A program made the translations under genes and the position numbers. The notes under the pieces are model-generated. The model did not search any database and was not told the DNA's origin. It worked only from the letters and a program-made list of their open reading frames with translations. Positions 1 through 38,442 of a DNA stretch of 38,442 nt are shown here, one piece after another. This DNA comes from Caldifarciminota bacterium (GTDB lineage Bacteria > Hydrothermota > Tepidihabitantia > SM23-42): contig CP070705.1 in the NCBI GenBank assembly GCA_020349965.1, forward strand, positions 2,234,518 through 2,272,959, given 5' to 3'. The stretch's first letter is position 1; every line of letters starts with the position of its first letter.

Positions 1-419
1 AAAGCGCAATGATTATAGACCCCATCAAGGGGCTCCGCCAAATCCGGGACTGGATCCTATACCACCATGAGCGTTGGGATGGCCGGGGCTATCCCAAGAA
101 TATCAAGGGTGACAGAATTCCAATCCAGTCCCGGATACTCTCAGTATGCGACACATTCTCCGCGATGACCGAAGACCGTCCGTACCGCAAACGACTAAGC
201 GATGTGGAAGCGCGCAGCGAAATTATGAAAGTCAGAGGTTCGCAACTAGATCCGACAATCGCCAATATCTTCCTTGACCTCGGTGTAAACGGTCACAACG
301 GCAATTTCATAAATACCTTCAGCAAGGACACATTGCTCGGCGATCTCAATTTCGAAAACGGAAAGAACGGAAATGGTCATGATTTCAGTCAGGCTGTACT
401 TACCCTTCCCCACAATTGA
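1..419 (+). CDS. HD-GYP domain protein, 3' part only
   Basis: This is the C-terminal end of a c-di-GMP phosphodiesterase of the HD-GYP family. The reading frame is open to the left edge of the window, so the true start and the HD metal-binding part are outside. The visible part carries the family signature HHERWDGRGYP, followed by the usual segment with a DTFSAMTEDRPYR-like motif (residues about 48-60 of the visible part). After the domain there is a low-complexity tail rich in Asn and Gly that I cannot assign. HD-GYP enzymes hydrolyse c-di-GMP to pGpG or GMP in the cytoplasm. What lies upstream (receiver, PAS or GAF domain) cannot be seen. A second, complete HD-GYP protein is encoded at 2971-5130 on the other strand. 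Confidence 0.9.
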   Translation, partial: SAMIIDPIKGLRQIRDWILYHHERWDGRGYPKNIKGDRIPIQSRILSVCDTFSAMTEDRPYRKRLSDVEARSEIMKVRGSQLDPTIANIFLDLGVNGHNGNFINTFSKDTLLGDLNFENGKNGNGHDFSQAVLTLPHN

Positions 420-764
420 CCATGAACCGGCATAGAATACGCAGAAAGCAGGCCGGCGACTGTGGTGACATCAACGGAAAGAACGGTTTTGCAGGCATTC
501 TTACCAAGAACAAGGAACAATGCGTTCTAAGGTCTGAAGAAACGAAGATGAAGCATAGCGGCATGGCCTGGGACTGCAGCGTGCTATGCCTTTCGCGCTG
601 TGGCCCGCGCATCTATGCCGGTCCGCTCTAAATTTTGCTAATGGGAGTGTCTATTTAGATTTTCGCACATTTTCTAACTGGTTGGTTTGATCAGAAGCTG
701 TATCCGTGTGGGTACGGTTTCTGTTAGTTTGCAGTTTGGAGAGCTGAAGAAAAAGGAGAGCCCC
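420..764. other. Non-coding stretch upstream of the kinase gene
   Basis: No convincing gene is present here. The one open frame (416-631) has a composition and sequence unlike a protein family. A 7-bp inverted repeat, GCATAGC at 553-559 and GCTATGC at 583-589, with a 23-base loop could be a weak 3' hairpin of the HD-GYP gene; no T-run follows it. I looked for the conserved parts of a c-di-GMP (GEMM) riboswitch and saw none. The promoter of the following kinase was not recognised. Confidence 0.4.
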
Positions 765-2360
765 TTGCATAAACGAACAATTCTTCTTCTGCGCTTTGTG
801 TTGATCCTTTCGACGATACTGCTGATGACGTATTCCGACCGGGGATTGAACTTTGCCTCACCCGGGTACGCCGTCGCACTTGCGTACTTCCTGTCAAACC
901 TCGCTCTTTATTTCGTCCCGGAGATAAAATTCTCACGCCCGATTTTGACATTCGCCATCTTCCTAACCGATGTCTTCGCCATTTCCATGGCGATATATCT
1001 CACGCAAGGTCTACAGACCGATTTCTACCTCATATATTTCCTCATCATCTTCATCGCTTCGGTCGGCCAGGACATCCGTGGCAGCATTCCAATCGCGATC
1101 GTCGCCAGTATCTTCTATGCATGGTTACTGCATCGAACCAGTCCCGGCCTCTCAATCATGGATTCTGCCATTCTCATAAAAGTTCCATTCCTATTCATCG
1201 TATCACTCATCAGCAGCTACTGGTCGACAGCGATAAGACGCGAGGTGCGAGAGAAAAGTAAATTCGAGGCTATCGCGCGCAACCTCGAAGATGAGATCGC
1301 AAGGATCACGGACAAAGAGAGCGAACTACGCCATTACAGCGAAACGGTCATCAACAGCGTAACGAGCGGTGTAATCGTCGTGAAAGAAGACGGTGTCGTT
1401 ACGACGATCAACCCCGAAGCAGCAAGGGTTCTTGGCACAAAGCAGGAAACGATTACCGGCAAGGACATTAACAGTATACCAGGGTTGGAGGCGCTCTGGC
1501 AGAGGATGCAACAGAGCATCCATTCTGGCGAACCGCTCGAGCGGCTGCAGATATCGATCACGAACTCACATAACGAAGATACGCCAATCGGCCTTTCGGT
1601 TTCACCGATCAATTCACCGAACACGAATTTCTCTGGATGCGTGGGAATTCTCCGTGACCTCTCGGATATCAAGGAACTCGAGGACAAACTGCGTCATGCG
1701 GAGAGATTATCATACCTCGGCAAAATGGCCACGTGGGTTGCACACGAAATAAGGAATCCGCTGACCGCCATCGACGGATTCTCACAATTGCTGCCACACA
1801 CCAGAGACATGTCCAAGATAGAAACGTTCAGCAAGGAGATCGCCCGCGGGACTCAACGTATTAACCACATAATCGAAGACATCCTGACGTTCGCGCGAGC
1901 CAAGACCCGCGTAAACGCCTCAAATATCGATCTTCGCCAGCTCATGACCCAGATAACTGAAAACATAGGTGGGGTCAGGATTTTCATCAACGGGGAGGCA
2001 AGTGCAACAATCAAGGGAGAAGAGGAGTCGCTGAAAAGTCTCTTCACGAATATTATCAATAACAGTATTGATGCGATGGACAAAGACCCCAAAATCGTCA
2101 TTGAATTTCGCAAAACCCGACAATGGCTCGTGATCGAATTGAGAGACAACGGCAAGGGAATATCTCCAGAAAACATGCAGAAGCTGTTCACACCATTCTT
2201 CACAACAAAGAGCCGCGGGACCGGGCTCGGCCTTGCGATCGCCAAGAAGATCGTCGATGACCACAAAGGAAAACTTGAGATCAAAAGTGAGGAAGGCGAA
2301 GGCACAATCTGCCGCGTGTACCTTCCGCTGGAGAACGGCCAAGGATGCACTGCTCCGTAG
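765..2360 (+). CDS. Membrane PAS histidine kinase (NtrB/AtoS-like)
   Basis: This is a sensor kinase of 531 residues. TTG at 765 was chosen because AAGGAG lies just upstream at 753-758; the frame is also open further upstream, to a TTG at 687 that has no such site. About six hydrophobic segments fill residues 5-155, so sensing is probably in or at the membrane. A PAS domain follows (about 200-300). The HisKA H-box HEIRNPLTAIDGF has its phosphoacceptor at His327. The ATPase part shows the N box NIINNSIDAMD, the G1 box DNGKGIS, the F box FTPFFTTK and the G2 box GTGLGLAIAKK. All catalytic motifs are intact. The next gene, 25 bases downstream, is a single-domain response regulator and the likely partner. 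The signal sensed is unknown. Confidence 0.9.
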   Translation: MHKRTILLLRFVLILSTILLMTYSDRGLNFASPGYAVALAYFLSNLALYFVPEIKFSRPILTFAIFLTDVFAISMAIYLTQGLQTDFYLIYFLIIFIASVGQDIRGSIPIAIVASIFYAWLLHRTSPGLSIMDSAILIKVPFLFIVSLISSYWSTAIRREVREKSKFEAIARNLEDEIARITDKESELRHYSETVINSVTSGVIVVKEDGVVTTINPEAARVLGTKQETITGKDINSIPGLEALWQRMQQSIHSGEPLERLQISITNSHNEDTPIGLSVSPINSPNTNFSGCVGILRDLSDIKELEDKLRHAERLSYLGKMATWVAHEIRNPLTAIDGFSQLLPHTRDMSKIETFSKEIARGTQRINHIIEDILTFARAKTRVNASNIDLRQLMTQITENIGGVRIFINGEASATIKGEEESLKSLFTNIINNSIDAMDKDPKIVIEFRKTRQWLVIELRDNGKGISPENMQKLFTPFFTTKSRGTGLGLAIAKKIVDDHKGKLEIKSEEGEGTICRVYLPLENGQGCTAP

Positions 2361-2385
2361 TGCCTGTACTTAAAAGGAAATCTAA

Positions 2386-2745
2386 ATGAAGAAGAGAATT
2401 TTGGTCTGTGATGACGAAGAACCCATCAGGCTCTTGTTAACCGAATCTCTGCAGGACACCTACGATATAGCCGAAGCGTCGAATGGACGGGAAGCCCTGA
2501 GGTCTGCAACCAAAGAGAAGTTCGACCTGATCATCATGGATATCAAAATGCCGCAGGTTCATGGGTTAGAAGCCATCGAGCGTATCAGAGAACGCAACGA
2601 TAGCATACCGATCATCATATGCTCCGCATACCGCCCGATGGAAGACGATATTGTCGTCAAAACATCGAACATCGCGTCGTTCATCACCAAACCGATCGAT
2701 ATCAAAACTTTGAGAGCCAAGATATTTGAGTTGATCGGAGAGTAA
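2386..2745 (+). CDS. CheY-like single-domain response regulator
   Basis: This protein of 119 residues is a receiver domain and nothing else. It has the acidic pocket Asp9-Asp10, the phosphoacceptor Asp52 in the IIMDIKMP strand, the conserved Ser in IIICSAY and the Lys in FITKPID. An AAAGGAA ribosome-binding site precedes the ATG by about 7 bases. It follows the membrane kinase by 25 bases on the same strand, so it should receive phosphate from it. With no output domain it must act by protein contact or as a phosphorelay intermediate. No DNA-binding partner is encoded next to it. Confidence 0.92.
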   Translation: MKKRILVCDDEEPIRLLLTESLQDTYDIAEASNGREALRSATKEKFDLIIMDIKMPQVHGLEAIERIRERNDSIPIIICSAYRPMEDDIVVKTSNIASFITKPIDIKTLRAKIFELIGE

Positions 2746-2970
2746 GACCCGTAGTCGTGCGACGGGTGTAGAACTATCCTTTGGCAGTCATCGTTAGCGC
2801 CATTTGTCCGCACCTTCATACACACTACTAAAACCGATCAAGCAGAGTGGGGGTTTCACAGGCGACCGCAAACGGTCTGCCCACCATCGGGCATCAAGGC
2901 GATCGGCACACCGTAAACAGTCAATCCTGTTCCAGAAATGTTCGCTTGGATCAGAAGGGGATAGTCCCGA

Positions 2971-5130
2971 CTAATTGAATTTGAAACCCTTACCTGTAAT
3001 CAACCAGAGGCAAGAATCCACGACATCGGGTTCGTACAGTCTACCCTTGTTCGTGGAGATCTCCTCAAGCGTGTAATCCAAAGTGTGAGCCGGACGATAC
3101 GGCCGGTGTGATGACATGGCTTCGACGACGTCGGCGACCGCGAGGATCTGCGATTCGAGCATTATGCTGCCGGTCTTCAGACCACGCGGATAGCCAGAAC
3201 CATCGAGGCGTTCATGGTGCTGCAACACAACATCGGCAATGGGCCAGGGGAATTCAATCGTCTTCAAGATATCATAACCCACGCTCGGGTGGGTCTTGAC
3301 GAGAGCGAATTCCGATGTTGTCAACTTACTCGGCCTGCTGAGAATTTCCGCCGGCACGTAAATCTTACCGATGTCGTGTATCAGAGCGGCGACCTGAATG
3401 CCGCGAATCCATTCTTCAGGAAGGTACATCTCCTTGGCGATCTCCTGCGCAAGTGCGGCAACCCTGAGCTGATGTCCGGTAGTGTACGGGTCCCTTGCTT
3501 CCTGTATCTTGGCCATTGCTTGGAGCGTATTCTGGATCGTCTTCTCCAGCTTCACGAGGCTTTGGTGTAATTCATCTTCCATCTGCTTCCTGTCCGTAAT
3601 ATTACGCACGGACACGAGATTAGCCTCATCTCCCTGGTACACGATCTTCGTGACGGCGAATTCACAGTACCTGATGTCATTATGTTTAGTTACGATGCGA
3701 ACATCGTACGCCCTGGGTACTTCCTCTCCCATCCTGCGGCGCAAATCTATCTCCTTCACCTTGTCGCGGTCATTGGGATAGATTATTTTCCAGGGGCTGA
3801 TATTGTAGAGTTCTTCCTTCTCATAATGAGTTATCTTGGACAGCTGATCATTGACGAACATGAATTTATCATCGCCGTAAATGAAAATACCGTCGCTCGA
3901 ATGCTCAACCAGTGTCCGATACTTCTCCTCACTTTCCTCGAGAGCGACAAGCAGACGCTCGCGCTCGGTGACATCACGACATACATTGGTGATCGCCACG
4001 ATCTTACCCTCTCTGTAAATTGCGGTCCCGGTCACCTCTACGATCGAATACCTGCCGTCGGCGTGTTTGAAATGAACCTTACTGACAACGACCTGGCTTT
4101 TCGCACCACCAACGAGCTGCTCGTTGTCCTTCTTAATCTTGGTAATATCATCCTTGGAGATGATGTCGAGATCGAGGAAATTGCGGCCTATGAGATCTTC
4201 CCTCCGTTTGCCCGTGAAGTCGCATGCGATCTTATTCACATCGATCAGTTTAAAATTCAGATCGTAAGTGAAGATCGCGTTACCCGCGTACTCGTAGAGT
4301 AGCCGGTAGCGCTCTTTACTCTCGCGCAGCGCCTCATCAGCATATTTTCTCTCGCTGATATCCTCCATGCTTCCCTGAAAATAGGTCGCCTTGCCACCCG
4401 GATCGATCACGGCACGCGCGTTCTCGTTGACCCAGAAGACAGATCCATCACGACGGCGCATCGGGGCCTCAAAATTCCGCACAAATCCATCCTGCATAAT
4501 CGCGTTCAACCACCGCGTGCGGTCCTCAGGATTGAAATGGAGATCGGACAGGTTCACGTCCGTCAGCGATTCGCGGTCCGGATAGCCGAACATCTGAACC
4601 ATGACCGGATTGGCTTCCAAGATCTTTCCGTTGGTGTTGGCACTGTAGAGACCGACCGGCACATCCTCGAAAAGCGTCCGGTACCGCGCTTCGGCTTTTT
4701 CCTTGGCCTTACGCTCAATCCTCCGGTCCATGACCGAGTGCACCGCTGCAGGCAAACGCACGAAATGCTTCGGAGATTTGATGACATAGTCATCGAGCCC
4801 GGCCTTCATCGCATCAACCGCGATCTCCTCGTTACCTGTACCGGTGAACATAATCACGGGACACTCATAATTCGCTTCCTTTACGCGCCTCAAAACCTCC
4901 AGGCCATCGATCCAGTGCACCTTGTAATCTGTAATAACCAGGTCGAATCCGCCTTGGTTCAATGCCGCCTCAAAATCATCGGTGCTCCGGATCTGTTTGA
5001 TCTGAACATTTGGAAAATCGAGCGACAACGCACGGACGGTAAGAGCACGGTCATCGGGATTGTCGTCGATCACAAGGATCGTCTTCAGATTGCTGCCAAT
5101 GGAGTCTCTTCTCTTATCGTCTTTATTCAT
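2971..5130 (-). CDS. Receiver-PAS-PAS-PAS-HD-GYP c-di-GMP phosphodiesterase
   Basis: This cytoplasmic protein has 719 residues. The receiver domain occupies about 16-135, with phosphoacceptor Asp68 (LVITDYK) and a conserved Lys in YVIKSP. Three PAS domains follow at about 148-262, 270-390 and 398-515, and then a short coiled-coil linker. The HD-GYP domain is complete: HDIGK starts at 585 and HHERLDGSGYP at 638. The family hydrolyses c-di-GMP, here probably gated by phosphorylation and by PAS ligands or redox state. The gene is last in an operon; its ATG overlaps the stop of the preceding regulator by 8 bases, with GGAAG upstream. RpfG-type proteins usually lack the three PAS domains, so this is a larger multi-input version. 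Confidence 0.93.
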   Translation of the reverse strand: MNKDDKRRDSIGSNLKTILVIDDNPDDRALTVRALSLDFPNVQIKQIRSTDDFEAALNQGGFDLVITDYKVHWIDGLEVLRRVKEANYECPVIMFTGTGNEEIAVDAMKAGLDDYVIKSPKHFVRLPAAVHSVMDRRIERKAKEKAEARYRTLFEDVPVGLYSANTNGKILEANPVMVQMFGYPDRESLTDVNLSDLHFNPEDRTRWLNAIMQDGFVRNFEAPMRRRDGSVFWVNENARAVIDPGGKATYFQGSMEDISERKYADEALRESKERYRLLYEYAGNAIFTYDLNFKLIDVNKIACDFTGKRREDLIGRNFLDLDIISKDDITKIKKDNEQLVGGAKSQVVVSKVHFKHADGRYSIVEVTGTAIYREGKIVAITNVCRDVTERERLLVALEESEEKYRTLVEHSSDGIFIYGDDKFMFVNDQLSKITHYEKEELYNISPWKIIYPNDRDKVKEIDLRRRMGEEVPRAYDVRIVTKHNDIRYCEFAVTKIVYQGDEANLVSVRNITDRKQMEDELHQSLVKLEKTIQNTLQAMAKIQEARDPYTTGHQLRVAALAQEIAKEMYLPEEWIRGIQVAALIHDIGKIYVPAEILSRPSKLTTSEFALVKTHPSVGYDILKTIEFPWPIADVVLQHHERLDGSGYPRGLKTGSIMLESQILAVADVVEAMSSHRPYRPAHTLDYTLEEISTNKGRLYEPDVVDSCLWLITGKGFKFN

Positions 5131-5566
5131 TGCTCACTTCCGCCCTTTTGTTTAAGATCAACCAGTACAGATTCAATGTCCTGACCATCTCCACCAGAGC
5201 ATCAAAGGTCACCGGTTTGACAAGATACGAATTAGCACCCAGATCATAGGCCCGGTTGATGTCTGACGATTCGCTCGATGCCGTCAAAACAACGACGGGC
5301 AATCTTTTGAGGGTTGGCTGCTGCCGCAGCCATTCGAGCACCTCATGGCCAGATTTGCGGGGCAATTTTAGATCAAGGAGAACAAGCATTGGAAGGACGC
5401 GTCCAACGTACGGCTCGCGCCCGGCGAGGTAAGTTATCGCCTGTTCACCGTCATTCAACACAACGATCGGGTTCGCGATATTCACCTTCTGAAACGCACG
5501 TTTAATAAGCAATACATCGTTGTGATCATCTTCAACGAGAAGAATAGTGTAATTATCACTCGCCAT
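5123..5566 (-). CDS. Rcp1-like response regulator receiver
   Basis: This is a receiver-only protein of 147 residues, longer than CheY and resembling the cyanobacterial phytochrome regulator Rcp1. The acidic pocket is Glu12-Asp13-Asp14, the phosphoacceptor is Asp65 in LLDLKLP, and the conserved Lys lies in YLVKPVTF. Its start codon shares one base with the stop of the kinase upstream (TGATG), so translation is coupled. Its own stop overlaps the start of the HD-GYP protein. The order kinase, lone receiver, receiver-HD-GYP suggests a short phosphorelay ending at c-di-GMP hydrolysis. That flow is inferred from order only. Confidence 0.92.
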   Translation of the reverse strand: MASDNYTILLVEDDHNDVLLIKRAFQKVNIANPIVVLNDGEQAITYLAGREPYVGRVLPMLVLLDLKLPRKSGHEVLEWLRQQPTLKRLPVVVLTASSESSDINRAYDLGANSYLVKPVTFDALVEMVRTLNLYWLILNKRAEVSNE

Positions 5567-6762
5567 CAGAATCCCTTCATGCGCAACTCGACCCAGAATT
5601 TGCTGCCTCTGCCAGGAACCGAATCGACTCCGGACCTGCCGCCCATGCGTTCCAATCCTTTCTTAACGATCGCAAGTCCGATTCCGGTCCCCGGATAATT
5701 TTCTACACCTTGCAAGCGTTCGAATATCCGGAAAATACGGTCGTGGTATTGGGGTGCTATGCCGATCCCTGTGTCCTCAACCCATAACCGTACCCTGCTA
5801 TTCTTCTCTTCTGCCCATATTCTGATACGCGGCTTGACGCCGGGTTCGACGAATTTAATCGCGTTGGACAGGAGATTTGAAAGCACCTGAACGAGTGTAG
5901 CATGGTCACCCATGACATCCGGCAGGGGCCGTTCCACCCTTATCTGTGCATCGGCTTTCTGAATATCTGTACTGAATTGATGAATCACCTCACCCAGCAC
6001 GCTGTCGAGACTGACCGCACCAGGTTTAAGGGCCGAACGGCTAAGCCGACTATAGGCAAGCAGATCCTGAATCAGAGTATCCATGTGTTGTGCCGCGGCC
6101 ACCACCCGCATCGCATAGTCTTTACCCGTCGCATCGAGGCTGTCTCCGTAATCTTCGAGCAGGGCGTTGGCAAAACCTTCCATTGCCCTAAGTGGCGCGC
6201 GTAGGTCGTGGGATACGGAATATGCAAAGGACTCGAGCTCCTTGTTCGCAGCTTCGAGCTGGTCCGTGCGCTGCGCGACGAAAGATTCAAGATGTTTGCG
6301 GTACTTGATAAGTTCTTCTTCAGCTCGTTTCCGCTCGCTGATATTCCGCACGATTCCCTGAACGACTTTGTCTCTCCCAATGGTCAGAATACCAGAAGAG
6401 ACTTCGGCAGGAAAAAGGCCGCCAGTCTTCTTCTTGAAATCGATTTCAAAAATAACCGCGCCTTCATCGTTTAGTACATTCATGGCATTGTCGTATTTCT
6501 CTTCTTCGCCTGTGTTGATGATATCAGAAATACTAAGGTCCATCATTTGGAGTTTTTCATAACCGAAAAGGGCGAGGAGTTTCTCATTAACGTCCAGAAT
6601 CTTGCCTTTCAAATCATGGATGAAAATAGCATCGTTCGAGTTCTGAAAGAACGAACGGAACTTCTCTTCGCTCTGCCTAAGTTTCTTCAGATCATCATCC
6701 AGCCGACGCAGTTCAGCTAATTCCTTCAGGAGCTGTTCCTTTGATTTTTCTTCGTCTTTCAT
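5566..6762 (-). CDS. Soluble PAS histidine kinase (phytochrome-kinase-like)
   Basis: This kinase of 398 residues has no membrane segment. It starts with a charged coiled coil (about 1-30), then one PAS domain (about 32-145) and another short coiled coil. The H-box YSVSHDLRAPLRAMEGF has its phosphoacceptor at His185. The ATPase domain shows the N box NLLSNAIKF, the G1 box DTGIGI and the G2 box GTGIGLAIVKK, all intact. The H-box type (SHDLRAPL) is that of phytochrome-like kinases, which fits the Rcp1-like regulator encoded next. It is the first gene of a three-gene operon, and a strong promoter lies at 6888-6915. Confidence 0.92.
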   Translation of the reverse strand: MKDEEKSKEQLLKELAELRRLDDDLKKLRQSEEKFRSFFQNSNDAIFIHDLKGKILDVNEKLLALFGYEKLQMMDLSISDIINTGEEEKYDNAMNVLNDEGAVIFEIDFKKKTGGLFPAEVSSGILTIGRDKVVQGIVRNISERKRAEEELIKYRKHLESFVAQRTDQLEAANKELESFAYSVSHDLRAPLRAMEGFANALLEDYGDSLDATGKDYAMRVVAAAQHMDTLIQDLLAYSRLSRSALKPGAVSLDSVLGEVIHQFSTDIQKADAQIRVERPLPDVMGDHATLVQVLSNLLSNAIKFVEPGVKPRIRIWAEEKNSRVRLWVEDTGIGIAPQYHDRIFRIFERLQGVENYPGTGIGLAIVKKGLERMGGRSGVDSVPGRGSKFWVELRMKGF

Positions 6763-6887
6763 TTAAGGATCCTCACAAAACAGGGCATCCGGTTCACTCT
6801 CGCGTGCGCGAACGAACATGATGTGTTGAATACAATGCGATAGATTTCGACCTAGGCGAAATTATCGTAGTTATCATTGTTTTTCTA

Positions 6888-6915
6888 AATATATATACCA
6901 TTGCATAAATGTCAA
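6888..6915 (-). promoter_or_regulatory. Promoter of the kinase/HD-GYP operon
   Basis: Read on the minus strand, TTGACA (6915-6910) and TATATT (6893-6888) are separated by 16 bases. Transcription should start near 6881, giving a leader of about 120 bases before the kinase ATG at 6762. Confidence 0.75.
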
Positions 6916-6925
6916 TAGAGCAGTT

Positions 6926-6949
6926 CACGCGATACTTTAACATCGCGTG
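6926..6949 (-). terminator. Perfect 8-bp hairpin after addA
   Basis: CACGCGAT at 6926-6933 pairs perfectly with ATCGCGTG at 6942-6949 across an 8-base loop. It begins 4 bases after the addA stop and ends 10 bases before the -35 box of the next operon. There is no T-run, so it may be a 3' end structure or an operator rather than a classic terminator. Confidence 0.45.
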
Positions 6950-6953
6950 CGCA

Positions 6954-9900
6954 TCACACTTCTACTATCTTAGAACCCCTTGGTCTCTCCAGATACACTA
7001 AGAACGTCCGTATGTGGCGCCCCGGGTATATCATCTCGACACCTTCTCTATATACCTTAATCTGCGCAGCGTACTCGCGCTTCTCCGCGCCGGTTTTGTA
7101 ATCTGCAATTATAATCTCTTCAGAGGCAATATTGAGCCTGTCAATCTGCGCGGAAACATCTTTTTTCTCTTCTTCGAAATAGATGGGTAATTCGTTCTTG
7201 CATACTACATCACCGCCGTCTCTATAGAATAGAAACCTTAGATCCGGGTCGGAGATCGTTTCTTTGAACAGTGGCCCGAGTCGCGATTCAATCTCCTTCT
7301 CGTCATCTGTTGATCGCGCAAAAGTATCTTTCATGTATTCAACGGCCTCAGCCGCGCATTCATCAATATTAACTCCATCAAGCCATTCCACGTTGCTCAA
7401 TGCGCGGTGAATCATTTCGCCGTACTTCATCCCTCTTCTGCGCTCAGGTGCCATGATCTCCACTGTCCGTTCGGTCGGAGAATAAAGCGTCCGTTCATCA
7501 CTCGCCACTGGCGCTTCGCGTACCTCCACGTACGGTTTCGTTCTTTCTTCCTCACCATGCCGTCTTTCTTTTGGCACAATATCATCCATCGGATAGGGTC
7601 TGCCTTTCAACCGGTCCTTTATCGTCTCGAACCAGAACCCTGGACCCTTCTGTTTTGTCGTGTAGCCGAACATGCAAACGCCACTCTTCGCCCGGGTCAG
7701 CGCAACGTAAAGAAGGTGCATGAGGTCCTTTTCCATACGCACTCTCTCTTTCTCTTTAAGGTTCTTGATATATCTGCCGTAGGCCCGCCAGTGTACCGCA
7801 TCCGGTCGAATGCTATCGTCCTTGTAAGAGAAAATCAATTGGTCGTTCTCGCCCCTGCTCAGATTGGCATCTGTTTCAGGAATTATAACGACATCGAACT
7901 CCAGACCCTTTGCGCGGTGTATGGTGAGGATCTGCACACCCCGCGCGTGGGTCTCTTTTACCTGAAAGGCTGTACCTTGCTTTTCGATCCAAGTGATGAA
8001 CGAGGCGAGCGAATTCAAACCACCCCATGTGTAAGTCAACGCTGCGTCGAGTAGTGTAGCCAGCGGGTATGACATTTGTAGACGGAATTCCTGTATACAG
8101 CGGTATATGACCTCGTATGGATTGCGGACGTAGACGATCGATAGCAAACTCTTCAGTTTCCGGGTTATCGACCACTCTGGATAGTGATCGTTTAATACCA
8201 GGAATAGTGTCTTGTTCTGAAACCTGAGCTTCCTTATCGTCTCTTCCTTCAGATCTACAACGGGTGAAAGCAGGACGTGTACGAGGCTGAACTCGTCCTG
8301 CGGATTATCAAGAAAACGCAGCAGGTGGAGCATGAACTGGACATCCGGTTCATCAAGAATACTGGCACGTGTGTGACTTACGCACGCGATCCCTGATGAA
8401 GAAAGAACGTCGGCTAGATCTTGTGCGAATTCATTCTTCCTTGTGAGAACAGCGATATCGTCGAGCGCATAACCGTAATCATCCGTGAGTTCCTCGATTA
8501 ACGAACGTGTCTTTTGCATAACGGCTTCAATGCCTTCCGCCTTGACCGAAAAGTTCCCGATCTCCTCGATACGCACCCAACCGCCCCCGTTGCCGGGCCT
8601 TGCCTGATCTTTCTTGTCCAGAATCGTATTGATGAAATCTACTATCTCCTGCTTCGTCCTGTAGTTCACGACCAGCTCATCATTCTCTATTTTACCTTCA
8701 TACCTTTTTTTTACATATTCAAAGAGTTCGGGCGCACCGCCACGCCAACGAAAGATCGACTGGTGGGGGTCTCCGACGTAGAACAGACTCTTTGTTCCCG
8801 GATCGACCGCAGTTATCTCATCTATGATCGGTTCGAGAATCTCGACCTGGTGAAGGCTCGTATCCTGGAACTCATCGATCAACAGATGGCTTATTTCCGC
8901 CCCGAGCTTGAAATAGAGGTAATCGGTATCCGGGCTCTTCACCAACGCCCTCAAGGTGTACGCTTCTATATCGCTGAAACTCAATGCATTCTCCCTATTC
9001 TTGGCCCGCTGGAAAAATTCGTGGATACCGAGGATGGGTTTCACATGTACCAACATTTCGCGCTGAGAAAGAGTCTCGGCGTAAAGTTGGCAAGAATCTA
9101 TCACGTTGCTCACTATTTCGCGAAACCGTACCGGCTCGTCGAGTCGTTCTATGAAATCGCGGATGTATTTCTTGCTTTCGATTCCTTTGTCAAGGAATTC
9201 GCCAAAAAAAGGTTCGAGTGCTGCTGCATCGCGACTGTCTAGGGCTCCTTCGATCTTGGCGAGGAGATTCGTAAGATTAGTGTTCATCTTGCCTGTGGTC
9301 TTTGTCAGGGCAGCATCTTTATGTTCATGGAAAAACGCCACGAACTTTTGCAGTGAATCCGCAAACGCAGCCGAACGTCCCGCGGTCTCATCTTTTATTT
9401 GACGTTCGCGCCTGACCAGTCGGTCGAAAAAATCCATCCAGTTGATCAGGTTCTTATAGAGCCCATCAATACCGCTCTTCAAACCCCTGCCTCTGTGCTC
9501 CATCATATCGCTGAGTGCTCTCAGAACGGTCTTATCCCTGCCCGCCGCCTCGAAGAAATCATCTATTGCCTGCAGCAATAGTACATTCTCACGGGATTCA
9601 TCCAGGATATCATAACCGGGCATGATGTCCGCCGCAAAAGGAATACAGGAGAGGAACGACGCGAAGAGGCTGTGGAACGTCGAAATATGCAGATCTGACA
9701 GATTACTGAGCAACCGCATCCTGCGGTCTCTTGCCCGTTCGTTGATGTCAGGAAATATCCGATTGAAGTAATCGAGCACATCATTTTCAGATTCGTCCAT
9801 TCCGCTCCCGGCGCATAGAACATCGAGGTAACGCAGGATGCGGTTCTTCATCTCGAATGCCGCCGCGTTGGTAAACGTTATCGCATAAAGCGATTCAAGG

Positions 9901-10010
9901 GGAAATCCATTATCATGGAGGTAGAGCATTAGAAAGCGCTTCGTGAGCGCGTGGGTCTTTCCCGACCCCGCGGCCGAGATTAGCGCGATGTTCTTAATCG
10001 GAATGGCCAC
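6954..10010 (-). CDS. addA: AddA-like UvrD-family helicase/nuclease
   Basis: This protein of 1018 residues is a superfamily 1A helicase with a C-terminal nuclease. Walker A is at residues 13-19 (AAGSGKT, Lys18). Motif II is LLIDEFQDTS, motif III is FYVGDPHQSIFRWRGG, motif V is TIHRAKGLEFDVV and motif VI is YVALTRAKSG. Near the C-terminus DYKTG and the QIKVY stretch are the catalytic core of a PD-(D/E)XK nuclease. With AddB it should process double-strand ends for RecA loading. The GTG start at 10010 was chosen because GGAG lies 6 bases upstream and Walker A then falls at the usual place; an in-frame start at 10094 lies inside addB. It overlaps the end of addB by 17 bases, so the two are translated together. 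Confidence 0.88.
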   Translation of the reverse strand: MAIPIKNIALISAAGSGKTHALTKRFLMLYLHDNGFPLESLYAITFTNAAAFEMKNRILRYLDVLCAGSGMDESENDVLDYFNRIFPDINERARDRRMRLLSNLSDLHISTFHSLFASFLSCIPFAADIMPGYDILDESRENVLLLQAIDDFFEAAGRDKTVLRALSDMMEHRGRGLKSGIDGLYKNLINWMDFFDRLVRRERQIKDETAGRSAAFADSLQKFVAFFHEHKDAALTKTTGKMNTNLTNLLAKIEGALDSRDAAALEPFFGEFLDKGIESKKYIRDFIERLDEPVRFREIVSNVIDSCQLYAETLSQREMLVHVKPILGIHEFFQRAKNRENALSFSDIEAYTLRALVKSPDTDYLYFKLGAEISHLLIDEFQDTSLHQVEILEPIIDEITAVDPGTKSLFYVGDPHQSIFRWRGGAPELFEYVKKRYEGKIENDELVVNYRTKQEIVDFINTILDKKDQARPGNGGGWVRIEEIGNFSVKAEGIEAVMQKTRSLIEELTDDYGYALDDIAVLTRKNEFAQDLADVLSSSGIACVSHTRASILDEPDVQFMLHLLRFLDNPQDEFSLVHVLLSPVVDLKEETIRKLRFQNKTLFLVLNDHYPEWSITRKLKSLLSIVYVRNPYEVIYRCIQEFRLQMSYPLATLLDAALTYTWGGLNSLASFITWIEKQGTAFQVKETHARGVQILTIHRAKGLEFDVVIIPETDANLSRGENDQLIFSYKDDSIRPDAVHWRAYGRYIKNLKEKERVRMEKDLMHLLYVALTRAKSGVCMFGYTTKQKGPGFWFETIKDRLKGRPYPMDDIVPKERRHGEEERTKPYVEVREAPVASDERTLYSPTERTVEIMAPERRRGMKYGEMIHRALSNVEWLDGVNIDECAAEAVEYMKDTFARSTDDEKEIESRLGPLFKETISDPDLRFLFYRDGGDVVCKNELPIYFEEEKKDVSAQIDRLNIASEEIIIADYKTGAEKREYAAQIKVYREGVEMIYPGRHIRTFLVYLERPRGSKIVEV

Positions 10011-12771
10011 AGATCTCTCCGCACATTTGCCTATAAGCACAGTATTTACATTGCTCGGGGTTTCCCGTCTGCATGAACGCCACATCGGGGTCAAGAATCT
10101 TCTTGATGGTCGGGATGAGTATTTCCTGTCGGAAACCGTTCAAGTAATTTTCTACATCTTTACCTTCAACGATATTTTTGGTCTGGGGTTTAACATCAAT
10201 TGTGTAGTAGAGCATTCCGCCGATTACGTCGAAATGTTCCTTCGAGAAGATTAGTGCATACATGGGCAACTGAAAGGCGTTGAAATCTTTGCCGATCTCG
10301 TATTCTCTCTTTCTCGGCAACCTACCCGTTTTGTAATCAATGATGTAGTACTTGTTGTCGAGTATGTCGATACGGTCCGGGACGCCTGTAAGTCGAACCA
10401 AAATGTTGCTCACCGAAATATGGTATTTCGCTTTGCGCTCGAGCGCAGCTTTGAATATCTCAAAGCCTTGATCGAAACGTTCCTGTTCATTCGCCAAGAA
10501 ACTCTTCAGGTGCCGTTTATAGATTTCCGCATCGAGAAAGGCAACCGCCCGGGGCTTGCGCGCGAGGTTCCGGCCATGAGTGATCGCTTTATCGAATTCC
10601 CGTTCCAGAAGTGCAACAGCCTTGTCCATTTCACTTCGCTTGAAGCCACGGGGATAATGGCGTGCATAGAAAAATTGCAGCGCCGAGTGAATAATGCTCC
10701 CCCACTCGAGTGCGCCCGGTTCCTCGACTATCTCCGGGGGTTCGGTTACTTCCAGGATATGTTTTAGATAATAACCGTACGGACATGACCGGTAGTCAGA
10801 AAGCGCCGTCGGGCTGAGACCGCGCTGCTGAACCTTCCTGTATATTATCTTCAGCAATTCGCCGGTCTTCTTGACGGCACGCGCGGGCATCATTACCGCA
10901 CTGCGCTCCAGCTTGGTGACTGCATCATCATGCCGCATGCCGGGAAACGCAAGCGTTATGAATCGCGAAGCGATATCTCTGTCTTCTTCTGCCACATAAG
11001 ATATATAGATCTCTTTCTTACCTTTGATCAATTCGGTGAAGTAATAATAGAACAGATTTTCACGCTGCTGACTGAATGGCAGACGAGCCGCGCGCCTCAG
11101 GGCTTGATTCACGAACATATCCTTCTCGCTGTGTTTCGGGAACACGCCTTCGTTCATTGACGGCAGGATCAGGCAATCGAAATCAAGATTCCGGGCTTCG
11201 AGCAGGCCGATGACCTGCACCCCCCGCATGGGGTCACTTTGAACACGATAACGTCCATCCTCGAGCACACGTAGCACGAATTCAAGCATCGCGATACCTT
11301 TTGGCAGACGTTTCTCCCAAACACGCAGACCCGCGAGTTCGTGCAATCGGTCCAAGAACTCCATGATACCAGGTGAACTTTTTTTCATCACTTCCTGATT
11401 GTACAAGAGCACATCGTTCAACAATTTCACAATACCATCGATGTATTCATTGAATCCCATTTCGGCGCTGACTACGGCGGAGCAACGATTCACAAATTCG
11501 ATCAATAGATTAAACTCATCTGGGAACCTGCCGTCCTCAAAGTAGTTGAACCTTCCCTCGATCATTGCCGCCTCAAGCGCGTATACAAGAGGACGCATCT
11601 GCTGGCCATCGATTACCGCGTTCTTCACAAGAGGATGAAGCATAAACGAGAAGAATTCCCGGAAATGACCACCAGTCTTGATGACTTCATGCAACTGACC
11701 AAGAAAGGAATACAGCGACAAATGCGTAAATGGCAACCCCGCAGACAGGTTATACTCAATGCCCAATGCCTCCAGGCTCTCAGTGACTGAAAAAAGTATC
11801 TTCTCGTCGGACAGGACAAGGCCGATACGGTGTAGTTCCTTGTACCGCTTGGCAACACTTTGTAGAACAGATCGCAGGTGAAAGGTCTGCTGCGCTTCGG
11901 TCTTCAAGGCGCGAATGTGGACGACCGGATCGACAGGCAATGGGCCAACAAGAGTCGAAGCCTGCTGCGGATCAGCGCCAAGCTGCTTGAACAGTCTGTT
12001 ATGAACATGGAATGCGTCATGGATGTCATTTGTCATTCTTAACTCATCGGGCGCGCACGAGTGTAGCACCAGTTCTGACGGATGGTCTTCAAGAATCTTG
12101 CTGACGAGTCTCGCTTCTACCGCGGTCAAGGCCGCCAAGCCACCGATGATTACGTAGTCAAACCCAGCAAGGATTTCGGCGCTGATGTTTTCGTTGACGA
12201 CGCTGTTCATATCGACATTGTCGCTTGCGCCGGCATCGGTAAGCGCATTCCTGTATCCATTGTAGATCGCCTTGAGAATAGGGAGTTCGTCTTCGGTATA
12301 CTTCTCAGGATAGTGGCCGATCGCACTCTGTTCGTGTAGGCTGTCCAGCGTTACGCGTTCCCTTGCCAGTTCGTCGAAAAAATCAAGGAGACGGTCACCA
12401 ATGGAAATGAATCTGATGAAAGGTAAATCGCGCCACAATTCAATCTTGAGCAAATCGATCGTGTTCTTTAGAATGAAATTCCGTTCTAGAGAATTTATCA
12501 GTCGCGCCCGCCTGCCACCGCTTCTTTCATAGACGTAGGCGAGCAACTCATCGACCGTTTTCATGGTAGGTGGAATTATACCACTGCACTCATTGGCTTC
12601 GAGTAAATAACGCCGAAAATAGAATTTGTTTCGTTGAGAAGGAAATACCATTAGAAGATTTGAGAAATCAGGTGCCCGGGACTCGAATTTGACCTTTACG
12701 TATTCGGCCAGCACCTTCAGAAACGGCTGTTCGATCGGGATTATCTTTATTTTATCCTGAGTCGCTTGCAT
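9994..12771 (-). CDS. addB: AddB-like PD-(D/E)XK nuclease with Fe-S cysteines
   Basis: This protein of 925 residues looks like the AddB partner of the next gene. The N-terminal VFPSQRNKFYFRRYL segment is the form seen in Bacteroidetes-type AddB, which lacks a Walker A motif, and none is visible here. The C-terminal nuclease shows a Cys in YRSCPYGYYLKH, the catalytic IIDYKTG, and a closing CKYCAYRQMC group; together these match the four-cysteine Fe-S staple of AddB. A helicase-fold core with LILPSMNEGVFP lies in between. The ATG at 12771 has GGAG only one base upstream, and a consensus promoter ends 7 bases before it, so the mRNA may be leaderless. Confidence 0.85.
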   Translation of the reverse strand: MQATQDKIKIIPIEQPFLKVLAEYVKVKFESRAPDFSNLLMVFPSQRNKFYFRRYLLEANECSGIIPPTMKTVDELLAYVYERSGGRRARLINSLERNFILKNTIDLLKIELWRDLPFIRFISIGDRLLDFFDELARERVTLDSLHEQSAIGHYPEKYTEDELPILKAIYNGYRNALTDAGASDNVDMNSVVNENISAEILAGFDYVIIGGLAALTAVEARLVSKILEDHPSELVLHSCAPDELRMTNDIHDAFHVHNRLFKQLGADPQQASTLVGPLPVDPVVHIRALKTEAQQTFHLRSVLQSVAKRYKELHRIGLVLSDEKILFSVTESLEALGIEYNLSAGLPFTHLSLYSFLGQLHEVIKTGGHFREFFSFMLHPLVKNAVIDGQQMRPLVYALEAAMIEGRFNYFEDGRFPDEFNLLIEFVNRCSAVVSAEMGFNEYIDGIVKLLNDVLLYNQEVMKKSSPGIMEFLDRLHELAGLRVWEKRLPKGIAMLEFVLRVLEDGRYRVQSDPMRGVQVIGLLEARNLDFDCLILPSMNEGVFPKHSEKDMFVNQALRRAARLPFSQQRENLFYYYFTELIKGKKEIYISYVAEEDRDIASRFITLAFPGMRHDDAVTKLERSAVMMPARAVKKTGELLKIIYRKVQQRGLSPTALSDYRSCPYGYYLKHILEVTEPPEIVEEPGALEWGSIIHSALQFFYARHYPRGFKRSEMDKAVALLEREFDKAITHGRNLARKPRAVAFLDAEIYKRHLKSFLANEQERFDQGFEIFKAALERKAKYHISVSNILVRLTGVPDRIDILDNKYYIIDYKTGRLPRKREYEIGKDFNAFQLPMYALIFSKEHFDVIGGMLYYTIDVKPQTKNIVEGKDVENYLNGFRQEILIPTIKKILDPDVAFMQTGNPEQCKYCAYRQMCGEICGHSD

Positions 12772-12778
12772 ACTCCAT

Positions 12779-12806
12779 ATTATAGATATTAAGTATATGA
12801 AGTCAA
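12779..12806 (-). promoter_or_regulatory. addB promoter, nearly leaderless
   Basis: On the minus strand TTGACT (12806-12801) and TATAAT (12784-12779) are separated by 16 bases. The addB ATG begins 8 bases past the -10 box, so the expected start site (12772 or 12771) is on or one base before the start codon. Confidence 0.8.
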
Positions 12807-12851
12807 ATGAAGTAGGGAAACCACTGCGGTATGGATGATCGGAGTCTTACC

Positions 12852-13022
12852 CTACATAAAAGAAGGGCGATTCGCTCTTTCTTTTGCTTCTTCTTCGGCT
12901 TTACGCTGCTCCAATTTCTTCTTGATGTATTCCTCGCGTGATTTCTTGTCGGATTTTTGTATTACTATCGAAAGGATCCAGAGCAAGAGAACCACGCCCA
13001 GAGCGATTAAAATATATTTCAC
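12852..13022 (-). CDS. Small single-span membrane protein
   Basis: This 56-residue protein has one hydrophobic segment (about residues 3-23) followed by a strongly charged tail rich in Lys, Glu and Arg that should form a cytoplasmic helix. The GTG start at 13022 was chosen because AGGAGGTG lies 6 bases upstream; a longer frame from 13091 would run through the promoter. It has its own consensus promoter at 13048-13075. The addB promoter follows 46 bases after its stop, so read-through into addBA is possible. I do not recognise a family. The shape resembles small membrane scaffolds or anchors, but nothing more can be said. Confidence 0.7.
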   Translation of the reverse strand: MKYILIALGVVLLLWILSIVIQKSDKKSREEYIKKKLEQRKAEEEAKERANRPSFM

Positions 13023-13047
13023 GATCCCACCTCCTGCATTACACCAT

Positions 13048-13075
13048 ATTATAGCGCTGTGCTCAGCACTGTCAA
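13048..13075 (-). promoter_or_regulatory. Consensus promoter of the small membrane protein gene
   Basis: On the minus strand TTGACA (13075-13070) and TATAAT (13053-13048) are both perfect and are separated by 16 bases. The spacer contains the palindrome GTGCTCAGCAC (13059-13069), a possible operator. The leader is about 20 bases and carries a strong ribosome-binding site. Confidence 0.85.
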
Positions 13076-13156
13076 TGATCCACGCCTTCACACGGGAATG
13101 GAGAAGATGCAGAAATATACTTTCACATCATCCTCGCCCCTACGTGGTGAGGTGGA

Positions 13157-13184
13157 TTGACATCGAAAAAAGCGGACGTATAAT
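13157..13184 (+). promoter_or_regulatory. Promoter of the M55 peptidase gene, leaderless
   Basis: TTGACA (13157-13162) and TATAAT (13179-13184) are both perfect, with 16 bases between. Five bases later comes the GTG start codon at 13190, which is where transcription should begin. Confidence 0.85.
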
Positions 13185-13189
13185 TGGCC

Positions 13190-14047
13190 GTGCCTACGCA
13201 TAAGACCAATATATTCATATCATTCGACATCGAAGGAATCAGTGCGGTGTCGTCGTGGCGGGAGGTCAAGAAGGATTCTGTCGACCTTGCCCGCATTCGC
13301 AGTATCGCGACTGCAGAAGTCAACGCAGCGATCCGAGGCGCCAGGATGAGCAAGCAGCCCGTGGGATCGATAACGATATGCGATGCCCATGCGTCGGGCG
13401 AGAATGTTATTATCGAAGATCTTGAACCCGGTGTGACGCTTATAAAAGGCACGCCGCGCAAGTACTACATGATGCATGGGATCAGTAAAGAATACGATGT
13501 GGTTTTCCTGATCGGATACCACGCCATGGCAGGCACCAAGGCTGGCGGCATGGACCATACTTACTCGTCCGCTTCTATCTACAGCGTCAAGATAAACGGT
13601 CGGTCCGTCGGCGAAACCGAAATCAATGCTGCCCTCGCTGGTTTCTACCGCGTACCAGTAGGCCTGGTCAGTGGTGATGACCGTTTGATCGATGAAGCAA
13701 CACTTTTCTTGGGTAGACAGGTAGAAACGGTGATTACCAAGTACGGCATATCGAGATCCGCGGCCCGATGTCGACACCCCCGGGACGTTCATAAGGAGAT
13801 CGAAGCCAAGGCTGCAAAGGCAATCCAGAAGCTGAGGGAACTGAAACCTTTCACCTTTAAATTACCGATCCGCGCCGAAATCGATCTCGTGAGTTCCAGC
13901 ATCGCTGATGTCGTCGAAATGGTACCCGGAATAAAGAGAGTGAATGGACGGAGATTCGTCTTCAGGGCAAAGGATATACTCGAATTCTACCGTATCCTGC
14001 GCCTCATGTGTTGTCTGGGCATGTACGCGAACACTGTCCTGGTGTAA
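13190..14047 (+). CDS. M55 family D-aminopeptidase (DppA-like)
   Basis: This protein of 285 residues belongs to peptidase family M55, zinc enzymes that release N-terminal D-amino acids or act on peptides from cell-wall turnover. It shows the N-terminal metal motif SFDIEG (about residues 10-15), DAHASGEN in the middle, GYHAMAGT and a HTYSS segment, and the SVGETEINAA helix, all in family order. The length matches the family. GTG at 13190 is chosen because it lies exactly 5 bases after a perfect -10 box and gives the family N-terminus; the upstream in-frame TTG at 13184 is the last T of the -10 box. No signal peptide is seen, so it is cytoplasmic. No dipeptide transporter is encoded beside it. 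Confidence 0.9.
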   Translation: MPTHKTNIFISFDIEGISAVSSWREVKKDSVDLARIRSIATAEVNAAIRGARMSKQPVGSITICDAHASGENVIIEDLEPGVTLIKGTPRKYYMMHGISKEYDVVFLIGYHAMAGTKAGGMDHTYSSASIYSVKINGRSVGETEINAALAGFYRVPVGLVSGDDRLIDEATLFLGRQVETVITKYGISRSAARCRHPRDVHKEIEAKAAKAIQKLRELKPFTFKLPIRAEIDLVSSSIADVVEMVPGIKRVNGRRFVFRAKDILEFYRILRLMCCLGMYANTVLV

Positions 14048-14160
14048 ATGGTAGAAGGTTTACATTTTTAATCATAGGCCATCGCTCCCATCTATCGTAT
14101 CATCACTGAAATCGATCTGCGAAGTATAGAAAGTTTAAAAGTTTATGCCTGTCCCCGAGG

Positions 14161-15380
14161 TTAGAATAGGCTCATCTGCGATTCGGTCGGTTTTTCTTCT
14201 TCGAATATCCTGACCGTGCCGAACTCTCCGTCGTAACCCGGTTTGATAATCAAATCGCCCCGGCGCGTCCGGTCCACGCCCAGCGCAATGCGTTCCTGGG
14301 TATTGTTCTGCAAATCGGAGATCGGAACGTTGAGCAAGATCTCGAACTCATTCCCGAATACGCCACACATCCTCCGATACTCATTCTTCACGCCCACCGT
14401 GTCACGGCCGACGCCCATTGCCTCGGCAATGATCTCTTCCAGAGGGATGAGGTTCTTATATGGTATCGCGTTTTCCGGGACAAAACCCTCTTCTCGATCC
14501 CCTAAGCTCTCGACCCGATGCAAGACCCCGATCGTCAGGCTGCGCGAACATACCGGACACAGATTATTGTTGAACCGTGACTCCCGCGGCGACAAACGAA
14601 CATCGCACTTCCGGTGCCCGTCGAAGTGATACTTGCCCTCCTCGGGATAGAATTCGATCGTGTAAAGAAAGCGCTTCCGGTCTTTGTTCTTCAACACATC
14701 GCGTAATCCGAAATAATTGAGTTCCTCGCTAAAGACATTCACCTCTCGACCCAACCGCGTTGGCGAATGTGCGTCGGAATTTGAAATCAGCGTATAATCA
14801 TCCAGGACCGAAAGACGCCAATTCATTGCCGGGTCCGAAGAAAGGCCCGTCTCCATCGCAAAGACCCGATCCTTCAGGTCACCGAAGCATTCTTCGATCG
14901 AATCGAAACCAGAATTCGAACCGAATAGCGAAAACCACGGCGTCCAGATATGGGCCGGCACCAGGAATATGTCCGTCGAAATGTCAAGGAGTGCCTTCAG
15001 CATTTCGCACGTATCGAGTGACAGTATGGGCCTGCCGTCCGACTGCAGCTTGCCGTAGCGTCCCACGTACTCCGTGATCTTCTCAACCGTGTCGAAATCA
15101 GGGGCGAAAATGATATTGTGCAGCCGCCGCAGTTTCCCGTTCTTCGTGTATATGTTGTTCACCTCGACATTGAGCACGAATTTCACACCACCGTACTCGA
15201 AGACTCCGTCGCCCGGTTTGAGATACTTCTTCAGTTCTTTCTGCCACTCGGGATGCGTGAAATCAGCAGTACCGACCATACCGATGCCTTTGAGTTTTGC
15301 ATATTCGGCGATCTTCGGGATGATCATTTCTTGTGACGTAGCGCGCGAAAAGCGCGAATGTATGTGCAAATCGGCAATCA

Positions 15381-15384
<4 letters not shown>
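14161..15384 (-). CDS. Endonuclease Q-like PHP protein (TIGR00375 type)
   Basis: This protein of about 407 residues has a PHP phosphoesterase domain at the N-terminus (DLHIHSRFSRA at 5-15; later VPAHIWTPW, METGLSSDP and SNSDAHSP supply metal ligands). A zinc-binding region follows with GHRKC, then CPVC and the ITIGVLHRVESL-like stretch typical of endonuclease Q. EndoQ cuts DNA 5' of deoxyuridine, deoxyinosine, deoxyxanthosine and abasic sites. The C-terminus ends in QMSLF, which matches the bacterial sliding-clamp binding pentapeptide. The start at 15384 (or 15381) is set by GGAG upstream and an ATGA-type overlap with the methyltransferase stop. Some databases label relatives as UvrD-like helicases, but no helicase motif is present. 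Confidence 0.82.
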
Positions 15385-17610
<2,226 letters not shown>

Positions 17611-17699
17611 GGAAAAAAGGTTAATGAGAGATTCACGCCTTGTGCCCTGCAATGTATCTAACAGAATCTCTGCGATCTGTGTCTTTATCGCCGCAGTCA

Positions 17700-17726
17700 A
17701 AGTGAAACAACTGCGCTGTTTCACTT
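17700..17726 (-). terminator. 10-bp hairpin over the stop of the DUF3887-like gene
   Basis: AAGTGAAACA (17700-17709) pairs perfectly with TGTTTCACTT (17717-17726) across a 7-base loop. The stop codon of the minus-strand gene (17723-17721) lies inside the stem. Only three T residues end the stem on the minus strand and no U-tract follows. Confidence 0.5.
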
Positions 17727-18107
17727 CGGGACGAACCAGAGCCCGGAAACCTCCTTCTCGGCATTGTATACGACCTTCACGTTAACGCTTGCACGTTCGA
17801 AAGCACATGTTACGTACACAACATCGTGCCCTTGCTCTTTCTTCTGGCTGACACCTTCGATCCTGTCGAACGGTCCGACCTGCTGCAACAATGAAAGCCA
17901 GGCTTGTGCAAGCTTGTCCTCGGGCATCACTCCCTTCATCGTATCGTCGAACTTTGCCGCGGCGGCTATATAATCGCCTCTGACGAGCATCTCGACGAAC
18001 TCTTTACCCGAACCCGTGTAGTCGGGCGTCGTCGTGACCTGGCCCTGATCGCAGTAGACACAGAATATGGCTGACAGCACAAATATGGCAACGGACAGTT
18101 TCATCAT
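17721..18107 (-). CDS. Exported DUF3887-like protein
   Basis: This protein of 127-128 residues has an N-terminal hydrophobic signal (about 3-19) ending near a Cys. The mature part resembles DUF3887: a VEMLVRGDYIAAAAKFD helix region, an LPxxKL-like segment (MPEDKLAQAW), and a closing GLWFVP. DUF3887 is often attached to exported alpha/beta hydrolases as an N-terminal NTF2-like domain; here it stands alone. Two adjacent ATG codons follow GGGAGGA; the second (18104) has the better spacing. The promoter is at 18168-18195. The lipobox-like CVYC is not canonical, so whether it is a lipoprotein is uncertain. Confidence 0.75.
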   Translation of the reverse strand: MMKLSVAIFVLSAIFCVYCDQGQVTTTPDYTGSGKEFVEMLVRGDYIAAAAKFDDTMKGVMPEDKLAQAWLSLLQQVGPFDRIEGVSQKKEQGHDVVYVTCAFERASVNVKVVYNAEKEVSGLWFVPK

Positions 18108-18167
18108 TCCTCCCTTTCACACATATAAATAGTAACGCTAATATCGATGCCGAACACCATTAGAATA

Positions 18168-18195
18168 ATTATAGAGATATGTTGCTCAAGGTCAA
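18168..18195 (-). promoter_or_regulatory. Promoter of the DUF3887-like gene
   Basis: On the minus strand TTGACC (18195-18190) and a perfect TATAAT (18173-18168) are separated by 16 bases. The leader is about 55 bases and ends in a strong GGGAGGA ribosome-binding site. Confidence 0.8.
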
Positions 18196-18224
18196 CAATC
18201 GGCCGCCCTGGGTGATACGATGCT

Positions 18225-18256
18225 GCACCTGCTGTGTCTAATTCACCCCCAGGTGC
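18225..18256. promoter_or_regulatory. Dyad between divergent promoters
   Basis: GCACCTG (18225-18231) and CAGGTGC (18250-18256) form a 7-bp inverted repeat with an 18-base centre. It lies between the minus promoter at 18168-18195 and the plus promoter at 18340-18367, so it could be an operator for one or both. Function is inference. Confidence 0.3.
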
Positions 18257-18339
18257 TTATACTCTACCCGCGCAAGGCGTCATATGTCATCTCTCAATCG
18301 CTCCTGACACTCTTTCAGCACTTCCGCAATGATTTCTGA

Positions 18340-18367
18340 TTGACAATGCTAGGTTTCCGAATAGAAT
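18340..18367 (+). promoter_or_regulatory. Promoter of the DUF362/polyferredoxin cluster
   Basis: TTGACA (18340-18345) and TAGAAT (18362-18367) are separated by 16 bases. Transcription should begin near 18374, 12 bases before the ATG of the Tat-leader remnant. Confidence 0.65.
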
Positions 18368-18385
18368 CTTATTGATAAGGATCTT

Positions 18386-18484
18386 ATGAATGATATCTCA
18401 AGACGTGATTTTATGAAGTATTGTAGTGTCGGCGCGTCAGAGTTAGTGCTCATGCCGAATATATTCTGTATAAAATTCTATTGA
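18386..18484 (+). pseudogene. Decayed duplicate of a Tat-DUF362 N-terminus
   Basis: This 32-codon frame begins MNDISRRDFMKYC and ends at TGA, 10 bases before the next gene, which begins MKDISRRDFIKYC. The two match codon by codon through about 25 residues, including the twin-arginine motif SRRDF; many differences are silent. After MPNIFC the frame loses similarity and stops. The similarity also covers about 25 bases before each ATG, so the DNA is a tandem repeat with a period of 109 bases. It is either the stump of a lost DUF362 paralogue or a local duplication of the leader. Whether the short peptide is made is unknown; it has an AAGG ribosome-binding site. Confidence 0.7.
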
Positions 18485-18494
18485 TGGAGGTCTC

Positions 18495-19814
18495 ATGAAA
18501 GATATTTCCAGACGCGATTTCATAAAATATTGCGGTGTCGGCGCACTGGGGCTGGTACTGAAGCCGAACCTGATCTACGGCAACGTACCAGATGGCCAGC
18601 GTGCGAGTGATGTAATACAATGTTTTCACGAAAATGCAACGAGCGGTTCCACGATCAATGAATCTGTTGTACAAATCATGATGGATGAATCGATAAAGAC
18701 CCTGACCGGTATCAGTAGTGTCGGCGAAGCCTGGAAATCGATCTTCCCCGGCATCACAGAGAACAGTGTGATCAGCATTAAGGTGAACACTATAAATCAT
18801 TACTTGCCTACCCATCCGCAGTTTGTCGAGCGCATCATCAACGGGCTTGTCCAGATGCCTTTTGGTGGACCGAATTTTCCGAGGAACAATGTCATCGTCT
18901 GGGACCGAACAAATACCGAGCTGATGCAGGCCGGCTACACAATCTATGACGGCAGCGATCCGGACACGGCACGCTGTTTCGGAACGAACCATTCTGGAAT
19001 CGGCCATAACTACTCAATGCCCCTCGACGTTGATGGCGTCACCAGTTATCCCAGCCGCATCCTGACCGACATGACCGATTTTCTCATCAATGCCGCAGTC
19101 CTGAAAGACCACGTCGGCGCACAAATAACCCTGACCATGAAGAATCACTACGGCTCTGTGAACAACCCCGGTCAGCTGCACAACGGCTATTCCTACACCT
19201 GTAACCCCGACATACCGGCGCTCAACCAGCAGATCCGGGATGTCATAGTACCCAACCATATCCAGAAGATCTTCATCGTCGACGCTCTCTTTGGCTCGTA
19301 TTCAGGTGGACCGAGCGGTTTTCCTAATTTTACTCCCAATAAACTACTCATGAGTTTCGACCCGGTAGCATGTGATTTTCATGGGCAACATGTAATAAAT
19401 GAAGAACGCGCCCTGCACCAACTGCCGGCACTATCTGCGCCACATATACCAACTGCTGCTGGATCGCCATACAACCTCGGCACAATGGACGTCAATCTGA
19501 TCGAGATCAATAATCCACCCGGTGTAAACGAGCTGGCCAAATCCGCGGTATCGAACGGATCCATCCAGGTCACACCGAATCCTTTCAGTAAGAGAACGAC
19601 GATATTACTTTCGGCGAACGAGCGGTCGCCGGTTTACATCGATCTGATCAACCCTGCCGGCCGTGTCGTAGATCGCATCTTTGCCGGCAGCCTCACTCCG
19701 GGTGACCATCGTATCGAATATATCCTAAGAAAGAAAGTCGCCGCCGGTAATTATTTCATTAAAGTCCACGGCAACGGAGGTAATGTCGTGAAAAAAGTAA
19801 CGATCATTAATTAG
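18495..19814 (+). CDS. Tat-exported DUF362 protein with T9SS-type sorting domain
   Basis: This 439-residue protein starts at an ATG with GGAGG 5 bases upstream. Its N-terminus holds a twin-arginine signal (SRRDFIKYCGVGALGL), so it should be exported folded. The central part (about 60-340) fits DUF362: a VISIKVN strand where KPN is usual, an HPQFVERIINGL helix, a VIVWDRT strand, a LINAAVLKDH segment and a MKNHYG segment, ending with FDPVACDFHG. The last 80 or so residues (TPNPFSKRTTI to the end) match a T9SS type A C-terminal sorting domain with the usual G-x-Y/F-x-hydrophobic ending. DUF362 has no settled function. It heads a run with a lipoprotein, a second DUF362 protein and a polyferredoxin. 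Confidence 0.82.
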   Translation: MKDISRRDFIKYCGVGALGLVLKPNLIYGNVPDGQRASDVIQCFHENATSGSTINESVVQIMMDESIKTLTGISSVGEAWKSIFPGITENSVISIKVNTINHYLPTHPQFVERIINGLVQMPFGGPNFPRNNVIVWDRTNTELMQAGYTIYDGSDPDTARCFGTNHSGIGHNYSMPLDVDGVTSYPSRILTDMTDFLINAAVLKDHVGAQITLTMKNHYGSVNNPGQLHNGYSYTCNPDIPALNQQIRDVIVPNHIQKIFIVDALFGSYSGGPSGFPNFTPNKLLMSFDPVACDFHGQHVINEERALHQLPALSAPHIPTAAGSPYNLGTMDVNLIEINNPPGVNELAKSAVSNGSIQVTPNPFSKRTTILLSANERSPVYIDLINPAGRVVDRIFAGSLTPGDHRIEYILRKKVAAGNYFIKVHGNGGNVVKKVTIIN

Positions 19815-19822
19815 GAGGTAAT

Positions 19823-20380
19823 GTGACCAGATTAGTGCAATTTGGCTTTTTAGTGATGCTCCTTGTCTTCTGCACCAGCGAAAATGGACCGACCATCATC
19901 GACGTTGTCGATCTGATTCCCGACACCGGTGACATCAGTGGTTGGGCACAGAGCGGTGAGATGGAGGTTGCGGAGAACGAAACACAACTCTGGGATTTGA
20001 TCGACGGTGCCGGCATAGTGTTCCTTGACCACGGTTTCGTGAAATGCGCGTTCCAGGAATTCAGTGGAGAGGTTCTAAGCACACCCTGCATAGTGCTCCT
20101 GCGGGCATTTGACATGGGTGACACGACCAATGCCTATGCAGTATACCATGACAACCGTCTTGAGCTCGGAGATGAAATACCCTGGACCGATACGGGACAT
20201 GCCGGAGTCGAGGCACGGATCGAAACCTCCTCGCTCTATCACAAGATCGAAATGTGGCACGACCGATTCTTCGTCGATATCACAATCACCAATGTGACAC
20301 TTGAAGCCTTGAATGTAGCGAAACTCTTCGCTCTTAATGTCTCCGACGCCATCACTCAGACGACGGCCAATCCGGAGTAG
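19823..20380 (+). CDS. Exported lipoprotein, DUF6599-like
   Basis: This 185-residue protein starts with GTG at 19823, with AGGAGG just upstream. A short signal ends in LLVFC, a plausible lipobox with Cys17. The mature part has the GW...G...y....LWDLIDGAG...F.DHGF pattern and a later AYAVYHDN segment that I associate with DUF6599, a family of unknown function often beside DUF362 genes; this assignment is from memory and moderate. It lies 8 bases after the first DUF362 gene and 4 bases before the second, so it is firmly part of this unit. Confidence 0.7.
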   Translation: MTRLVQFGFLVMLLVFCTSENGPTIIDVVDLIPDTGDISGWAQSGEMEVAENETQLWDLIDGAGIVFLDHGFVKCAFQEFSGEVLSTPCIVLLRAFDMGDTTNAYAVYHDNRLELGDEIPWTDTGHAGVEARIETSSLYHKIEMWHDRFFVDITITNVTLEALNVAKLFALNVSDAITQTTANPE

Positions 20381-20384
20381 TAGC

Positions 20385-21296
20385 ATGGATGGAATTACAC
20401 GCAGAGAATTCATCAAGATCGGCGCCGGAGCCGCGATCTTCTCGCTCCTGCCCAAGTCGCTCATCGCCACAGAAAATAATGCAGGCCCGATGATCGGCGT
20501 GGCAGAAGGCGACAATTCAAAACTTGTCCGGGCAGCGGTCGACCTGGTCGGCGGCATCGATAGGTTTGTGAAATCAGGCGACACCGTATGCATCAAGCCC
20601 AACCTCTCTTTTGCCTCGAACATCGATTGTGCTGCGACAACGAATCCGGCAATAGTGAGGCAGATGGTACAACTCTGCCTCGACGCAAATGCCTCAAGGG
20701 TCATCGTCATGGACCATACCATTCACGACGCGACGCTCTGCGTCGAACGCAGCCGCATCGAGGAGGCGATCATCGACAAGAAGGTGAGCCTCGTAACGCT
20801 GCAGCAGGAGCGCCAATATGCCGAAACCGAAGTCCCGGGCGGAGTCGAGCTCACTACGATCGGCGTCGCCAAGGCGATCCAGAACGCCGACGTGTTGATC
20901 AACATGCCGGTGGCGAAGTCGCACTCGGCTACGGGTGTAAGCTTCGGTTTGAAGGGTTTGATGGGATTGATCTGGGACCGCGGCTACCTTCACCGGGTCA
21001 ACCTCGACCGCGCAATTGCCGAGCTCGCCACGGTAATAAAACCGGATCTCACCGTAGTCGATGCAACGAAGGCCCTCACCACCGGCGGACCCGGCGGTCC
21101 TGGGAAAACGGTCATTCTCAACAAGGTCGTTGCCGGCATCGACCCTGTGGCGGTCGATTCTTACGCCGTCCGTATCGCTCAGTGGTATAAGAAATCCTGG
21201 AGTGGAAATCAGGTGAAGCATATCCGGGCGGCAGCCGAACTCGGTCTCGGCGAGATCGACACCGCCAAAATGAGAATTAAAGAAGTCCGAGTTTAG
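20385..21296 (+). CDS. Second Tat-exported DUF362 protein
   Basis: This protein of 303 residues starts at an ATG 4 bases after the lipoprotein stop. The N-terminus is a Tat signal (TRREFIKIGAGAAIFSLL). The DUF362 core is typical: CIKPNLSF, TTNPAIVRQMVQLCLDA, VIVMDHT, a MPVAKSHSATGVSFGLKGLMG stretch (shown here in part: MPVAKSH and GLKGLMG), VVDATKALTTGGP and GIDPVAVDSYA. It is closer to the family norm than the first copy and has no sorting domain. Tat export suggests a cofactor or cluster inserted before export, which is inference. Confidence 0.85.
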   Translation: MDGITRREFIKIGAGAAIFSLLPKSLIATENNAGPMIGVAEGDNSKLVRAAVDLVGGIDRFVKSGDTVCIKPNLSFASNIDCAATTNPAIVRQMVQLCLDANASRVIVMDHTIHDATLCVERSRIEEAIIDKKVSLVTLQQERQYAETEVPGGVELTTIGVAKAIQNADVLINMPVAKSHSATGVSFGLKGLMGLIWDRGYLHRVNLDRAIAELATVIKPDLTVVDATKALTTGGPGGPGKTVILNKVVAGIDPVAVDSYAVRIAQWYKKSWSGNQVKHIRAAAELGLGEIDTAKMRIKEVRV

Positions 21297-21318
21297 AGCT
21301 AGTGCCGGGGAGGCAATA

Positions 21319-22818
21319 CTGAGGGGCAAGAGGACACGCGCTATCCGTTGGCTCATTCAATTGTCCTTACTCGGCTTCTTCATCCTTGCGTTCATCCAAA
21401 CGCGATACAGCGTACCGGTCACATTTCAGAATCTATTCTTCAGATTCGACCCGCTCATCTTCATTGTCGTCAGCATCGCCTACCGTACCGTTCTCTCCGC
21501 ATCGCTGTTATCGATATCGATCATTGCCGCGACGCTCGTCTTCGGGCGATTCTTCTGCGGATTCGTCTGCCCGCTAGGCACAACGATCGACGTCTTCGGC
21601 ATTTTCTCAAGGAAAGAAGTTGGTCGGAAAACGAAACTGAAACATTTGAAATACATGATTCTGATATTTCTCGTTGTCGGAGCCATCCTCGGTGTATCAT
21701 TCCTCCACTTTCTCGAGCCACTCGTCATATTCGAAAGGTCCTTGACCCTATTCCTGCATCCTGTTGTTGCATACGTTTCCGGGCTCTTCGGTCTTGGATC
21801 TGCGAGGGTCTACACAGAATCGATGATCGCTGTCCTCGTCTTTGCCCTTATTCTTGGTCTCGACTTCATCAGCCAGAGATTCTGGTGCCGGAATCTTTGC
21901 CCGCTTGGCGGATTACTTGCCTCGATATCGAAGTTGGCTCCTTTCAAGATCATATTCGGTGAAGGCTGCACACAATGCGGCATATGCGAGAAGATCTGTC
22001 CGATGGACGCAATATCCGTCGATTCGACATTGGTTGACACCGGAGAATGCATCGATTGCCTCAGATGTATCAACGAATGCCCGCAGAAAGTCTTCACCTA
22101 CAAATTAGGACGCGCATCCTCGCCTCTCGACCTGAACCGCCGGCAATTGATCGGCGCGATCGGAACGAGCATCATCGTGGCGCCTCTTGCCAGAACTCTA
22201 CTCCACAGGAGGCTGTTGGGAACACTCATCCGGCCCCCTGGATCAATACCCGAACCCGATTTCCTCAACACCTGCATCCATTGCGGCAAGTGCATGAAGG
22301 TATGTCCGACGAACGGGCTGCAGCCGTGTATACTGGAGTCCGGAGTGAACGGGCTGTGGACTCCTAGGCTCATTTCCCGTATTGGCGGCTGTGAGAAAAA
22401 CTGCAATCTGTGCGGGCAGGTATGTCCTACCTCAGCCATCAGGAATCTTACGCCCGAGGAGAAAACTTTTGCCAAGATCGGTACTGCGGTTATCGACCGC
22501 GCACGCTGCATTGCCTGGGAACAGGACCGCGTCTGCCTCATTTGTGACGAGGCATGTCCCTATAATGCCATCAGCTCCCTCAATGAAACGATACGTGGGA
22601 CGACATTGCTCAGGCCATTTGTCGACGAGCGCATATGTACGGGGTGCGGGTTATGCGAGGCACGCTGCCCGATCGAGGGACGTGCCGCAATCGAAGTCTT
22701 CTCCATCGGCGAAGAACGAAAGCGGCGCGGTTCATACATCACGGAAGAGAAAATCCGATTGCGCGCTCTTGAGGAAAAAGAAGAAGACATACCCGCCGGT
22801 TTTATAATCGACAATTGA
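21319..22818 (+). CDS. NapH/NapG-like fused membrane polyferredoxin
   Basis: This protein of 499 residues joins two usually separate proteins. Residues about 1-200 are NapH/NosR-like, with four or five membrane segments and two CxxxCP motifs (CGFVCPLG, CRNLCPLG). Then come two ferredoxin motifs (CTQCGICEKICP, CIDCLRCINECP). At about residue 270 a twin-arginine-like segment NRRQLIGAIGTS precedes a hydrophobic stretch, and the rest is NapG/MauM-like: RPPGSIPEPDF, CIHCGKCMKVCP, CEKNCNLCGQVCP, CLICDEACP and CTGCGLCEARCP. NapGH pass electrons from quinol to periplasmic partners. A CTG start at 21319 is chosen because GGGGAGG lies 5 bases upstream; the TTG at 21361 has no such site and would cut the N-terminal basic region. 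Confidence 0.85.
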   Translation: MRGKRTRAIRWLIQLSLLGFFILAFIQTRYSVPVTFQNLFFRFDPLIFIVVSIAYRTVLSASLLSISIIAATLVFGRFFCGFVCPLGTTIDVFGIFSRKEVGRKTKLKHLKYMILIFLVVGAILGVSFLHFLEPLVIFERSLTLFLHPVVAYVSGLFGLGSARVYTESMIAVLVFALILGLDFISQRFWCRNLCPLGGLLASISKLAPFKIIFGEGCTQCGICEKICPMDAISVDSTLVDTGECIDCLRCINECPQKVFTYKLGRASSPLDLNRRQLIGAIGTSIIVAPLARTLLHRRLLGTLIRPPGSIPEPDFLNTCIHCGKCMKVCPTNGLQPCILESGVNGLWTPRLISRIGGCEKNCNLCGQVCPTSAIRNLTPEEKTFAKIGTAVIDRARCIAWEQDRVCLICDEACPYNAISSLNETIRGTTLLRPFVDERICTGCGLCEARCPIEGRAAIEVFSIGEERKRRGSYITEEKIRLRALEEKEEDIPAGFIIDN

Positions 22819-25800
22819 TTTCTTTATTAGTAATCCTTGTAAGCTTCACTCAGAAAGTTATCGCTGACAATCCGGTCATCCTCGACGGTATAGGCAGCCG
22901 TTACGCATCAGAATATGTCCTCATCACGACTCCAGCAGGTATCTACACATTCGACCGAAACGCCGAGACGTGGAAGGTCATAACAACCGCGCACGGGCTG
23001 CCGGACAACGATGTACATCTAATGGGAATCGATCAAGGCATTCTGTGGGTAGTTACCGAGCAGGGGCTTGCATCGGCCGACATTCGACTGAACGACTGGC
23101 TGACCTACCAGATGCCAGGCATGGTCAACGGCATCACCTTTGACGAAAACTATGTTTGGGTCGCGGGTGATTTTGGACTGAAGAGATTTGACAAATACGT
23201 AGAACAGTGGGAAGATATCGATACCATGCCTGCGCAGGACATCTTTTTTGACAAAAAATATCTGTGGATTGCCACCACGCAAGGGATCCGCCGATACAAC
23301 CTACAATTCGAAAGGTTCGAGGACATAACGGCGGCACCAAAGATGAATTTCTACCACATAATCGAAACAAGGTCGAAGATCTGGTTTCTGGCACATGATA
23401 TGTTCGTAGTACACGACCGGAATGCTGAATCGTGGGCCGAGCATAGTGCGTTTGATGTCGATGATTATGCAGTATTCGGCGATTCAGTATACATTGTGAG
23501 CAATAATACAGTAATTCTGTTCGATCCGAAAACAAACTCCTGGAATCCTTTTGTCGATGTCGAGGGTCTCGGGGAGATCAACGGCGTGGCGACCAATCCA
23601 CAATTCTCAAACAATATCTCTTTTGCGACAAACCAGGGTCTATTCCTTTATGACCCGCTCGAGAAGGCGCGCGTGGTCTATAACCGAGCTAACGGCATGT
23701 TCGACGACTCCATATCCGATTCCTACGAATCGTCCAAGTATATCTTTGCGATCGGACGTGAGCGCCTGCAATTCTACGACAAGGGAACGTCCATCTGGCA
23801 CGTAGAAGAATTCACCGCGACCAGGGGGATGAGAACAAAGATCCTGCGCTACGATGAAGCAGGCCTGCATCTCGATGCGGTCGAAGGAATGGATTTGAGG
23901 CTGCAAGGAAGGGCGTACTATTCGATTTCTGGAGATTTTGCGGACAGCATCGATTGGGATGACTACTCGACAATTAACCTCCGACTCATTGCGCAGCATC
24001 AGAGTAATCGAGCCCTTTCGGTGTACTACGATGACACCGATAAAGAAGACACGTTGTATGGCTTCGGATACCGTGGTCTTGAAACTGATTTCATTCATCG
24101 CATCAACGGAGGATTCATCGAATCCGAGTACTATGAGTTCGACCTGGTGCCTGGATTTTCCACCTTCGGAGCCAATCTCAAACTTCGCCATCGAGAGCAC
24201 GGACTCACGGCTCAAGGCGGCCAATTGAAGTCGAGTTACCAGAGTGATTTCTTCTACGGAAGATCCTTCGAAAAACGCGGTGCGCTGCTCGACACTGATT
24301 TCTCGAAGAATTCATTTTTCAATATTCCGGAAGCGCACCTCGTCACACGCGAAGGCACGGACACGATATTCGTCGACGATCGCCTTGCGACCACGAATGA
24401 CATCGGTACGAGAACCGGTTACATTGTGGCCGGTATTATCGGCGATTTCGACGTGATGATCAACGGTCTCGACTACTTCATCGACTATCAGGCCGGTACG
24501 CTGCAGCTCCTCAGGCCGGTTGGAGAAGACCACATCGTCGTCCTGCGCGCCGATGGTCAAGAGATCATTATTCAATCCGACTCGGTACGCGACAATACGG
24601 TCGTGAACACCTACGTGTTAGGGCCTGGCATGATTCCCGGTTCGCTCGAGCTCCGGATAACCGATACACTCGGTGCAGACCACCCTCTTAGCGAATTTGG
24701 CATAGACAATGATAATGACAACAAGGTCGATCCACAGTTCATCAATCATCGTTTAGGCTACCTCTCATTCCCGCAGCCACGACCGTTCCCGGACGAAGTC
24801 TACACTCAACAACTTCACATTTATCTTATGGACTATACTTTCACTACCCGTACAGTCTTCTATACACTAAGTAAACAGCCGGTACTGACCGGCAGCGAAA
24901 CGATTGTGGTTGACGGCGAGGAGATGATCCGCAACTACCACTACTACATAGATTACACAAACGGCAACGTTCTATTCCTCAGTGAGGAGACCGTGTCCGA
25001 CTTCAGCGAGGTTGAAATCCAGTACGTAGCCATCGAGAGAACGCGTACCGATCCTTTCTACTCGGTCCAGCCGAATATCAAGTTGACCGACAACATAAAT
25101 GTGGCTCCTGGCTATAGCTCGATCGCGGACGAAAATATCTTTCACCTTTCCGGAAAGTACCAGGGCGGAAAAGAAAGGAAATCGCTTACATTCGTGCCGC
25201 AAATCGGGATAACCGAGGACAAGGATTACGCCCAGGAATATCGACTCGTCGCGAACTATAACATGTTCACTCTTAACGCCAACTACCGCAACTTCTCAGA
25301 CCGTTTCGAGTCGTTCGGCTTGACCGAAAGGAGACACGGCTTTCTCCGGCACAGCGGCGCGATCTCGCTGGGGGTCGAACCCTTTGATCAATTACGTTTA
25401 ACTACAAACTTGAAAAAAGAGACGCTTGTCGATTCGGTTAGCAACTTGAACAAAACCGAATATATCTCCGGAAAGGTCGAATACTTGAACACCACCCTTC
25501 CCAACGGATTCCTCCTCATCGCCAGGAGCACCCTACCCGACTATGAAAACACCCGTCTCCAGGGTAGGGCTAACTATTCATTCGCGGTCGCCGGCAACAG
25601 GATCGTGCTGACCTCCTCTGCGCGCAACGATTTCTTCAATTTCGACGAAGGAAATGAGAAGAGGATATTCGAGTACACCGCTAGCGCAAACCTGGCATTG
25701 CGATTTCCAGTGGGCATCGATCTCTACACATACAATAACAACCTCTACTCCGGAGATTACCGTGAAAAGATCGAAAACGAAACGCGCGTAGCTCTGAACA

Positions 25801-26654
25801 TCGACGCAATACCGGGGTTATACTACACAGGCAACTACCAGCAGAAGAGAGAGACATTTTTCCTTCCCGACGCAAAGGATGTGTCGATAGTCAATTACAC
25901 GTACAACAATTTAAATATCGCGCCGGGACGCTGGTACGCCCCGCTGAATGTCATCAATTTTGCCTTTGGCACCGGTGAGAATTTTGACGAATATCTCGGC
26001 ACCCTGCCTCCGGACCGCGAACTCCCGTCGTTCATATTCCGTCCGATCGACAAAGATATCACCGCACTTTCTGATCTGCGCAACATGTATGCAAGAGTGT
26101 TTCTGATCCCGTTTGCCAACCTCAACGTGCAGCTGCAGCGATCGGTAAACAAAAGCGGCAGCGCCCGCTATGATACACCCATTCTCCGGCCGACCTACGT
26201 CGATGAAATAAGGGCAGAGTACGAACAAGCGCAGATCGGATTTCTTACCGCAGTTTTCAACCGGAGCGAAAGCAGGTACTATCCGACGAAGACCGCAACA
26301 AACGCATATCTCGAGTGGACAAAACCATGGTCGGGCAAGCTTAGAACGAAATTGAGCACCAACCTCAGAGCGGACATCGATGAATATCCAACCCTCCAAG
26401 CGCGCAATACCGAATCTACGGTCAAATTGGAAGCACTGTGGCGTTTTGGCGGGAGGTCCTACATAAATGTCGGTGTGGGCGGCCGGAGACAGGATAGATA
26501 CACAACCGGCGTAAGCAACTCGCTACTCCCGGGCTGCACCGTTTACCTCAATATCATAGAATTTCTGTATATGCAGTTCGACTATGAAGCGAATATTCTG
26601 CTCGGTGATTCAACAACCCATTTTGCATCCGCCAGGATCACCGGCTCCTTCTAA
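22815..26654 (+). CDS. Outer-membrane protein: beta-propeller plus beta-barrel, SprA-like motifs
   Basis: This 1279-residue protein has a signal peptide (about 1-17, cleavage after VIA). Residues about 25-340 form a beta-propeller of repeats such as LWVVTEQGL, VWVAGDFGLKRF and LWIATTQGIRRY. Residues about 350-700 hold strands and repeated YxxDYxxGxxxF units (YFIDYQAGTLQLL, YYIDYTNGNVLFL) that resemble segments of the T9SS translocon protein SprA. The remainder is rich in alternating aromatic strands and ends in ARITGSF, the aromatic end typical of outer-membrane barrels. The TTG start overlaps the polyferredoxin stop by 4 bases. SprA itself is much longer, so this is a related architecture at best. 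Function is unknown. Confidence 0.75.
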   Translation: MISLLVILVSFTQKVIADNPVILDGIGSRYASEYVLITTPAGIYTFDRNAETWKVITTAHGLPDNDVHLMGIDQGILWVVTEQGLASADIRLNDWLTYQMPGMVNGITFDENYVWVAGDFGLKRFDKYVEQWEDIDTMPAQDIFFDKKYLWIATTQGIRRYNLQFERFEDITAAPKMNFYHIIETRSKIWFLAHDMFVVHDRNAESWAEHSAFDVDDYAVFGDSVYIVSNNTVILFDPKTNSWNPFVDVEGLGEINGVATNPQFSNNISFATNQGLFLYDPLEKARVVYNRANGMFDDSISDSYESSKYIFAIGRERLQFYDKGTSIWHVEEFTATRGMRTKILRYDEAGLHLDAVEGMDLRLQGRAYYSISGDFADSIDWDDYSTINLRLIAQHQSNRALSVYYDDTDKEDTLYGFGYRGLETDFIHRINGGFIESEYYEFDLVPGFSTFGANLKLRHREHGLTAQGGQLKSSYQSDFFYGRSFEKRGALLDTDFSKNSFFNIPEAHLVTREGTDTIFVDDRLATTNDIGTRTGYIVAGIIGDFDVMINGLDYFIDYQAGTLQLLRPVGEDHIVVLRADGQEIIIQSDSVRDNTVVNTYVLGPGMIPGSLELRITDTLGADHPLSEFGIDNDNDNKVDPQFINHRLGYLSFPQPRPFPDEVYTQQLHIYLMDYTFTTRTVFYTLSKQPVLTGSETIVVDGEEMIRNYHYYIDYTNGNVLFLSEETVSDFSEVEIQYVAIERTRTDPFYSVQPNIKLTDNINVAPGYSSIADENIFHLSGKYQGGKERKSLTFVPQIGITEDKDYAQEYRLVANYNMFTLNANYRNFSDRFESFGLTERRHGFLRHSGAISLGVEPFDQLRLTTNLKKETLVDSVSNLNKTEYISGKVEYLNTTLPNGFLLIARSTLPDYENTRLQGRANYSFAVAGNRIVLTSSARNDFFNFDEGNEKRIFEYTASANLALRFPVGIDLYTYNNNLYSGDYREKIENETRVALNIDAIPGLYYTGNYQQKRETFFLPDAKDVSIVNYTYNNLNIAPGRWYAPLNVINFAFGTGENFDEYLGTLPPDRELPSFIFRPIDKDITALSDLRNMYARVFLIPFANLNVQLQRSVNKSGSARYDTPILRPTYVDEIRAEYEQAQIGFLTAVFNRSESRYYPTKTATNAYLEWTKPWSGKLRTKLSTNLRADIDEYPTLQARNTESTVKLEALWRFGGRSYINVGVGGRRQDRYTTGVSNSLLPGCTVYLNIIEFLYMQFDYEANILLGDSTTHFASARITGSF

Positions 26655-26666
26655 TCAACCCCAATT

Positions 26667-26683
26667 CTGTCAATTCTTGACAG
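26667..26683. promoter_or_regulatory. Palindrome over the pal -35 box
   Basis: CTGTCAA (26667-26673) and TTGACAG (26677-26683) form a perfect 7-bp inverted repeat with a 3-base centre. The right arm contains the -35 box of the pal promoter. It may be an operator, or the last hairpin of the outer-membrane protein mRNA, whose stop is 13 bases upstream. Confidence 0.4.
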
Positions 26684-26704
26684 TACAAGAATAGTAACTA
26701 TAAT
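26677..26704 (+). promoter_or_regulatory. Promoter of pal-tol operon
   Basis: TTGACA (26677-26682) and TATAAT (26699-26704) are both perfect with 16 bases between. Transcription should begin near 26711, leaving a leader of about 18 bases with AGGAGG before the pal ATG. Confidence 0.85.
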
Positions 26705-26728
26705 TACCCATTGAAGATAGGAGGTTTT

Positions 26729-27196
26729 ATGCGGTACGTGAGATTGGGTATACCTATTTTTCTGGCTTTACTCGTACTTATAGGTTGCCCTAGGAGACAA
26801 GTAGTACAACCGACCGAAGAAGTGGTAGTTGAGGAAGTTCCCGAAGAAGTGATCATTGAGGAACCAGCCAAACCGCCATTTATGGTGCAGCGCATTTTCT
26901 TCGATTTTGACAAGTCTGACATACGTGCTGACGCGGCCGAAATACTGAAAAAGAACGCCCAGATGCTTGAGCTCTACCCTGAAGTCACAATCATCATAGA
27001 AGGTCACTGCTGCGAGATCGGCACTGCCGAATACAACCTTGCCCTCGGCGAGAGGCGTGCAAAAGCTGCTCAAGACTACCTGCTGATGCTCGGTGTTACC
27101 CCGGCGCGGTTTTCCACCATCAGTTACGGTGAAGAGAGACCGCTCGATCCCGAGATTCTCGAGCGAAATCGCCGATGCGAATTCCGGAGCAACTAA
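26729..27196 (+). CDS. pal: Peptidoglycan-associated lipoprotein Pal
   Basis: This 155-residue lipoprotein has the lipobox VLIGC with Cys20, a Pro/Glu/Val-rich linker (about 25-50) and an OmpA-like domain beginning RIFFDFDKSDIR. It should anchor the outer membrane to peptidoglycan and bind TolB. The conserved EGHxDERGT motif reads EGHCCEIGT here: the Asp that contacts diaminopimelate in Pal/OmpA is Cys, and the next Arg is Ile. The LGERRA helix with its Arg is kept. ATG at 26729 is fixed by AGGAGG upstream. It is the first gene of pal-cpoB-tolQRAB, an order different from E. coli tolQRAB-pal-cpoB. Confidence 0.93.
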   Translation: MRYVRLGIPIFLALLVLIGCPRRQVVQPTEEVVVEEVPEEVIIEEPAKPPFMVQRIFFDFDKSDIRADAAEILKKNAQMLELYPEVTIIIEGHCCEIGTAEYNLALGERRAKAAQDYLLMLGVTPARFSTISYGEERPLDPEILERNRRCEFRSN

Positions 27197-27219
27197 CAAG
27201 TCCACTCAAGCGAATCAAA

Positions 27220-27930
27220 ATGCAAACAAAAGAAATAAGAACATATCTTCAACTGCTGACGCTCGTGCTGGTCGTATTCGCCAGCACGGGCTGCTTCAGC
27301 AGACAAAGGTTCAGCAATTATGGCTGGCAGCTCGACAGCCTGAAATACTACACGCGTAGATTGGACAGCCTGCTGGTCGTTCAGAGCACTGAGATCGCGC
27401 AATTGAGTACCGACCTGTACACGAAGACGAATGAACTGAGCCAGAAATTCGACATGCTAAACTCACGCCTCGGTGAATCGGAAACCCAAATCACCCAGCT
27501 CTACAGTAAGATCAATCCGAGCCAGAGAGTGCTTGCCGATTCAGAGGCAATAGCACAGGTCAGCCCAGAGACACGCCTGCTCTACGAATCCGCCTACAAG
27601 AATTACGTTAAAGGCAACTATCAACAGGCTATCGATGGGTTCGGAGCATATCAAAAGGCAGCGCACGACGGCCCGCTGGTGGACAATGCCCTGTACTGGA
27701 TTGGCGAATCACACGCGGCACTCGGGCAGTTGCAGAGGGCCGTGAATGCCCTGCAGGAACTGGTATCCAAATACCCGAACAGCCCGCGTGTGCCCACAGC
27801 ACTTTACCGTATGGGGATCATCTACGAGGAAGCCAAAGACCAAAAGAGTGCAAGATACTACTACAACCAGGTGATAAGGGACTTTCCGAATTCGCCTGAG
27901 GCTGCTTTGGCCCGCAGCAAACTGCAATAA
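27220..27930 (+). CDS. cpoB: CpoB/YbgF-like lipoprotein with TPR
   Basis: This protein of 236 residues (from ATG 27220) has a signal ending in FASTGC, a likely lipobox with Cys25. A coiled coil follows (about 30-105), as in YbgF/CpoB, then a tetratricopeptide region (about 120-236) with the YxxGNYxxAIxxF and ALYWIGESHAALG pattern. CpoB coordinates Tol-Pal with peptidoglycan synthesis at division. An in-frame ATG at 27175 lies inside pal and would spoil the signal peptide. E. coli CpoB is periplasmic rather than lipidated, so the lipobox is a difference. It sits between pal and tolQ. Confidence 0.85.
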   Translation: MQTKEIRTYLQLLTLVLVVFASTGCFSRQRFSNYGWQLDSLKYYTRRLDSLLVVQSTEIAQLSTDLYTKTNELSQKFDMLNSRLGESETQITQLYSKINPSQRVLADSEAIAQVSPETRLLYESAYKNYVKGNYQQAIDGFGAYQKAAHDGPLVDNALYWIGESHAALGQLQRAVNALQELVSKYPNSPRVPTALYRMGIIYEEAKDQKSARYYYNQVIRDFPNSPEAALARSKLQ

Positions 27931-27932
27931 CC

Positions 27933-28637
27933 ATGAACATATTCAGAATCTTTTTGGACTCGAGCATTGCCGCTCAGACGATAATGGTCATCCTCGTAAT
28001 CTTCTCGGTCTGGTCCTGGGCAATATTCCTGAAAAAATCAATAGAATTTTCAAGAGTTAGACGGCAAACGAAGAAATTTCTTTCAAGCTACACTTTCCAC
28101 AAGGACATCAAAGAATGGGAGAACTACGGTCATCAGCTCAAGGACAATCCATACGGCCGGGTTCTTGCCAGCGGGCTGGACGAATTCAGAAAACTGAAGG
28201 TCCGAGTCAGTGCGCACCTGATGCACCAGAAAGAGCAGCATAAGGAAAGAGGTTTCATCAATGAACTCTCCGATAACATCCGCCTGGCAATGGAGCGGGC
28301 GAAGATTGACGAAATAACCGAACTCGAAGCCTCTTTGCCCACGCTCAGCACTTTCGTCAGCGTCAGTCCTTTTCTGGGACTGCTCGGAACCGTGTGGGGT
28401 ATCATGCTGGCATTTCTGGAGATCCGGGCACGCGGATCGGCACACATCACCATTGTCGCGCCGGGTATATCCGACGCATTGATTACAACGGTGTACGGGC
28501 TTCTCGTCGCCATCCCGGCACTCATATTCCATAACATCTTCCGGAGCCGCAGTAATAAGTACAGCGGGGAACTCGACAAATTCGTCAGTGAAATATACTC
28601 CGTTTTGAGAAAGGAATTACTAACCCTGTCTGGATGA
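27933..28637 (+). CDS. tolQ: TolQ-like proton channel protein
   Basis: This 234-residue inner-membrane protein fits the MotA/TolQ/ExbB family: one membrane segment near the N-terminus (about 12-34), a cytoplasmic helical part, and two more membrane segments containing the conserved PFLGLLGTVWGIM and TTVYGLLVAIPA motifs. With TolR it converts proton flow into force on TolA. The start is 2 bases after the cpoB stop, and the stop overlaps the tolR start (ATGA). TolQ rather than ExbB is chosen because of the surrounding pal, tolA-like and tolB genes. Confidence 0.93.
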   Translation: MNIFRIFLDSSIAAQTIMVILVIFSVWSWAIFLKKSIEFSRVRRQTKKFLSSYTFHKDIKEWENYGHQLKDNPYGRVLASGLDEFRKLKVRVSAHLMHQKEQHKERGFINELSDNIRLAMERAKIDEITELEASLPTLSTFVSVSPFLGLLGTVWGIMLAFLEIRARGSAHITIVAPGISDALITTVYGLLVAIPALIFHNIFRSRSNKYSGELDKFVSEIYSVLRKELLTLSG

Positions 28638-29029
28638 ACAATAAGGGACTGATCTCGGAGATAAACATCACCTCCCTGGCCGATGTCAGCATCACGCTGC
28701 TCGTAATATTCATCATTACAGCACCGATGATGACTCCGGGAATAGATGTCAACCTGCCCCGGACCGACGCCTCTTTGCCGCATGATGAAGAGGGGGTCAC
28801 GGTTTCGATCAACCAGGCACAAGAAATATACGTCGACAATGACAAGATCGCGCTCGAAAAATTCGAAGGCAAAATCCGGCAGATCCTAAACAGTAAGCCC
28901 CCCGGTATCATCGTCTACCTGCGTGCGGATAAAGAAGTCGATTACGGTTTTGTCGTCGAGATCGTGGGTAGGTTGCGCAAGGCGGGCGTTAAGGAATTGG
29001 GGCTTGTGGCAGAGATACCTCAGGGATGA
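28634..29029 (+). CDS. tolR: TolR/ExbD-like protein
   Basis: This 131-residue protein has a single membrane segment with the key proton-carrying Asp17 in the LADVSITLLVIF helix, followed by the periplasmic ExbD/TolR domain ending with the KAGVKELGLV segment. It forms the ion channel with TolQ. Its start overlaps tolQ and its stop overlaps the next gene, both by ATGA. All expected landmarks are present and the length is normal. Confidence 0.93.
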   Translation: MNNKGLISEINITSLADVSITLLVIFIITAPMMTPGIDVNLPRTDASLPHDEEGVTVSINQAQEIYVDNDKIALEKFEGKIRQILNSKPPGIIVYLRADKEVDYGFVVEIVGRLRKAGVKELGLVAEIPQG

Positions 29030-29646
29030 ACCGGTTTCATTTTCTGTCCATTGTTCTGCACGTTACCATTCTCGCTGCACTCTTCGTTTCAAGTCGCGCC
29101 GATTTCAAAACCCTGCCCAAACTCGAGGTCTACAAAGTCAGCCTCGCACCCCTACCGCAGCCGAAAGTGATAAGCCCCGAACAGGCAACGGACGAAATAA
29201 AAGAAATAATACCGGAAGAAAAACCCGAGGAAAAAGCACCACCTAAGAAGGATGAGAAGAAACCAGAACCCCCGAAGAAGCCGGTTGAAAAGAAGGCCGA
29301 GGAAACGGTCAAGAAAGGTTTGCCCGATATAAAACCCAAGATCTATACGGGTAGCGGACGGGGGTTTACATATTCTTATTACCTTAATATCCTGCTCAAT
29401 AAGATCAGCAGGAACTGGCACAATCCTTTCCGGGGCCAGAACGTGGTAATGAAAAGCATCGTCTATTTCGAGGTCGACAAGGACGGCAACATCTACAGCG
29501 TGCGCCTCGAAGATCGATCGGGCAATGAACTCTATGATGAAACGACAATGCGGGCAGTGATCGCCACGAAATCGCTGCCTCCCCTTCCCGATGAATTCGG
29601 TGACGATTATTTGAAGGTGCACCTCGAATTCCTGACGGCGCAGTGA
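29026..29646 (+). CDS. tolA: TolA-like energy transducer with TonB-type C-terminal domain
   Basis: This 206-residue protein has one N-terminal membrane anchor (about 5-22), a Lys/Pro/Glu-rich periplasmic stalk (about 50-100) and a C-terminal TonB/TolA-like domain with YYLNILLNKISRNWHNPF and a VYFEVDKDGNI strand. By position in the operon it should be TolA, linking TolQR in the inner membrane to Pal/TolB. The stalk is much shorter than the alanine-rich helix of E. coli TolA. Its stop overlaps the tolB GTG start by 4 bases. Confidence 0.85.
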   Translation: MNRFHFLSIVLHVTILAALFVSSRADFKTLPKLEVYKVSLAPLPQPKVISPEQATDEIKEIIPEEKPEEKAPPKKDEKKPEPPKKPVEKKAEETVKKGLPDIKPKIYTGSGRGFTYSYYLNILLNKISRNWHNPFRGQNVVMKSIVYFEVDKDGNIYSVRLEDRSGNELYDETTMRAVIATKSLPPLPDEFGDDYLKVHLEFLTAQ

Positions 29647-30872
29647 AATACCCGTTGATTCTCGTACTGCTGGCGGCAAGCGCACTACCGGCACAGGACA
29701 TATACCTCCGGCTCACCGACTACGGTGGAGGTAAGATCAATCTCGTCCTTGAACCGTTCACGGTCGAGGGACCAACATCAGGCAGCGATTTCACTCGCAG
29801 GGCCGCGGTAGTCGAAGATGTTCTCGGTAATGATCTCGAATATTCACTCTATTTCGAAATCGTCGCCGATACTACTTTCCTGCAAAAAGGCACCGAAGGT
29901 GTAGTGCTCAGAGCCACTGCAGCGAACGAGAAAATTTCCGTGCGCCTCGAAGATTTTGATACGCGCGAAAAAATATCGGAACGTTCTTATGACATCGAGA
30001 AAGATCCTCGGAGAACCGCTCACACCATCGCCGATGAAGTGATAAAGATATTGACCGGAGAGAAGGGAATTGCTTCGACCCGAATTCTCTTTTCCTACAG
30101 GAAGTCAGGCGGCAAAGAGATCGGGATGATCGACTACGACGGCTACAACTTTACGCGTATTACAAACAACGACAATATCAACCTCTTTCCTTCATGGGCT
30201 CCCGACGGAAAACGTCTGTTGTTCTCTACCTATACCAACGACCGCCTCAACATCTACGTCTACGATATTTCGGAGCGTACGACTACATCACTGTCATCAT
30301 TCAGAGGCTTGAATTTCGCACCATGCTGGTCCCCCGATGGAACGAAGATATGCATGAGCCTCTCCAAAGACGGGAATGCTGAGATATACGTCCTCGATCT
30401 CGAAACAAAGAAATTACACCGCCTGACCAACAACTCAGCGATCGACACATCTCCAACATTCTCACCGAACAGCCGCGAGATCGCTTTCGTCTCTGATCGT
30501 TCGGGTAACCCGCAGATCTATGTAATGGACACTCACGGCGGCAATGTCAGGCGCATGACGTTCCACGGTAATTACAACACATCACCTGCCTGGTCACCGC
30601 GCGGTGATATAATAGTATACGTATCCAGAGAGAAGGACAACTCCCAGCAGATCTACGTCACCGACCCTACAGACTTCAGTCCGATGCGCATCACCTATCT
30701 AGCCAACAACGAAGAACCTGCCTGGTCGCCCGATGGACTCCACATCGTATTCACATCGAATCGCACCGGGCAGTATGAACTCTACACAATGAACTGGGAT
30801 GGTTCAAGATTACGCAAATTGACGACCGGGATTACAGCCAACGCACCAGACTGGTCACCGCTTGCGGAGTAA
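29643..30872 (+). CDS. tolB: TolB beta-propeller protein
   Basis: This 409-residue periplasmic protein has a signal peptide (cleavage after LPAQ, about residue 18), an N-terminal alpha/beta domain (about 20-145) and a six-bladed propeller marked by repeats of the form SWAPDGKRLLF, CWSPDGTKICM, TFSPNSREIAF, AWSPRGDIIVY and AWSPDGLHIVF. TolB binds Pal. The GTG start at 29643 overlaps the tolA-like stop. The 3' end overlaps the convergent lipoprotein gene by 18 bases. Confidence 0.95.
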   Translation: MKYPLILVLLAASALPAQDIYLRLTDYGGGKINLVLEPFTVEGPTSGSDFTRRAAVVEDVLGNDLEYSLYFEIVADTTFLQKGTEGVVLRATAANEKISVRLEDFDTREKISERSYDIEKDPRRTAHTIADEVIKILTGEKGIASTRILFSYRKSGGKEIGMIDYDGYNFTRITNNDNINLFPSWAPDGKRLLFSTYTNDRLNIYVYDISERTTTSLSSFRGLNFAPCWSPDGTKICMSLSKDGNAEIYVLDLETKKLHRLTNNSAIDTSPTFSPNSREIAFVSDRSGNPQIYVMDTHGGNVRRMTFHGNYNTSPAWSPRGDIIVYVSREKDNSQQIYVTDPTDFSPMRITYLANNEEPAWSPDGLHIVFTSNRTGQYELYTMNWDGSRLRKLTTGITANAPDWSPLAE

Positions 30873-31331
30873 GGTACTATTACCCTCAGGCAGGGTATCG
30901 TACTCGGTTACTCCTTGAATCACCATCTGTCCTCCATCGTTTATTATCTCAAACAAGCTATTCCCGATCGGGAACTCAGCCCAGTAAAGCAGGACATGAT
31001 ATAGCCCAAAATCTAAAATCACGTTACTGAACATATCAACGATCATCGTATCCGCGCCCGCTGCAACCGGAACACTATCGCGCGCCAATTCCTCCTCATC
31101 CATGAAAAGTGCAATCGTAATTTCGAGAGGAGAATCGAAATGATCCACAAATTCGGCACGCATTCGCAGGCCGACCAGGTAGCCAGAGGTATTGTACCAC
31201 CCAAGGACCGGATAAGCCATGTAAAGCGACGGGGGCGTGCTGAAATCTTCATTGCCCGGATCATAGGGATTGATCCGTTCGCGGCAGGAAATTGCGAGCA
31301 ACATCAAAGCGAGTAGATATTTCGTTCGCAT
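30855..31331 (-). CDS. Putative lipoprotein, unknown family
   Basis: This 158-residue protein has a signal ending in LLAISC, a likely lipobox with Cys16. The mature part starts with an INPYDPGNEDF segment common near the N-terminus of lipoproteins in this kind of genome, and the rest looks like a beta-sandwich with no motif I can name. The ATG at 31331 is preceded by GGAGG with 6-base spacing and lies 9 bases after the stop of the upstream gene, so both are one operon. Its 3' end overlaps tolB. Confidence 0.7.
   Translation of the reverse strand: MRTKYLLALMLLAISCRERINPYDPGNEDFSTPPSLYMAYPVLGWYNTSGYLVGLRMRAEFVDHFDSPLEITIALFMDEEELARDSVPVAAGADTMIVDMFSNVILDFGLYHVLLYWAEFPIGNSLFEIINDGGQMVIQGVTEYDTLPEGNSTLLRKR
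30874..30903. terminator. Hairpin at the tolB/lipoprotein convergence
   Basis: TACCCT (30881-30886) pairs with AGGGTA (30892-30897) around CAGGC, and GTAC at 30874-30877 and 30900-30903 extends the stem after a small internal loop. It lies just after the tolB stop and inside the end of the lipoprotein gene. No T-run is present. Confidence 0.35.
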
Positions 31332-31340
31332 CTCGTCCTC

Positions 31341-31751
31341 CTAAAAACCTTTTTCAAAGCCGACAATGACCCTTGAATTGTACGCGTACTGGAGATCGAC
31401 CCGCGGTCTGAAGTTAGTTGAACGCTCTACGCTGTCCTGCCTGAACTGGTAATAGACTGCTCGGGCGATGAAGACAACCGCGCCAATTGCGAGAATATTC
31501 CTCATATTATCGTAGTGCCGCACCCTATCCCACTCCTCCAGAGCAGAACTCATCGTTTCGCTCCCCAGATACGCATCGTATGCATCATTCGCTTTCAACT
31601 GACAAATTCCCATAGCCCCTATACATGCACTGCCGATCAGAGTGCTCACCAAGACTTTACGGGAATGGTCGTGAGCAACCTCATCCCCGGTGACTGTAGT
31701 ATCCGCCGTCGCGGACACTAAGATGATGGAGACCACCAATTGTATCATCAT
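31341..31751 (-). CDS. Small exported/membrane protein, unknown family
   Basis: This protein of 135-136 residues has a signal peptide (about 1-17), then two further hydrophobic segments (about 35-50 and 88-102) separated by a polar part rich in Tyr, Asp and Ala (NDAYDAYLGSE, WDRVRHYDNMRNI). I do not recognise the family with certainty; it loosely recalls the membrane part of DUF5683-type proteins. Two ATG codons follow AGGAGG; the second (31748) has the better spacing. It is co-transcribed with the lipoprotein gene downstream from a promoter at 31854-31881. Confidence 0.65.
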   Translation of the reverse strand: MMIQLVVSIILVSATADTTVTGDEVAHDHSRKVLVSTLIGSACIGAMGICQLKANDAYDAYLGSETMSSALEEWDRVRHYDNMRNILAIGAVVFIARAVYYQFRQDSVERSTNFRPRVDLQYAYNSRVIVGFEKGF

Positions 31752-31853
31752 GCCTCCTTTTTGATCTGCTTCTCAAGAATGCCTGAGTGAGTAACGAAGA
31801 TAACAGATAAAACATAACAATTAGCGACGTAATACGCAGCCAATGAACGAGAT

Positions 31854-31881
31854 AGTATAGTAACCAGGCATGGGTTGTCAA
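31854..31881 (-). promoter_or_regulatory. Promoter of the two-gene envelope operon
   Basis: On the minus strand TTGACA (31881-31876) and TATACT (31859-31854) are separated by 16 bases. The leader is about 95 bases and ends in AGGAGG. Confidence 0.7.
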
Positions 31882-32006
31882 TAATGCCCGAGAAACGGCG
31901 AGTCTCCATGACATTCTATACCTGAACCAGGCTCGTGCTATTGACTTGGCGCCTATTATGGATAACCTAAGACAAGTGATCCGCCAAAGCAGCAAAAACA
32001 ACGGAC

Positions 32007-33257
32007 ATGTTTAACCTTCTCCGAAAAAAAGGAATTCTCTTCCTGGGTCTTTCAAACACCATTTCCCAACTCGGTGATCGTCTGACCCACATGGTCATCA
32101 TTACTCTGATCGGAGTCATGTTTCCAGGTCGCATCTCTGCCTTCAGTGAATTCTCTATCACTTTCTCACTGCCAATAATAATCCTGTCCCCTTTTGCAGG
32201 GGTCTTCGTCGACCACTGGAACAAACAGACGATCATGCTCCGCTGCCACTTGATCCAAGCTGTTCTCATTTTCATAACCCCGTTCTTTATCATGCTTACC
32301 AACAGCATCACTCCGGTCTGGGTGCTCGTCGTTTTGTTCTTTTCTCTGGATCTCTTCAATAATACATCTAAAAACAGCGTCATTCCGGATCTGGTTGATT
32401 ACGATCAACTCGTCCCGGCCAACTCAATAATCATCACGTTGGCCCGCGCCGCAACCTTCATCGGTATGGTCGGCGGCGGCTATCTCATTCAATGGGTTGG
32501 CTGGCAAGCGGGCTTCTTCATCGACGCATCGACCCACCTCATTGCCGGACTCCTCGTTCTCGGAATGGGTGCAAAGACCATGTTCGCACCGGTTCGGCCG
32601 GTCGACTTCTCGCTATCCAGAGAACTGAGGAAATCGATGAATACTTTCCTGAGCGATCTGAAGGAGTTGGGATTGCTACTCGTCAGAGACCGGATGGTCA
32701 TCCTCGTCATGATATCCGTATTCGTTCTCCCCTTCGTTTCCGCAGTAGCATACACTGTGTTGATATTCCTGGTCCAGCAGGAATTCGGCATGGGCACGCC
32801 CGGTGTCGGGTTGCTCGGAGGGCTCATTGGTGTCGGCATGCTATGCGGTGCAATTCTGATCGGCTATTTCGGAAAACATGTCGGCCGCGGGTTGATATTG
32901 ATCTATAGCGTTGCTTTGCTTGCCGTCTTCCTTTTCTTCGGACCACATTTCATTACTCCGGTTTACCTATACATCATATCGTTCGTGGTGGGTATCGTCT
33001 ACTCATTCATCGGGATCGCGCAGGATACAATCCTCCAGGAAGATGTGGCAAGTGGCATCCGGGGACGCATCTTCGCGACAAAAGAATTCATAGTGAACGT
33101 CACGTTTCTCGCAGGGGCGGTTATGGTCGGAGCGATCTCCAACCTTCTCGATCCGTTCATGATCATACGTCTTGTCAGCATCATTCTTCTTGCGATCACA
33201 GTCTTCGCAATAATCGTTTACCGCTCGATTCCCTATGAGATACGGTCGAAATTGTAG
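32007..33257 (+). CDS. MFS transporter, EntS/NreB-like exporter
   Basis: This 416-residue protein has about 12 membrane segments and fits the MFS_3 group that includes EntS-type and NreB-type exporters. Landmarks are SNTISQLGDRLTHMV at the N-terminus, the loop-2 region GVFVDHWNKQTIM and NNTSKNSVIPDLV. The substrate is unknown. The nickel regulator nikR follows 42 bases later on the same strand, and NreB-type members export nickel, so nickel export is a reasonable guess but not shown. A -35-like TTGACT lies at 31941, but no good -10 box follows it. Confidence 0.85.
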   Translation: MFNLLRKKGILFLGLSNTISQLGDRLTHMVIITLIGVMFPGRISAFSEFSITFSLPIIILSPFAGVFVDHWNKQTIMLRCHLIQAVLIFITPFFIMLTNSITPVWVLVVLFFSLDLFNNTSKNSVIPDLVDYDQLVPANSIIITLARAATFIGMVGGGYLIQWVGWQAGFFIDASTHLIAGLLVLGMGAKTMFAPVRPVDFSLSRELRKSMNTFLSDLKELGLLLVRDRMVILVMISVFVLPFVSAVAYTVLIFLVQQEFGMGTPGVGLLGGLIGVGMLCGAILIGYFGKHVGRGLILIYSVALLAVFLFFGPHFITPVYLYIISFVVGIVYSFIGIAQDTILQEDVASGIRGRIFATKEFIVNVTFLAGAVMVGAISNLLDPFMIIRLVSIILLAITVFAIIVYRSIPYEIRSKL

Positions 33258-33299
33258 CAGAAAGGCTGTGTTGTATACATGGAGAAAGGAAGGAAGTGT

Positions 33300-33719
33300 A
33301 TGCTCGATGCCATAAGATTCGGTGTCTCAATGAGCAGAGAACTGATCAGGAGTTTTGACCGGTTAATAAAGGAAACGGGTTATCCCAATCGCTCCGAAGC
33401 GATCCGAGATCTAATCCGCGAGCGATTGGTGCAGCAGGAGTTGCAATCCATGAATCGAACGACCGTGGGAACGATCACCATCGTGTACAGCCACGATGTT
33501 CGCGAACTGACCGAGATGCTCACCGACCTGCAGCACCGATATCACAAGCACATAATCTCGACCATGCACATTCATCTCGACCGCCACAACTGCCTCGAGG
33601 TATTGGTGGTCAGGGGCAAAGGTCGAGTAATAAGGAATATCGCCGACCGCCTGCTGAGCACAAAAGGGGTGAAGCACGGTAAACTGACGACGACTACGAC
33701 CGGACGGGCCCTCCGGTAG
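33300..33719 (+). CDS. nikR: Nickel-responsive regulator NikR
   Basis: This 139-residue protein has an N-terminal ribbon-helix-helix (RFGVSMSRELIRSF and RSEAIRDLIRERL) and a C-terminal ACT-type domain. The nickel site residues are present: His in the HKHIISTM region, HIH in MHIHLDRH and the Cys in NCLEV. NikR binds Ni(II) and then represses nickel uptake or activates other genes. ATG at 33300 is chosen because GGAAGG lies 6 bases upstream; an ATG at 33279 would add 7 residues. No nickel transporter or hydrogenase gene is in view except the possible MFS exporter upstream. Confidence 0.93.
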   Translation: MLDAIRFGVSMSRELIRSFDRLIKETGYPNRSEAIRDLIRERLVQQELQSMNRTTVGTITIVYSHDVRELTEMLTDLQHRYHKHIISTMHIHLDRHNCLEVLVVRGKGRVIRNIADRLLSTKGVKHGKLTTTTTGRALR

Positions 33720-33810
33720 ACCCAAAATACTCGTAAGTCGTATTCGTGACATAACCGTAGCCTTTGATGACGATACGGGCTTCGTGACCGTCAAACGAAT
33801 TCGCCTACGC

Positions 33811-33838
33811 TTGACACGGTAATACCGTTAGCTATAAT
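33811..33838 (+). promoter_or_regulatory. Promoter of tRNA-Pro
   Basis: TTGACA (33811-33816) and TATAAT (33833-33838) are both perfect with 16 bases between. The predicted start (about 33845) is 1 base before the mature 5' end of the tRNA, so 5' trimming would be minimal. Confidence 0.85.
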
Positions 33839-33845
33839 TGCCCAT

Positions 33846-33920
33846 CGGGGCGTGGCGCAGTTGGCTTAGCGCGCCAGCTTGGGGTGCTGGAGGTCGTCGG
33901 TTCAAATCCGATCGCCCCGA
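33846..33920 (+). tRNA. tRNA-Pro (anticodon GGG)
   Basis: A full cloverleaf of 75 bases can be drawn. The acceptor stem CGGGGCG pairs perfectly with CGCCCCG, the D stem is GCGC/GCGC, the anticodon stem is CCAGC/GCTGG with loop TTGGGGT (anticodon GGG at 33881-33883), and the T arm is GTCGG-TTCAAAT-CCGAT. The discriminator is A and the CCA end is not encoded. Confidence 0.97.
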
Positions 33921-33965
33921 TCTGAACATAAATTCCGAGCACCAAACAGCATCACGATCCTAAAA

Positions 33966-34049
33966 TCCAATGACAAAGAATGTTTCGATATTTGTATTTT
34001 GAATTTGAGATTTGCTTAGTATTTCGGATTTCGATGTTAGAATTTGTGA
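33966..34049. repeat. AT-rich degenerate oligonucleotide repeat
   Basis: Between the tRNA and the antiporter gene lies an AT-rich stretch built from imperfect variants of short words such as ATTTGTATTTTG, AATTTGAGATTTG, TATTTCGGATTTCG and GTTAGAATTTG. This style of intergenic repeat is known from several uncultured bacterial genomes. It encodes nothing visible. Copy number cannot be judged here. Confidence 0.4.
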
Positions 34050-34071
34050 AAATTCGCCAAACGAATTTTCA
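34047..34071 (-). terminator. 10-bp hairpin over the stop of the second antiporter gene
   Basis: TGAAAATTCG (34047-34056) pairs perfectly with CGAATTTTCA (34062-34071) around a 5-base loop, and the antiporter stop codon is inside the stem. On the minus strand no T-run follows; on the plus strand a run of six T lies about 12 bases later. Confidence 0.45.
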
Positions 34072-35235
34072 AATCTCTCCTGCTTTTTTCAGACCGTACT
34101 TGGCGCACAACGGACCGACAAGTTCATATATTACCGTTGTCGCGGTGATCGTCGTGAAGATCAGTTCACCGTATTTTGGGTACAATGTCTTTGCGCTCAG
34201 TGCAACACCGAGGGCGACTCCGGCTTGCGGCACCAGTCCCCAAGCAAGATTTCTGCTTATGTTCGCTCCGGCCCCGGAAATATGTGCACCAATTCGTACG
34301 CCGATGAACTTACCGACAACCCTGAAGATGATGTAGAGAGCGCCCATGACGCCGACCTGTGGCAGAATACCGATCTCGAGATTCGCACCCACGAGGACGA
34401 AGAAACCCAAGAATAGAACCATGTCGACCCTGCGGAGCGCTTTGAAGAAGAGCTCGCTTTCCCTAACGATATTCGCAACGACCAGTCCGAAAGCAATGTT
34501 CGTCAGCAACGGCGACAACTTGAATCTCACGGCCAATCCGACCGCCAGCATGATGAACCCGACAGCAATGATCAAGACCTCATCGGTGCTGGCAATGAAC
34601 CGGGTAATCACATACAACCCAACTGCCAGGGAACCACCGAGTATCAAGGCCAAGCATACCTCGGCAACGGCATGAATAAGCACGGTGGAACTGAACACAC
34701 CGACACGCAGTGCACTCGCCGTCGTTATCGCCAGCGCCGAGAATATCAGACACCAGGCATCGTCGATGGCCACTACCCTCAACAGCATATCGGTCACGGG
34801 GCCGCTCGCCCGGTATTCCCTGACCACCATCACCGTCGCTGCCGGCGCCGTTGCCGCGGCCGCGGCGCCCAGCACAAATGCCGGATGTATTGGTATCTTT
34901 TGCAGGATATGGTAGACGACCATGACGACTGTAACAACGACCCATGCGCAGGCCGCCTCCAGCACCGAGATCCAAATCACCGGTTTGCCCGCGGCCTTCA
35001 GATCTTTTAGTTTAAAATTGGCTCCGAGAGCGAATGCTATTATACCCAATACAAAATTGGTCACGAAATCAGACGCTGCCATCAGCCTTGAGGGGATGAG
35101 ATTGAATATCCGTGGACCGATAATAATGCCGACCAATAAGTAGGCGGTGACCGCAGGAAAATGGATTCGCCGCAGCAGTTTGGCACCCACGTACGCGCAG
35201 ATAATGATGAGTGCGATACCAAAAATACTATTCAG
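34069..35235 (-). CDS. CPA2-type Na+/H+ antiporter, second copy (CTG start)
   Basis: This 388-residue membrane protein with about 12 segments fits the CPA2 (KefB/NapA-type) exchangers. It has the ATAPAATVMVVREYRASG motif and the ion-binding Asp pair at 158-159 (VAIDDAW). CTG at 35235 is chosen because residues 1-160 then align without a gap to the first copy, and because the junction with the gene before has the same form (xTGAATAG, 8-base overlap). The next usable start, GTG at 35190, would remove half of the first membrane segment. A GGGGAG lies 10 bases upstream. It probably forms a homodimer, or a heterodimer with its neighbour. Confidence 0.85.
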   Translation of the reverse strand: MNSIFGIALIIICAYVGAKLLRRIHFPAVTAYLLVGIIIGPRIFNLIPSRLMAASDFVTNFVLGIIAFALGANFKLKDLKAAGKPVIWISVLEAACAWVVVTVVMVVYHILQKIPIHPAFVLGAAAAATAPAATVMVVREYRASGPVTDMLLRVVAIDDAWCLIFSALAITTASALRVGVFSSTVLIHAVAEVCLALILGGSLAVGLYVITRFIASTDEVLIIAVGFIMLAVGLAVRFKLSPLLTNIAFGLVVANIVRESELFFKALRRVDMVLFLGFFVLVGANLEIGILPQVGVMGALYIIFRVVGKFIGVRIGAHISGAGANISRNLAWGLVPQAGVALGVALSAKTLYPKYGELIFTTITATTVIYELVGPLCAKYGLKKAGEI

Positions 35236-36406
35236 ATGGTGATATCTCCCCAGCCCTGACCAGACTGTACTTGGTCAATAACGGTCCGGCCAGCTCGAAA
35301 ATCACAGACGTCGCGGCGATTATGGTAAAGATGTAGTTGCCCAGATCAGGAAACGTCACCTTTGCGACAAGTCCTATGCCCAATGCAACACCGGCCTGCG
35401 GTGTTAGGCTCAATCCCAACCAGTTCTTCACGCTCTTCGGCGCATTGCTGATCTTCGCGCCAATCCTTGCTCCGTATACTTTGCCGACCATACGGAACGC
35501 AACGTATAGAATTCCTGCTATCCCCATTTTATACAAAATACTGAAATCGAGATGTGCACCGGATATGATAAAGAAAACCAGGTACAATGGCGTATCAACC
35601 GAACGTAAGACCTCGAAGAACTTATAGTTCTCGCGCCGCATGTTGACCAGTACAAGGCCCATCATCATCGCCGACAATAGCACCGACACTTCAAGGGCGA
35701 TCGACAGACCTACATCGAGAAATAACAGACCGAGTGCGTAGACGAGCAACTCTTCGCTGGTCCGAACGAACCTGCTCAGTTTTGATGAAAGGTAACCAAG
35801 TACCCCACCGAGTAACAAGGCACCGAAGATCTCGCCAAGGCCCGCGAAGACGATCGACATCTGGAACACATCGGCGCGCATTGCGTTTCCAACCGCGATC
35901 GCCATAGCAGCAAAGATGAGACACCACGCATCATCAATCGCAACTACTTTCAGCAACAATTCGGTGAGTATCCCGCTCGCTCGGTATTCACGGATGACGA
36001 GCACCGTAGCCGCCGGCGCGGTAGCAGAAGCAGCAGCTCCCAGCACAATGGCGGGATAGATCGGCATATCAATTGTGATGAAATAAACGACCAAGGCGGA
36101 GGAAACGAGAACCCAGGCAAGAAGAGCGGCGCTCAGCGAGATCCACATTACCTGCTTCATACCCTGTCGCAAGTTATCCAGACGAAAATTCTCTCCCAGA
36201 CTGAAGGCGATTAAACCCAAAACGAGATTCGAGAAAAATTCGGACGCAGTGAATATCTCCTCGGTGACAAGATTCAACAACTGGGGACCGATAAGAATAC
36301 CGACGACCAGAAAAGCAGTTACGCTGGGAAGACGGACAAGTTTGAGGATACGCGCACCGACAAACCCCAGTAATAGAATTAGGCCGGCGCTGAGCAGACT
36401 ATTCAC
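35228..36406 (-). CDS. CPA2-type Na+/H+ antiporter, first copy
   Basis: This 392-residue membrane protein is a paralogue of the gene downstream. It has about 12 membrane segments, the ATAPAATVLVIREYRASG motif and the Asp pair at 158-159 (VAIDDAW) typical of electrogenic exchangers. The GTG start at 36406 overlaps the stop of the CBS gene by 8 bases. No C-terminal TrkA-N or TrkA-C regulatory domain is attached, so the CBS protein encoded first in the operon is the likely regulator. Confidence 0.9.
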   Translation of the reverse strand: MNSLLSAGLILLLGFVGARILKLVRLPSVTAFLVVGILIGPQLLNLVTEEIFTASEFFSNLVLGLIAFSLGENFRLDNLRQGMKQVMWISLSAALLAWVLVSSALVVYFITIDMPIYPAIVLGAAASATAPAATVLVIREYRASGILTELLLKVVAIDDAWCLIFAAMAIAVGNAMRADVFQMSIVFAGLGEIFGALLLGGVLGYLSSKLSRFVRTSEELLVYALGLLFLDVGLSIALEVSVLLSAMMMGLVLVNMRRENYKFFEVLRSVDTPLYLVFFIISGAHLDFSILYKMGIAGILYVAFRMVGKVYGARIGAKISNAPKSVKNWLGLSLTPQAGVALGIGLVAKVTFPDLGNYIFTIIAATSVIFELAGPLLTKYSLVRAGEISPSE

Positions 36407-36893
36407 TTGTTAGAATGTCGTGTTCTTTGAAGATGTAGACAAGGATGTCGAGCAACGACAACACGCCCACTAACTTCTTGTCCGAAACCACCGGAATTGT
36501 TTCGACATTATGAAGTCGCATTATCCGACGGGCTTCGCGTATGGTACTATCTTCTTTTATCGAAACGAAACTAGTATTGACGATGTCCGCTACGAGAATG
36601 AGTGTACCCATCTCCGGAGAGAGCTCCAGGTTTAGATCCTCGTCATCATTCTTTTCGACGAAGGGCATCCTTTCCACTATCTCGCTGACCGAGCGGGAAA
36701 ACGGACGGAATATGTTCAGAATGCCTCGGTAATTAACGATCCCGAGCAGGGTGCTGTCATCCTCGACGACCGGAAGCATGTAGTGATTCGTCTTGCACAT
36801 GATCTCGATCAAGTGCTGCAGAGTCGTTGAGGGACTGACCGTGGGCGCGTTCCGGCGCATCACGGTAGCGACCGGCAATTTCTCAATATCCAT
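36399..36893 (-). CDS. Two-CBS-domain regulatory protein
   Basis: This 164-residue soluble protein consists of a pair of CBS domains (about 8-65 and 100-158), with the usual VxxVMRRNAPTV opening and a GIVNYRGIL and GVLSLLDIL strand-helix at the end of each. Such pairs bind adenine nucleotides and control transporters or enzymes. Being the first gene in an operon with two antiporters it probably gates them. ATG at 36893 lies 5 bases after a TATAAT box and has no ribosome-binding site, so the mRNA should be leaderless. Confidence 0.9.
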   Translation of the reverse strand: MDIEKLPVATVMRRNAPTVSPSTTLQHLIEIMCKTNHYMLPVVEDDSTLLGIVNYRGILNIFRPFSRSVSEIVERMPFVEKNDDEDLNLELSPEMGTLILVADIVNTSFVSIKEDSTIREARRIMRLHNVETIPVVSDKKLVGVLSLLDILVYIFKEHDILTSE

Positions 36894-36898
36894 AAAGG

Positions 36899-36926
36899 AT
36901 TATACTGAATAAAATTACCGTTTCAA
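36899..36926 (-). promoter_or_regulatory. Promoter of the CBS-antiporter operon, leaderless
   Basis: On the minus strand TTGAAA (36926-36921) and TATAAT (36904-36899) are separated by 16 bases. Five bases later comes the CBS gene ATG at 36893, the expected transcription start. Confidence 0.8.
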
Positions 36927-36985
36927 TACTCTTTGCGCGGGACTTGTTCCAACAGGAAAAGACACGGCTGCGGTTCGCTGTTGCT

Positions 36986-38377
36986 TCAGGCAAGGACGAC
37001 TTTGTTGCGTCCGGACATCTTGCCATCGTACATTGCCTTGTCTGCCTTGCCGATGAGATCATCACGTGTCTTCGCATCGTCCGGATATGCGGCAACGCCC
37101 GAAGTCACGGTGATGTTGAATTTCTTGTTGCCGAAGGCATAGAAGGGCTCTCGACTTATTTCTGCTCTGATCCGTTCGGCGATCAATGCCGCTGTCTTCT
37201 TGTCAGTGTTCGGAAGCAAAACAATATACTCATCGCCTCCGTAACGCACGATCACATCGTTACCACGAACGACTCGGGCGATTCTTTCGCCGGCGATCTT
37301 CAGCGTTTCACTACCAACCAGATGGCCGAAATTATCGTTAACAAGTTTGAAAAAATCGATATCGAGAAAGATCAATGAAATAATGCCCTTCGTGTCTTTT
37401 CTTTCGATCAAGAAATTGTCGAGAAATTGATTGCAGTACCGCGTATTGCGCAGCTGGGTCAAGTCATCGATCTGACTGGCCTCTTCCATTTTCCTGTACA
37501 ATTTGGCCTTCTCGAGGGCAATCGTAAGGTGAGCCACGAGGTTCTCGAAGATTTCGAACTCATCCTGCGTGAACGGCTCGCCGCCGATCTTATTGACGAC
37601 TTCGACAACACCAATTATGCGATCCCGGCTCTTCATCGGCACGCAGAGGACCGATTTCGTGGTGAATTTGGTCTTGCGGTCCACCCCCGAGTAGAATCTG
37701 GGGTCTTTCGACACATCGGGAACGATCAAGGATTTACCATAGCGTGCCACCCAACCCGCGACACCCTGCCCAATCTTCAATCTCATGCCCAGAAGCTTCT
37801 TACCCGCCTTACCGGACGCTGCTTCGAAAACCAGCTCGTTCCTACTTTCGTTGAGGAGCAACACCGACCATCCTTCGGCTTTTATCAAATCCGCCGCTTT
37901 GACCATGATCGCGTTGAGTATCTCTTTCGGCTTGAGCGAAGAGTTGATCGCCTGGACGACTTCATTGAGCGTCTGCAGCACCTGCACCTTTTGCCTCAAC
38001 GACAGCAGAGTCTGGCGGCCGTAGATCATCTCGTTTCTCCTACTGATTGCCTTTTCAATGACCCGCTGAAGAAAGTCAAGCCGGTATGGACGAAGCAGCA
38101 AACCGGCGATCCCTGCATAGATCGTCTTTTCGAAATTCACCGCCGTTACCCGGTCCGCTATCAGTATGACAGGTATGTCTTCGTACTGCTTCCTGAACTG
38201 GTCCAGTATCGCCAGCGCCGATTCATCGAGGATGAGAATATCGAACTTCTTTTTTCGATAGATCTTGCGCAATTCGTCGATACTGACGGTAGTCGTGCAA
38301 TGTAACCCGAATTCGCGGAGATCTCTCGTGAGGGTCGTAAGCCTAAGGTGGTCCGGATCGAATACTATTGCCTGCAT
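36986..38377 (-). CDS. Receiver-GAF-GGDEF diguanylate cyclase
   Basis: This 463-residue protein has a receiver-like domain (about 1-115), a coiled coil, a GAF domain (about 145-295) and a GGDEF domain (about 305-463). The cyclase signature is RYGGDEY at about 378-384, an active-type variant, and an RxxD inhibition site (RGND) lies 5 residues before it, so product feedback is expected. The receiver keeps the phosphoacceptor Asp in ILILDES but has Arg in place of the conserved Lys (LLLRPYR), so phosphorylation may be altered. ATG at 38377 is taken; a TTG lies directly before it. No clear promoter is visible before the window ends. Confidence 0.9.
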   Translation of the reverse strand: MQAIVFDPDHLRLTTLTRDLREFGLHCTTTVSIDELRKIYRKKKFDILILDESALAILDQFRKQYEDIPVILIADRVTAVNFEKTIYAGIAGLLLRPYRLDFLQRVIEKAISRRNEMIYGRQTLLSLRQKVQVLQTLNEVVQAINSSLKPKEILNAIMVKAADLIKAEGWSVLLLNESRNELVFEAASGKAGKKLLGMRLKIGQGVAGWVARYGKSLIVPDVSKDPRFYSGVDRKTKFTTKSVLCVPMKSRDRIIGVVEVVNKIGGEPFTQDEFEIFENLVAHLTIALEKAKLYRKMEEASQIDDLTQLRNTRYCNQFLDNFLIERKDTKGIISLIFLDIDFFKLVNDNFGHLVGSETLKIAGERIARVVRGNDVIVRYGGDEYIVLLPNTDKKTAALIAERIRAEISREPFYAFGNKKFNITVTSGVAAYPDDAKTRDDLIGKADKAMYDGKMSGRNKVVLA

Positions 38378-38442
38378 CAAAGAGTCAAAACTTCATATAG
38401 CATCTTAATTCTTCTATCATCATCATATATGTTGCCATGCTC

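Follow-up and report, generated by a model that had tools for sequence, protein, structure and literature searches.

Gene content and conservation of the locus

Five closely spaced genes were identified on the + strand of the window (the whole stretch of DNA analysed, 38,442 nt of a genome of candidate division WOR-3/Stahlbacteria). The first gene (18495..19814) encodes D362A, a DUF362 protein with a Tat signal (SRRDFIK) and a C-terminal sorting domain of type A of the type IX secretion system (T9SS) at about residues 359–437. It is followed by genes for a small lipoprotein of the DUF6599 family with lipobox ..LVFC17 (19823..20380); for D362B, a second DUF362 protein with predicted Tat export, the start MDGITRREFIK and a LarA-like fold in its model (20385..21296); and for NapHG, a NapH–NapG fusion polyferredoxin (21319..22818). 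The fifth gene (22815..26654) encodes BigOM, with a signal peptide, a PorZ-like N-terminal beta-propeller, a SprA_N-like region and a probable outer-membrane beta-barrel.

The earlier note had described a unit of four tightly packed genes. All four proteins that it reported are present on the + strand, with intergenic gaps of 8, 4 and, if NapHG begins at CTG 21319, about 22 bases. The unit does have a fifth gene, the BigOM gene, whose start and the NapHG stop share a 4-base overlap. The ORF tool placed the NapHG start at TTG 21361; CTG 21319 restores a first transmembrane helix found in relatives and is the probable start. This CTG is preceded by GGGGAGG, a Shine-Dalgarno-like sequence.

The unit was earlier said to start at 18386. 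This position belongs to a 32-codon ORF on the + strand (18386..18484; MNDISRRDFMKYCSVGASELVLMPNIFCIKFY, also MNDISRRDFMKYCSVGA...), which shares 73% identity over 26 aa (72% in DNA) with the D362A leader; D362A itself begins at 18495. Tandem D362A genes occur in relatives, with two genes at loci L093, L099, L102 and L103 and two or three copies in several. Judged from its sequence, the ORF is what remains of a second, tandem copy of D362A that immediately preceded the intact gene.

A search across 84,980 species genomes detected relatives of D362A in many phyla besides the host group. All five genes are found in the same order in WOR-3 genomes of the same genus, of other genera and of more distant families, with varying flanks. 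The DUF6599 gene is present in 22 of the 147 genomes of the phylum and in most of these 22 adjoins the genes for D362A and D362B; genomes G076, G084 and G092 carry only a different, longer DUF6599 gene. The BigOM gene is present in 16 of 18 related loci.

Subsets or reordered versions of the module were found in Zixibacteria, Latescibacterota, KSB1, Bacteroidales, LCP-89, Poribacteria, Desulfobacterota, SAR324, Chitinispirillaceae and Anaerolineae, in loci that were picked by D362A similarity, so that the survey is not unbiased. Profile searches of the loci detected the order D362A–DUF6599–D362B followed by BigOM in Latescibacterota, KSB1, Bacteroidales and Zixibacteria, and the same three genes followed by NapHG, without BigOM, in Desulfobacula, other Deltaproteobacteria and SAR324. 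NapHG is absent from the operon at L106, L109, L115, L118 and L120; the polyferredoxin is thus not obligatory beside the DUF362 pair. The order is shuffled in Chitinispirillaceae (L153), Anaerolineae (L160) and Ignavibacteriaceae (L117), and such reordering with linkage retained argues for a functional unit. At the Anaerolineae locus a gene for aldehyde ferredoxin oxidoreductase, of a tungsten enzyme family, lies between NapHG and D362A (L160:5587-7509).

The co-occurrence on which the earlier note had made its proposal depend was thereby found, with gene order kept in several WOR-3 families and partial or reordered in many phyla. That the five-gene unit is real and recurs beyond chance is well supported, as are the module and the predicted locations of its products. 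The open-access PMC literature on DUF362, DUF6599 and their accession numbers yielded no description of such a pathway; the earlier note knew of none for this gene set.

Predicted export and fold of the DUF362 proteins

Both DUF362 assignments made earlier hold, with D362B the stronger member of the family (155.5 bits) and D362A scoring 53.2 bits against PF04015 (Pfam gathering cut-off 24 for both). The Tat leaders hold as well: D362A matches the Tat signal profile TIGR01409 with 20.4 bits, above its cut-off, and the start of D362B is given above. D362A matches in addition the T9SS type A sorting domain TIGR04183 with 29.6 bits (curated cut-off 23). The first AF2 model of D362A (pLDDT 60) gave usable structural matches for the sorting domain only; Foldseek paired this domain with the T9SS cargo 8glk_D and with PorU 6za2.

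The genome of the window encodes TatC, PorU (451.7 bits) and SprA (SprA_N, 62.8 bits) and contains 76 matches to the T9SS sorting tail at E ≤ 0.001. Since D362A combines a T9SS sorting domain with a Tat leader, it is predicted to reach the cell surface via Tat and then T9SS, and is probably displayed there. The earlier note had recognized Tat export of the DUF362 proteins and missed the sorting domain and hence the predicted surface end of D362A.

D362A resembles T9SS cargo in its C-terminal type A sorting domain and in the presence of PorU and SprA in the host. It differs in its leader, which has a Tat motif and is not of the Sec type; T9SS cargo is described as Sec-exported in a review (PMC9251779). 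Among the 17 other T9SS-tail proteins of the window genome with a readable start, none has a twin-arginine motif. Across D362A relatives the RR pair is kept almost everywhere.

The sorting tail of D362A occurs in those phyla that have T9SS; it is missing from Desulfobacterota, SAR324, Poribacteria, Armatimonadetes and a member of Anaerolineae, where most of the proteins end a few residues past the DUF362 domain. SprA scored above 50 bits in 11 of 13 genomes with a D362A tail versus none of 11 genomes without it (Fisher P = 3e-5, with the grouping and the 50-bit bar chosen after tails and scores were seen, and with L153 placed in the tail-bearing group despite a weak tail score). Weak SprA matches of 27–30 bits in Poribacteria were scored as negative because they are possibly BigOM relatives; the Poribacteria locus L138 has a BigOM relative and a D362A without the sorting domain.

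Among 94 D362A sequences K96 and K216 are invariant, and K204, H206 and H229 nearly so; four cysteines are conserved in WOR-3 and are not all kept elsewhere. A 1071-aa ORF at L114:9980-13195 with a D362A score of 805 bits apparently contains several DUF362 units in one protein.

The invariant residues of D362B are K71, N73, K178, H180, K190 and H203 (303-aa numbering). Its AF2 model has pLDDT 92.2, and all 18 PDB matches below E 0.001 are of LarA type. With TM-scores (query) of 0.39–0.50 these matches indicate a fold shared with LarA at best and not a close relative; on the strength of the model, D362B is likely a LarA-fold enzyme. The invariant pair H180-x9-K190 of D362B and the near-invariant pair H206-x9-K216 of D362A are spaced as in the LarA motif HFFAGFSGGRK, whose lysine tethers the nickel-pincer nucleotide in LarA. 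Further identities with this motif (G+4, S+6, G+8) occur in just 20 of 39 D362B sequences and are not claimed as shared. Profile comparison by hhalign gave no match between DUF362 and LarA (Prob 0.3); therefore the link is based on fold and motif spacing. DUF362 and LarA_N belong to the same Pfam clan, CL0471, according to PMC11770544. Direct sequence searches of D362A, D362B and BigOM against the PDB returned nothing useful.

Besides the lack of hhalign similarity, D362B differs from LarA by its predicted Tat export and by the third histidine, which is at +13 from the lysine in D362B and at +16 in LarA. Some other DUF362 proteins include ferredoxin motifs in the same chain: two in the window genome (L003 and L004) have a built-in pair of [4Fe-4S] motifs each, in keeping with a role of DUF362 proteins as partners of iron-sulfur clusters. 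Both LarA and LarC are encoded in the window genome, whereas LarC does not always accompany the DUF362 module; it was not found in three module-bearing genomes, G109 (95% complete), G113 (97%) and G014 (89%). A nickel-pincer cofactor is for this reason probably not required, and unlikely to be general. LarA genes near the module in G077 and G080 were set aside as coincidence, with another gene, seryl-tRNA synthetase-like, standing between.

Membrane and outer-envelope components

The NapH/NapG fusion named by the earlier note is apparent from profile matches to consecutive halves of one protein: residues 9–249 match NapH (91 bits) and residues 278–449 match NapG (92 bits). Both scores are below the curated equivalog cut-offs, so NapHG is a relative and not the nitrate-reductase protein itself. 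The NapH part has transmembrane helices, two CX3CP motifs and two [4Fe-4S] motifs predicted to be cytoplasmic; it is followed by an internal twin-arginine motif with a transmembrane helix and by four [4Fe-4S] motifs predicted to be periplasmic. The motif cysteines are conserved in 17–18 of 18 sequences and also in other phyla. The twin-arginine motif stands directly before the last transmembrane helix; of 23 sequences, nearly all have RR here, and L090 and L134 have KR.

The same NapH–TM–NapG architecture, with a twin-arginine motif and clusters on both sides of the membrane, is known from the polyferredoxin of delta proteobacterium MLMS-1 (Q1NSB0), for which experiment showed that Sec and Tat are needed and that the NapG part is outside (PMC5449189). 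NapHG is accordingly predicted to be an inner-membrane protein of the dual Sec–Tat type, dependent on Tat. The operon described here differs from NapGH systems: it is without nitrate reductase genes, and the partners are DUF362 proteins, a DUF6599 protein and an outer-membrane protein, a context that the excerpted text of PMC5449189 does not describe for the NapH–NapG fusion.

The small lipoprotein likewise proved to be as reported, with 39.7 bits against DUF6599 (Pfam gathering cut-off 27) and a lipobox cysteine, Cys17, kept in 19 of 19 sequences. Fusion proteins at two other loci (L107:1466-3514 and L110:4590-6500) combine DUF6599 with a LamG domain and a T9SS sorting tail, from which it follows that DUF6599 can itself be a surface protein.

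BigOM has a leader-like N-terminus, and its propeller matches PorZ_N with E 6.9e-5, below the Pfam cut-off. Residues of about 568–768 match SprA_N of the T9SS translocon in hhalign (Prob 97.5, E 5.5e-12), whereas a search with the SprA_N Pfam profile gave no match to BigOM at the gathering score. As profile–profile comparison is the sole link between the two proteins, BigOM is considered SprA-related and not SprA. The C-terminal residue is phenylalanine in 15 of 16 sequences, a signature by which BigOM is a probable outer-membrane beta-barrel. While it has a SprA_N-like region and a PorZ-like propeller, BigOM is shorter than SprA (1279 aa versus about 1800 for SprA in relatives), is encoded in a redox operon and, as at L138 of Poribacteria, also occurs in a lineage whose D362A has no sorting tail. 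In one relative, NapHG and BigOM are in a single open frame (L092:12814-16335; also L080), which may be a sequencing error or a real fusion.

Proposed function and alternative explanations

We propose, with about even chances of being right, that the five genes form an envelope redox module in which NapHG connects the quinone pool with LarA-fold enzymes in the periplasm and at the surface. Seated in the inner membrane, NapHG would have two [4Fe-4S] clusters on its inner and four on its outer side, and would exchange electrons between the periplasm and the quinone pool (or a cytoplasmic ferredoxin). D362B would receive its cofactor in the cytoplasm, leave it folded by Tat and act in the periplasm as the redox partner of the NapG domain. 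D362A would be a second LarA-fold enzyme, also exported by Tat; where a type IX secretion system exists, its C-terminal sorting domain would send it further, to the cell surface. Anchoring at the outer membrane, and transport of a substrate or protein across it, would fall to the DUF6599 lipoprotein and BigOM.

Sequence or model shows which genes are present and that they are conserved together, the export signals, the cluster motifs, the fold of D362B and the association of the sorting domain with SprA. We infer that electrons pass between NapG and DUF362, and likewise their direction, the cofactor and substrate, and what BigOM does. DUF362 proteins as partners of an iron-sulfur donor, close to the earlier suggestion of terminal redox partners, are plausible in light of the [4Fe-4S] motifs of L003 and L004 and of the fold of a cofactor enzyme, LarA; direct electron transfer, plausible between NapG and D362B, is the part that we infer. 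What mainly troubles the redox reading is that some operons lack NapHG and that no carrier leads to the surface protein, as the operon encodes no cytochrome or other carrier from NapG. The D362A cysteines kept in WOR-3 and not all kept elsewhere also count against it, as does the Poribacteria locus L138 with a BigOM relative and a tail-less D362A. An extracellular electron conduit of the porin–cytochrome type was rejected: in the WOR-3 loci that were scanned, no multihaem cytochrome adjoins the core genes.

More speculatively, and rather improbably, DUF362 as a whole could be a family of LarA-fold oxidoreductases with hydride-type chemistry on a cofactor at the invariant Lys/His, passing electrons to [4Fe-4S] clusters and not back to the substrate as racemases do. 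Here the clusters would be those of the NapG domain, leading to the quinone pool, and one of the enzymes would travel folded to the surface via Tat and then type IX. The module looks like a real, undescribed redox pathway of the cell envelope in many little-studied bacterial phyla. The open-access literature on the widespread DUF362 family, as far as excerpted, gives no function for it; since the module is kept together across phyla, DUF362 can be assigned partners and a location, along with a candidate active site, which makes its function testable. A Tat leader and a T9SS tail on one protein would amount to two successive export steps for surface enzymes that are already folded and loaded with their cofactor.

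The operons of several phyla that keep D362A, DUF6599, D362B and BigOM without NapHG could also point to uptake and conversion, with D362A and the lipoprotein capturing a small extracellular substrate, BigOM importing it and D362B converting it in the periplasm; NapHG would be an accessory electron outlet or inlet in some lineages. The DUF6599–LamG–T9SS tail fusions (L107, L110), suggestive of surface recognition, agree with this. However, Desulfobacterota and SAR324 have the opposite pattern, NapHG kept and BigOM absent, and no substrate-binding family was identified among the window's own proteins; we consider the explanation unlikely. Less likely still is repair or maturation in the envelope, in which quinol electrons would pass through NapHG to DUF362 proteins repairing or assembling outer-membrane or T9SS proteins. 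BigOM does resemble the T9SS parts PorZ and SprA, and MsrPQ, discussed beside NapGH in PMC5449189, is a precedent of a Tat-exported periplasmic repair enzyme fed by the respiratory chain. Yet the DUF6599 marker is absent from near-complete sister genomes bearing PorU, e.g. G072 (99%) and G079 (96%), and the module occurs in lineages where SprA was not detected.

Two further explanations appear very improbable to us. As nickel-pincer (LarA-type) racemases or epimerases, one periplasmic and one at the surface, the DUF362 proteins would perform no net redox reaction and NapHG would be a bystander; the LarA-like fold, the His-x9-Lys spacing and the LarA and LarC genes of the window genome are in favour, against which stand the absence of LarC from G109, G113 and G014, the nil sequence similarity to LarA by hhalign and a polyferredoxin that a racemase does not need. 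The metal handling suggested by the earlier note, in which periplasmic and surface-exposed DUF362 proteins would bind or insert a metal, could draw on the conserved His and Lys and is no more credible: nothing tested favoured it, no known metal-binding motif or metal transporter was found in the module, and the conserved DUF362 residues are spaced as in the LarA cofactor motif.
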